Source: Gaeumannomyces sp. JS-464
Lineage: Eukaryota > Ascomycota > Sordariomycetes > Magnaporthales > Magnaporthaceae
Assembly (NCBI GenBank): GCA_002197995.1
Contig: NGZR01000003.1
Location: forward strand, 6,944,001-7,008,000
Direction: 5' to 3'
DNA length: 64,000 nucleotides
The position numbers were made by a program, and so were the translations under genes. Shown one piece after another: positions 1-64,000 of the stretch. The notes under the pieces were generated by a model. The model was not told the DNA's origin. It made no database searches and worked only from the letters and a program-made list of their open reading frames with translations. Every line of letters begins with the position of its first letter. Within the stretch, counting starts at the first letter, position 1.

Positions 1-367
1 ATGCTGCTATCGAAGCGGCTAACAAATTAAACCCGAAGGCATACGGAAGTCGGGCCGCATTCCGGCGCTCTTTGTTAGTAAGCGGGCAATTGGCTATAAA
101 GCGTATAAACGCCGGGGCGTTATAAGCGTTACGGGTGGTAGTTATGCGTTCGGCCGGCGGGTGTGCCGGAAAAGGGGTAAAGCCGGGTTTAGGGGGGGAG
201 GTTTTCGAAACCCCTTTTAAGCCTAGCCGGGTATGCAAAAAACTAGCGAGCCTAATGCTAATCCGGGTAAAGTAGCAAATACAAAGGAAAAAGGGTACGA
301 AAAATAAGGGAAAAGTTGTATATCGGCTTTTTAAAACCCGTTATTATTACCCGGCGATAGTGTAATA
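1..367 (-). mobile_element. LINE (Tad1-like) 3' fragment, truncated by window edge
   Basis: This stretch is collinear with about 6291-6640 and 12508-12845, the 3'-terminal parts of two LINE copies further along. It is therefore the 3' part of a third copy on the minus strand, whose 3' end lies outside the window and whose 5' side stops near 367. It carries many extra T/A relative to the other copies, as expected for RIP. No coding frame survives here. Confidence 0.8.
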
Positions 368-390
368 AGCCGGAATACCCCCTGTTAGCC

Positions 391-484
391 ACCCCCCTGT
401 TAACCACTTATTTCCCTATATAAACTAGTAAAAACTTACGGTTTTAACAACGCAATTAAAAATCGAATATAAATCGGAAAAATA
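391..484 (+). repeat. Left terminal inverted repeat of the 391-3297 element
   Basis: Pairs with 3204-3297 in inverted orientation. Differences between the arms are mostly transitions, consistent with RIP. Confidence 0.75.
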
Positions 485-555
485 AACGGTAATAGTATTA
501 GTAAAGTTTAAAAGTAAAAATATATAATAAGAATTTATTATAAGTTTTAATATTA

Positions 556-2414
556 ACGTAGTTTACAAGTAAATGGCGCATATAAATAAGTGGCGCACTT
601 ACACCCGACCTCCAGTTAATTAACGCGCATGCCAACTTAACAACGCTAAAAATCCATTTAAACTACTCGGAACTGTATATATCGGACGTTTTTACTTCCT
701 TTTGGCAAATGCGCGCATTATGTCCGGTTTTACCGCACGTGCCACATCGCCGACGAGTCGTCGTCGCCTTTTTTTTTTAACCCTTATAATCGCGCATTTT
801 TTGCTATAACTGCTTATTTAGGTTTTGCTGGTTTAAAACATTTCGTATTTTTTTAACAATATGTAACCCTTTTTATAAAACACGTGTTTTTTTAGCCTTC
901 CGGCGTTTGCTTAATGCTTTGTTCGCTTTGCGTAGTGAAACAACTTCGGCTTTAAAAAAAGCCATTTAATGCATTATCGAACTCGTCCTTTTCGCAAATT
1001 GGTTTATAACCGCTAGCATAAATAACGAAAAGCTGCTTCGGTAATTGGAAATTTAAGTTTTAATATATTCGGATTGCGAAGTTACGTTTTTAACTGTTTA
1101 AAGCGTTTTAAAAGTCCAAAGTTCGGCGTTATTTAAAAGCTTTTTCGGGGGAGTTAAAATCCGTAATTTTACATCCAGCTTTTTTAAAACCAAATCCGGA
1201 TTAAAAAGAGCAAAGCTAGCTTTTCGAAAACCTTTTTGGATATTTTTTTCGGTTATAAAATTAAAAAATGCCGCTTTAAACGCCGAAAGGAACTCGATTT
1301 TAATTACGTAACTAATGTGTAACTTTATTAAACTTTTAATTTATTAACCGTACGCTTTTTTTAACGGGTTAAAACATTTAACGTTAAGCGGTTAAAAAAA
1401 GTAAAACGAATGCAAAGGCATATAAAGCGTAATACTGTTATATTTTTAGCAGTAAAGTTCGAAATCCGTCGAATAGTGGCTTTTATATCCGTTTAGCATT
1501 AACAAACGATGGTTGCCTTTTATGCGCGACGTAATATGCTTATTAAAATGCTAAATCCATTTTAAGCTAAGCTCGTTCGTAATTTACCCGTTAACATTCG
1601 TTAAAATAACCTAATCGCGTGAAAAGCCTATTTCCGAATACCAATTAGCTAAATGGTATTGCCTTTTAACGATAATAAAAAAAAATCGCTTAACCGTAAT
1701 AGTTAACCTTTTAAATAACCGTAGCTTATTTCCGGTTATTAAACTAAACCAGCTTTGCTTTATTACGGCTTTCCAATGTTATAATAATTATAACGGTAAC
1801 GATTATGCCTATAAAAAAGCCGGTTTTATCGAAATTGTAAATATCGTTATTTAAAATGCCATATTTGGCTATAATATTTCGCATAAAGTCGAATTACGTA
1901 AAAACGAGCTTGGGATTTTCGCATTTGGCTTTTTAATAATCGTACTTTTAAATTTAACGCGTACCGAGCTTTGCGCGGCGTTTAACGAAGTTCGCGATTT
2001 AGTTTTTGCCGACGGCGCTCGCGTCGCGTTCGGCGAGCAGTCGGTTAGCCATATTTTTAACATTAAAAGGCCGGGGAAGGAATGCTTGCAAATCCAGTTT
2101 AAATATGTATTTTACAAGCGTATTTTTTTCGAATTTCGTTAATTTTCGTAATTTAAATACGTAATCGCGTCGAGCAGTTTAACTAGCGCGTTAATAACGT
2201 AGCGTGGTTTTAAAAACGTCGTAAATTTTAACTGCCGAACGCATATTTAATGTTAAATTGGATTGGATTGCCCGTATAGCAAAAATAATTTTCGCTTTAG
2301 TAAATGTCGACGTTATTTATAGTTGTTAAGAAATTGGAGTTGGAAATGGAAAATACGCGTCGCATTAAAAAACGCGCTACTTACTTATGTGCGCCACTTA
2401 TTTGTAAATTACGT
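556..2414 (-). mobile_element. pogo/Fot1-like DNA transposon, RIP-degraded, copy 1
   Basis: An 1859-bp element with inverted ends that begin acgtagtttacaa and finish ...aaattacgt, flanked on both sides by TA, the target duplication of the pogo/Tc1 superfamily. Read on the minus strand it is collinear with the second copy at 4585-14713: helix-turn-helix region at about 1870-2260, DDE domain in the middle, and a C-terminal CCHC-like knuckle near 740. Stops occur throughout every frame and the base composition is very AT-rich. The element sits inside the TIR element 391-3297, so it inserted after that one. Confidence 0.88.
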
Positions 2415-3203
2415 TAACGGTTAAGCAATAAAAGTAAATATATGTAAATTGTTAAGGTTTTTTAATAAATTGTATGGAAATTATAATATTAAAAAGCTGT
2501 TAATGTCGGATAGTTATTCCGGCGTATGCATTTAAAGGATTTAAAGGCTTAGGAGGTTTAAAAGGCTTTTAAGGCTTACAAGGCTTATAAGGCTTACGTA
2601 ACTTAAAAGCTTAAACCTTTTTACAAATAAAAAAGGGCTTGTTAGCCCTTTTTTTATAGCTAAATCTCCTTTCTTTTTATGTATAATAAAAAAACTTTTT
2701 TAATTTATAAATCTTTATTTATCACTTTTAACGAAGGGCTTCGAGCTTAATAAAAGTAACACTTTTACTAACAGTTAATAACTTTTTAATTATATAAGTT
2801 ATAAATATGCGGTTTTTTGCATTATATATACGAAATCGCGGATTTTAACGTATAATTTTTATATATTATATATATTACGTAATTACCCCAATATATAGCA
2901 TTTACATAGTGTATTAAATAGAATATTAGGAAATGATTTTTTAAAAATTGTAAAAAAATTATATAAATTTGTTTTTTTAATTACATTATATATTTTAACG
3001 TTATAAATCCGTATAAACTTATTGCAATAAAATTTACATAGTAATTATAAAATTATTACCGTTTTTTATTTACATATAATATATATATAATTTTTAACTT
3101 TTAATTAATATATAAGCTTATTACCCGTAATAACGTATAAATAATACCTTTTTAATATATATTAAAAATTTCCCTTTTAAATTTTATAACCCTTTTTAAC
3201 TTG
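2415..3203. other. AT-rich interior of the TIR element, with a short tandem array and a hairpin
   Basis: No gene. At about 2532-2612 there is an imperfect tandem array of an aaggctta-type unit. At 2629-2654 an 11-bp perfect stem (aaaaaagggct) encloses a 4-base loop. The rest is AT-rich and featureless to me. Confidence 0.5.
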
Positions 3204-3297
3204 TATTTTTGCGATTTTTATTCGATTTTTAATTACGTTGTTAAAACCGTAAGTTTTTACCGGTTTATATAAGGAAATAAGTGGTTAACAAGGGGGT
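3204..3297 (-). repeat. Right terminal inverted repeat of the 391-3297 element
   Basis: Inverted partner of 391-484; ends in ggttaacaagggggt, the complement of the left tip. Confidence 0.75.
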
Positions 3298-4584
3298 GTT
3301 ACGACTAGTATGCAAGTTTTAAAACAACAAAACGGGAGGGGCCCCGGGTAGCGCTTTTACCCCGTATTTAAACACACGGAGTTACGAAACAAGCTTATTT
3401 AAACCGAATTTTTGGATTTTTAAATTTATAAACAAAACTATAAATCCAAAAGGATTTTTAAATTAATAAACAAAGCTATAAATCCAAAAGCCATTAAGGT
3501 AAAAAGCGTATATATAAAAAATGGATTTCCTATTATTTTAAATAGCTATAACTAAAGTTTCGGCATTAATTAACCGAAGTTAGCTTGTAAGCATCTTTTA
3601 AAGCAAGCAATTAAATTGTTTTTTTAAATTACGCGTTTTTTTTGTATTTAAACTAGCGATATTATCTTATTTACCCGAGCGCGTAATTTTTAAACCATTA
3701 TGCTTTATATTGCTTTTATTCGAAAAAAGCCCCCCGCCGCGTCCAATTTTACGCGGTTATATTTTATTTATAATAAATTTAAAATAATATTTTTAAACAT
3801 TTTTAAAATAACGTAAAATAAAGCCGGAAATACCCACCCGTTTAAATTTATTTCGCATTTAACAATTTAATTAATTACTACTAATTATGCGTTTTAGGAT
3901 TATGCTAAGCTATTATAGCGTTTAAAACTATAACCGCTTAACTTCGATTTTTACCGTAAAGTTGTTACTTATCGCCGCGTAACATTCGCAACCAAAATCC
4001 ACTTATACGTTTACAAATTTAACGGAATTAAATAATGCTAATATTAAAAATAAAGGGGCTATTATATTATATTTATTTTTTTTAACTCGTTTTTCCACTT
4101 TTTAATATAAAATTTCCTAGTTATTAATTTATCCCGTTATTACGGCGCTTTTCTTTAACTAAAACTTATGTTAAAAGCTATTCATTTTCCGTATTAATGC
4201 TTATCGTCGCCGCTTTCGATACCGTGGTAATTTTAAAGCGAATCGCGCTTTAATAGCGGTACGCCCGTTTTTTATATTTTTAACTACCATAGTTTAAATA
4301 CGCCCCGGTTTCGCGTTGTTAGCGAAACACTTTTTAAAATACTTAAAACGCTTTAAATTTGCGTGCCTTTTATCCCCGCCTTTTTCGAAATTAATGTTAA
4401 TTACGTTTATACCCGTTATAAATATATCCCCCACTTTACCCGTAGTTCGGTATGCGGCGTAAAAAATGGGTATTTTTTTTATTTAATTTATTACTTATAT
4501 TAATCGTTTTTAAAGCTTAAACGATACGTTTATATATATATTATACCGTTATATATAAATTATTACCTTTTATTTAAAATTATA
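3298..4584. other. AT-rich, unassigned repeat-like sequence
   Basis: No frame longer than a few dozen codons and no recognisable motif. Composition matches the RIP-damaged transposons on either side, so it is probably decayed transposon DNA, but I cannot assign a family. Confidence 0.4.
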
Positions 4585-4754
4585 ACGTAGTTTACAAATA
4601 AGTGGCGCACACAAGTAAATAGCGCGTTTTTTAATGCGACGCGTGTTTTCCATTTCCAACTCCAATTTTTTAACAACCACAAATAGCGTCGACATTTACC
4701 AAAGCGAAAATTGTTTTTACCATACGGGCAATCCAATTTAATCCAACATTAAAT

Positions 4755-6174
4755 GTGCGTTCGGCAGTTAAAATTTACGACGTTCCTAAAACCACGCTAC
4801 GTCGCCAACGCGTTAGCCAAACTGCTCGACGCGATTACGTATCCAAATTACGGAAATTAACGGAATTCGAAAAAAATGCGCTTGTAAAATACATACTTAA
4901 GTTGGATTCGCGAGCATTCCCTTCCCGGCCTTTTGGTGTTAAAAATATAGCTAACCAACTGCTCGCCGAACGCGACGCGAGCGCCGTTAGCAAAAACTGG
5001 GTCGCGAACTTCGTTAAACGCCGCGTAAAGCTCGGTACGCGTTAAATTCGAAAGTACGATTACCAAAAAGCCAAATGCGAAAATCCCAAGCTCGTTTTTA
5101 CGTGGTTCGACCTTATGCGAAATATTATAGCCAAATATGGCATTTTGGATAATAACATTTACAATTTCGACGAAACCGGCTTCCTTATAAGCATAATCGT
5201 TACCGTTATAATTATTATAACATTAAAAAGCCGTGGTAAAGCAAAGCTAGTTTAGCTTAGCAACCGGGAATGGGCTACGGTTATTTAAAAAGTTAACTAT
5301 TGCGGCTAAGCGATCCCCCTTTTATTATCGTTAAAAAGCAATACTATTTGGCCAATTAGTATTCGGAAATAGGCTTTTCACGCGATTAGGTCATTTTAAC
5401 GAATGCTAACGGGTGGATTACGAACGAGCTCGGTTTAAAATGGATTTAGCATTTCGATAAGCATATTACGTCGCGCATTAAAAGCAGCCATCGTTTATTA
5501 ATGCTAAACGGATACGAAAGCTACCACTCGACGGATTTCGAACTTTACTGCCAGGAATATAACATTATTACGCTTTGCATACCTTCGCATTCGTTTTACT
5601 TCCTTTAACCGCTTAACGTTAAATGTTTCGGCCCGCTAAAAAAGGCGTACGGTTAACAAATCGAAAGCTTAATAAAGTTACACATTAACTACGTAATTAA
5701 AATCGAGTTCCTTTCGGCGTTTAAAGCGGCATTTTTTAACTTTATAACCGAAAAAAATATTTAAAGAGGTTTTTAAAAGGCTGGTTTTGCTTTTTTTAAT
5801 TCGGATTCGGTTTTGGAAAAGCTGGATATAAGGTTACGAACTTTAATTCCCCCGAAAAAGCTTTTAAATAACGCCGAACTTTGGATTTCCAAAACGCCCT
5901 AAATAGCTAAAAACGCAATTTCGCAATCCGAACATATTAAAACTCGGATTTCCAATTATCGAAGCAGCTTTCCGTTACCTATGCTAGCGGTTATAAACCA
6001 GCTTGCGAAAAGGACGAGTTTAATAATGCATTAAATGGCCCTTTTTAAGGCCGAAGTTGCTTCGCTACGCAAAGCGAACGAAGCATTAAACAAACGCCGA
6101 AAGGTTAAAAAAACACGTGTTCGATAAAAAGGGTTACATACTGTTAAAAAAATACGAGATGTTTTAGACCAGCA
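4755..6174 (+). pseudogene. pogo-type DDE transposase, N-terminal and catalytic part (broken)
   Basis: The first open stretch (4755-5045) encodes a psq/CENP-B-type helix-turn-helix region (FGVKNIANQLL, VSKNWVANFVKR). Downstream frames give the DDE core: IYNFDETGF near 5155-5181, NGWITNELG near 5405-5435, LNGYESYHSTDFELYCQEYN near 5505-5560 and a proline/glycine-poor end GPLKKAYG near 5630. These are the landmark blocks of fungal Fot1/pogo transposases (HTH_psq, HTH_CENPB, DDE_1). Stops (TAA, TAG) of the kind RIP makes interrupt the frame, and the LINE insertion removes continuity with the C-terminus. Not functional. Confidence 0.88.
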
Positions 6175-6924
6175 GGAGAGAAAAAAAGAAAAAAAGTATA
6201 TTTAACGTTAGTAAATCGGGATTTACCAGTTCCTGCCTCCCAAGGGGCATATAACGTGCTAGCGCTACCTAAGCTTAACATTAGGCTATATGCTGCTATT
6301 AAAGCGGCTAACAAATTAAACCCGAAGGCATACGGGAGTTGGGCCGCATTCCGGCGCTCCTTGTTAGTAAGCGGGCGATCGGCGGTAGGGCGTATGTATA
6401 TACGCCAGGGCGTTGTAAAGCGCTGCGGGTGGTAGTAATGCTGTTGGCCGGCGGGTATGCCGGAAAAAGGGTAAAGCCGGGTTTAGGCGGGGGAGGGGGT
6501 TTTCGGAACCTCCTTTGGGCCCGGCCTAAAGTGCGGGGGATTAACGAGCCTACTGTTAATCCTAATAGTACAAAGGAAAAGGTTAAATATAGGCTTTTTG
6601 GGCTTTATTGTTATCGTTTAGCGATAATGTAGTAGTTGGTGGTTTTAACGAACGAAGCAAAAAGGAAGGGCTTTTGGAAAAGCCGTTTTTAATATCCGGG
6701 CTTATCGAAGGCCGGGGGAGGGTCCGCTATAGGCCATTTGTTTTTTACCGCCCTAGCCAACTTGCAAAATACAAGGTGAGAAAGGGATTTGTTTTTTCCG
6801 CAGGCACGGGTTATCGTCTTCGTGTTGGAATTTTCGGTGGTACCAGTCGAAATCCCCGTGGCCGGTGCGTGCGGCTATTAGCCGTTGCAGTACCCCGGTG
6901 CAATTGCAACGCTTCGGGCGTGTG

Positions 6925-9900
6925 TTATAATACCGGCGGGAAGCCTATAACCTTATACCGATCCGGAAAGTTGTTTTTAAACCATGCGTTCCGGGCGTCC
7001 CGGGCTGTTTTCCGGGCCAAAGCCTTTACTCCGGCTACCGTTGGTTTAAAATGTTGGGGTATTGGCAGGGCCGATCCCAACTTTGCTTCGGCGTTTGCCT
7101 TTTCGTTTCCGGGGATTCCCATATAGCCCGGGGACCAGCGTACGCATACCTGGTGTTTATCCATAAAGCAATGGATTTTTTAAAAGCCCTTTGTAAACTA
7201 TCAAAGGCCGTGCTTAAACAGCCGTTGGCCGCCGAGGTGTTATCGAGGCACAAGTGGAAAGTGCAATTGCGGAAGCTCCAAACGGCTTTACGGAAGCCCA
7301 TTCGGGCCCCTTCCGCTTCGCCGTCGAACACTTCCGCCGGATGCGCTAACCGGCCGTGCCCGGAAAGTTTGCGTTGGCCGGCTTGTATTACCCAGCCGTA
7401 TCCAACTGCCCCGTCTTTTGCTTTGGACCCGTCGCTATATATTATAACGTCGGTAAGTGGGAGGGTGCGAAGCCACGTTATAAAAGCTTTTGCGGCTGCG
7501 GGCTTTTTTTATGTGGCCACCGTAAGCCCCGTGTATTTATACGAAAGGTAGGCCGGGCGGGTGCAAGCCGAAAAAAGTCCGGCCGTCCTTTACAAAAAAG
7601 TCGCAAGCTTGCCGGGTAAGCCTGCCTTAAGCCCTCGGGCGTTAAAAGCCGGCTTGGCCGCTGCGGCCAGGGGTGATTTTCCGGAACCGTATTTATACGG
7701 GCCGCGAAACGAAGGCGGGCTTGTTTTAAAAGCGCTTGGGCGCTTGGGATGCCGGATTCGTAATGCAGGGCGTTTATCGGTGCGGTTTTCCAAGCCGGAA
7801 CCACTGCCCGAAAGGACGCGGTTAAAGCTTTATCCACCCGTTCGATTAAATGGCCTTAGCGGATATGTTGCTGTTATGCTGGTTTATACGGGTGTGGTTT
7901 GGTTTTGCCCTTATATTACACCTTAGCCCCGTATAAAGCCGTGGGGATTATAACCGTCGTAACGGCTTTATGTATCGAATGTGCCGGTATCCCCCCTATC
8001 GAGTTCGTAAGCCTCCGGAAGTGGTTGGCAACGCTTTGGGCTTTTGCAGCCTTATTATCGACGTGGGTTTTAAAATTAAGCCGTTGGTTGAAAAGAACCC
8101 CTAACCACCGTAAAGCTCTTGTAGCTTGTTATATGGTAAGGCTTTCCGCCGTAACCGCTGGGGTGTGGGGTTTTTTCCGTGGAAAAATGCATAAGTTCGC
8201 ACTTCCCCGGGTCGAAAGCAACTTATTAGCCTTCCCTAACGTAGGATTTCCGTTACCGTAGCCCCTGCTTTACGGGAGCACTTTTCCGGTGCTACCCGTT
8301 ACGCAAATGCTTATATCGTCCGCGTATCCGTACTAACCGCTTTTGCTTTAGGTAGGATTTTATATAAAGCATAAACAGGACCGGTAACGCCGGTAACCTT
8401 TGGGGTAGCCCGCAGTTCGGGGAAAAAGGGGGTGCCGGTGGCGTTTTAAACGCACTTTAACCACCCTGTTTTTGCAAAAATAATACCATCGTATTAACGT
8501 TAATCCAGCCTTGGTTTAAAAGTTCCGAAAAAGCCTCCGGCGGAGTACGGCGTCGAAAGCCCCTTACATCCATGGTAACGAGGGCGGCCGATTTATGCTT
8601 TTGGAAGGCCCGTTCCACCTCGTGGGCACGCATGCCGTTAAATCGATGGCGGCCTTTTTCGGGGTAGCCCCGGCGTGTTGCGGGGCTATAAGCCCGTGTT
8701 GTAATGCGAGGGACGCCATCCGCGAAGCCATAGCCGCTTTAGCCCTTTCCCTAAGCACGGGAGCAAAGCTATCGGGCGGTAGGATTTTGGGTCCGTTATA
8801 TCCGTTTTATTCGGCTTTTTTAGCATAACCACCTCCGCTGTGCGGAAAGGGCCCGGGTGGTGCCCGGCTTTAAAGCAGGCTTCGAAAAGGCTTAACGTAT
8901 TCCCCTATTGCCGGCCAACCGCTGTAAGCAGTTTAACCGTTAAAAGTCGACGCCCGGGGCCGTGTTTGCCGTGCCGACGGTGCACTTCCGGCATTCCTCC
9001 AGGGGACGTGGGGGTCCCACGGGATTTGTGCGGTCCTTTGGGTAGCCCTTTGCTGTAACGGGTCCTTTTGTAATCGTCCTCCGCCGTAAACCTACGGAGG
9101 ATTTTGCGACCTAATGCTTCCGCTTTATCCCTTAGGGCTATTATAAACTCCCCGTTAATATTTAACGGGGGAAGCCGTATAGCGGGTGTAAGTTTATGCC
9201 ATTTTACAGCACGGTATAGCGCTTTCGGGGAATCCACTTCTTTAGCACGCTGGCCTAATGCTGTTTTTAGCCGTCCGAACCGTTGCTTTTAAAGCACGGG
9301 CTTCGGCCGTAAAAGGCCCGCCGTTTCCCATAGCTTTTGCGAGGTCCCGTTGGGCGTTGGCGCACTTTTCGTTCCACCAGGGTTAGCCTTTTCTTTTAGC
9401 TTTAGGCCCCCGGCCGAGGGCTATTAACGCATTTTTTAGCAGGTTTGTTAATGCCTCGGCCGCTTTATCCAGGTAATCCGTATGCTTGGATTTAAAGTGG
9501 CGGTAAGCTGCCGGCCCCCGTTGCTACCGCGTTTGCGAAAATCGGTAGTTTATCGTTTGGTAGCGTAACACGCCGGCATTCGGAACGGAGTTATTAGGTT
9601 TAGGACCTCGATCCGTATCGAGCGGTGGTCCGAATCGGTTGCTAGCGAAGGGTCGATTTCCGCTGTTGCCAAAGGGCGTTGGAAAAGGTAAAATCCAAAA
9701 CGCCCCATCGTTATGCGTAGGTTGGCCTGTCGGTAAGTAGGAGGAGGTTATAAGTATTAGCATTGGGCTATATTGGCCCCTATTCCTATTACCCCTAACC
9801 GGATCCCACGCCGGGACCCTGCGTTAAAGTCCCAGCTATAATGCATTTTGCCGTTGGGCGCTAACGTAGTAAAAGGTTTAACGAGGGTTCGAAGGGTCCC

Positions 9901-10210
9901 TGGAGGCCTATATACGTTAACGAAAGTGCACCCGGCGACGGTAAGCCAAAGGATGTCCCGGGTGCTGCCTGCCGGCCGGTCCGCTACGGGCCAAACCCCG
10001 GGTCCTTCCGTACGTAAGTTATTACCCGAGGCCTGGTTTGGTGGTCGTGCCAGCTATTTACCGGAGTAAATAGCTCGTACGACGGGTGGGTGCAAAGCAT
10101 AAGCTTCCCTTTCCACGCCTAGGGGGCTTTTGCATTAGCACCACGTCGATATTTTGGCTCCAAAATAGTTGGAGTAAAATAGCCCCCGCTTCCCAGCTAC
10201 GTCGAACGTT
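6925..10210 (-). pseudogene. LINE copy A ORF2: endonuclease, reverse transcriptase, RNase H (decayed)
   Basis: Reading the minus strand from 10,210 downward: NVRRSWEAGAILLQLFW followed by IDVVLMQKP is the start of the exonuclease/endonuclease fold. LPTGQPTHNDGAFWILPF closes it near 9,700. RT blocks include the AAIDLTACV region near 8,620-8,660 and a YADD catalytic motif at 8315-8326. RNase H follows, with a YSDGS block near 7,440, an FDGEAEGA block at about 7,310, LDNTSA at about 7,240 and WSPGYMGIPGNEKANAEA at about 7,080-7,140. Stop codons and frame changes separate these blocks, so no continuous product exists. Confidence 0.85.
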
Positions 10211-10513
10211 CGCTTGGGCGGCGTAAGCACGGCGTTCGGGGCGAAGCCCCGGGCGCCGGGGCTTTATTGCCATGCGTTTGTTATATCCGGTTAGCTGCTG
10301 GCATACGTAAAAGCGGCGTTAATGTATTGGGGGTTTTAGCCCTGGGGTTATTGGCCAGCGGTACCGTCGGTTTCCTCCGGGGGGTTTCCGGTTATTTCGA
10401 TAGCCCTTCGAGCTCGGGGAGGTCCAGTTCCATATCCGCTAGTACTTCGTATTAGTTGTTGGAATTAACCCTAAGCCTTTTAGCAGGGTGCCTTTCCCTG
10501 CTGGCCGTACGGG

Positions 10514-11150
10514 TTACGCCTTCGGGGGCCGGCGAATTCGCCGGGCTTGCCACGGCAGCGGTTGCGGGGCGGCGGCGGCGGCGGCGGGGGTAACGGAATA
10601 AGCGGCGTTACCGGTGTCGGCCGCGGGGCTAGCATCGGCGGTAGCGGCCGTGGTAACGGTAGCGTTAACGGTGGTAATGGTGGTTACGGTAGTGGCGGTA
10701 GCGGTCGTAAAATCCGCCGTCGGATTCGCGGCTAAGGCGAAGTTGCCCGTAGTAGTTGCGGTTGCGGAAAGGGTGTTAGCGGCGGCAACGGCGGTGGCGG
10801 TGGCAACGGCGGCTTCCGCCGCCTTTGCCGCCGCCCGGTACGCTTGTGCGCCTAACCTCTTAACGGCCCTTTTTTCCTTATAGGTTAAGTGCTTTAGCAT
10901 TTTGTTTACCCGTACGGGCCTTATAAGGCAGTTCGGGTGGTTAGCAAAGTACGGGCCCGAGCAGTTCGCGCATTGCGGGGGGGCCGTACACGGTTATACA
11001 TGCCGGTCGTCGTTTATTTTCCCGCACCGAAAGCACCTATCGGCCCGGGCGCAATTGCGGGCCACGTGGAAGCCGTGGCAGCCAAGGGTGTGCTGGGTAA
11101 CCGGCGGGTGTCGTTGTACGCGGCGTGAAAAGGAAGTGATCCCCCAAAGC
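10514..11150 (-). pseudogene. LINE copy A ORF1: gag-like protein with zinc knuckles (decayed)
   Basis: On the minus strand near 11,080-10,930 three cysteine/histidine knuckles follow each other: CHGFHVARNC, then CFRCGKINDDRHV with a stop one residue later and a following Cys, then CANCSGPYFANHPNC. This spacing is typical of Tad1-clade ORF1 proteins. After the knuckles a 128-codon open stretch (10,514-10,900) is extremely alanine/threonine-rich; on the plus strand it reads as glycine-rich GGC/GGT repeats. At least one stop lies inside the knuckle region. Confidence 0.78.
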
Positions 11151-12390
11151 CTAAACCCGGCCACTTGCGTATAAAGGGATATAATCCACGATATACGCCC
11201 TTAGTGGTCGACGCCGGCCCCGGAAAGCTTAACGTTTACCGGTTTATGCCTTGTTTAGGCTTCCACTTCCTTTCGAACCAGTTTATCCGATACCGGGACG
11301 CATTGTTTAAAGCCGTTAGTTAAGGAGGTAAGGCAGCCGGAAATTACGTAGTTGTACTAAATTTCGGGCTTTTCGATCCTTTCGGCGTTATATAAACGGC
11401 CTAGTTCGAATCGGTGTTGCAAAAGCCGGCTTTAAATATCGGCCGTTTTTGCTTTTAATACGAACCCGGTAGGGGTTCGGTACGCCTCCGGGACGTCGGC
11501 CGTCGTAAACGGCAGGTCCCTACTGTTAATAAGGGCTTTGCGAATGCTAAAACCCGTTTGTTGGTTGGCTTAAACCTGCCGTTCTTCCGGGATTTTAACG
11601 AACACCCGGAAGTCGGCTTTAAAGCCTGTTAATAGGCGGGTGCCCGAGTAGTTTAAGGCGTACGGCCCCGAAAAGCTTGTGCGGGTTATTGGTGTTATTA
11701 GTGGCCTTCCCGGGCTACCGACGCGTAAGTAGCCGGGGGCGCGCGTTACGGGGGCTCCGGGGCCCCGTATAAGCTTTTTTCCTTTTCGGCCGGCGTAAAT
11801 AAGCCGAAAAGGGCTTGTTTGGCGTAATCGATAAAGCAATCTTTCCAGCCGTTAGCTTCGGGGATTGCTTCCGCCGGAAGGGAAGTAATGCCGGCGTCGA
11901 TAAATCGGGCCAGCGTGGCGCAAATTAGGGCCGTTTATTGTTATTTGCGGTTATAGCTCGCAATAATTTCCTCCGCGGCCGCCGCGGCCAACCCGACAGG
12001 TGGGCGCGTACGCCGGCGTTGGGGAGGGGGGGAGGGGCACCTGTGCCGGTGCTGCCGTCGTGGGAGCCTTTTAGCCCTAATCGGGCCCTGTTGGGTGTTG
12101 TTAATTCCGCAACGGGAACGGCGTAATCGGGTGCGCTAACGCGCGGGGGGCCCGGGTGGCAGCGACGCGTTCTTCCGGGCCGTTGGGCCGACGAGGAGGG
12201 CGCGCGCCACCTTATTGGCCGAAGGGGGGGCTGTTAGCAACGGCATGTTACCGTCGCCAGCGCCGTTAGCGGGCGTGGTTATTAGTGTTGGGTCGCTAAT
12301 TAGCGGGTGTTAAAGATTTGTATGCAATTTGGCAGTGTGCACTAATAGCGCAATGCTAAAAATTGGTAAATTCGAGGAAGGTTTTTAAAC

Positions 12391-14436
12391 CAGCAGGAGA
12401 GAGAAAGAAAGTATATTTAACGTTAGTAAGTCGGGATTTACCAGTCCCTGCCTCCCAAGGGGCATATAACGTGCTAGCGCTACCTAAGCTTAACACTAGG
12501 CTATATGCTGCTATTAAAGCGGCTAACAAATTAAACCCGAAAGCACACGGGGGTCGGGCCGCATTCCGGCGCTCCTTGTTAGCGGGCGGGCAATCGGCAG
12601 TAGGGCGTAAAAATACGCCGGGGCGTTGTAAAGCGCTGCGGGTGGTAGTAATGCTGTTAGCCGGCGGGTATGCCGGAAAAAGGGTAAGGCCGGGTTTAGG
12701 CGGGGAGGGGGTTTTCGGAACCTCCCTTGGGCCCGGCCTAAAGTGCGGGGGATTAACGAGCCTACTGTTAATCCTAATAGTACAAAGGAAAAGGTTAAGT
12801 ATAGGCTTTTTTGGGCCTGTTGTTATCGTCCGGCGATAGTGTAATAGTTGGTGGCTTTAACGAACGAAGCGAAAAGGGAGGGCTTTTGGAAAAGCCGTTT
12901 CCAATATCCGGGCCTATCGAAAGCCGGGAAGGGTTCGCTATAGCCATTTTTTTCTGCCGCCCTCGCCAGCTTGCAAAATACAAAGTGGGAAGGGGATTAT
13001 TTCGCCCGCAACGGCACGGGTTGTCGTCTTCCGTGTTAGAACCTTCGGTGGTACCAGTCGAAATCCCGTGGCCGGTGCGTGCGGCTATTAGCCGTTGCAA
13101 GTACCTTCCGGTGCAGTTGCAACGCTTCGGGCGTGTGTTGTGTACCGGCGGGAGCCTATAGCCTTTACCGATCCGGAAAGTTGTTTTTAAACACATGCGT
13201 TCCGGGCGTCCCGGGCTGTTTCCGGGCTAAAGCTTTTACTCCGGCCACCGTTGGTTTAAAATGTTAGGTATTGGCAAGGCCGATCCCAACTTTGCTTCGG
13301 CGTTTGCCTTTTCGTTTCCGGGGATTCCCATATAGCCCGGGGACCAGCGTACGCATACCTAGTGTTTATTCATAAAGCAATGGATTTTTTTAAAAGCCCT
13401 TTGTAAACTATTAAGGGCCGTGCTTAAACAGCCGTTGGCCGCCGAGGTGTTATCGAGGCACAAGTGGAAAGTGCAATTGCGGAAGCTCCAAACGGCTTTA
13501 CGGAGGCCCATTCGGGCCCTTCCGCTTCGCCGTCGAACACTTCCGCCGGATGCGCTAACCGGCCGTGCCCGGAAAGTTTGCGTTGGCCGGCTTAATGTAT
13601 TACCTAGCCGTATCCAACTGCCCCGTCCTTTGCTTTGGACCCGTCGCTATATATTATAACGTCGGTAAGTGGAAGGGTGCGAAGCCACGCATAAAAGCTT
13701 TTGCGGCTGCGGGCTTTTCTTGTGTGGCTACCGTAAGCCCCGTATATTTATAAGGGATGTAAGCCGGGCGAGTGCAAGCCGGAAGGAGTCCGGCCGTCCT
13801 TTGCAAAAAGGTCGTAAGCTTGCCGGGTAAGCCTGCCTTAAGCCCTCGGGCGTTAAAAGCCGGCTTAGCCGCTGCGGCTAAGGGGTGCTTTTCCGGAACC
13901 GTATTTATGCGGGCCGCGAAACGAAGGCGGGCTTGTTCCAAAAGCGCTTGGGCGCTTGGGATGCCGGATTCGTAATGCAAGGCGTTTATCGGTGCGGTTT
14001 TCCAAGCCGGAACCACTGCCCGGAGGGACGCGGTTAAGGCTTTATCCACCCGTTCGATTAAATAACCTTGGCGGATATATTGCTATTGTGCTGGTTTATA
14101 TGGGTGTGGTTTGGTTTTGCCCTTATACCACACCTTAGCCCCGTATAAAGCCGTGGGGATTATAACCGTCGTAACGGCTTTGTGGACCGAGTGTGCCGGT
14201 ATCCCCCTATCGAGTTCGTAAGCCTCCGGAGGTGGTTGGCAACGCTTTGGGCTTTTGCAGCCCTGTTGTCGACGTGGGCTTTAAAGTTAAGCCTTTGGTC
14301 GAAAAAAACCCTTAACCACCGTAAAGCTCCTGTAGCTTGTTGGATGGTAAAGCTTTCCGCTATAACCGCTGGGGTTGTAGGGTTTTTCCGCCTGGAAAAA
14401 TGCATAAGTTCGCACTTTCCCGGGTCGAAAGCCTCT
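12391..14436 (-). mobile_element. Tad1-like LINE, 5'-truncated (copy B)
   Basis: About 2.05 kb, collinear with 6175-8220 of copy A and closely similar. It begins inside the RT domain: the minus frame near 14,190-14,430 gives KCELMHFSRRKNPTTPAV and LRVFFDQRLNFKAHVDNRA, the RT segment after YADD. It runs through the RNase H region (about 13,260-13,700) to the same 3' end as copy A. The 5' truncation is the usual product of incomplete target-primed reverse transcription. The right flank (ggacagcaagacctaaat) is pogo sequence. Confidence 0.85.
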
Positions 14437-14600
14437 GGACAGCAAGACCTAAATGGGCAGCTACAGTAAAAATGCGCGACTATAGGGGTTAAAAAAGGAG
14501 GGCGACGACGACTCGTCGGCGATGTGGCACGTGCGGCAAGACCGGACACAATGCGCGCACCTGCCAGGAGGAAGTAAAAACGTCCGATGTATACAATTCC
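14437..14600 (+). pseudogene. pogo transposase C-terminal knuckle, separated from its N-terminus
   Basis: Codons 14523-14564 read CGTCGKTGHNARTC, the cysteine/histidine knuckle found at the C-terminus of many fungal Fot1/pogo transposases. The same block occurs in copy 1 on the minus strand near 740. This is the continuation of the transposase at 4755-6174, displaced by about 8.3 kb of LINE sequence. Confidence 0.8.
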
Positions 14601-14713
14601 GAGTAGTTTAAATGGATTCCTGGCGTTATTGGGTTGGCATGCGCGTCGATTAACTAAAGGTCGGGTGTGGGTGCGCCACTTACTTATGTGCGCCACTTAC
14701 TTGTGAACTACGT

Positions 14714-15222
14714 TAGCTAATCGGATTTTATTCGATATGCGTAAACGAAAGTAATTAATTTTAATTTCGTTCGTTTATGCAATACTTTTAACCGTTATTA
14801 GCAAAGTTTCGAATTTCGTAATAAAAATAGCGAACGTTTAGCCCGGTTTTATTTTAAATGTTTTTAATTTCGATAAAGCTTTAACTTATTTGTATAAATT
14901 GTTAAAAATAAAAGCAAGGTGGTTAAAAAATTGCAATGGGTTATGTTTGTTATAAAAGCCCCCGGTTTCGTAATACGAGCGTATTACTTTTTAGTTAATT
15001 TAAGTTAAAAAAACCTAAATATATTCGTAATAATTGCGTAAATTTCCGATAAATTCCGCGTTTTAAATTATTTTATATTTAATCGCGTTTCGCTATACGT
15101 TAAAACTTTACCCGTCGCCGTTATAAAATAAAAGGTTTTAAGTATTTCCGCTTAAAAAACGAAAGCAAAGCGTTTATAAGCTTAAATTAAGCGTTTTATG
15201 CTTTAATAATGCGGTTTTATTC
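14714..15222. other. AT-rich sequence between transposons
   Basis: About 500 bp with no open frame, motif or repeat that I recognise; composition as in the flanking RIP-damaged elements. Confidence 0.4.
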
Positions 15223-15227
15223 GTTGC

Positions 15228-15443
15228 TATAACGGCTTAAAGCAGTTTACCGCACGCCGCAGGCATTTACGTAAACACGCGCCGCGGAATAGCCCGTGCG
15301 ATAAAACGCCGCACCGCTTTTTCTACCGCATCGCGCTTTTAGCGCGCCGCGCCTTTTTTCCCTTTTCCTTTCCTATAAAAGAGTTTTTCGTTTATAGCAT
15401 TAATTAAACCTGGCTGCGAAACCTACTCGCCTTAATCGTAACA
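15228..15443 (+). repeat. Left LTR of the Gypsy element
   Basis: 216 bp, aligned without gaps to 20926-21141. Its first bases read tataacgg where the right LTR has tgtaacgg, and its last read gtaaca against gtgaca, so the canonical TG...CA ends were lost in this copy by transition. Confidence 0.93.
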
Positions 15444-18396
15444 CTACTTTTTTATCGCCGTTTTTCGCTGGCTAAGCGATTTATTAAATACAGCACTATT
15501 AACTTTATTCCCTAGCTCCGTCGAACGTGAACGACGTAAAACCTTACGCGACCCGCGACCCTATGCTTAAAAAGAAGGACTGGGATCGTTTACGAAAAAG
15601 TCATTTCGCTTAACAGGAAACGTGTTAAAAAAGCCTACCAAAGCTAGCCCCGTGGCAAAAATACGCCATTTTAACCCAGCGATTTAAAAAACGACATCGA
15701 GTTCGAAATCGAAGTTTTTTATAAGGCTAACGACGTGCTTGCGAAGTAAAAAACCAACCCCGATTACCCGTTTTAAAGCGCAAAAAAGCAATAATAACAA
15801 AAAGAAAATTAAACGTCCAAACTAGCAAACGAAACCTGGTCGAAAATAATAACTTAAATATAACCATATTTAGTTAAACCTTTTCCCGTTTGCTTAACAG
15901 GTCGACGTAACGGCAATCGTCGCCGCCGTTATATCTTAACTTCGAACTTAAAACGTTTTCGTTTCCCGTTAATCCATTTTAACCGAAAGTGTTTTTGGTA
16001 GCACCGCGTTCGTACCATTAGCGTAGCCGCTTTTCACGTTTTTAAACCTTATAACGATAAGGGCGATATAATAAACTAAAACCCAAACTATAACTCGAAA
16101 AATAAACGCACCGAAATGGAGCTTAATGCTTTTAATAGCGAAAAAATAAATTTATTAGCTAAGGTAGTCCGTTTGGCCGATAATTTTATAAAAACGATAC
16201 CATTTTTAAAAACGAGCGCAATTATATGGCAGTAATTTATGCGAATATAACGGGAAATGCTAACTTTCTTTTTAAAGCCCGATATAACCTTTTTTTAAAA
16301 ACCCGTTCGTTAATACGGCAAAAATGGTAGCCACATTTGCCGTTATATATTACAACGCTTATTAACTTATTAAAACTTAAGCCGAATTTAGCAAAATAAT
16401 ATACGATTTAACCGATAAATTTATAAACATTTACCAATTTATCGCAAAAATTAACGTGCTAGCCGACCGCGCTATATTATTATAAAAAACGTAAAAGTTT
16501 TTTTAAAACATATTTTATTTAACTTTAACCCTCGCTTATTTAACGACGCCGAAAACCTTAACTTAGTTACGAAATGTTCGCCCGTAACGTAACCGGCGCC
16601 GTTTTAGCTTAACATCGTGCTTATTTAATTTAAAAGGAAAAATAAGCAAAAACCCTAAAAAAATAAACAAACGGTTACGAGCGCCGTAAACGTAAAATCC
16701 GCATTCCCGACGTGCTTAAAATAAAGCCCTTAAAAAAACGCCAATTTGGCCACGCTTAAAACGAACGGCGTTTATTACGCTTGCGGTGAATAAAACCATT
16801 TAGCACGAAACTGCTTGGAAAAGAAAAAAAACGCCCCATTTTCCGCCGTTTTAAAGCAAACGAAGCACTATTTAATAACGAAAATAGCGACTTAAGTATT
16901 AGCGAGTTTATTTCGTCGTGCTTGGCATATAAATCGAAAAACTAAATCGATCGCCGAAGTTTCCTCGGTGGTTTAAATGCCTAATATAGCTAAAATCGGT
17001 AATAAAGTTAACCTTTTTCCTTTTTAAAAACGCAGCTTTTAACGCAGCGGTTTTTAAAATCGATTTTAAAGCATTTTGTAACATTAAAGTTATAGCTTAT
17101 TTTTTTACTAGTTATAAAACAGCCGTTTTTGCTAAAAAGCATTTTAAAGCTAAAGTTAAACGGCTATTTCGGTTTATTCCCCTCGCTAATTTCCGTAATT
17201 TTCCAATAATAAAGGTTATTTACATCCTCGTCGCCATTTTCGAAATAAACGGCCGCCGTTTCGTCGATTAAAAGTTTTAAATTGCGGATATTAGTTACGA
17301 CATTTTCGTAAATTGCTTTAATTAACAAAAAAAAACCTTTTTTTTCCGCCCGTTAAAACGGGAAATTATTTAGCCTAATATTTTGCTTAATAACACCAAA
17401 TTTGCCCCGGTTATTATTATTTCCCCATTTAATAATCGCTTTAACGTCGTAATTTAACGTAATGCTTAATAACGAAATCGCTTAATGGATTAGCAAATTA
17501 AAAAAAAAACGTTAATCGCGTTAAATTTAAGCCATTCTTACTAACCCGGAACGGCAACCGCAATTTTAATCGCATTTTAAATCGGCGACCTTTTTTTTCC
17601 CCCGCCGACGGAAATCCAAACTTTTTAAGCCCAAATTAAAAACGACCCCCGCTAAAAAAAGTGGAAGTTTTTACCCTTTCCTAACGTTTTAATCCCTTTT
17701 AAAAACCCCGAATTTACCGCTAAAATTTAAGCAATTTCGGTTAAGCTTTAGCGGACTTTTTTGGCAAATCGATCTCCTTTTTTGCCGACGAGGACTTTAA
17801 GCATATTAAGCTCGTCCGAAGCCTAATTCCCCCGGAAATCGCTTATTTAAAAGGGTTTTTTTTAAAAAAAGCTTCCACTAAGCTTTTACCAAATCGACCT
17901 AAGCACGACGTGGTACTCAAGCTAAAAAGGCTTTTAAAAGGATCGCCGTTTGTTTACCGGACACCTTTTTCAATATTCCCATTCGAAAAACAAACTACCA
18001 ACGAACTTTTCGCTTTCGGTTTTATCGAGCTTTATATGGCCGATAAACCTGCTTTAAACCTTTTCGTCCCGAAATTACATTTAAACGAACGGCGTTTTTA
18101 TTAAAACTATCGCTAAATAAACAAATTTTTTAAATCCCGCCTCGTTTTAACGCCCGACGTTAACGGCACGATTATTAAATGTGGCAAAGCTAAAAAACTG
18201 TTTAAAATCGACATTATTCGCGCGTTTAACCGATTATTAATGTCGGTAAAATTACGGTATTTAACAGCTTTCCGAATACGTTAAAAAACATTTTAATAAA
18301 AAGTCCTCCTTTTTGGATTTAAAATCGGCCTAGTTTAATAGTAAGCGTTTATTAACGCCTAGCTAAACGAGCTTTTAAAACGTTTTCGCAAGCGCG

Positions 18397-20770
18397 TACG
18401 TTAATAACGTTTTAATTTATTCGAAAAAGTTTAACGAGGTTACGCATTAAGCTTAAATTAAAAAGGTTATTTATCGGTTAAACTAAGCCCATTTTTAAAA
18501 AGACATTAAAAAAAGCCGGTTTAACGCTATAACGTTAAAATACCTGGGTTTAGTTATCGAAATAAGCCAAAACATTCGAATAAACCTTGTTAAAATAACC
18601 GCTATTACCAACTGGAAATTTAAAAACCTTATTAATAAGTTTGCGATTAAATCGTTTACCGGATTGTGCAATTACGTGCGAGTATTTTATTATTACGCAA
18701 GCGATTTTGCCGAACCTTTAACACGTTTTTTTAAAAAAAACGCGATTTTTAAAATGGGACCGGAATAAAAAAACGCTTTTAAAAAAATGAAAAAGCTGGC
18801 TACCAAAGCCCCGGTTTTAACGTTTTTTACCCCGGGATTCCCGACTTAAATCGAGGTTAACGCGTTACGCAATGCTACGGGAAAAGTTATTTGGCAATAA
18901 CAAAAAAACGGGATTTAAAAGCTAATAAGCTATTTTAGCAAAACCATATCCCTAACTAAACGAGCGTACCCGATCCAAAATCGAAAACTTTTCGCCGTTA
19001 TTTAAACGCTCGAGCATTTTAAAGCCGAATTATAGGGATTAAAAATTACCATCGTTACGAACCATTAAGCCCTCGTTTATTTTATAACCAAATAAAAGCT
19101 TAGCGTTCGCCAAATAAAGTAAAACGCGTATTTCGCCGATTTTAACTACTAGTTTTAATACCGCCGAGGTTAGGAAAACGTCGTTACCGACGCATTATTT
19201 AGGAAAACGGTCGAATTACCCACGGTTAAAACTCGAAAGGCAAAAAAGCGTTTATTTACGCTTATCCCCTTAAGCGAGTTTTAAACCCAGCCTTAAAAAT
19301 GCCCAAAATTATTCCGGCTTATATCCAAACAATCATTTTAACAATTTAAAATACCCACGAAACCGATTTCGCTAAACTCGTACGGCTTGAAAACATTCGG
19401 CAAAATTTGGGTTATTAAAACGGCCGATTTGTAATACCGCTTTTAACGATAAACGGAAAAATTGCCCTTCGCACCGCGTTTATCCGCGAAACCCACGCGC
19501 CCCCGATTTTCGCCTACGGCGGTTAAAATAAAACTATCCGCTTTTTTAAAAGGGATTATTTTTAGGAAAGCATAAATAAAAATATCCGCTAATATGTTAA
19601 CAATTATTACAAATGCTACCGTAATAAGTCCAAGCATAATAAAACACTTAGCTTATTGCATTTATTGCCCGTTTTTAAAATCGTTTGGAAATAAATGGTT
19701 ATCGATAGCAAAAATATGCCGAAAAACGACCACAGTTATAATTATATTTAGGTTTTCGTTTGCAAATTTAACAGGATTAAATGCACGCTTTTAAATTATA
19801 AAACCGATACCGTTAAAATCCTCGCGATGCGGTACTACCGGCAATTATACCGTATTTTGGGTTACCCTTCCGTTTGGCTGTTAAATAACGCAAGCCTTTT
19901 TATTTTTAAATTCCTCGTTACGCTTAACGAACTTACGGGCATAAAACATCGTTACGGCAGCGCCTTTTATCCTTAAACCTAAAACGCAATTAAAATTACC
20001 AATACCGAATTGGATTAACAATTACGGTTTTATATGGATAAGTATTAAAAGCAGTGGAGCGTGCATTTTCCCGCTTTTAACTTTACTTATAACGCCGTAT
20101 GGCACTCGTCCTTAAATATGGCTTTTTTAAAAGTCCTGCTAAACTGCGAACCCCGGAATCCGCTATTTTAAAAACTGCTTTTAATTAACGTCGAAAACGA
20201 ACGATAGCAAAAAGTTTTAAAACTGGTAAATTAAACCAAAGCCGTGCAAATTTGGCGTATAATAACGCTTTAGCCGCGCAAAAAACCTAAAAAACCCAGG
20301 CTAATAAAAAGCGACGCCCGGTGGACTTTAAGGTCGGCGATTCGGTATTCGTTTAAAAAAAAGGTTTTACAATTGCAACGCTTATAACCCGTTTAAACTT
20401 TAGTACGCCGGCTTATAAAAGGTGTTAAAAAAATAAAGCTATAATTTCGTTTTCGAAATGCTACTAGGATATAAAAGCTCGAATTTTTTCCACGCAAATC
20501 GATTTTGCAAATTTCCGAACGATCCGCTACCGTAATAGCATTAAAAGCCGAAGCTTTTAAAAGATATTAACGGCGAGCTAAAATGGGAAATCGATAGGGT
20601 ATTAGCATCCCGGGTTACTAATAAAGCAAAAAAGCTGTAATACTAAGTTAATTAAAAAGGATGCGACCCTAACAACGAATAATATTTGGCAAAAAACTTT
20701 AAAAACGTTGCTACCGCGTTGGAAACATTCCATTTAAAATATCCAAAAGCCGTAAAACCGCCGGTTAACT
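18397..20770 (+). pseudogene. Gypsy pol remnant: RT, RNase H, integrase, chromodomain
   Basis: At 18397-18408 the RT catalytic box reads Y-V-N-N instead of the family's Y-V-D-D; two G-to-A changes explain it. From about 18,530: LKYLGLVIE, FAIKSFTGLCNYVRVFYYYASDF, APVLTFF and ISYFSKT, then the RNase H end NRKLFAVI...LEHFKAEL and ENVVTDAL. The integrase C-terminus (NFTYNAVWHSSLNMAF) lies near 20,090. A chromodomain-like block occupies about 20,571-20,765 (LKWEIDRVLASRV, then NVATALETFHLKYPKA), which marks a chromovirus. Dozens of stops, so no product. Confidence 0.9.
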
Positions 20771-20925
20771 TGCAAAACTGGATTAAAACGGCAGCAAAAA
20801 ACGTACACCCGGAGATCGGGATAATACAACGTGGCAAACATGCGGGAGTAATAAAAAAAAACTAATACGGCATAAATAAAGCTTTAAGCACCGCGTACGC
20901 GATACTCGGGCTTAAAAGGGGGTAG

Positions 20926-21141
20926 TGTAACGGCCCAAGGCAGTTCACCGCACGCCGCAGGCATTTACGTAAGCACGCGCCGCGGAATAGCCCGTGCGAC
21001 AAAACGCCGCACCGCTTTTTCTACCGCATCGCGCTTTCGGCGCGCCGCGCCTTTCTTCCCTTTTCCCTTCCCATAGAAGAGTTTTTCGTCCATAGCATCA
21101 ATTGAATTTGGCTGCGAAGCCTACTCGCTTTAATCGTGACA
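20926..21141 (+). repeat. Right LTR of the Gypsy element
   Basis: 216 bp starting tgtaacggcc and ending gtgaca; less mutated than the left copy and closer to the ancestral sequence. The target duplication gttgc follows at 21142-21146. Confidence 0.93.
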
Positions 21142-21146
21142 GTTGC

Positions 21147-22094
21147 GTTATTTAATAAATAGTTTGTTAATATCGTTTTAAAATTTAGCTAAAAAAATTT
21201 TAACCGCGGCAAAACGTTTTTATAATTCCGCGATAATAACTGCCAAATTTAAATGGTTATAAAAGGTTAAAATTGAAATTTTAACCTTTTTTAACGAAGG
21301 TAAAATTAGTGTTAACATAATTATAATCCCGCGTTTGGAAAAAGATTTTACAAAAATGTAATAAGCTAAGCTAATAGGTAATGGCTAATAAAAGCCTAAA
21401 TAATGTTATTTTGTAAAATGAAAAGGAATAGAAAGGAAAAAAGTTGGCTTAGTCCTGGAAGCTGTCCCTAGTTATATATGCACAAAGACGGCTTAAGGGT
21501 AACCTTTAAGCCTTTTACCCGTGCTACTAGCACGGAACCATAACACTAATAGCTAGCTACTTTAGTTATTTAAAAGTTGCTTTAATAGCCGGTTATTCCA
21601 GCTATTTAAAAGTCGTTTTAATAGCTGGCTACTTTAGCTACTGTTTATTTTATTTGCATGTAACCTTTTAGCAGTTTCTCCTTTTTCGTCCTAACGCTTA
21701 CTGGTTTTAACCGATCCCCCCCCCCCCCCCCCCCCCCCCCTTCCTGGCTGCCTCCGGTGGCCCGCATACTAGTCGTAATAGCAACGATATATCCTTAACG
21801 TTTTTTTTTTTTTTGCTTTAATATTGCTCGATTTACACAAATACACGAGGAAGGATCCCACGTCCTTTTATGTGAATTTTTAAGCTAATTTTGCCAATCC
21901 TTATGCAGATTTGTGGATTTGCAATAGCTTTATAATTGTTAGTTTAATAATTTTTAAATAGGGAGTAGCTTTCCTACAGCTAATGTTAAAAAGTCTCCGT
22001 CCACCCCTTTTAGCCATCCACCCTGATAACAACCACGCTACTTTAACCGCACAATTTACATACGAAAAGTAGTTAAATTTGCATTTAAATACAT
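21147..22094. other. AT-rich spacer with a 25-base C tract
   Basis: No gene. A run of 25 C occupies 21716-21740. Short gctatttaaaagtcg/ttaatagctgg-type repeats lie at about 21,550-21,645. Part of this may belong to the Tc1-like element that follows; I found no clear terminal inverted repeat. Confidence 0.4.
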
Positions 22095-23182
22095 TTATTG
22101 GAATGCTAAACTTCTAAAGTTCAATATTTGGTATACCAGCCCCGTGCAGCCCGCAACGCGGCCACCCTCCGTGGCATCCGTCGAAAAGCTTATTAATAAA
22201 CCCTTATAGGACTGCCTCCACGCCGCGACGATTGCAATATGAAATTTAGCTCGATCCGCGTCGTTGTCCTTAAGTAAATGCAATTCGGGGTTATCCCTAC
22301 GCAGGATTTGCTTAACAAGCTTTTAAACGTGCTTAATAGGGTTTTATCCGGGCTGTAAAACGGCCATTTAATCGGATTTATCCGTAAAGCCTAAACCACC
22401 TTTTAGCCGCTGCAAACGTATAAATACGTGCATTATTTTGCTGGAAAAAACGCGGGTTGCGCTTTCCTAAACCCGAAACCTTTAGGAAACGTGTATACGA
22501 CCACGTTATATAACCGCTTTTCTTGGAAGTAGGGTCCCTTGTTATAAGTACCAAAAAAGACCTTCCACCCTTTCAAATAAAGCTGTAATACATTTGGGAA
22601 AGCGTAAATTTAACGTGCGATTTCGGTTCGACAAAACGGCGTTCGTACTTTTGCCTAAGGAGTCGAAAAAACCATTCATTTGCACTTTTATTGGGGTTGT
22701 TCTTAAAGGTAACCTCGTTAAAAAATTCCCCTAATTTTCGTTAGTTAAGGGCTCCATAAATACACCAACTTTAAAGCCACGTACCTCACTTAATTCGTGC
22801 TTTTTTCCCTGCCAAGTAGATGCAAAAGTACGGCGGTGAGCTGCATTAACTAGGTTTAAAATAATCCGCTTAACAAGGCGCCATTTGCGCGAATACTCGC
22901 GGGGCAAACTTAACCGAAGGGTGTTGCGGCACACCGGAGTAGGGCACAGCCCTATAAGCTCGTGATACCGCATTCCGGGTTGGCGCTTGACCGTTGTTAA
23001 GATATATCGCTTTTGGGAGGGCGTAAGCTTTTTAAGGGTGCCAGAACGAGGTAAAGAATAAAAGGTTCCGTAGGTCTCGAAGCGATTAATGGTATCGCGA
23101 ATGGTGGCGCGTCGACAGCCAAACAGGCGGGCCAACTCGGACTTGGAAACGCCGATCGCAGCCTAACCATAAATGGTCGCAC
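22095..23182 (-). pseudogene. Tc1/mariner-type transposase, decayed
   Basis: The minus-strand frame 23135-22731 begins with a paired-like helix-turn-helix (LARLFGCRRATIRDTINRF, then SGTLKKLTPSQKRYIL and PGMRYHELIGL), typical of fungal Tc1-like transposases. Lower down in shifted frames come a DNARIYTSAA-type block with the catalytic Asp region damaged (about 22,430), INPIKWPFYSPD (about 22,360), which is the 'WP.-YSPDLNPIE' landmark before the last acidic residue, and a C-terminal segment (22283-22095) ending with the frame. Several frameshifts and stops; inactive. Outer boundaries of the element are unresolved. Confidence 0.8.
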
Positions 23183-23370
23183 GAGTTTCCGGAGTTAATT
23201 TTTGGCCTTTTTGACGGCCTGCCGTCAGATTAAGCCCAAAGCACGCACAGCGGCCGACATTTGGCGAAGTTGTGGAAGAAAAAAGAAAGGGGAGGGTTTG
23301 GATACGTGACGCGACGCGTTTTTATTAAGGTGGGGTGGACGGAGACTTTTTGACATTAGCTGTACCTGAT

Positions 23371-23577
23371 TTACCTGTTTTTGACAGCGGAAATGTTAAT
23401 TTTGGTATTATCGGCATATTCCGGGGCGATGAATTGGGCTTGCTGGAGCTGCTCGCGGAGATCCTGGTGCTGCGCCCCAGTTACAGGCTTTGGTCGGTTC
23501 TTTATCTGGCGTGCAATTTTTTGCCGAGTAAAGCGTGAAATGAAGTTAGTGTTGTAGTGCTTGGGGGGTTTTTGCAA
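23371..23577 (-). pseudogene. Fragment resembling the N-terminus of FluG-domain/Crypton-type proteins
   Basis: A 68-codon frame contains FISRFTRQKIARQIKNRP, LREQLQQAQF and IAPEYADNTKINISAVK. The 'PE-ADNT--NI--V' arrangement recalls the start of fungal FluG-domain proteins, many of which are tyrosine-recombinase (Crypton-like) mobile elements. The expected core domain does not follow; the sequence changes character at once. Identification is from memory of the motif only. Confidence 0.35.
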
Positions 23578-24472
23578 TCGGTTGAAGACGCCGGCGTGGT
23601 GCCATTTTAGTGGGAATGAGGCTGGCTACATGTCAAAAGCCTGCTATTCGAATATGTTTAACGAGCTCCGAAGGGCAAAAAAAGCGAGGATCGAAAAACC
23701 TATTTGTACAATTGACCAAAGAGTGTAAATGCAAGGGTGGGAGGGAGACCTTGCAAATGGAAGACGTTTTTTGTCGGCCAAACAGCTGCAGCCATAAGTC
23801 ATTTATTGACTGGCGGGATTTTGCACGGTTTCAAATGTACCTGGTACCTGATAGCGACTTTTTCCCTCACTATCAAGGCCGCTGAAAAGGGCGGCATTGC
23901 TCTGCCGAATCCGGCGGCCACAGCAGCACTTTTAAGACTTAATCTGTATTTCAGCCTTTGGTTTTTCTTTCCAGGTTTTGTAACGCCCCCTCGAGATTGT
24001 AAAGGGCCGTTGTGTTCATCTGCGCTATTAATGAGCACCACGGTAATCGCTTTCAAATCACACGCTAGCACTGGGCTCTTGGAACACAGAGGATTTGATT
24101 CTGTGTGTGAATAAATGGTCTTACAACACGTCTCCTGTTCCACACCATGACGCACAGTGCCCCAAGATGGCTCACCTCACTCACACACGGAATCACTTGA
24201 GTCCCGATCTTTCAAGGAAATGATTTCAGTTTAACTGCCTAACTAAGTAGAAGTTTTTAGACAATATTGCTCAACGCCAGCCTCAGCGGCTGGGAGCCAC
24301 AAAGGAGTGTACGTCAGACTACCAGGCACCAAGAAGAAGAAATTGATCGAGCAGTCGTCAAGCCTGACTTCATGCTCATGGGGAACTCGTGAAGCCCCCT
24401 GAGGACGGGAGAGGACTTTTCACCAAAATCTCGTCGCCCAATCCGCCAGACAGAGTTTTGGTGAGCCATCCC
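23578..24472. other. Transition from repeat block to gene compartment; no gene seen
   Basis: Base composition rises from AT-rich to about 50% GC. Short open frames exist on both strands but overlap one another and show no motif, so I do not call any of them. The last part is the 3' flank of the minus-strand gene ending at 24473. Confidence 0.5.
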
Positions 24473-25095
24473 CTACTCGATCTTGAAAGCCGCAAAGGCC
24501 TCGAAGTCAGCAGCGCTCTTGCCGCCAGTGTCCTCAGCAACAGCGACGCTGGGGAGAAAGACCGATTAGTAATATTTTCTTAACAGGGACATGCAGGTCT
24601 GGAATCCAGCTACTTACATCTGGCCGTACAGCGTCTCGTCGTTGTGCATGGCGGTGAGGTTGTACTTGGTGCCGTCCTCGAGGGCAAGAGTGTCCATCTT
24701 GGCGAAGCTGGTGCAGGCGACGCCGCTGCCCCTCTCGAGAAGGTTGTAGCTGGAGGTGTCGCGCTTCTTGCCGATGAAGCCGTAGCCGGCGCCCGAGAAG
24801 GGGCCGGCGCGGAGGCAGATGAAGGACGCGCCGCCGTTGGACTGGATCTGCCGGAGCCCGTTGCAGTTGCCGCCGCTGTGGCCGCGGCCCTCGATGTTCC
24901 AGCCGCCGGGGATGCCGCGGAAGCGACGCTGGGGAAGATCTCGCCCGACGAGCACTGGCAGCAGGTGTTGGGGTTGAGGCCGCCGCACACGCCCGCGGCG
25001 CCGTCGCAGTTGCCGCCAAAGTGGCAGTAGGCGTCAATGGCAGCGACGGAGGCCGCCGAGGCGACGAGGCCGAGGATGATCTTGGAAAGCTGCAT
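24473..25095 (-). CDS. Small secreted cysteine-rich protein, one intron, one frame break
   Basis: The start at 25095 opens with a signal peptide (MQLSKIILGLVASAASVAA), followed by a cysteine-rich stretch (CHFGGNCDG, VCGG, CCQCSSGEIF). Near 24921-24922 the frame changes: the continuation (GGWNIEGRGHSGGNCNG ... GAGYGFIGKKRD ... YNLTAMHNDETLYGQ) lies one frame away, and one missing base in a TT run would account for it. Exon 1 ends at 24618. The intron 24549-24617 has GTAAGT, a TACTAAT branch site and CAG. Exon 2 (24473-24548) encodes AVAEDTGGKSAADFEAFAAF and a stop. The expected length is 184 aa. Family not recognised; it resembles small secreted proteins that are candidate apoplastic effectors. 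It lies about 1 kb from the transposon block. Confidence 0.72.
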
Positions 25096-25221
25096 TTTGA
25101 ACGGAGAGAAGACGGTGCGAATGCGTAGGACCTGCCGGGCTTGATCTAGTCGGGATGTCTGGTCTGAAGGCGCGATGCGGTGACAGAAACGAGATCGAAG
25201 CTTGAGTGAGGCGACAGCCGG

Positions 25222-25229
25222 CTTTTATA
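25222..25229 (-). promoter_or_regulatory. TATA box of the cysteine-rich secreted protein gene
   Basis: TATAAAAG on the minus strand, about 127 nt upstream of the start codon at 25095, followed by a C/T-rich leader. Spacing and sequence fit a core promoter. Confidence 0.55.
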
Positions 25230-27492
25230 GACAGGCCTCTGACCCTTTTGTCTTTGTCTCCCCCTTTGTGGAGGTACGCATGTTGTCTCCAAGCGGGCCA
25301 TTCTGTCGCCTGCCGTTATTCCCACCGCAGTCCCTTGTTGTGATGCTCTAGCACACCGTAACTATGAAGACACCTCTCCACGCTGTGGTTACATTCGCTC
25401 CTTCGATGTGACCATCTGCTGTTGTCATCAAGCGCGGCAGCTTTTGGTGACCGGAACTAATGGAGCTCTCACCAAACAGCTAATCAAAGTCGTTGAGCTT
25501 TTGCAACGTGCACTCACATTGGGCAGGTAGCAGTTCATCGTTGCAACGCAGGAAGACAACATCAGGTGCACAAGGATTACAGACTCCGGAGAAACTCAGA
25601 GCGAGCGCTTACGCCGTCTCCAAAACAAGAGACATGCTTGAATGAGTCTCTGATTGGCACGGTACTTACCGCGATTGGCATGCAACTGAGAAGGAAGCTT
25701 GGGAGTCCACCTCGGACTTGAAGCGCAGCAGATGGCTGGAGACTCGGACTTCGGTGCCTAGCCGAAGCCTTGACATTGCTCGCACTCTACACCCAGCCTA
25801 TGCATTGGCACTCGGACTCTCCCGCGTCCCCGCATTCCCGCGTCCTCTCGATGTAACTTTCGTCACCTTCGAAAGAGTCCGAGCTTGAACCAACCGAGCC
25901 TAAATGCAAGCCTGGTCTGACTGAAGCTTTGAACCTTTGCTATTGCCTCACGCAGTCGAGCTCATTAGGCAGGAGGCCGCTAGAACCATGGATCAACAAC
26001 AATTGAGTTCGCGCCGATCACCAATATTTACCACATAAGCCCCCTGGCCAAGACAGCACTCGCAGTTGGTGGGTTTACCAAGCCCGTAATGGTGGATCCC
26101 GTCGAGCGGGTAAAGGAGTCGTGCACCTTGTTGGCTGTCGTGCGAAGCATGTTCATTCCTGGCCTGGTCCAGCAAAACATCCGTCATATGCAACACTTCC
26201 CCACTTCTCACTTGGCCATTTTTGTCTTCATTTTTCGGTTGCCTGCTCAGCACACAAACCCCTGAGCCAGCCTTTTACGCTAATGAATGCAACCTCACCG
26301 GAGGGCAAGACCAAATCGTGGGCAGGATATCAACTAGCAAAGTGGCAAGTCTCAAACGGAGCCTTACTGTTCTTTTAGGGTGTGCCGTTCGGCAACGGAA
26401 GAATCGGGGACCCGGGTAATGTGTCCTTCTGTGGGTCATAACCTGGACTATGACAGCCACCTGCCTCAGACTAAACATAACCGTGAAGATGCAGACAGCT
26501 CCCCCACTTGGCTGAATCCATTCGGAGACTCATTTATGGTTGGCCCAGGCCTCATAACGTGAGAGTCACCTGATCCTATCCACGACACAATGCTCTTTGC
26601 TCAGCTGTGTGATAAAGAAGCAACACATGTCGTGCGGGCCTTGATCCCCAAGCTGAGGCAGCTCAACGACATATGGCCACGGGGAGTTGATGAACCCTAG
26701 GGTATGCTGAGTGCAGATCTGGTCATGGAATACGGACTAGGCATGAAAAACTACGCCGGCTACTACCTCCGCATTGTATATGGAGAGGCTGAGCTCTAGC
26801 ACACTCCAATACCTGGTTGCCCACGCTTTTTGAAGCGGTCAACCGCCCGAGACTGAATTTCTATTTTAGGCACCACCAAGCCGTCTCAAAAGATATCACA
26901 TGAGTTCGGCCCTTCTAAATACGGCGTTTGCGCCATGGCTGGCACGAGATCCAGAGCCACTGGGTCTTGGCACCTCCGCTGAGCTCTTTGTCGAAACAAC
27001 AGACCGGCTGCTGAGCCGCGTATCGAAAGGCTCAGTTGCTTAAGCTACAGTCGCGGGTCGCAATGCTCTAAAAGGGTTCTAACGAGGCTAGAATACCAAG
27101 AACCAGAGAAGAGAGAGCGTGTACTCATGGAGACCCCAGACAGCATTTAGCGGGATTTGGCGAAGACGCTCACTGCGTGGGCTAGAAACAATAAGAATCA
27201 GCGGCAGTCTTTGTGGCCCGGTCGACGACCGCCAGGGTGTGCGGCGTGGGAGGCACCTGAGCGCACGGGACATCAACAGCCGTAAAATCCGTCGGCTGGA
27301 GAGGGCATGGTGTAGGTAGCTTCCTTTCTCTTTCACTCAAGCACAGTACTTATGCTCGGTACGACACCCTGCGCCACTTTGACGCTTATCGATGACGATA
27401 GTAGGTGACGCCATTTTATTCTCAGCGATCTGCATAGCTGTCCACGGCAGAGTTTTACGACCACCCTCCTAAATGGGCAGCCGCTCTCTTTG
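25230..27492. other. Gene-poor stretch with one possible coding remnant
   Basis: Only short, mutually overlapping frames. One piece stands out: plus-strand 26591-26800 is open except for one TAG at 26698-26700 and reads like real protein (MLFAQLCDKEATHVVRALI before the stop; DLVMEYGLGMKNYAGYYLRI after it). A neighbouring frame just upstream (WLNPFGDSFMVG) may belong to the same decayed gene. I do not recognise the family. Nothing else is supported here; the right part is the 3' flank of the gene ending at 27493. Confidence 0.35.
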
Positions 27493-28941
27493 TCACTCGA
27501 AAAGCTCTGGACCAACACCGAAGTCCGCGTAGCTTTGCAAAGTTGTTGCGTGATCCGTTGTCATCATCCTTCCGTTCTGGTAGTAAAGTTCCCTTTTCAC
27601 CACATATGTATGTGCTATTTGCGGAACTAGTGGATCGTCCACATCAGGATCTGTAAGTAACGACATGAGCCCACTCAGAAGGCACGAGGTGGTCAAGCCG
27701 GCGTCCCATTTTTCTTGGAGGGTGCTCATGCATACCTCCCCTGCGGCATTGATGTTGGGGTGATAAATCTGTGTTAGTAACCTGAGCTTTGGCGGCGCAA
27801 ACGGATAGCCGCTGTTAAACGCCATGACGGCGTGGAAGATGCCGCCTCGGTAGACGCTGTACGGAGGTCCCTCGAAAGTGACGCGAGACAACGTCTTCTC
27901 GGGCGAAGACTCCAATAATCGCATCGAAGCCCAAGGGAATCCAGCGTCTTCGAGGATAATCTTGGTTTCCTTGGCTATACGTCTTTGGCTGGTGGAATAT
28001 TTTTCGTTGTGCCGGCCCACGAAAAAGGCATCGAACTGGTCCTTGTCCTTGGATTTCAGGGCTTGTAAACAATCGCCCCACCCCTTATCGCCCAGGTGAA
28101 TGGGAGCGTGTGCATCGCCGATCCCTTGCTCTTCTGCTTCCACTTCCTCTTCTTCTTCTTCTTCTTCGATGCGTGATAGGTGAGACGGAGCAGTGTCGAA
28201 TGTCTGCCGCTCGCCGCTCCAGCTCGAGGTTCTAGAGACAACAGCCGTACCGTCCCCAATCAGACGGATACGCTGGCTCGCAGCGTCGGAGATGAGGCTC
28301 GCCTGGTCCGACTCGGGCTGGGTAACGACCATGCTTTGTAGGACCTCGAGGTTGGTGGCTGTCCCGATCTCATGTCGGATGATACTGTTCTCCAGCCGGA
28401 ACAAGTCCAAGTTCTACGCCACAAACTCCAATGCGGTGAGACATTTCTCCAGCTTCTGGACGATGTCCTCGCATCGCTTCGTGTCTCTCAGCCCAAAGCT
28501 GAAAAAGCCACGCAGGCCGGCCCTCTTCTTTGTTCTGCGGATCTTGCTAAGGGCGTCGTTCAATCCAGCCTCGAAGAACTGCGAGTTCACGCCAACCGCG
28601 CTGGACCCAATCGAGGGCCGGGGCAGCGAGTCGTCGACGTGGTACCGCCTCGCCAACTTCTGCGCGTCCAGGAAGAGCAGGGCGATGCGGTTCAGCTGCT
28701 TCTTGACGTGACACTCTCACTCGCCGCTCAGGCGTGGATCCGGGCCGTTGGCACCCAAGTAGCCGCATGCTCTGGCCCAGGCGAAGAGGCGAATAGATTG
28801 GTGGCTCATATCGGCCTCGAATTGCGCGTAGTTCCGTCCGATGGAGAGGCCATCCTGCACAAAATTGTAGCAGTCAAGACAGACACTAATCGGGCCGGAG
28901 ACGCCGAGCAAGCCGAGCGTGACGCCGATGGGCTCGGCCAT
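27493..28941 (-). pseudogene. HeLo domain fused to a ubiquitin-conjugating (E2) domain; two in-frame stops
   Basis: One reading frame of 483 codons. Residues 1 to about 215 match the HeLo (HET-S/prion-inhibition) domain: AEPIGVTLGLLGVSGPISVC, LDCYNFVQDGLSIGRNYAQF, then IALLFLDAQKLARRY and the closing ASLISDAASQRI segment. An acidic linker (IEEEEEEEEVEAEEQ, about 258-272) leads into a UBC fold at about 317-462. That fold has PPYSVYRGGIF, the YHPNI box (His at about 394) and a catalytic Cys at about 404 in GEVCMS (codon 27730-27732). TGA at 28717-28719 and TAG at 28414-28416 interrupt the HeLo part; the UBC part (from 28410) is intact and could be made alone. HeLo domains form membrane-targeting cell-death modules in fungi and E2 enzymes carry ubiquitin; the joint function is inference. 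The fusion is visible in the frame; whether the stops are real is not. Confidence 0.75.
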
Positions 28942-29465
28942 GCAGCTTTCTGGCGCGATCGCGATGGGGGCAGAAGGCCGTGTTTCCCGAGTTTGCGGTG
29001 CGGAGAGAAAGGCGCAGGTTTTTTCGTGGCTGTGAGAACGTGGAGACCGCTGAACCGCCAGCACACCACCAATTACCACCCTCCAACCTAGGCCGTGCAG
29101 GCCCAAACCGAAGCCCATCCCATTGGGCAGGCACCACGTCCCCCCCTGGAGTGGTATGGCACACGTGATGCTGGCTGCATGGAAATTGACATCGCCGCCC
29201 CGAAACGGCACAGACCCCGGCCTCCTATGCGGTTGCAGGTACAGTGTAGAGAGCGCGGCAAGGTGAATCTCAATAGCTTGGAGGCCCCCTCCTCGATGGC
29301 GAGAAAGGCAGGAACATGTTATAACTTGCGCTCTCATCTAATTAACCACACCCCTGACCCCTGGCGCCATGCGAAGGCCAGCAGTGGCCCACAAGCCTCA
29401 ACGCTACCTGGCACCCATGAGCTCCTGGGCAATTCATGTCTAAGCCACAGACAAGTATGCTTTCT
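28942..29465. other. Intergenic: upstream of HeLo-UBC, downstream of the monooxygenase
   Basis: About 520 bp. Short overlapping frames without motifs; no clear TATA box. It should hold the HeLo-UBC promoter and the monooxygenase 3' end. Confidence 0.45.
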
Positions 29466-30895
29466 TCACTTCCCCTTAAAATGTTGCGTAAAGTCATACC
29501 GCATGTCCAGGCTCCCCAGCAGCAGCTGCCGCATCAGCGCCTCATCCGTCTCGCCCTTGCGCAGCAGCCCGAGGAACTCGTCCGTGTCCTTGAGCGAGGC
29601 CGGGTCCTCGGTGTAGGCGATGCGCCTAAAGTTGCTCGACGAGATCTCGTCGACGATGGTCTTGTACTTTTCGATACGCTTCTCGCTGTAAAGGTCCAGG
29701 ATCGACTCGTCGGCGACGCCGTCCCAGATGCCGCCCAGGCACTGGTCCAGGCCGCCGACGTCGACGAACCCGCCCGTGATGCCCAGCCCGCCCAGGGGTT
29801 GCACAGATGCGCGGCGTCGGCGGCGAGGAGGACTCGGCCCACGCGGAAGGACGGCGCGCAACGTTCTTTGGGGATCGGGCAGTACCGTCAGTGCCAGGGG
29901 TAGAACAGCGCGTAAAAAAAAAAAAAAAAAAAGGGGGGGGGGGGGGGGGGGGGGGGGGGCAACCCACGATGCATCCTGTATGGCGAAAAATTAATGACTT
30001 TGTACTGGTCTGGCTTAGGATGCCCAGGGAGGATCTCCTCAAATCTCGCCTCCATGCGCGCCCGCATCTCCTCGGTCGTCAATCCCGTCTTTTCGCCGTA
30101 CGTAATCCGGTAAAGGCCCTTCGCGTCTAGTTTGGCAGCGAGCTGTAATTCGGCATGTCAGTAATCAGCCAGACTCAGCAGGATGGTAGAGAATCCCGAC
30201 GACGCACATAGAAGTTCTCAGGGTGGACGTTGATGGTCACGTCCCCGAAGCCATACTTGTCAAAATCATAGTACGTGTTGGTCGCCACGATCTGCTTCTC
30301 CCACGTAAAACCGGGAACTCGGACCCGAACAGCGACCGCCGCACCTGGCTGCCGGCGCCGTCGCACCCGACCACGTAGTCGCCCTCGATCCGCCTCTCGC
30401 CCTCGGGCGCCTCGACGTCCACCCACGCCCCGGCCCCTCCTGCCCGACCCGCACGACCCGGTGCCGCCAGCTGACCTCGCCCCCGTGCCGCTCCACAAAC
30501 AGCTCGAGCATCAGCGCGCACAGGTCGTGCAGCGCGAGGCAGTGCGAGCGGTAGTCGAACCCGTCCACGTCCCTGATGGCGTTGCCGTCCATGACGGCCA
30601 GGCGCGCGAACCCGGTTCCCGGGCGCGACTCCTCGGCGGAGCCCACGGGCACGGCGTAGCGGTAGTTGACGTCGGTGATGATGATGCCGCGCTTCTTGAT
30701 CTCGGCCAGCACGCCGGCGCGGTCGAGGTCGGGTAGGGCGGGCGAGCCGTAGTGCGCCGCGCGCGGCTGCCCGTCCAGCTTGTCCTCGGCCTCGAGCAGG
30801 TGCACGGGGATGCCGCGCTGCGAGAGCATCAGGGCCAGCAGCAGCCCAGCGGGACCGGCACCAACGATGATGACCTGGTGTTTTATTTGTTCCAA
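29466..30895 (-). CDS. FAD-dependent aromatic hydroxylase (PHBH-type monooxygenase), three exons, three frame breaks
   Basis: The start at 30895 gives a Rossmann FAD site at once (VIIVGAGPAGLLLALMLSQR), then the DYVVGCDGAGSQVRRSLFG block typical of the class, YGFGDVTINVHPENFY, and VLLAADAAHLCNP plus GGLGITGGFVDVGGL, the second FAD site. Exons are 30208-30895, 29968-30142 and 29466-29865. Intron 1 (30143-30207) is GTGCGT...ACAG with a CTGAC branch; intron 2 (29866-29967) is GTGGGT...AAAG. Three frame changes, each explained by one missing G or C, lie near 30,430, 30,313 and 29,796; with them the product would be 421 aa, the usual size for salicylate/4-hydroxybenzoate-type hydroxylases. The enzyme class uses FAD, NAD(P)H and O2 to hydroxylate phenolic rings; the substrate is unknown. 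No biosynthetic cluster partners are next to it. Confidence 0.82.
29914..29959. repeat. Compound homopolymer A19-G27 inside a monooxygenase intron
   Basis: 19 A (29914-29932) directly followed by 27 G (29933-29959). On the coding strand this is C27-T19, a 46-nt pyrimidine run in intron 2, starting about 8 nt after the donor. Confidence 0.9.
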
Positions 30896-31787
30896 CCAGC
30901 CGGGGTCGGCGTTGAGTGGATGTCAGTTAACTGGTGATACATTGATTGCTTGGGCCGAGCAGCGAAGGAAAGGAGCGGCCACCTCGGCAGGATTAAGCCC
31001 AGGGGCCAAGGCATCCATCACGGGGGTCCTTGGCCATCTTGTGTACGAACCTTCTTGAATGGCCGTTCCATTTTGCGGGCGGCGTAATACGTGGGGAAAG
31101 CCTGCGTGGTTTGCAGTGACGGAATGGGCCGCCGGGACGATAGCAATCACTGACAGCGGAGAAAGGGGGTTCTTGAAGACGAGGGCACCGAGGTATTCGT
31201 TAGCGCCCCCACGTTCTCGCGCAGGTCTAGGGTTCGGCTTCATTTTCCCTGCCCTCCAACACGGAATATCCCTCATTGGCCATCTGCCGGGAGATTCGGC
31301 ATGACGGGGATTTCCCCCGCATGTATCCCAGACCAGCAAACCAGCCACACTGTGGGATCTGGTGGGATCGTGGGTGATTTCCGATGGAACCCTGGGGTTA
31401 TGCATTGCCTGCAAATATCGACCAATGGCGGCCAGCGACATTGCTTTGCTCGTCGCATGTTGCCGATATGCACAGATGACACACATACGTATAAACATCC
31501 ATGGCATCCATGAAGCTTCCCCGCTCCAGGCACCGTACGGCGCGGCGCGCTGGACCTCGGCACGAGACAAAAGGTGGGAGAATCGAGGTTCTCCCGGCAC
31601 GAACGTCCTGCAAGTTCGGACTTGTGCTGAGATTGAAATTATGGCGATTGCGTGTATTTAAGGCGAGAAATCAAAGTCTTACACAACGTACCCATATATC
31701 CAAACTCAAGTGCATCACTTACGTACAGCCCAGAAACCAAGGCAGAGGCCATAATGGGGGCGGTGGGAAGGAGGCTGAGGCATCCCC
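30896..31787. other. Intergenic between monooxygenase and GH5 gene
   Basis: About 890 bp. A 225-codon minus frame (30923-31600) spans most of it, but it has no motif, no biased third positions that I can see, and competing frames on both strands; I treat it as chance. It should hold the monooxygenase promoter and the GH5 3' end. Confidence 0.5.
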
Positions 31788-33302
31788 TCAAAACAGCAGG
31801 GGAGCGGCGGCAAAGCTCGCCACTGCAACCAGCCCGCAAAGCGCTGCCGGCTGCGGTCCAAAACCACCAGCGGACTTGGGGCCTGCGCCGCTGCCGCCGC
31901 CTCCCCCCGGGGATGTCGTGAAAGCCAGTGTGTCCTTCACCAGCGGCATCAAATCCGCCTCGACGCGCGCGCGCGGCGCTCTCCAGTCGGACCAGTCGTG
32001 GTTGAGCAGGCCCCAGGCCTCGTCATTGTCCTGGTTCCCCTCGCGCGTGTAGTAGCTGCCGGCCAGGACCCAGACGGTCCACCCCGCGCCCGTCTCGCGG
32101 ACGAAACCTCGCAGGCACGTCGCGTACGCCGACGCCCACTCCTTCTCGTCCTGTTGCGGCCAGCCGAACTCGGTCAGGAGGATGGGGAGGCGGGTCTTGA
32201 CTGCACCCTCGGTCGAGTTGGACAGCAGCGCGTCGAAGCCGCCGTCGCGCAGCGCAGCCCGCAGCGCCGTGCAGTTTCCGGCCTGTCCCTGGTTGACAAC
32301 GTTGGCGTAGCTGTGCAGCTCGAGCGCGAGCTTGTTCTCGCCGCCGCCGCCGGGGAAGTCGGCCACGGAGAAGCGGGCAGATCCCGGGGCGAGCGCGTCG
32401 CCCCTCACGACCGGCTGCAGCGTTGTGTCGGAGTCGAGGCCGGAGAGGAGGACCAGAGCGTCCGGGTTCTCCTTGCGGATCGCCGCGACGCCGTCCTTGG
32501 TGCGAGCGTACCACGTCTCCCAGTTGTACGAGCTGCGGTAGAGGGTGATATTTGTGAAGGGCTGGCGCAGCTCGTTGCGTAGCGACATGGCCAGCAGATT
32601 GGGCCAGGATTTGGTCTGGTACAGTTAGACAGAGCTCCCGCAGGGGATTTTCCCTGGTTTGGATTCACAGATCAACAAAGTGAACGGGCAACCTACATGG
32701 TTCGCCATGTACGATAGCCCCCGCGTCCAGTTTGCAGTCGAGAACAAGGTATCTCCCCACCACGAGTTGCCGTCCAGGGGCGTGCAGCACCACTGTGCCT
32801 TGGAGACGTGATTGTCAAGCACAACGTAGATCTCCTGCTTCGCGCACTCAGCTGCAACCGCATCAAAAACTTGCAGTCTCGTCGTGCTCGCATTGAACCT
32901 CGGGTTGTTCGCCATGATGCGCTTCAAAACTGCCGTCCCATTCTCGGACCCCAGAGCAGCGCCCAGCGCCCTGTCCAAGGTGACGTCGGCCCCGGCCCCG
33001 GCCCCGAAGATCTGATCTACCATCTCGGTGGCATAGGTCAGGCGAACTGCATTCATGCCTAGGCTCTTGACGCGCGACACGATGGATGCGACCGACTGGT
33101 ACTGGAGTCCCTCGGGGATCATGGCCTCGCCAGCGCCGGGCCAGTTGACGCCGGCGAAGTTGAGATTGGAGCCGCTCTTCCCCACGATCCACCTGCCCGA
33201 GGTGGTGAAGGGTCCGTCCGGGAACGAGGCCGCTGAGACACGGTCGCCGAGAATGATCAGCGCTACGGCAAGGGCGCCGCCAGGCGTGGAATAGAGGCGC
33301 AT
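31788..33302 (-). CDS. GPI-anchored glycoside hydrolase, GH5 (cellulase-type) fold
   Basis: The start chosen is 33302 (MRLYSTPGGALAVALIILG), which gives a clean signal peptide; an upstream ATG at 33350 would add 16 residues in front of it. Exons are 32697-33302 and 31788-32615. The 81-nt intron runs GTAGGT...ACCAG with a CTAAC branch site. Product 477 aa. Family landmarks: FAGVNWPGAGE near the N-terminus, YVVLDNHVSKAQWCC, the acid/base Glu at about 217 in SLRNELR, and the nucleophile Glu at about 351 in LTEFGWP. A Gly/Ser-rich tail precedes a hydrophobic C-terminus (ALCGLVAVASFAAAPLLF), the pattern of a GPI-anchor signal. It probably acts on beta-linked glucan at the wall or plasma membrane surface; substrate inferred only. 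No frame breaks, unlike most neighbours. Confidence 0.88.
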
Positions 33303-34062
33303 CGTGTGCGGTACCGGCGAACAGGAAGATCTGATGCTATAAGGAAACAAAACATAGCTTCGAGCATCGTCCGCTTCCTCCGGCAGAGAATGGCTGCTAT
33401 TTGAGTCGGTCCCAGAGTGGGGATCATGGGCATTTGGCCGACGGCAGGGTCAAGGTCAACTTTTTGTGTTTGGCGCACCGCCACTGTGCCGAACCTGAAC
33501 TTCAGCTGGAAAACAGGGCTGGCCAGTGGGAGCAGGCCCTTGTGCACAACGCACAGGCCCCCTCCAACAGGGGAAAGTCACCGGCTTCAGCTAAGCCGGT
33601 GCACGGCTCCCGCCCAACACCTCGGAAAGCCGCAGCCCGCGCTAGACAAATGAAACCACTAGATAGATCAGATGGCACATTTCCACGGCCGAGTTGAAGA
33701 GGCAGATCTGGCGTCAGGAGCTATCATAGGAATCTACCTAGGTAGGTACCTAGGTGGGCAATTATGAGGTCCACTCTCTGCTACGGAAACACCCAGAGCT
33801 CCCTTTGGGCTTTCATCTCCTAGAGTGTAGCAAGACACCTGTCCGAGACTTGCCGAAGATGGAAAGCTGCCTCACACATTCTCTTGAACCTCGAGCCGAG
33901 TTGTGCCTCCGTATGAAGGGGCCAGCGCGACATCAAGCCAGCAAGCGTTTTGCTGGGTTTGCGGTGCTGAATAGCCTCTATCTGATGACGTTCTGTGCTG
34001 TAAACAACCTAAGGGCACAGGCAGAGGAATCACGACAGTCGCAAATGGAGCAGCGAGTAGAG

Positions 34063-34197
34063 CAGACGACAGGAACAGGAAACAGCGGGGAGCCGCCTTC
34101 CATTTTCGCCGTGACTGAGCAAGGCAGGGGCGGTCAAGCGGCTCGTAAGGTAGCGGGCGGGGAACCCGAAGGAGTTCGGCCGAGCCAAGTGACGGTG
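34063..34197 (+). repeat. Left arm of a diverged inverted repeat around the 34494-34940 gene
   Basis: Aligns in inverted orientation with 35201-35313; the innermost 20 bp (34178-34197 against 35201-35220) are identical and the rest is diverged with small gaps. Confidence 0.75.
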
Positions 34198-34280
34198 CCA
34201 TGGCAGACAGAGAACACGAGGAAGGCGCGTTGATGGTTCTGCAGATTTGAGGATCACCTGTTTGGGCCAGAGGGGGGCAA

Positions 34281-34287
34281 TATACAA
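34281..34287 (+). promoter_or_regulatory. TATA-like box of the double-psi-barrel gene
   Basis: tatacaa about 210 nt upstream of the start codon, followed by a long CT/CA-rich leader typical of fungal 5' UTRs. Assigned by position and sequence only. Confidence 0.4.
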
Positions 34288-34493
34288 GGGCCTCCTCCCG
34301 CCCTTCGTGAGTCCAGAACTTCCAGTCTTCATCAGCTTCCGGCTTCCACCATCAACGCTTCCAAACTTCACCACCATCTTCACTCTTCACTTCCAACATC
34401 TCCAGCTCCTTGTCCTGGAACCCACCAAAGCAACTCCTCTGCCTCCGCAGTCTCTTTGCCGTCGGCAAGATCAACCAGACAACTACCACCAAG

Positions 34494-34940
34494 ATGCAGT
34501 TCACTCTTGCCACCGTCGCCGCCTTGGCCACCACCGTCCTAGCCGTGTGCATTCCCAACACCGAGTCCGCTGTCACCCTGCCTGACGCTGCCTCTGCCGA
34601 CACTACGGCTGCCACCACCGGCGCCTCAGCCTTCGAGGGCGACTTCACTTTCTTCAACCCGGCCGTCGGCGCCTGCGGCCACCCCAACGGCGACAGCGAC
34701 TTCGTGGTGGCCATCTCGGCGGCCCTTTACGACGCCCAGACCCCGGCCGGCGACCCGAACAAGAACCCCCTCTGCGGCCGCTCCATCGTTGCCCGCCATG
34801 GCGGCAAGGAGGTCCGCGTCACTGTTGCTGATCGCTGTGTCAGCTGCGCCACCTACGATCTCGACCTCAGCGTCGCCGCCTACAACCAGATCGCCGACCC
34901 CAACGCTGGCCGCGTCAAGGGCACCTGGGACTGGGCTTAG
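34494..34940 (+). CDS. Secreted double-psi beta-barrel protein (RlpA/expansin-like)
   Basis: A 148-aa protein. The start at 34494 (MQFTLATVAALATTVLAVC) opens a signal peptide; an in-frame upstream start at 34410 would bury it, so 34494 is preferred. The mature part begins with a Thr/Ala-rich linker and then shows the barrel landmarks: GDFTFFNPAVGACGHPN, a CGRSIVARHGGKEVRVTVADRC core, and YDLDLSVAAYNQIADPNAGRVKGTWDW at the end. This layout is shared by RlpA-like, barwin-like and expansin-like small secreted proteins of fungi, including stress-induced and plant-interaction proteins; carbohydrate binding is likely and catalysis is not shown. Single exon. It stands between two arms of an inverted repeat. 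Confidence 0.87.
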   Translation: MQFTLATVAALATTVLAVCIPNTESAVTLPDAASADTTAATTGASAFEGDFTFFNPAVGACGHPNGDSDFVVAISAALYDAQTPAGDPNKNPLCGRSIVARHGGKEVRVTVADRCVSCATYDLDLSVAAYNQIADPNAGRVKGTWDWA

Positions 34941-35200
34941 GCGCATCCGCTTCGTGCACATACCTATCATCTAGAGCTGCACTTGGCGGGCTACCCCGGG
35001 ACTGGAGCATTGCTTTTGCCTGATGGAATGGTTTCGGTGAAGGACAAAAGAAGTCGATATGCCTTCTAGGTTTTTTTGGTTTTTTTTTAATCGTTCTAGA
35101 TCGTTTTTTTGGAGCATGGCGTTTCTGCGTGGGAATCTTAGACCAGACTACCAGAGATGACCTCGGAGGTCGACTATCATCGTCAGTCTCAGCTGCAATA

Positions 35201-35313
35201 CACCGTCACTTGGCTCGGCCAGACTCTTTTGAATTCCCTGCTTGACCGCCTCTGCCTTGCCCAGTGACGACAAAAATGGAGGACGGCACCCCGCTATCTC
35301 CTGTTCCCGTCTG
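35201..35313 (-). repeat. Right arm of the inverted repeat around the 34494-34940 gene
   Basis: Reverse-complement partner of 34063-34197; see that entry. Confidence 0.75.
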
Positions 35314-36315
35314 CTTTCTTGTTCCTGTAGGTATTCTTTCCTGCACCTTTCGATGAGAGGGAGGTGGCGCCAGCCACCCACAGCGGCCGGAAGTTGCAGG
35401 CAGGGGTGTTCGATGGAGAGGTTGAACCACAGAAACGCTTTCGTTTGAGGCCTCACCGCCCGAAGCGGGCAGCGCAAAAGAGCAGGAGCCCGCGGGCACT
35501 CGGTGCGCCGAGCAGTCGGGTGGCAGAGAAGTGACGGAGAGTGCAGAGAAAAAGCAATGTTGGGAAGGAGCCGAGCTGAAGATCGCGCGCCTGCCGGGGT
35601 TGGCTCCATCGACACGTCGGGTCCCCCTCATTCGGTTGGCGAGTTTCCGCTTTGGGAAGTCTCGATGCGGATTAGGCAAGTTGGACAGCAATCGGTTGCC
35701 CGGCTGAGAATTGAGTGAATTACTGGCAGAGGTTCGCCTGCGGGCCGGTCAGCTCTCCCATGACTGAGGACCCAGTGGATATTGCGAGTTCGACATCCAA
35801 GAAAATAGGTGTGCATCACACTGCATGATGCCGCGTCTGGCGCAGCGAGCTCGTGTTCACGGAAAGGCCCTGCAGGTGGCAGCCAACATGCCGACTTGAC
35901 AGCTCGCAGGAGACCCACAGGCAGGAGACAAGCAGGTGCATGCAGGCGGTGACAGCAGATGCAGATGCAGGTCGTGATGAACTATTGGGTCGTGGACTAT
36001 GGAGGGAGAGCCTTGCGCCAAGGGGAAAAAAAAAATAGTCGCCGATGCAGATAGTGAAGTTGAGCATGGCTTCGACGCGGCCGACCTGCCCCACGTCGGC
36101 CGCCGATGCCTGTGATTCCAGAAATTGACATGCCGATACGAAAAGAAACGTGGAAGGTAGCTCTACCTATGCACACCAATGGAATGGCTTGTGCCATGGC
36201 ATGAGGCGCCAAGCTAAGGCTAAGACCGAGTCCAAAATGGCGCCAGAGAGAAAACAACAAAAGACAGAATGTGGAAAGCCAAGCTTTGAATACTCGTTGT
36301 AGTGATATACAGGGT

Positions 36316-36388
36316 AAAAAAATAAAAAATAAAAATAAAAATTAAAAAAAAATTTAAAAAAAAAATTAAAAAAAAAATTAAAAAAAAA
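36316..36388. repeat. Low-complexity A-rich tract
   Basis: About 70 nt of A runs broken by single or double T, with an internal period of roughly 15 (attaaaaaaaaa-type unit repeated). It lies about 250-320 nt beyond the Reb1-like gene's stop. Confidence 0.8.
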
Positions 36389-36633
36389 GTCAGAAATACG
36401 GGAGCGCCGACAGCGCCAGCTCGGCTTCGAGCTAGGTGGCCGAGGAGAATTCCTCCTCCAGTCGGACAAGAATAGGGTAAAAGACCAACAGCGCCCGACC
36501 TGCAACAATGAGGCCAGAGAGCAAGAAAGCAGAGCAGCGCCTAAAGGTGGCTGCCCATTCCGTAAAGTGTACGTGAACGAGGCCATGCAAGTGGCAGCAA
36601 CGACTTCTCAATTCCAACAACCAGTCCCGTCTC

Positions 36634-39600
36634 TCACTCCGAGTCCTCGGCCGTGCCAGGCAGCTGGGCGGGTATGTCTTCCATATCCGAGTCCTCGTCG
36701 CTCTCCTCGGCAAGACGGCGGCGCTCCGCCTCGCTGTCTACCGCGTTTCCCGCATTACGGGAGGAGAACTTGGGCAGAGTGGCGGGGATGTCCTCCATGT
36801 CCAAATCTGAGTCGCTCTCCAATGCGACCAATTTGTGGCCCTCTCCTACCTTATCCACAACAGGCTCGCGCTGCGCTGAACCGCCTTGCTTCTCGTCTGT
36901 GCTCTTTTGGCAAAGACCAGCCCTGGCTGTGACGACTCTCCGTGCGCCTCCTCGATATCGTCGTAGACATCGGCAAAGGTTCTCCTGCTGGCGGAGAACG
37001 GAGTCCTTGGGGTCTTCTTTGGAGGAATACGTCTGCATCGCTGGCCGTTGCTTTTTAAATCTGCCATGCGCAAAGGCTGGCGAAAATGTTGGAGAGGCGT
37101 GACGCTTCCGGGAAGAAGCGGATGTGGTGGTTGTCTCGTCTTCCTCTCGCACTTCGGCCTCAGATAGAATATCCTCGGCTATACCGACTCCGTCGCGAAT
37201 TCCATTGAGCTTTTCGGTAGATCCCGGCTGCACTCCTAGATCGACGCTTTCCGTCTCGGCCCGAGCGTCATCGTCATCGTCATCGTCATCATGCTCGGCG
37301 TCCTCATCCACGGGTGAGTGGCCGTTGATGATCCTGTCGCTGCCGAGCTGTGATGGCCCGACCGTTGACATCTCCCTCGGCGTAGATTGCCCAGGTGGCT
37401 CCGGAGAGGCTGGGACCTCGGGCGAAGCGACACGTTGCTCTTCATCGCCGCAGTCGTCGCTGTTCTCCACGAATTCGGCGCTCAGTTGTAGCTCAGCCGA
37501 TGACCGTGGCCTCTTGCGCTGGCTTCCACGAGCGCTTGATATCTGGGCCGACAGCCTTTGTGCAGCGCCAAGGCCTTCCCCGGGCCGGCGTCGCTTGGGG
37601 GTCTTTGTGCGTTTCGCGGAACTCCTCGATGCGCCTTCGCCACCAGAATCCTCCTCCCCGCTGTCGTGTTCCTCCGTGTCCTGCCGCTTTCTCTTCTTGG
37701 GCCGTCTGGGTGTCGCGCCGTTCGCGCTCGACTGACGCGAGGCGCGAGACTTCTTCTTGATCGAGGCCGCCTCGAGGATGGACGCCTCCACCTCATCGTC
37801 AACATCGACATCTTCAAGCTGCGTCAAGACTTGGTCCCTGTTGTAGTTGTCCAAAAGTGCCTGAGCAACATTTCGAGTGTTCAGGTGTTCGTGGCCAGAG
37901 ACCGTTGGCCGCAGGCGAGACCACATGATGCGGAGCGTGTCACGGTTCCACCGTTTCCTGAATGCGGCGTCGCCAAGCCTCGCCCATGGAATCTTTTCGT
38001 CCGTAGCAACTTTGGTCTTGTGGATCGCGCTGATCAGTGCGTGCTTGTCTGCCGGCGTCATCTTACGGAGATCTGCTCGCGTCTTCTCCAGGGCTCGCGT
38101 GACAACATCGTCTTCGTTGTCGGATCCATCAGAGTTCTGAGCCAGCCGCGCCTGGAGCAGAGTCCACTTCTCGCGGCATTGCTTGGCGGAACGCGTCCGG
38201 TCCATGTGTTCGCTGATGACGTCCCAGGCCACGTCTTTCTCTGCTTGCTCCCTGGATTCCTCGCAGGAAAACTCCTGGCCACGTGACCTCAAGATGGTGT
38301 TGATAGCATCCACCACCAGGTCAACCAACCTAGAGACTTCATCCTCTTCCCAGGGTGTCGCCTTCTTCTTGTCGCCACACACGGCGTAGTTCCGCCATCG
38401 GTCTCGCAGGTCGAGCGGGCTACGGTCAACAATCTTGCCGATTTCCGTCCACTTCTGTCCCATTTTCTCAACGAGATCGCGCAACTCTTGGTCTTGCTCT
38501 GGTGTGAAGACTCCACGGCCAACGAAGTTGTGAAATAGGGCACGAGCGCGGAGGATGACCTTCTGTCGCCTACGGTCAGGACATACGGGCGCAACCTTAT
38601 CCCACAGTTCCTTGTGCAAATCTGTGCTCCCGCTGATTGTTGGGTTCTCATGGATCATGGTGTTGATCGCCTGTTGCGACATGCCATGTTCGGCTCGGAA
38701 CTCTTCAACAGCCTGCTGAATCGCTGCATTCTCTTCCGCTGTGAAAGCCCCTGATGCGTAGTCATCCTTGCTCCTCTTCTCCTTCTTTTTGCCCTTCTCA
38801 CGTGGCCCAGCTGAAGCCCTGTTCGGAGGCGCCGTCGTGACTGTTCTCCGGGGCTTCTTGGTTGGTGTGGCAGCCTCGGGCGCGGGCAGCTCTTCGAGCG
38901 CTTTCTTGTTTGCCTGCGCTTCTCTTTCGAAGTATGAGGGCTTGCTTACCCTCTTCCTCGCAGATGTTCGCCCAGACCGAGAAGCCTCTGGCGCCTGACC
39001 CTCACGATGAGGGGTGGGTACTAGCTCCTGCCGGGAACCAGTCCCATTTGCTGCATCGTCACCGCTGAGACTCTCAGAGGTTGATACGTTCCGATTTTGC
39101 AAGTTTTCAGTAGAAGCAGGCGTCTCAGCCACCGCTGCTTCGACTTGTGACCCCTGGTCTACAGTCTTGCGCTTTCGCTTGTGTGAAGACTGCGTCTTGG
39201 GTGTCGGCGCAATGGCATCTCCGTTGGGACGTTCGGCCTCTCGAGTGACCTTGACCGCTGTGTTGAGCCGCTTACGGGTTGTTGCGCTTCCGTTTATAGA
39301 TCGGAATGGCCTCAGACCGCTAACAATTTTCTCATCGAGGGCCTCTTCCTGAGACTCTGGATTCGAACTGGGCATGTGCGGCAGCGGCGGCTGAGCTGGC
39401 GGCCGGGCGTCGCGGTCGAGGTTGCCTGGCGCAACAGTCGCCGTCGCAGCGGCAGCCGAGTTTGCGCTCACATCTTCAGGGGTTGGGGGATCTGCCCTGG
39501 GCTCGGGCTCTCCTTCGGCCAGGGAGGTCGCGCGGGCGGGCTTAGGAGTGGAAATCCCATTGCCCTCGACGTCCTGTAGTTTCAAACGGCGCAGTTCGTC

Positions 39601-40871
39601 CTTCCGTTTCCGGCTCTTGACAGCCGACGGCGGCTCTAGTTGTGTGGAGATATCAGGAGGGTCACGGTCAGGGCTTGTCTTCTCAAGGTGCCCATCAACG
39701 ACTCCAAGATGAGCTTCAGACAGTCGCGAGGGTTCCGTCTCTGGCGCGGTGGGCCCCTTGGCTGTAGGCGCATCCGGTAGATCTTCATCAGTGACTTGCG
39801 CATGCGGAGTTCCACTCCTAGGTGAGCTCCCATTGATGCCGCTCTCGTGTGCCACTTTAGCCTTCTTCTTCCTCTGTTTCCGCTTTGCGCTCGGGCTAAT
39901 CTCAGGAGCCTCCTTCCGCTTGCACAAACCCCCAGTTTCGTTGCCACTGTCGATTGGTGTATCCCGAGCTCCACTCATGTGCGGTGCTGCTATCGCCTCC
40001 TCCTCTTCTGTCCTTTCATGCGAGAGGTTGGTGCCGTTGACGGCGTCCTGGTACTGGTCGGTTGACTCAGCAAACCGGTTCTCGGGCGATGACATTTGTA
40101 GACCGTTTATGGTGCGCTTGCTGTGACCCTTATTTTTCTTGGAAGACGAAGCTGTAGCCTGGGTCGTGTCGAAGTTGCCATCTTCAGGTTCCTGCACAGG
40201 AGCTAGCAGGCTCTCCTCGGAAGGGCATCGCCAGCGCCAGCGCCATTCAGCGAAGGAGAAAAGTCTGCTGAAGTCGCGCCAGACTTTCTGGCCAGCCTGC
40301 GCTGCCTCTTGAGCTCCTTGCGCTGCGCTTGGGTCAGGGCTTGGGGTGTGGCGGCTTCGGCGGAGGCTGCTGATGAAGCTGGCGGTAAACTCGCCGGCTC
40401 GTGCACCGGGTTCTGGCTGAGTGTGGTGGACGCGCGTCGCTTCTTTCGAGAGCTGGTAGGCTTCTTCTCGTTCAGGGAAGAGGTAGGCAAGCGAGGCAAG
40501 CCTTCGACGATATCAGGCATGGCGAAGGGGGCGGGCTCCGTCGCAGGTGGCGGGGATGGTGGGCGGACCCTGTTCGGGCTGCTCAGGTGGGGAAGCTGGT
40601 GACGAAACTCCGGGTTCGAAGCAGGAACGGCATGTTTGCGCTCAGGGCTCGATAGGGCCGGATGACCATGGTAAAACTGTGTTGCGCCAGATTTGTCTGG
40701 GACTCCGACATTGAGACTGGAAAACGGGGGGCTGCTGGCGCCGGGTTCGGCCTTCACATTGCCGTCATCTGCATAACGACCGGTGCCGGGAGGAGGGGTC
40801 AGGTCGCGCGCTGCGCTATTGAAGACCGTGGCGCCTTGCTCGACGACGGGCTTGCTGCCTTCGTTGCCCAT
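36634..40871 (-). CDS. Reb1/TTF1-like Myb DNA-binding protein, one frame break
   Basis: Starts at 40871 (MGNEGSKPVVEQG). A disordered, basic N-terminal half is followed by the Reb1-type module: a FTAEENAAIQQAVEEF region with MIHENPTISGST, then Myb repeats GVFTPEQDQELRDLVEKMG, KWTEIGKIVDRSPLDLRDRW, a second repeat with TPWEEDEVSRLVDLV, and SAKQCREKWTLLQ. In fungi this architecture binds rDNA terminator and promoter sites and acts in RNA polymerase I termination and replication-fork arrest. The C-terminal part is acidic with a repeated MEDIPA(T/Q)LP motif. The frame breaks at about 40,219 in a CC run; one extra C would join both parts into 1412 aa. Near 36,850-37,030 another frame (RRTFADVYDDIEEAHGES) looks more protein-like than the main one, so paired indels or an unrecognised intron are possible there. 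Confidence 0.82.
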
Positions 40872-41849
40872 CTTGACGACCGCGGATGGCCGTCGCCCCA
40901 GACATACACGGCGGTTGGCGGCGAGATAAAATCAATCGGGAGGACTTTCGGGCGGGAGCGATGGCGGAAGAAGGATAGCCAGCTTCGGGGCTGGGAGCTT
41001 GCAATCGTTGGCGGTAGAGAGTGAGGCGCACGAGCGTGAGGCGATCTTCATCAAGCCCGCGCTGTGCTGCTTCGTGCTGCTTGCCTCAATGCGAACAGGC
41101 CAACCTTGAAGTTGAGGGTTGCGCAGCTCGGTCGTAATGCTGGGCAAACCTGGGCAGTATGAAGGCGGTGAAAATTATTTTTTGTTCAAACGCGTCGTGC
41201 TAGGGTCGGTTTGCGCCTACCCCGCACGCGTCTCAAACACTAGGGATCCACCGTGTTTGTTCCATCAACTAACTCTGGGTTCGTCAGGTCCCTGCCGTCC
41301 TTTGAGAGAACGTCAAGATCACGCAGTCACCAGGTTTCTACTTCTACCAAAGAACAAAGACGGGCAATATAGACTTACCAGTCTTTCTCAGCCTCTTACA
41401 TTCTAACCTTTCCAGTAGCCGCCTTAATTAGAAGCAGCAGTTTATTTCATAGGTTACCGTGATTACCCCAGAGGAACAAAGACAAAGAAAATAAAGAAAA
41501 ACGAGAGCAAAAGGGACGAGAAAGGAGACAAAAGAAGACAGGAAAAAAAGAGAATTAAAAAAGAAGAGGAAAAATGTATTGATTCCATATCTCGAAGTCC
41601 CAGCTTTGTCCATTCGTATTACCCAGTAGGTACTACATACCTGAGATGCCTCAAGGTTTCTGCCATGTTTTTTCCCCAGATGATCGCACAAAAATCACAA
41701 CGAGGACGCCCCTCCATCCCTTCGTTTTCCAATCCCAGCCGTCATATCCCAGAAATTCACGCTACCGCTCTTTCTAGAAATCACACGCAAGACCGACGTT
41801 TCACCCTTTCCTTTGGTTTTGTAACCTTCCTTGTACCTACAGCATCCTG
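40872..41849. other. Intergenic, with a purine-rich strand-asymmetric tract
   Basis: No gene. 41,474-41,575 is about 100 nt almost wholly A/G on the plus strand (C/T on the minus strand), about 600 nt upstream of the Reb1-like start. The rest holds the Reb1-like promoter and the 3' end of the gene stopping at 41850. Confidence 0.55.
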
Positions 41850-44800
41850 TCAAAGAACCCCCTTCCTAGCACGCGTAGAGTCACGCCGGCGGCGACGCTC
41901 CTCGCTCGGCGACTCCGGCCCCTTGGAGCCATCGTCATCAAACGTCTGCATGTCCCCCATGCTCGGGATCATCGCCAGCGGCAGTCTCGTCGGCTGCGCT
42001 GCGCCAGGCCGCGACGGGCCGGTCGGAAGCCCATTGCGGCCGCGCTGCTGGCGCTGCTGCTGAGCCTGGTCCCTGATGTTGGGGAGCGACCGCATAGGCC
42101 TTGACCCTTCCTGCTGCTCGAGGCGCAGCGTCGGCGGCTGGTTGATGTGGGTGACGAAGCGGAAGCCCAGGGGCAGCGCCGGGCGCGGGAGCGGCGGCGA
42201 CTGTCCCCGCGCCACGGGGGACGTCCGCAGGCCCGCCGTGTTCCCTGGCTGTCGCAGGCTCGTCGAGGCCCTGACGATGGAGTTGATGGATGCGCGATCC
42301 CCATCTCCTGCAGGCCCCTTGGTGGTGTCATCCCGCCATGGCAGTTCAGGCGTGGGGGTCTCGCGCCCTGCTCTCATCCTGGTAAAAGCGCTCACCGCTC
42401 GCTTGCCGCGGAGGCTGTTCTTGAGCTTCGACAAAAGCCTTCTCGCTCTGCCCTTGTCGGCGGCCCCCTCGTTGTCTTCTTTGCCGCCCGCCTTCGCCTT
42501 GTTTGACCCGTCCCCCTTCGCGTCAGACGAGAGGCTCGTGTCTGCAAGGGTTTCGTACGGCTGCGATGCTACAAGATCGGAATTGTCTTTGCTCCTCTGG
42601 TCGCGCTGCACGTCTATGCTTCTCTTCACTCGGGCGAGGTTATCTTGCCGCTGGCGCTGCTCGTCCCGAATCCGCAGTCTCTCTTTCTCCTGCTCTGCCC
42701 TCTTCGCAGCCGCTTTGGCGGTGCTGTCTGTCAGTTGCCGCTGTCGCGCCGCGGCGTCCAGCTGCAGCTCCGACGCCTCCAACCTCGCCATGGGGTCAGG
42801 GGTCTTGGAGCGAAGGCGTCTCCATTCCGAATTCTCGACAGGGGCGGGGCGCCCTGGATCCTCCCGCCGGCCTCCGAGTCTGCTCGGCGCACGATCATCT
42901 GACACCGTCCGAGAATGGGTACCAAGCGCGCTGGGTGCTTTTGTTCTCGGAGCCGGAGACGCCTCCTGCTGTGGGCTGTGTGGTGATGTTGAGAGGTCGG
43001 ACAGCTTTCCAGGTGACGACGCCGAGCTAGTGATAGTGATTGGCTGACCTGTGGACTGGTACAAAAGGCGCCTGGCGTTTGCAGCCTGGGCTTGGAGCCT
43101 GATATTCTTAAGGCTGTCGTAGGTCTCGCCGCTGCTCGCCGTCCCGCCGCTCTTGTCGTCGATCGCGGCGGTCTGTCTCGCCCTATTGCTCGGGGTCTCC
43201 GGGGGCGGGGCCCTACCGAAATAAACGGTGACTGGTTCCTCGAGAAACTGGAAGTTCGGCTTGTAGGTATCATCTGTGACAATAACAGTTGCCGCGTCGC
43301 TGCTCCTGTCCCCTGAGTAGACGGAAGACGTGGGGCGTGGCAGTTGTATTCCGTGCTCGTGAGTGTCGCTGACGCCAGCATTTGGCCCTAGCCTACTCTT
43401 TTGGTGCGGGTCGAACGGGCGCGGTATTTTTGAAGGCTTCTGCCGCTGCGGCCCGCGGTCTTCGTCCTCGCTCATGTCACCTCTGACGGACCCCGGGATA
43501 GGGCTTAAGCTAAGCTCATACGACGGTCGTCGAATATCCCTGGGAGGCTGCCGCTGGCGCGGAGCCAACAGGCCTGTCTGGTCGCGCGACGAGGAGCGCG
43601 CCGGCGGGGGTCGTGGCGGCGCATTGTTCGCAGGAGCCCTCTAGGCAGTCTGCGAGACCGTCGCGCGCCGGACCAGCGCCATCGTCGGCTCTGGGAAGTC
43701 GCGCTCCAGGGGGGTCGCCGGTCTTGACCAGAGGTGATTGTTCTCCTTCTGTTTGTCCAGTTGTTGTCTACTCGCCACTTTGGCCAGTTGCTCGCGGCGC
43801 ACCCTCTCGGCTTCCAGCGACGCGCGGGGCGTTTTGGGGTTCTTGAAGAGATCTTGGACGGATGTGATGTCGTGCATCACCCCTTGGACGAGTGAGCCGG
43901 CCCGTTTCTTGCCCTTGCCCGCATCGCCGCCACCGTTGCTTGGCAGCGTGGGCTCGGAGGTCATCTTGCGCACGGTTCTGAGCGGCCGCGGCCAGAGCTT
44001 GCTTGCTGTTCTCCTTGGCGTCACCGTAGGCAGCGAAGTCTGCCTGTCTTTGGTAGCTGTAGGGCCATCACGTAGGGCGGGGTGGATATCCAGAACCGAT
44101 GTACCTCTTGAGAAACTGGCCGATTTTTTCCGCGAGGTCGAGGCGGACGAAAAGGAACTGTCATGGTCAAAAGCCGTGGCCATGTTCGGGCGCATCGCAG
44201 GCTCCGGCGGCAGGATGCGCCTCGGGCTTCCGGTGCGTGTGGTGGTGATAGGGAAGTTCAGGTCGAGAGCGTGGATGCGGGTCATCATTTGCTCGAAGTG
44301 GCCCAGGTAGCCCGTTGATTGGTCACAAGGAAAACCGAAAAGGGCAGCGTACACGTCGTGCCATTGGCCCACCCCCGTCGCGTCCAGCATGCTTTGCAGC
44401 AACGCGTTTCGGTCCTGGCGCGTGAATGTTTGCCCTCCCACCAGACGCACATAGACGAGGACCCTCAGGCGGTGTACAGTATCCTTCGAGATACCGTGCG
44501 GATATTGGGCATATGGGGGGAAAACGGCGTTCAAAAGCGCCAGAACGGTTATGGGGCCCGCGCCTCTCCGCCGACCGCGGAACATCTGGAAGCTTAGAGC
44601 CTAGAGCGCAGGGATAAACAAAAGGCCACATTAGTGTCATGGCAAGCAAAGGTAGATTGTCTATAGGAATAGGGGTAGGAATAGGAACAGAAGATGGTAG
44701 GAAGAGGAGTAGGAGGAGGGGTAGGAAGGTGAAAGCTCCCTGCGCAGACTTACATATACCCTCAAGCCCAGGAACACGGAACGATACGTTTCCCGCGCCA

Positions 44801-45344
44801 TATCGTCGTCGTCAAATATCTCTTGCAAGACACTGATCTCTGGCGCCCTCATTTCTCCCCCATACTCGCCTGTCTTCCACCTCAGGCCCAGACGAGAGTC
44901 AGTCACCTGTCGTATCAAGACATCTCGCTGGCTTTCCATCTCGTTCAGCATGTCCAGCCCATGCAGAACCGTCGTCATGTTTTCGAAGTCCTCTTCCGTT
45001 TCTGGTACCGCGTCTGAGAGCGCCTTGCGTAAGTTTGCCGGAAGATCCAGCGCAGTAGGCTGTCCAAACTGCGTAAAGTGAGCCGCTGCCACGCTCGCTT
45101 GGACGTCTGGCGACGCATCAAAGGCCTGTATTCGTCCCAGAGCATCACCGGGATCCAGTTCTGCAGTGTTTGCGGGGAGCAGTTGGGAAACTAGGCCCGC
45201 AAGCCGTGGCATCCTCCAAAGAGCCCACAGGTCCTTCGCCGGGGGTTCTCGTTCTTTCGCAAGAGAATTAGCCATGACGCACCCAAAGTACAAACGGGCA
45301 AATCTTGGCGAGCACTTACTTGCTCCGAGTGGTGAGCCTTCCAT
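41850..45344 (-). CDS. Large conserved-looking, partly disordered protein of unknown function; one in-frame stop
   Basis: Exons are 45320-45344, 44754-45253 and 41850-44585. Intron 1 (45254-45319) is GTAAGT...AAAG with a GCTAATT branch; intron 2 (44586-44753) is GTAAGT...CCAG with a CACTAATG branch. The frame stays in register through to 41850 except for TAG at 43641-43643. The N-terminal ~400 residues look folded (KDLWALWRMPRLAGLVSQLL, VLQEIFDDDDMARETYRSVF, DTVHRLRVLVYVRLVGG, MTRIHALDLNFPI). The remaining part is Pro/Ser/Arg-rich and disordered, with a charged helical stretch (AAAKRAEQEKERLRIRDEQ) and a basic RARRLLSKLKNSLRGKR block. I do not recognise the family. Without the stop the product would be 1086 codons; the stop may be real, dividing it near residue 420-490, or an error. 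Confidence 0.68.
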
Positions 45345-45783
45345 GTTGACCTAGAATCGGGAGTTGGTTAATTCTTTTTCGAGTCGCGGTTTTTTGAGGA
45401 TGTATGTGGGAGTACGCTGGGCCGAATTTGAGATGCACAAGCACCTTTTTTTTTTCTCCCTCTTTGTCAAGTCGGAAATTCTGGTCCAGAACCCGCGCGG
45501 TGTGGCCTTACTCCTTTTATAATTAATTCGCCTATTCCACCCGACCTCTTGGCAAGATCCCTCTCCGAACTCCAACGTCGTCAACTGACAATGGATCTAA
45601 GGAGTGACCAAGCCACAATAATCTCGTGCCCCACGTCACGTGACACCGACAGCAAGCATTCAATCGGACGCCACAACTGCCAATTGAGCTCTGTTCCATC
45701 CATGTTGATAGCAAAGCAGGAAGGCGGCTGCCACAGCCTGACCAAAGCAACTGGCACCCTGGTGTAAGTATTGTGTGGTCGCG
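45345..45783. other. Divergent promoter region between the unknown gene (-) and the ATPase (+)
   Basis: About 440 bp, no gene. A CACGTGAC element (45,656-45,664, in ccacgtcacgtgacacc) is a plausible bHLH-type site. The rest shows no clear signal. Confidence 0.4.
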
Positions 45784-48157
45784 ATGCTGCAGCGCCGTGC
45801 TTGGCAGTGCAATGCACACTTCCTCCCCCAGGGAAAGCTCAGCCACGAAGGCTCTCGCCTGAGCCATCACACCCAAACACACCCGTTGTTGACACGGTCG
45901 CGATATCAACAAGGAAATGCGCCTGGCGCGCCATTTCGTCAGCGGCGACAAGCACACACCTCACCAGCCACAGCACGCGCCTCCGCGGCCACGCTTTCCG
46001 GCCGCGACGACTCATTTCACCCACCTCACGGCCTGTTGGTGGTTCCTCAGCACCGGTACGCGCATGCGTCGTCGCCTCGCCTAAGCACCACAGGTGACGA
46101 GCAGCGCAGAGTCGCAGGCTGTGGGGCGCCCGCGTCGTCTGATAGGTTCTTCTTGTGGGGAAGTGTGCCGAATCCCGAGAGCCAGGGGCCGTCTGCATCT
46201 GCCTACCACCAACCCCTGACCTCGGGCTTGGGCCGGCAGGATTCGGCTCCGGTCCGTCTGACCTCGCCGGTTGGAAGCCCGTGCTTGTCTCGGCCTGCAC
46301 CTCCGACCTTGTATCCCCTTCCGTCCCCCCGCTCAGGCTCCAGAAGACACTTCTCTTCCAGCCAACCGAGGCAAGACAACGACTCAGATGGAGACGGCCG
46401 TGGCGATAGCCAGCCATCCCTTGGCTGGCGCATGCTGGAGTCCGCGGCCACTTCGTTTGCTTCCATATTCGTGCTAGCCGTCGGGTTCGGTGCCGCCGGC
46501 TATGGCTACCACAAGTTCTACAAACACCTGGTGCTTCAGAAGATGCAAGGCGCCTTCGAGCCTGGCGATCCTGTGCTGGACCTCGCGGCGATGAGCAAGG
46601 GCATGGCGGCATCGCCGCCGGCGCGGACCAAGGGTGACCACATGGAAGAAGCTCCCCACTGGGTGCAGCGTTCCGAGCAGAGAAAGGTCAACGACATTGT
46701 GGCTGGAGAAGAGGTTGGGCACTACTACCTTTTCCTGGGCGAGAAGGGCACGGGCAAGAGCAGCATGCTGCTGGACGCCATGCGCAAGATCGACGGCGAC
46801 GGCGTCGCAATGTTCGAAGCCCACGCCGACCTCGAGATTTTCCGCATCCGCCTCGGCAAGGCGCTCGACTATGAGTTCCACGAGGACTATATCGGCAGTT
46901 ATTTTAGCGAACGTGGACCCCGCGACACTACGGCTCTACTCGACATAGAGCGCGCCCTAAACAAGCTCGAAAAGGTGGCCATGCTCCACCGTAACAAACG
47001 GCCCTGGCCGTCGTCTCGTCGTCATCATCAACCAGATGCACCTGGTGCGCGATGACGATGACGGCAAGGACCTCCTGGAGCTGCTTCAGCAGCGAGCCGA
47101 GCAGTGGGCTGCTGCTAGGCTTGTCACTATGGTCTTCAACAGCGACGACTATTGGGTATATGAGCGTTTCAAGCAGCTCGCCACGCGCATGGAGGTGATC
47201 AGCATCCAGGACCTGCCCAAGACCGAGGCCACCGCAGCGCTCAAGAAGTACCGCCTCCGCCACTTCCAGCAGCACCTGTCCGACGATCTGGCCGAGAAGA
47301 TATATGACAAGGTCGGCGGCCGTCTGTCCTTCCTGAACCGTGTCGCCAAGGTCAAGGACAGTGACAGGATGCTCAAGAAATGCGATGACATCATTGAGAT
47401 GGAGAAGACTTGGTTTCTCAACCAGTGCTGGATCCTCGGCATGGAGATGGACGACGACGTGATGGATCAACAGAAGTGGGCCGTCAGTAACCGGAATCAT
47501 ACCCTCTCTCTCTATATGATGTCGATGTGTTATGCTGACAAGACATTTGACCCCAACCGCCGTGCGATGTAGGCCGCAGCAATGGTTCTTGCCCTAGCCG
47601 TAAGCCCTCGAGCCTTTCTCTACCAAGTGATACCCACCCCAGTTCCTCTCCTGCTAACACCGCTTTTGCCACCGCAGCTCGTCGATAAGGAGGCTGAAAT
47701 GGACAAGACGTACGATCCGGTCAAAGGCCACGTCTTGCCGTCGTTTGCCCTACACCAGGCGCAACAGATCATGACGCGCGCCGACTTCGTGCGCGCCCTG
47801 GACCGCCTCAACCTCTTCACCATCACTAGCAGGGCCCAGGTGCGCGCCTCGTCGGTGCCCATGCAGATGGCCTTCCGCGAGATCTGCTCCGAGCCAGGCT
47901 TCCGCCAGCACCTGGACGACACCCTGCTGCGCATCGCCGACATCGAGAGCCTCGGCCGCACGCGCGAGCTCGTCGCCAAGGACCTCGTGATCGGCGGCCA
48001 CTACGAGATCGAGATGCAGCACCCCGGCGCTGCTACTGCTTTTGGCGGTGGTGGCGGCGACCGCCCTTCCAAAGCAGTGGTCAGGCTGAGACAGCTGCCG
48101 GATACGCGCCCGGCTGCGTCGACCGGACCCGATGACCAACCGGAGGAATCTCCGTAG
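45784..48157 (+). CDS. Mitochondrial membrane-anchored P-loop (AAA-like) ATPase, three exons, one frame break
   Basis: The start at 45784 gives a basic, Ser/Arg-rich mitochondrial-type presequence, a transmembrane segment at about 222-243 (SFASIFVLAVGFGAAGYGY), and a Walker A motif GEKGTGKS at about 319-326. Walker B (VVIINQMHL) follows after a frame break near 47,002-47,008, where one surplus base or two missing bases fit. Exons are 45784-47482, 47573-47599 and 47678-48157. The first intron (47483-47572) has a GCTGAC branch and the second (47600-47677) a GCTAAC branch. A 27-nt middle exon (AAAMVLALA) is required to keep the frame. The C-terminal part (TRADFVRALDRLNLFTI ... GGHYEIEMQ) looks like a winged-helix-type end. 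About 734 aa. Likely an inner-membrane or matrix ATPase; exact role unknown. Confidence 0.8.
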
Positions 48158-51100
48158 CCTTTGACCCCTGTTCCCTCCTCCCTTGCGTCGGATGTTTTCC
48201 TTTGCGTCCCACCCACAGCCGTGCCGCTTGCTTCTTCCCCGTTTCTTTTTTGTTTCTATGTAATTCCCTAGAATACTTTTCGCATCTTTCCTTTGTTCGG
48301 AACGCATTGTAACATCACCGTCCATCCCCCGTCTGATCTTTTGGGGTGGCTGCTGTCATTGTGTGACAGGCCCCTTTGTTATTTCCTTTTGCACAGTCCT
48401 GTAACAATAGACTCAGTTCGCGGCGAGCACGAAAATAGCCACTGGGCTTGACACTGACGTGCGTAGCGGCAAGCCTCTTCGCTTCCCCTTGTTGGTCTCT
48501 TTTTCCCTTGTCGGCGCCTCGATCTTGTGTTCCCTGGAATTCTTCTAGGATCGGCGTCTGCTGTTCTTTGCCGGCCCACCCCATGTCTTTTTTCCTCCTT
48601 GATCGTTCTTTTCCAGGCCCCCTCGAGCAGTCGATTCCGGTCCAGGCTCCGTACGCCGGCTCCCTTACCGGGGTTCTACCCTTACTAGCGCGCCAGGGAT
48701 CGTCCTCGCGGTGGCGTCGCCGCTATTCCGCTCTCCTCCTCGGCGAAGCCGCCTCGGGCCTAGCATTCGGGCCTTTGCCACCCCATTCCCTTCCCCCCCG
48801 TAATCTCCCAGACAATTTCCATCGCTTCTATGGCGATTGCCCTTCATCCCGCTCGCCTCTACACTTGGCCGCGCCCAGCTTAGCCTAGCCCGAAGGCTTC
48901 GTACGAAAGGCCAGGCGGAAGCTCCATCCGGCGCCACGCCGGTGCGTTGCTCCTTTCCCTGGCCCCGTGTCCCCCTGGTCTGGACGTGGTCCGCATGTGG
49001 TCTACCATGCCCTCCCTGAGCCGGTCGGATTCTTTGGAACTATTCCGCACCAGCACTGGGCCACCCGCGCTATCCCTATTCCCCCTCCCGGGCCCGCCAA
49101 GATCCGAAAAAAAAAGCCCCGAGAGGTCGTTGGAGCCTTGGAGGTCCGCCTCGCTCCACCCCATTCTACTCCTGCCTAGAAAACATGGCGGGATATCGAC
49201 GATGAAGGGCTGTCACCCTTCATCGTCGTGCATTGTTCGCCGACTTTTGCCTTGTGATTGCTTCTTGTTATTCCTCACCAAAAAACACAAGCACACAAGG
49301 CGATCCGGATCCCTCAGTGATCAACACGATCCTCTTTCGGGTATGCTTACTGTTTTTGCCCTTGTGCTGATCGTTCGTTTATCTCTGGCTACAAGGGGTC
49401 CTACTAACACGGTTAGTTCGACATTTCCCGGGCCTCTTTATCTTTGCCGGTCCCAGGAGTAAAGGATTAGCGCGAGGGGGTACGGGGAGATTGGGAAACC
49501 CATCCGGAACATCTCGGCCCCCAACGCTTCGTGTGTTACGTTACCACTGCGGAATGCAGCAGAGAATCTGCGGCATCATCACCAACGGACCCAGCCCTCT
49601 GGGCAGAACATCCCCCAATGTTTTGCCACACTATCACAGGCTGACGCAGCTATTCCTGCAGCTTCAGTTCCGAGACGGAGGGTTGGTTCATTGGGATCCC
49701 ATCACCTCCTCGTACTTTCCCTTTCACCCCACCCCCCACTGCCCAGAAACTGGACCACCCGAGGGAACCAACGAGGAGGCTGAATGCAAGGTCCTGGGCC
49801 TGGGGCCAGCAGTCATCTGAGGCCAGCAAGCGCGAACCTTATGCTCGAGCTAGCATCCGTTGGGGCTAGCAGGCGCCGGGCGCGCGACGCGACCACGTCC
49901 TTTGCTTCTCGCCCGGCTTTGCCCTGCGGGTGGGAATGATGGAAGGAAGAACCTGGTTGCTCGGTTTGGCTAGTTGTGCTGGCTGGTGACTGCCTAGGCC
50001 CAGCGCGACGAACCAAAGGGGGCGCTGGTTTTATCATTGTCACCACACCACACCACCACATCCCAAGCATGCATTAGGGTGCCCGCCCGCCAGGCCTCGT
50101 TTGGTCCATTCTTGTCAGCAGAGAGGCAAGGCGGGCGGGACGGGAGCCTGTGCGTCTGCATAAGGATTGTGGATGGACGGATGGATGGGATGGGATGTCC
50201 CAATCCTCCCCTAATGACGGTTAAAGCTCAACAAAACGAAAAGCAGTGAGGAGCAGGTTTCTGTATGTCATGATATGCAGGTCTGCCGCACGACTGCAGA
50301 GAGCTGATGCCCCAGATGACTGGATGGCTGGATGGCTCGGTTGGGGAAGAGGCGTGGAGAGGATGTTGGCGTTTTGGGATAGGTGGTTCTGGTTATCAAT
50401 CCATCCATCTGGCGTTCTTCGCTGTTTCTTCCCTTCTGGGAGGTAGGCAGAAAGGCTACCTCCCGCCGCTAACGGACGAGGTTTGACGCCGTTCTTTGTG
50501 ATAGTCACGACCAACGTCGCCGCGAGAAATAAAATAAAAAAAATTCCGGGCTGAGCTTGAACAGCAGACGAGTGCCAGATCCACTCGATTCAACCAAGAT
50601 CTCTCTCTCCTGCTAGCGGCGCCTACCAAAGGTGGCACCTTGGCCCATGATGAGGTGCTCTCGTCATTTCCGAGTCTTGTGTGATTGCTGTTCATTCTGG
50701 TTGCAAGCGCGAAAAATTAAAAGCAAAGCCAGATGCGTGATGCAAGATCTAGGTAGATAGTCCAGTCCACGTGCAGCCAGATTACGGCGGTCTCAGGTCC
50801 CAATGAAATCAGTTAGCGTGCAGTAGGGGGGTGGGCCTCCTTAGCTTCGCGAAGCCTCGCTCGCTGCTCGAAGTGGCAAGAGCACGCGATGCCCATTCGC
50901 CCGTCGGCCTTCTCGGCGCCTCGCGTTTTCGGGAGATTATTTGGTCCGGCACGCGTGCAATCTGACCAAGGAAGATGAGGTGAGTTCAGAAGACGGGCTT
51001 TCAGTGGCCAATATCGAAACCTGCGTCTCGAAGAGATCAACGGTTTACGTATGTGGAAAGTGCCCGTCCGCAGGGCGCCAGCACTCGTCATCTGCAACGT

Positions 51101-54100
51101 GGACGGTCAATCACAGGCGGTGTGTGCAAGCACTAGAGCCGCTAGCATGCTGGACTGCTGTCACAAACAAACAAAAAAAAAATAAGGGGCGGATCGGATG
51201 ACAGAACAGCAAGAGCCCAGGCTAGAGATTGCGACATACAGCCGAGGTGGGAATACGCAACCCACCTTTGGAAACGGCAGTGATCGGTCGAAAAGAAGTA
51301 AGAGTAACAAGACTGGCGGTGGGCTCCTCGCTGTGGAGAAGCTCTGCACCGGACAAGCTCTGAGCAAAGCATGCATCGCTTCGTATTCCCACAGGCGGAC
51401 GTTCTGAGAACCACCACAAGCATACCACATCTCCAGCAGTGCGTAGTGAATGGCCTGCGGTTCAGCCGTCGGCCCGAGCGTCCGTTACCATGAAAAGTAA
51501 ACCCTCTTTTTCATCGAAGCAAGGTTCATGGGTCTTGCGGCAGCAGGCGGGCTGACAACCGGAGAGAGAAAAGGGTTAAGATTCGGTGCGCATGGAGCAC
51601 CAAGTACGAAACAAGTGCCGCCAGCCGTATTAGAAACGACAAACGCCGCCAATAGCAGCGACCCAGTGGGGCAGCTTTTGGCGTCAGACTTTGCGCCTTG
51701 GCCTCGTGCCAAACAGGCAAGGCGTGGATCAGGTTGTAAATGCGAAAACGCGAGGGGTTCTGCCCATCACAAGGTTCTGCCCATCACAACAACAGGCGTC
51801 CAGCCGACCTCAGAGGATTACACCGGGAGCTTCCTTCCCCGGGTCTGGCTGGCATTCCAGGAAAAAAATATGTCCAAGGTTCCTCGTTCCCTCAGGGGTG
51901 GCTTACCGGTTTAGGCAAGCCGCGATGGGCAAATGCAGGCTGCCCGACCTGATATTTTCTTCGCCAGTTCCCAGGTACCTACTACTACCGATCTTAACGC
52001 TTCCCAATGATGTGCATGGATGCAACACGGTCCAATCAGTCCCCTATCAGCAACCGCTTTGTAAAATCCGTCTGTGTCCCGTCCCTCGAGTCGTCATTGC
52101 GATCCCGACAAGGTTCGGGTTGCCCATATCGGACGGCATCCGATGGCACGGAAAAAGCACATCGCCATCCGCTGTGCAGCGACAGTCTGTGTGCTGGATG
52201 CAAACCCCCACGTCTTGGACGCACGCGCCTTGCAGCCCAGACCAGCTACCCGATGGAGGTAAGCACAAGGGATGAAGCTGCCGGGTCGACGCAGGGGACA
52301 GTGGGTTCCTCCATGCCCGAAATATGTCTATGCGCTCCTCTGAGTCAGTGTAGTCCCTTTGCGCCGCTTCAGGGTTTGCCATCGGCGTGCAAGTCTTGAC
52401 CAGCGCTGGAGGGGCCATCTTGCCCAACACTGCACCTACCTTTGGTGGTGGTGTAGACTAGAGGAGGGGCAGCCCCGCCTCCGAGCCAGCCAATGGTGAG
52501 CAGCAGCGAGTGGGGTCTGCGTCTCCATTTTCCATTTTCCATCCAACGCACCAGTTCGGTGCACGGGACGGGGCGGTGGATCACAATGGACAACGCTCGC
52601 CCACTACTGTCCCCCGCGTGCAGGACCCAACACCAAGGGCTCATATTAGAGACCAGCTATGTGCCTGGTTGCGTGGCTGCTCCATACTGTTTTTTCCCGG
52701 GGTAATAGGAGAAGAGCTGCTGAGCCGGATGTCCCCAGCTCGCTGTCGTTGGGGACCTCCCAACGGGTCGTTCCATCTTACGTCCATCGTCAAAGTGCGG
52801 GACATCGGCACGGGCCTCATAACCTCTGTGGGGACGAAACAAGGCAGGGGCAAGGGCCAGGGTGACGAGCTTTTTTCGCACCGTCTGAATGGAGGAATGC
52901 GAGCGAGCAAGCGACCAAGCGAGGACTCCTCCTTGGGCAAAATGACCATCCTCGGCACAATGCTACTGGGCGACCAGATGCGCTGTATTTCTTTCTTTCC
53001 TTGCTTCTTCTTTCTTTGCTTTTTCTCCCTCTGCTGTTTTGTCATTCTTGCGGTCTGCAAACAAGTTGTAAATCCAGCGGTGTGAAAAGCAGGCTCCCGT
53101 CAGGTGGGTGTAAGGACTCTCCTTCACATTGGCTCTCTTGTGAGAAATACAAACCCCGAACACTTGCCAAGCTATTACAAAGAAGAGCAGAAAATAAGCA
53201 CCCTGTCCTTTGGTTCCGGGGAAAGCGACGTTGCCTCCGGGGGTGTGGTGGGCATTCCCGTCCAACTCAGCCTCACTCCTGCCCGCCACCCCACCAGTTT
53301 TCTCGGTGAAACAAAAATACCCTTCTTGGAAGCCCTAGGGGGTCGGGCTGCTTTGATGCGCGCAGATTCCTACCACACCACCACCACAGGCCCACATCAC
53401 CGGCAAAGAGGCTTGCTTGTGGCTGCTCTCGGGAATTTCTTGGAGAAAGCGGGGTCTTGGACAGCCAAGACCGACCGTTTGTTTGTTCTACAACATCCTT
53501 CTCCGGCTCCAACGGGGTCCGGAAATCGGCGACCACACCACACCCGCGCAGAGGTCGTGGCCGTGATGTGCAGCAAACAGAAGGCCACCACTGATGAGTG
53601 GCAGACGGGGCGAGGCCTGCCTGGCACTAGCGTTGGGCTGGTCTCGAAGAGACTTGTGCATATCATTACATGTTCGTTGACGCATCGCACCTATCAAACA
53701 CCCCTGTGCCAAATACATGCGGCGTAGGCCAAGGCATGCAACCGCATTGTCGTCTTGGCCTGGGTCTAGCCACTTGCGTCGAATTGGAAGCAGAAGGAGT
53801 TGGGAATGTCTTTTTGATCTGGTGTAAGCCTCGCCCACCGAGCAGTACGGCCAGTGGTCGCGAGGGAAGGCGTTCGTTCATGTGCGTCTCTAGCACACTA
53901 ACTGCCTCAGTTGCCGACACACGAGAAACACGCGCAAATAAGGCCTCGGCTAGGACCACATGTGCCATCAAATACCGTGGAAAGCCGTAGGAAGACGGGT
54001 GATTACCTGCAAGGTATGGTCCAGAAACTCCCGGGGTGATGGAACCTCACTAGGGACTTCTTTCTGTTCAGATGCAGTGCGAGATCCCAACACAGGCACA

Positions 54101-57100
54101 CCACACCCGCACTGGTGTGGGGAAATTTGAAGGGTGGTGGGAGCGAGGCGATGGAACCTCACGTAGCAGTTGCTAGCGTTGTTGGTAGCGTCCTGCCACG
54201 GCTTGCAGAGCACGATCGGCAAGTCCCAAAGAAGATCGACGCTGGCCTCGGTCTCAAGGACCCCTCGGCGATTCGATGGCGACAGGCCACCCGACAGGGA
54301 CTTGTCTGTGAACTGTGACCACGAGGCAGAAAACGAAAATGAGCACATGGGGAGGGGAAGCAAAAAGCAGAACATGGAAGGAGAAGAAGGAAAAAGGGAG
54401 GAATTCAGTGGATCTCTGCAGAGGGTACCTAGAAGACGAGTGGGTCCAAGTATCGGTTCGCAGGAGAAACAAAGAGCAAACACGATCAAAATAAACAACC
54501 GTCTCTGGATACACCTCCCAAGTACAGAACTGCGAGCCGTCTCCACCTGGCCACCATGTGACAGTTCGTTTCACCACAGGGACCAGCGTTTTGTTATCGC
54601 CGAGCCGAGTTAGACAGCTAGGCCTGCCACGGCTGCTGACGGGAAGGATTGCACAATGACCACACGTCCGGCATCGGGAACAACAGGTTGGCGGATATGG
54701 GCGCATCCTGAGTCTCCAGAGGACAGGCGGACAGGCAGTCAGCGGACCGGGTTGGGCTGGCAGGTGGCTAGCACAGTTGGACCGCAGTCGAGGGCGCGTT
54801 GCGTTGCGTCTGTGCTTGCAGCAACAGCAGTGGCAGCGTCGCGCCGTGGTTCGTACTCGGACGGTCGCCCGTCGACAAGGACGCTGCCAGCCAGCCAGCC
54901 GGCCAGCTGAAGGGACAGCTCCGAGAGAAGAGGGCAGGGCTCAATCCTTGGAGTGCGACGGTGTTGATTGCGCGAAAAGTGCCTTGCGGCAGGCTCCTAG
55001 CTCTCGTTCTTTTTCTGGCTTCGACTCGGGTCCCGGGCCCTTGGCACCCGAATGACCCAGCCCTGGCTCCAGAGGCGGCACGACTGGACATGCCATGGAG
55101 CCATGTTAGCCCCTTTGATCGTCGGGGCGAGAATACCTTCTACAGACTTCTTCAGATCAGCCACATCTGGCAAGTGGGCAGAAGCAACAACAAAGAAGGT
55201 CGCCAGAAAAAGTCTATTCTCAGCTGCCCGCCCATGTCTGTCTGCCTCCCGACCTCCGAAGCAAAGGGGTCAACAGGGCGTAGCCAGGTTCGGCTCCGAT
55301 GGACGGGGGCCCCCAGTCGTCCGTGCGCTATCACACCAGCCCAGCTGCTGCCCCACCCCAGCTGCTGCCCCACCCCAGGCAATGGGATTGGCGACGGGCG
55401 GTGCGAACGCCCTGGTGGAGCCGGCCGACAAGGGCGCCATCAGCTAAGGACAGGGATCGCTCGACGGCATGTTCGAGGTGGGAAGGAGGGGCCCAGGGGA
55501 CGGACGTGATTGCAGGACCCGCAAGTGAATTCCCGCCCCACCAGAGCTCAATTTGCTCGCCCGTCCTGGAGTCCAACTCCCGTCCTCCCCTGAGCCCCGC
55601 CATCCTACCATCCAGTGCCAGCCAGCGCCCTCAAACACAATCCTGGGCAACCATCTTCGCCTGGCCCGGCCTTGATGTGCCTCTCTGTCTCCCCCGTTGG
55701 TCTCCATCCTAGCGCCTGCGTTCGATTGGAAGCCTGCCTGGTCCTCCAGGCCGATCAGCAACTGGAGAGCTGCAGAGAAGATCCAAGGAAAAGACTGAGC
55801 CTGGTTTTCCCCTCATGCATGTCTCGCCAGCAACGCCACCTTGCAGGCGCCGGGCTCGATGACGAGGAAGAGCTCTTCGCGATGAGCATGCTGCAGCTAC
55901 CTGTCATCTCGCGCTGATGCAGACACAGTACCCTAGGAAGCTGCTAGAGAGATGAAGCCATAGTGGGGTGTGACCGGCCGGGCAAAGACGCGTCGTCGCT
56001 CCTGCTCGTGTCGCCTGCCATGCCCTGCCTCGACGGTCTCTGCGTTGCAGGCAACCCATTCCCATCCCCGGTACACTGCTCTGCTTGACCCTGCGCTTCT
56101 CTGGTGTATGAGATGTGCGCGCCGGCGTTGGGTTATCGTGTCCCTCGTGCCGTCACGGCACAAGGGAGACCCAATCGAACCCACACTCGGGCTCGACCGA
56201 AGCACGACAGCTGCCTCGCGCGGAAAACAAGCCCTCTTGACGCCCTGGCTCGCTCCCTCGCCATGTCCCCTGCCCGGCCAGAAGGTCATCGAATCAACGT
56301 GGTGTTCCGGCCGGGGTCGCACCGTAGCGATGTGTCTCCCAAACAGGGCCACCAGGCTTGTCCGCCGCCGGCACCTTGCTTTTGTGTCTCCTGCGCTCTG
56401 CCTGCGCGTCCATGTTCCCACATGCGTTGCACCCACGCTCGCCTTGGGAAGTGGAGGACATGCCGGCCTCCCTCCACCCACGGCCGGGCCAGCCTCTGCC
56501 GATGTACATGCACTCCTACCCGAGTACATATCACCGCCGTCGCTGCCCCTCGTCCACGATTTACATACGTATAGCCCCTCCTCATCGCTTTCGATCCCCC
56601 CTTCTCGCCCTGCCCCTGTTTGCTCCCAAGCTCTTTTGCCCAAGAACCGCAAGCCAGTCCACTAACAAAGGAACCTCGAAATTCGACCCTCTATCGCCGC
56701 CCCAGTGGCCCCTTAGCCCAGTCCTTTAGCACATCGTCATCCCCTGCCCGCCAGCCGTCATTTTCCGTGGCTGCCACCACCACCACCACCACCACCACCA
56801 CCAACACCAACACCACCCGCTTCTCTTGTGTTATTCTTTTCTCACCCCTCCTCAACAAGTCCCTCCAACCCTTGCCCTTGTCCCTGTCGCTTCTTCGGCG
56901 CCGCGCTGTCGCTTGTCCCCCTTTCCCCCACCTCCCCATCCCACCCTTGCCTCCTGGCAAGTGTGCATGGGGCAAGCCCCTCGGACCGTGGCGCACATAG
57001 ACTGAGCCGAACTAGCCAACCAAACCAGACGTCCCCCTCCATCTGCGCACACTAGCTTGCGCCTCTCCTTGCTTTCCAAGAGGATACTTCTACCTCGCAC

Positions 57101-57156
57101 CGCCGCCTAGAAGACCCTCTGCGTCCCCTTGGTTATGGTCTCGCTATTGACGAGCT
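48158..57156. other. Nine-kilobase stretch without a supported gene
   Basis: Normal GC content, not RIP-like, yet no frame shows a domain, signal peptide or plausible exon chain; the longer ones (54799-55509, 55933-56652, 55970-56665) overlap open frames on the opposite strand. Visible structure: a perfect hairpin at 49197-49228, a GGATGG-type array at 50,175-50,197, two tandem 17-bp units at about 51,756-51,789 (ggttctgcccatcacaa), two tandem 19-bp units at about 55,338-55,375 (ccagctgctgccccacccc) and a CAC trinucleotide run at about 56,773-56,803. It ends in a C/T-rich leader before the transcription-factor start, so part is probably its long promoter and 5' UTR. Confidence 0.55.
49197..49228. 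repeat. Perfect inverted repeat (13-bp stem, 6-base loop)
   Basis: cgacgatgaaggg at 49197-49209 pairs exactly with 49216-49228 around the loop ctgtca. It lies about 1.05 kb beyond the ATPase stop in the gene-free stretch. Confidence 0.85.
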
Positions 57157-59822
57157 ATGGATTGCTCGCTTCCCGTCGTGGCAAGCGATGGGAGCTTCCC
57201 CTGGTCCGACCGTCGCAGCATGGATTCAGATGACGACCCAGCCATGATGCTCATGAGGCGCCGAGGTGGATGGACTCCACGTTTCCACGTGTTCCTCTCT
57301 GCACCCCTCCGCTCGGCCATCCCACCTGGACCGCGCGGGTCAGCTCTCTCCATCAGCACCAGCATGGACATGATTATGGCCGCCGATGGCGTCTACGACA
57401 CCAGCTGCCCTCCATCCGCGACCGCCCCCACCATGATCCACTCAGCCTCCTCCTCCTCCTCCTGCGACGGCGACACGTGGAGCAACAGGTACGGAGACTC
57501 GGACGACCACAGCGCCGGCGAGAGCGCCCACGATGGTGACGCCCACTGGGAGCAGGGCTCGGATGATATCCTCACCCTGCCCAAGACGGAGCCGATGGAC
57601 GACGATGACTACGTCTGCATGGACGACCTCAAGGAGGTGCCACTGGCTCCTGTACCCAGCGGTGAAATTGTGACAGCCGGCATTCCTAAGGTCAAAAGGC
57701 CAAGGGGCCGCCCGAGGAAGCACCCCCTACCGCCCAACTGCGCCGCAAACAAGGTCACTAAGGGGCGGTCCAAGACGGGCTGCATTACCTGCCGAAAACG
57801 CAAGAAGAAGTGCGATGAGGCCAAACCGCGATGTAAGAGATTCATGTTTTTTTTTTTTTTTTTTTTCGAACCGGGATCGTCGCCCATGCAAACTATCCTC
57901 ATCATCTTCGTTCCCGTGCGTGAAATCTGACATCTGAGCTTTTTGGTTGTGTAGGCATGAACTGCGAGAAGAATGCTGTCGTCTGCGAGGGCTATCCAGA
58001 GAAGCAGATTTGGAAGAGCGGCAAGGAGAGGGCTGAGGAAGGTGAGTCGTGCCCCGCTGAACCTCAGTTGGTACTTCTTTGCCCATATGGCTGCTCACAA
58101 CTCTTCGTGGCTCAGCACGTCTCCAAACGTCCATCCCAACTGTTACCATGCAACCCATTTTTGATGGACTCGAAACGCTTGAAGATCGGATTTTCTGGAA
58201 GCATTACAACGACCACCTCAGCACCGTGTTGACCGTCGAAGGCGAGCATAGGAATGCTTTTAAGGAGTTGCTCATTCCCATCGCCACCAGGGACCGGGGC
58301 CTGATGCATTCGATTCTTTCCCTTTCCAGCATCCACCTGGACTACGACACTCCATACGGGATCAGCCTCCTCAAGAAGCACCCCAAGACAAACGTAGCGG
58401 CCTTGCGTGAGCGATCAGGCCACCACCGCGCCCAGGCTATGGATGCGCTGAGGAATCGTGATCCAAGGAGCTCCGATCTCTCGCTGTCGGCAACGTATGG
58501 TCAGATGCTGTGCCTCATCCTCGAAAGCGTCGCTGAGGGCCGGTCCGACACGCTGCACCGGCTCCACCTTGAAAGGGTATCAAACACTCATCCGCGAGTC
58601 ACCACCCCAGGACCCTGCGTTCCGGGCCTTCATCACCGAGTTTTTCCAGTACCACATTTTTGCCGACGAGCTCCTCAGTCAACAGGGCGATGCTATGACC
58701 CACGAGCTTTATGACGACCTTGCGCTCTCGCCGCCTGCCGAGTCTTTGGAAACTCCACGATTGCTGGGTGTCGTTGACGGGCTCTTTAGCCACCTTTGCG
58801 AGATCACGTCGATCCGCAACCGGATCAGGGAGAACTTGGAAGCGCAGGTCGATCCTCTGGTCGACTACCCTAGCCTCTACAAGGCCGAGGAGATCAACCA
58901 GGCCATCTCGGAGTGGGAGCCGAGCTGGCCGAGAGGCGACAGCAGGGAGCGCGTGGCTCCGCTGTACAAGCAAATGATGTGGGTGTATTTGTACCGCACC
59001 GTGTATCCACCCTCGACGTCGCCGGCTTCACCAGCCCCCTCGGTGACAAGTGTGTGTACGGCATCCACTATTTCCGAGGCATCTCTCCCTTCGCACAGCA
59101 TGCACTATCGCGTTCCGAATGCTGCTCCTGTTGGCGGATCGACATCGCTGGTGAATACCCCGCCAAAGTCGCCCGACAGCTCCTGCTCGCCGTCTCCTAA
59201 ACTCCGACCAAACAGCACTATCGCTACTTGGCCTCAAGGCCAGGACGTCCCGACCCCTCACAGCCCTCGACGAAACTCTATCGCACATCATGATGCCTCG
59301 GCCCACTGTGCCCCTTCCTCCGCTGTCTCATCCTTTTCCTATTCCAGTTGCGACAGCTCTTCTCCCCAGACCAAAAGGTCAAAATCAACCTCATCCTCGG
59401 CCGATACAGTCCATCAACAGAACCAGTACCAGTACCAACGACAGGCGACGCAGGACCAACAGCACTCCAGGGCCGACTCGCCACCGCCCGTCCGGCGCCC
59501 TTCCCAGGAGGACCCGAGGGTAACGCTGGCGGTGGAGCAGTCGCTCGACATCATCGACTCGCTCAAGCCGGCCGACCCTGCGCAGACGCTCCTCCTCATC
59601 CCGTGTCTCGTGGTGGGGACCGCGTGCTTTGCGCCACAGCAGCAAGACCGCATCCGCGCGGCCGTGCACGCCGTCAGGGGATATACGGGCCTGCGCAACG
59701 CGGACCGCGTCTTGGAGCTCCTCGAGGAGGTCTGGCGGCTCATGGCGGCGGGTGACTGGCTCGCCGTCTGGGATTGGCAGGGCGTTGCCACCCGCAAGGG
59801 GCTCGACTTCCTGTGCGCCTGA
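57157..59822 (+). CDS. Zn2Cys6 transcription factor with AT-hook and fungal-specific domain, one frame break
   Basis: Exons are 57157-57832, 57955-58041 and 58116-59822. Intron 1 splits the zinc cluster: CITCRKRKKKCDEAKPRC before it, MNCEKNAVVCEGYP after it, giving C-X2-C-X6-C-X6-C-X2-C-X6-C. Just upstream (about residues 178-188) RPRGRPRKHP is an AT-hook. Downstream, LETLEDRIFWKHYNDHLSTVL and LMHSILSLSSIHLDY begin the fungal transcription-factor domain of the Fungal_trans_2 type, which continues to about the C-terminus (SLDIIDSLKPADPAQTLLLIP, LLEEVWRLMAAGDWLAVWDW) around a Ser/Pro/Gln-rich loop. A frame change at 58569-58570 fits one surplus T; the expected length is then 822 aa. Intron 1 holds a T20 run. 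It is a nuclear DNA-binding regulator; targets unknown. The N-terminal ~100 residues before the acidic region are weakly supported. Confidence 0.85.
57847..57866 (+). repeat. T20 homopolymer in intron 1 of the transcription factor
   Basis: Twenty T in a row shortly after the GTAAGA donor, upstream of a CTGACAT branch site and the GTAG acceptor at 57951-57954. Confidence 0.9.
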
Positions 59823-60731
59823 TTTCTATGGGACACTCTCTCCGTTTGAATGTTTTCCCTTTCCCTCTTTCCATCGGATTTCCTATGGGATGGGTTTTTC
59901 TTCACTGTCGTTTCTACCTCGGTGTACCTCAGACACCAATTAGTCACATGTCTTCACAGCTGGTGCCGTGGGCTCAACTCACTTATCCCCCTCCCGGCCC
60001 AGTCAGCGTTCGCTGCTGCCTTTTGTTCTTTCTTTCGTGCTATACCCGTTCGCTATCTTGCACCATTTATTTCCGCGCGGTTTCCCAGGAGCTAGTGCGC
60101 GATGTTGTTCCATCTTTCTTGTCTTTTCGGGACCAGTTATTGCATGTGACGGGCAGTTAGTGGTGTTCGTAGGATTCAGGGGATTTTGTTTAGGGATGTT
60201 TTTGGGGATGGTAGGATTTTACTGGTTGGGCACTTGGGTTAAACACGGCATGGCTCATATGGTCAAGAAAAAAGATATAAATGGTATTAGTAGTGGTTAT
60301 GGAACCTGGACTTTACAATCTCCTCATCTGGACACTGAGCGCTTGGTCTTGGGGATTGTTGACGATGGGATTGACGGTGGAGCGTGGGTTGGCAGGAGGA
60401 ACGCACGGGCGTCTGCGGCCGCTCGGCTTGCACTTTTTTCCCTGGGCAAGGTGGATGCTTTTGTTCCATACTCTTTGATCACGTAGTGGAGAGGTAGGCT
60501 AAGAAAGTATTGCATCTTGGCTGTTTCTCTTCTAGTAACTGTCTTCATTTTTCCTGCTTATCGCGCCAGTCACTTCGCATCCGCTATAAGAAGTCCTTTT
60601 TACCTCCCCGTAGGCATTTTCTCTGCCGGGCCTTTCGTTTTCCGCCGTCCCTTCTCTGCATTTCCCAGTCTAATAAGCAAACTCCTAGGGATGTACGGGG
60701 GAAAGGGGGGTTGGTTGGGGGGAAGACCCGT
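59823..60731. other. Convergent intergenic region
   Basis: About 900 bp between the stops of the transcription factor (+) and the cysteine-rich secreted protein (-). T-rich, without motif-bearing frames; it should hold both 3' UTRs. No clear terminator or RNA gene seen. Confidence 0.5.
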
Positions 60732-61658
60732 TCAGCAGCTGTCGCCGCGCACAATGGTCCTCCAGTTCCAGTCGTCCGTGACGCTGCCCTGCATGCACGT
60801 GTTGTCGTTGCTGCAGTGGCGGAAGAGGTGCTCGGCGCGGTCGGCGATGGTGCCGCAGGGGGCGCCCAGGCGGCCGACGTTGTCGTTGCACCAGTAGATG
60901 GCCGAGTCCCACTGGCAGCTGGCGCGGGAGCAGACGCGGCCCGACAGGTAGCACGTGCCCTCGAGCCGGCGCAGGGAGGCCGCGCCCGCCAGGATCCACG
61001 AGCTCTTGGCGGCCGGGAGCTTGCCGCGGAGGCAGTCGGTCGAGCGCTGGTTGGGGAGTTGGGGGCTTGGTTAGCGGTGGTGGATGGGGAGTGGAGGGGG
61101 TTTTTGGAGGAGAAGGGGTCCGACTTACAATGTCGGCGAGGGCGGCCTTGACGGAGGCGTCGGCGGCGTCGAGCTCGGGGCTCTTGAAGATGGAGTAGGT
61201 CTCGTTCATCTGCTTGGCTTGCTGCTCGATGTGCTGCACGCGTGAAAATGGAATATGGTCAGCTCCAGGCCGCAGGGTCCGCTGGCGGGACAGCAACAAT
61301 GGGAGCCTTTTCGGATGTCTTTCTCACGCACCTCGAACGTGTCACCGGTCAGAGTGACGTTGCCCTTGCCCGGCTCCAGCTCGCCCTCCCAGGTGATGTC
61401 GCCGATCTGGTCGATGGAGGCCGGGTCGTCGCGGATCATGAACGGCGAAGGCTATTTTTGCAGGCGAGATCGGGTAATTAGTATGACAGCTTGGGTGCAA
61501 CGAGGCTCTTCGAGCTTTCTTTTGCCTAAAGGTGCGCCAGTCGCGAGGGGCTGTGGAGGTAAGTGAAGCCTCACCTTCGCGTCAACGAGGGCGGCCAGCA
61601 GGCTGGCCATGGGGGGCAGCAGCAGGGCGGCCGGAGAGGTGAGGCGGGTGGAAAGCAT
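60732..61658 (-). CDS. Secreted cysteine-rich protein, 207 aa, four exons
   Basis: The start at 61658 opens MLSTRLTSPAALLLPPMASL, a probable signal peptide. Exons are 61575-61658, 61332-61451, 61129-61233 and 60732-61046, all phase 0. Introns of 123, 98, 82 nt carry GTGAGG, GTGCGT, GTAAGT donors; branch sites ATACTAAT, GCTGACC, GCTAACC. The middle exons encode GDITWEGELEPGKGNVTLTG and a helix-like segment (EQQAKQMNETYSIF). The last exon is cysteine-rich (nine Cys: TDCLRG, GTCYLSGRVCSRASC, YWCNDN, GAPCG, FRHC, NTC, and a final Cys before TGA) and contains VTDDWNWRTIVRGDSC. No frame breaks. I recognise it only as a type common among fungal secreted proteins; no function assigned. The odd ninth Cys suggests one free thiol or a dimer bond. 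Confidence 0.82.
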
Positions 61659-61802
61659 GGCTATGCTTTTTGGGCTGGCGAGAAGGCTATGATAGATATA
61701 GATATAATTTGGATCCTGGAGGTCGTGTACTGGCCTTTCGTTGGACGGTGGAAAGCTGGTGGAGGAGGATGAGTTCGGGAAGAGAGAGGCGGGAGCTCGG
61801 GG

Positions 61803-61810
61803 CTTTTATG
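61803..61810 (-). promoter_or_regulatory. TATA-like box of the 207-aa secreted protein gene
   Basis: CATAAAAG on the minus strand about 145 nt upstream of the start codon, followed by a C/T-rich leader. It resembles the TATAAAAG box before the other cysteine-rich gene. Confidence 0.45.
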
Positions 61811-62882
61811 GACGAGGAATACGCGTTTTCTTTTTCTTTCCGAGCCCACCTGAGAACGCAGCGACGATGGGGCAACCGACACGATCACCCTACCAAGCTC
61901 GTTCAAGTTTGGATCTAGGTTGATCAGCCTCACTGGTTTGACCCCCCTCGGACCCTGACTGTGTCGGTTTCACTGATTTGTAGCCCGTCAGATATGAAAG
62001 TTGGGATGAACTCCTGGGAGTAATGCTGGAGCCCCAAGGGGCGGGGATGCTGAGGAACACTTCAGACTCCTCTACGTGAGTTCAGGGGAATCTAATATCG
62101 TAGGGTTGAACAGCTAGGGCTGGAAGCGCGCGTTAAGCCACAACCACACGGAACCGAATAGCCCATTGCCCACTACACATTTGTGTAAATGGTATTTTGG
62201 GTAATAAGTGTAGGGTTTTTGGGTGTCCGTCTGTAGGTGCCCGTTTGGCTGTTTGTATCAACGTACACCCAAAATGACATGAGTGCCGTTGGGCACCTAA
62301 TTATGCGCAGGTGTTCGCCAACCCCGAGAAGAACCGTAACACGTTACAGTGTGTGTGTGTCGATGGGGCTTCACAGCCGTCTGGACAAAGCCCGAACTCG
62401 AATTACAGTTCTGATGGCTTTCGGGAACACACAGTCTACCAAAGGGACCAATATTTCAGATGCGGCACCCCCAGAGGGCTATGAGACGGCTTTTGGACCC
62501 ACAAATCATGTTCTCATAGAAACCATGACGTGTTTTTTGAAATTCGTTAAATGCTTACACTAGCTCGCTTTTGTGGGCTTGCTCAAAATGATTGGATTGT
62601 CCTGTCAGTCGAGTGCTTTGACACGATCACTATTCTTCTCCGACTAACAGTGGTGATCGTACGTATGTGGGGTGAGGGGAGTCTGATTATGGTTGATGGT
62701 GCTTTCTCTGATTTCCGTGCCGTGCTGTGGACTGGCAACGTTGCTTATTGTTTTCGGATGAATATTCAGGGACAATCCCCAAGCTCCAAGGTGAATGATA
62801 ATACTATGTCGATGACTCAGATGTCCGAATTAAAACTCCATCCCAAATCCAGGGGTAAGATCCTATTGTTGAAATAAAGACG
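61811..62882. other. Gene-free interval of lower GC
   Basis: About 1.07 kb. Frames of about 108 codons (62237-62563, 62551-62877) have no motif. Short inverted pieces (ctacac... near 62,172 and ...gtgtag near 62,207) and an 11-nt GT run near 62,350 are visible. Possibly an old repeat, not assignable. Confidence 0.4.
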
Positions 62883-64000
62883 TCAGTGAAACTGATGATG
62901 TGAAGGCGCTTGGGTAATGGCTGAGGTATGGAGTGCTAATAAACCTACCATGCTGTCCTCCCAGTTCCAGGCGCTAAACAGATTATCTTCAAACCCCTGG
63001 AGCATATCCAGGTCAGAGAACCCGGCCATCATCGGCGGGATCAGAAAGCTGCCAAAACTGCCAGCAGCGTCCAGGCCAAGACCGAGACCGCCGCTCATGT
63101 AAAAGGGCTCTGCGCCGAGACCTGCCGGCGGCGCGGTAGATTGCTGTTGGCCCTGTATCGCCCCCGCCGCCGCCGTGGCGACAGCTGGCGACGACATCTC
63201 CCCATCACCATCGTCACCACGACTGTCACTGCTTCTGCTGCTGCTGCTGCCGCCGCCGTCATACTCGCGATTGGCCCTCTCCTCGAACTCGGCAAGGTCG
63301 GCTAGCAGGTCGTACGCGGCCGTGACCGACGCAGTCATGGCGGCCGCCAGCGCGGCGCTGATGGCGTCTTCCCCGCAGCCCGACGCGACGGCGCGGTTGT
63401 AGGCAGTCAGGCAGTCGCCAAACGCGACGCCCTGCGCGTTGGTCTCGCCCGAGAGCACGCGGCGCGCCATCCAGGCCCTCGACGTGGCCGTGATGCCGCG
63501 GATCTGCGCCGTCTCGTCATCCTCGTCGTCTTCGGCGTCGTGGCCGTAGCCGCCGTAGAGGTCGGCGCGGCTGCCGACGCGGGAGGAGCCGAGGTCGCCG
63601 TCGTCGGGCTTGCCGCCGGGGCTGCTGGCGCTGGTGCGGGGGTCGACGTGCTCGCGCGCGCGCTGCTCGAGCTCGACGACGGCGATGAAGAAGGCCTGCA
63701 TGGGTATGCTGCGGAAGTGGCCCGTGCCGTTGAGGCAAAGCCGGTAAAAATCTGCGTTGCCGTCGTGCGGGAGGGACGTGCCAGCCGTCGCGGGGCTGGT
63801 GCTGATGCTGCTGCTAATGCTGTTACTACTACTACCGTCTTTGGCGGCCATGGCGTCTTGCAGGACCTGCTGGATCTGAGGAGATGCCGCCGCGTAGCCC
63901 GCAGTAGACGACGGAGGGGTCTTGGCGGCGGCCACCTTGACCTCGGGGGTATGCAGGTCGCCACGACCTTGATGGCCGTGTCGAGCAGGGTCTTGCGCGA
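62883..64000 (-). CDS. Partial gene running off the right edge; unknown, regulator-like C-terminus
   Basis: Open on the minus strand from the window edge to the stop at 62883. The edge segment (RKTLLDTAIKVVATCI) and the long downstream frame (KVAAAKTPPSS onward, to 62883) are in different frames; one lost C in the CCCCC run at 63945-63949 would join them. The visible ~370 residues contain a likely helical region (HFRSIPMQAFFIAVVELEQRA), another with FGDCLTAYNRAVASG and AISAALAAAMTASVTAAYDLL, Ser/Asp-rich linkers and an acidic-aromatic tail (GFSDLDMLQGFEDNLFSAW). Such a tail fits a transcription-factor activation region, and the layout recalls the C-terminal part of Zn2Cys6 regulators, but the DNA-binding end is outside the window. 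A GTAGGT near 62,950 could be a donor for a further small exon. Confidence 0.55.
   Translation of the reverse strand, partial: AQDPARHGHQGRGDLHTPEVKVAAAKTPPSSTAGYAAASPQIQQVLQDAMAAKDGSSSNSISSSISTSPATAGTSLPHDGNADFYRLCLNGTGHFRSIPMQAFFIAVVELEQRAREHVDPRTSASSPGGKPDDGDLGSSRVGSRADLYGGYGHDAEDDEDDETAQIRGITATSRAWMARRVLSGETNAQGVAFGDCLTAYNRAVASGCGEDAISAALAAAMTASVTAAYDLLADLAEFEERANREYDGGGSSSSRSSDSRGDDGDGEMSSPAVATAAAGAIQGQQQSTAPPAGLGAEPFYMSGGLGLGLDAAGSFGSFLIPPMMAGFSDLDMLQGFEDNLFSAWNWEDSMVGLLALHTSAITQAPSHHQFH

Follow-up and report, generated by a model that had tools for sequence, protein, structure and literature searches.

A twice-interrupted HeLo-linker-E2 gene in Gaeumannomyces sp. JS-464 belongs to a recurring fungal protein family

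The window analysed here is a 64,000-nucleotide stretch (C23:6944001-7008000) of the Gaeumannomyces sp. JS-464 genome, which is 53.0 Mb in 34 contigs. On its minus strand, positions 27493-28941 carry a HeLo domain followed by a ubiquitin-conjugating (UBC, or E2) domain in the same frame, which two stops inside the HeLo domain interrupt. The HeLo profile PF14479 matches two pieces. The first, at 28720-28941 (E 1.8e-12), has 74 codons from an ATG, covers profile positions 1-66 of 205, and includes a hydrophobic first helix whose best 19-residue hydropathy is 1.69, against 1.63-2.24 in nine kin. An in-frame TGA at 28717-28719 then interrupts the domain. The second piece, at 28417-28716 (E 3.4e-8), has 100 codons, covers profile positions 75-175, and is followed by an in-frame TAG at 28414-28416, close to the end of the domain. 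In a whole-genome HeLo search, the locus scores 93.7 bits with the TGA and the TAG both inside. A proline in the first helix was considered as a sign of damage and was not counted, as relatives P0010 and P0016 also have a proline nearby.

Behind the HeLo domain lies a post-HeLo region and linker (27886-28413), delimited by alignments and motif scans. The UBC domain, of UbcH5/Ubc4 type, is at 27571-27885 (UQ_con, PF00179, profile 31-136 of 140, E 1.3e-28). Its HPN box is at 27754-27762 and its catalytic Cys codon at 27730-27732, with Ser instead of Asp two residues on. The C-terminal tail (27493-27570) ends in FGVGPELFE before a TGA stop; this ending is common to a second genomic copy on contig C12 and to relative P0001, and P0009 has it with one change. 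A sequence-only reading had proposed a HeLo-like N-terminal domain and a UBC fold with HPN box and catalytic Cys, joined in one frame. Both domains are borne out by their profiles, with the HeLo matches falling inside 28,300-28,941. The shared frame also stands, but it is not open, as it contains the TGA and TAG inside HeLo.

The C12 copy lies at about 9389526-9391059 (also L017 2527-4060). The HeLo start (4.2e-14), the linker motif, and the UBC domain are all present, and the 339 C-terminal codons read contain no stop. Two frame changes lie inside its HeLo domain as assembled, and this counts against the explanation preferred below. The copies agree at 76% of 1446 aligned bases; over 305 codons, dN is 0.258, dS is 0.689, and dN/dS is 0.375. 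Among the 11 HeLo and 31 UQ_con matches in the genome, only these two places have both within 2 kb. On the UBC tree, the window branch (0.33) is near that of the C12 copy (0.30), which counts against long decay. Other HeLo loci were also seen. L005 (C30:383307-384050) has a HeLo match (3.7e-28) with a weak match to protein kinases behind it (7.2e-5, which misses the curated cut-off), an MLKL-like layout. L002 and L003 have weak AAA matches, and L007 has a GPIID_WHD match (4.9e-6).

The same architecture is found in other fungi. Searching with the C-terminal piece retrieved 8 matches, two with both domains, and an alignment search gave 28, of which 12 have both domains in precomputed annotation. 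A third search scored the 7998 candidates with the most shared words and gave 11 matches, including one further protein with both domains; the family size is a lower bound. At least 13 further proteins thus have the HeLo and UQ_con order. Our own profile scan found both domains in 10/10 proteins scanned (P0002 and P0011 left out) and in P0029. Named members are Gaeumannomyces tritici GGTG_02436, G. hyphopodioides RB595_005793, Talaromyces amestolkiae BHQ10_005825, and Cylindrodendrum hubeiense G7Z17_g2699, with Gaeumannomyces tritici the closest named relative (55%). Three related E2s, P0030 to P0032, have no Pfam HeLo match in their records, confirmed for P0030 and P0032 by our own scan. No relative was confirmed among IMG/VR viral contigs. 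A chance fusion is unlikely because of the profile E-values and the 13 further proteins, and HeLo-linker-UBC is a real, recurring, little-noticed fungal architecture. The sequence-only reading had taken the fusion for an uncharacterised pairing; the pairing recurs in a family, and the window copy as assembled is broken twice in HeLo.

Databases show both domains on GGTG_02436, so the architecture is already recorded. No description of a HeLo-UBC fusion was found in the accessible parts of the best-ranked freely available journal papers on HeLo with ubiquitin or UBC terms. The word 'ubiquitin' is absent from the main text of PMC10197012, PMC12881547, and PMC4986451. In the available parts of two others, it occurs once for ubiquitin-degradation domains of induced genes (PMC3689799) and three times for a promoter (PMC10951266).

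The linker of the window copy keeps the SDAASxR and TAP motifs and is missing the QNxR[IL][MI]xxL motif of its relatives. The strict pattern, with variants, picks up the motif in 15 of 18 rows, with a poor match in P0018; it finds none in the window copy, P0012, or P0014. A looser pattern also finds P0012 and P0014 and still finds no motif in the window copy, nor in P0030-P0032. The acidic linker of the sequence-only reading exists as a Glu-rich run at about 28130-28170. It occupies the site of the conserved motif in the three closest relatives (C12 copy, P0001, and P0009), so it may have taken the place of that motif and does not have to act as a linker.

Conservation of the E2 was read from 21 sequences, namely the two genome copies, 13 two-domain proteins, and six relatives in which Pfam shows no HeLo (P0012, P0013, P0021, and P0030-P0032), with plain E2 hits excluded. 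HPN or HAN and the catalytic Cys are present in 21/21. Asp two residues after the Cys, which we take to be the equivalent of UbcH5 D87, is present in 18; the window copy, P0021, and P0029 do not have it, which counts against the explanation preferred below. An alignment of 13 rows, made up of 12 two-domain proteins plus P0021, shows no variation at the catalytic Cys, at the HPN His and Asn, or at a Trp that follows the Cys. Among 58 C-terminal columns that are conserved, departures number 13 in the window copy, 10 in the C12 copy, 7 in P0009, and 4 in P0001. The conserved core in distant members suggests that enzyme activity may be the point of the fusion. The RING-contact loop differs between members (YPF, YPM, YPV, YPW, and LPA), which counts against the preferred explanation. 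In P0019, P0020, P0021, and P0029, an insert of very roughly 20-30 residues follows shortly past the catalytic Cys, unlike UbcH5. By eye, P0010-P0013 share a short C-terminal tail, RPxxLAS[IL]F, where the window group has FGVGPE[LM]FE instead; both tails are possible docking motifs.

The UBC domain of P0010, a relative and not the window copy, has a UbcH5-like fold. In the predicted structure, the first HeLo helix has low confidence, and HeLo and UBC are not positioned relative to each other (pTM 0.50). A P0001 model from 13 sequences was poor (mean pLDDT 47.8) and was discarded. The PDB fold lists displayed are filled by E2 chains and are uninformative for the HeLo half, so the link of HeLo to HET-s comes from sequence.

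Flanking open reading frames with matches over the cut-off are FAD monooxygenase-like, GH5, Myb, and fungal transcription factor genes. No NLR was recognised in the nine window ORFs scanned; an ORF at 45742-47052, 17 kb from the window copy, has a sub-threshold AAA_16 match. The FAD-binding monooxygenase-like gene (29466-30922) is read in several frames, next to an A19/G27 tract at 29914-29959; further long runs of one base occur at 21716-21740, 21801-21814, and 57847-57866. Positions 1-22000 are AT-rich in part, and their indices resemble those of RIP (TpA/ApT 1.27-1.84). Visual inspection, without profile support, suggested pieces of retroelement type around 7035-7508 and around 14160-14696, together with a transposase-like HTH at 22731-23162.

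Introns over the stops were rejected on the copy-to-copy alignment. The window-to-C12 alignment has no intron-sized gap across either site, so introns do not account for the stops, and P0001 is collinear with the window copy there. RIP was rejected on substitution contexts and ordinary local indices. From the C12 copy to the window, C-to-T changes number 21/198 before A, 30/215 before C, 35/230 before G, and 20/166 before T, a total of 106 versus 101 in the opposite direction. For the 2-kb block at 28001, the indices (0.56 and 1.27) are unremarkable, in contrast to those of 1-22000. If both stops were instead assembly errors, the window gene would be intact and working. The assembly probably does contain length errors. 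The frame of an Hsp70 gene (L026, C1:7196900-7199400; mitochondrial-type by our reading) is broken, with frames -3, -2, and -1 abutting and no room for introns. In four chaperonin genes (C23 near 1547000, 4057000, and 7046000; C32 near 400000), matches to neighbouring profile parts overlap on the DNA and were read as frame changes without case-by-case inspection. Such errors may also account for the frame changes of the C12 copy and of the FAD monooxygenase gene next door. The window copy itself stays open for 305 codons past its stops with dN/dS below 1. Known breaks are, however, length errors, whereas the window stops are substitutions. Among control matches, stops occur in 1/29 chaperonin (nature not settled) and 3/16 Hsp70 cases, the latter read as one intronic, one next to the break in frame, and one at the edge of an exon. 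Since substitution stops are not clearly seen in controls, real window stops are favoured, without certainty. Assembly error would also leave unexplained the lost linker motif and the lost Asp after the Cys, which are independent signs of damage, and we consider it unlikely. Real stops could also be corrected in mRNA by fungal A-to-I editing, which turns UAG and UGA alike into UGG; this would confine the death-type protein to sexual tissue or to times of virus attack. Such correction governs the costly antiviral zao genes of Neurospora (PMC12754623) and CHE1 of Fusarium (PMC11169179), and adenosine deaminases are enriched among incompatibility-induced genes of Podospora and Neurospora (PMC3689799). 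Editing strongly favours U before the A and hairpin loops (PMC11156358), but the window UGA has G before its A. Three folds (20-, 30-, and 50-base flanks) place the UAG adenosine in a stem, internal loop, or bulge, never in a hairpin loop. Both sites would also have to be corrected, and editing is a highly improbable explanation.

The preferred explanation, put forward tentatively and at slightly less than even confidence, is that the window copy belongs to the HeLo-linker-E2 family but has been damaged and, probably not long ago, silenced; intact members of the family would be assembly-controlled E2 enzymes. Its basis is the two domains, the second copy, the conserved architecture, linker motif, and E2 core, and the two stops in the assembly; the window copy by itself would support no function. 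A HeLo domain on a conserved E2 core would most simply be read as an E2 timed and placed by HeLo assembly. The main rival makes the E2 a brake. The UBC domain, which occupies the place of the prion-forming domain in HET-S and of the pseudokinase in MLKL, would attach ubiquitin to the HeLo domain of the same protein, and the death module would be cleared or rerouted as long as no signal blocks the E2. In favour of this reading, a linker with conserved motifs joins HeLo to a conserved E2 core, and K63 chains on the MLKL HeLo domain divert it to endosomes (PMC8816944). Against it, Ubc4-type E2s usually work together with an E3, and the model does not fix the domain geometry (pTM 0.50). The brake is rather improbable on balance. 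The locus might also hold two abutting genes, or a HeLo-free E2 starting at an internal ATG near 28330, from which the longest uninterrupted E2-carrying product (about 279 residues) would be read; the HeLo-free records of P0030 to P0032 would fit. P0001, P0009, and other predicted proteins have both domains in one collinear chain, however, and an E2-only start is found in no close relative, so both of these readings are very improbable.

Under the preferred reading of an assembly-controlled E2, a trigger would free the HeLo four-helix bundle. Its hydrophobic first helix would move to the membrane, where HeLo units would cluster. Charged by the ordinary E1 of the cell, the Ubc4-type E2 domains gathered in these clusters would ubiquitinate nearby membrane or signalosome proteins, producing either a mark for removal or a signalling platform. 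The conserved linker motif might keep the E2 docked on the HeLo bundle at rest; as HeLo and UBC are not mutually placed in the model, this clamp is a guess. A bolder version, possible though doubtful, is that these proteins are fungal ubiquitin-writing, death-type effectors. A necroptosis-like HeLo bundle assembled at a membrane would concentrate its own Ubc4-type E2 and thereby tie membrane attack directly to ubiquitin transfer on the spot, possibly without a dedicated E3, and the window duplicate would have been silenced as costly. A role in immunity or self/non-self recognition may be extrapolated from HeLo biology. The window case illustrates that one broken copy can conceal a real family.

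HeLo is the fungal kin of the four-helix bundle of the necroptosis executioner. Animals ubiquitinate that executioner via separate enzymes, while HeLo and E2 in one protein would directly link ubiquitin transfer to HeLo-type death or membrane signalling in fungi. The HET-S HeLo domain acts by means of its N-terminal helix, which is directed to the plasma membrane (PMC12881547, PMC10197012). HeLo genes are enriched among genes induced in Podospora incompatibility, and ubiquitin-degradation domains are over-represented among the genes whose induction is common to Podospora and Neurospora (PMC3689799). HET-S/HET-s of Podospora anserina shares the N-terminal HeLo domain, and the HeLo domain of P0010 matches HET-s crystal chains (2.9e-15). 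HET-S/HET-s has a C-terminal amyloid prion-forming domain where the window family has UBC. In the HET-S/NWD2 pair, the partner is an NLR encoded next door, and an amyloid motif is common to the two proteins; no NWD2-like NLR was recognised near the window copy in the nine ORFs scanned. MLKL and HeLo-kinase proteins, likewise, have an N-terminal killer-type helical bundle with a large enzyme-fold domain behind it. In both, that domain has a kinase fold, whereas the HeLo-UBC family has an E2 fold; for MLKL, ubiquitin is added via the separate ligase ITCH (PMC8816944). UbcH5/UBE2D and yeast Ubc4 are plain E2s; the family E2 rides on a HeLo protein with a long linker and a variable RING-contact loop, and on the tree a 96/96 branch separates its UBC domains from the six rows of plain E2s. 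BIRC6/BRUCE is an E2-bearing regulator of animal cell death with its UBC domain in a larger protein and no HeLo, and it is related to the HeLo-UBC family only by principle.
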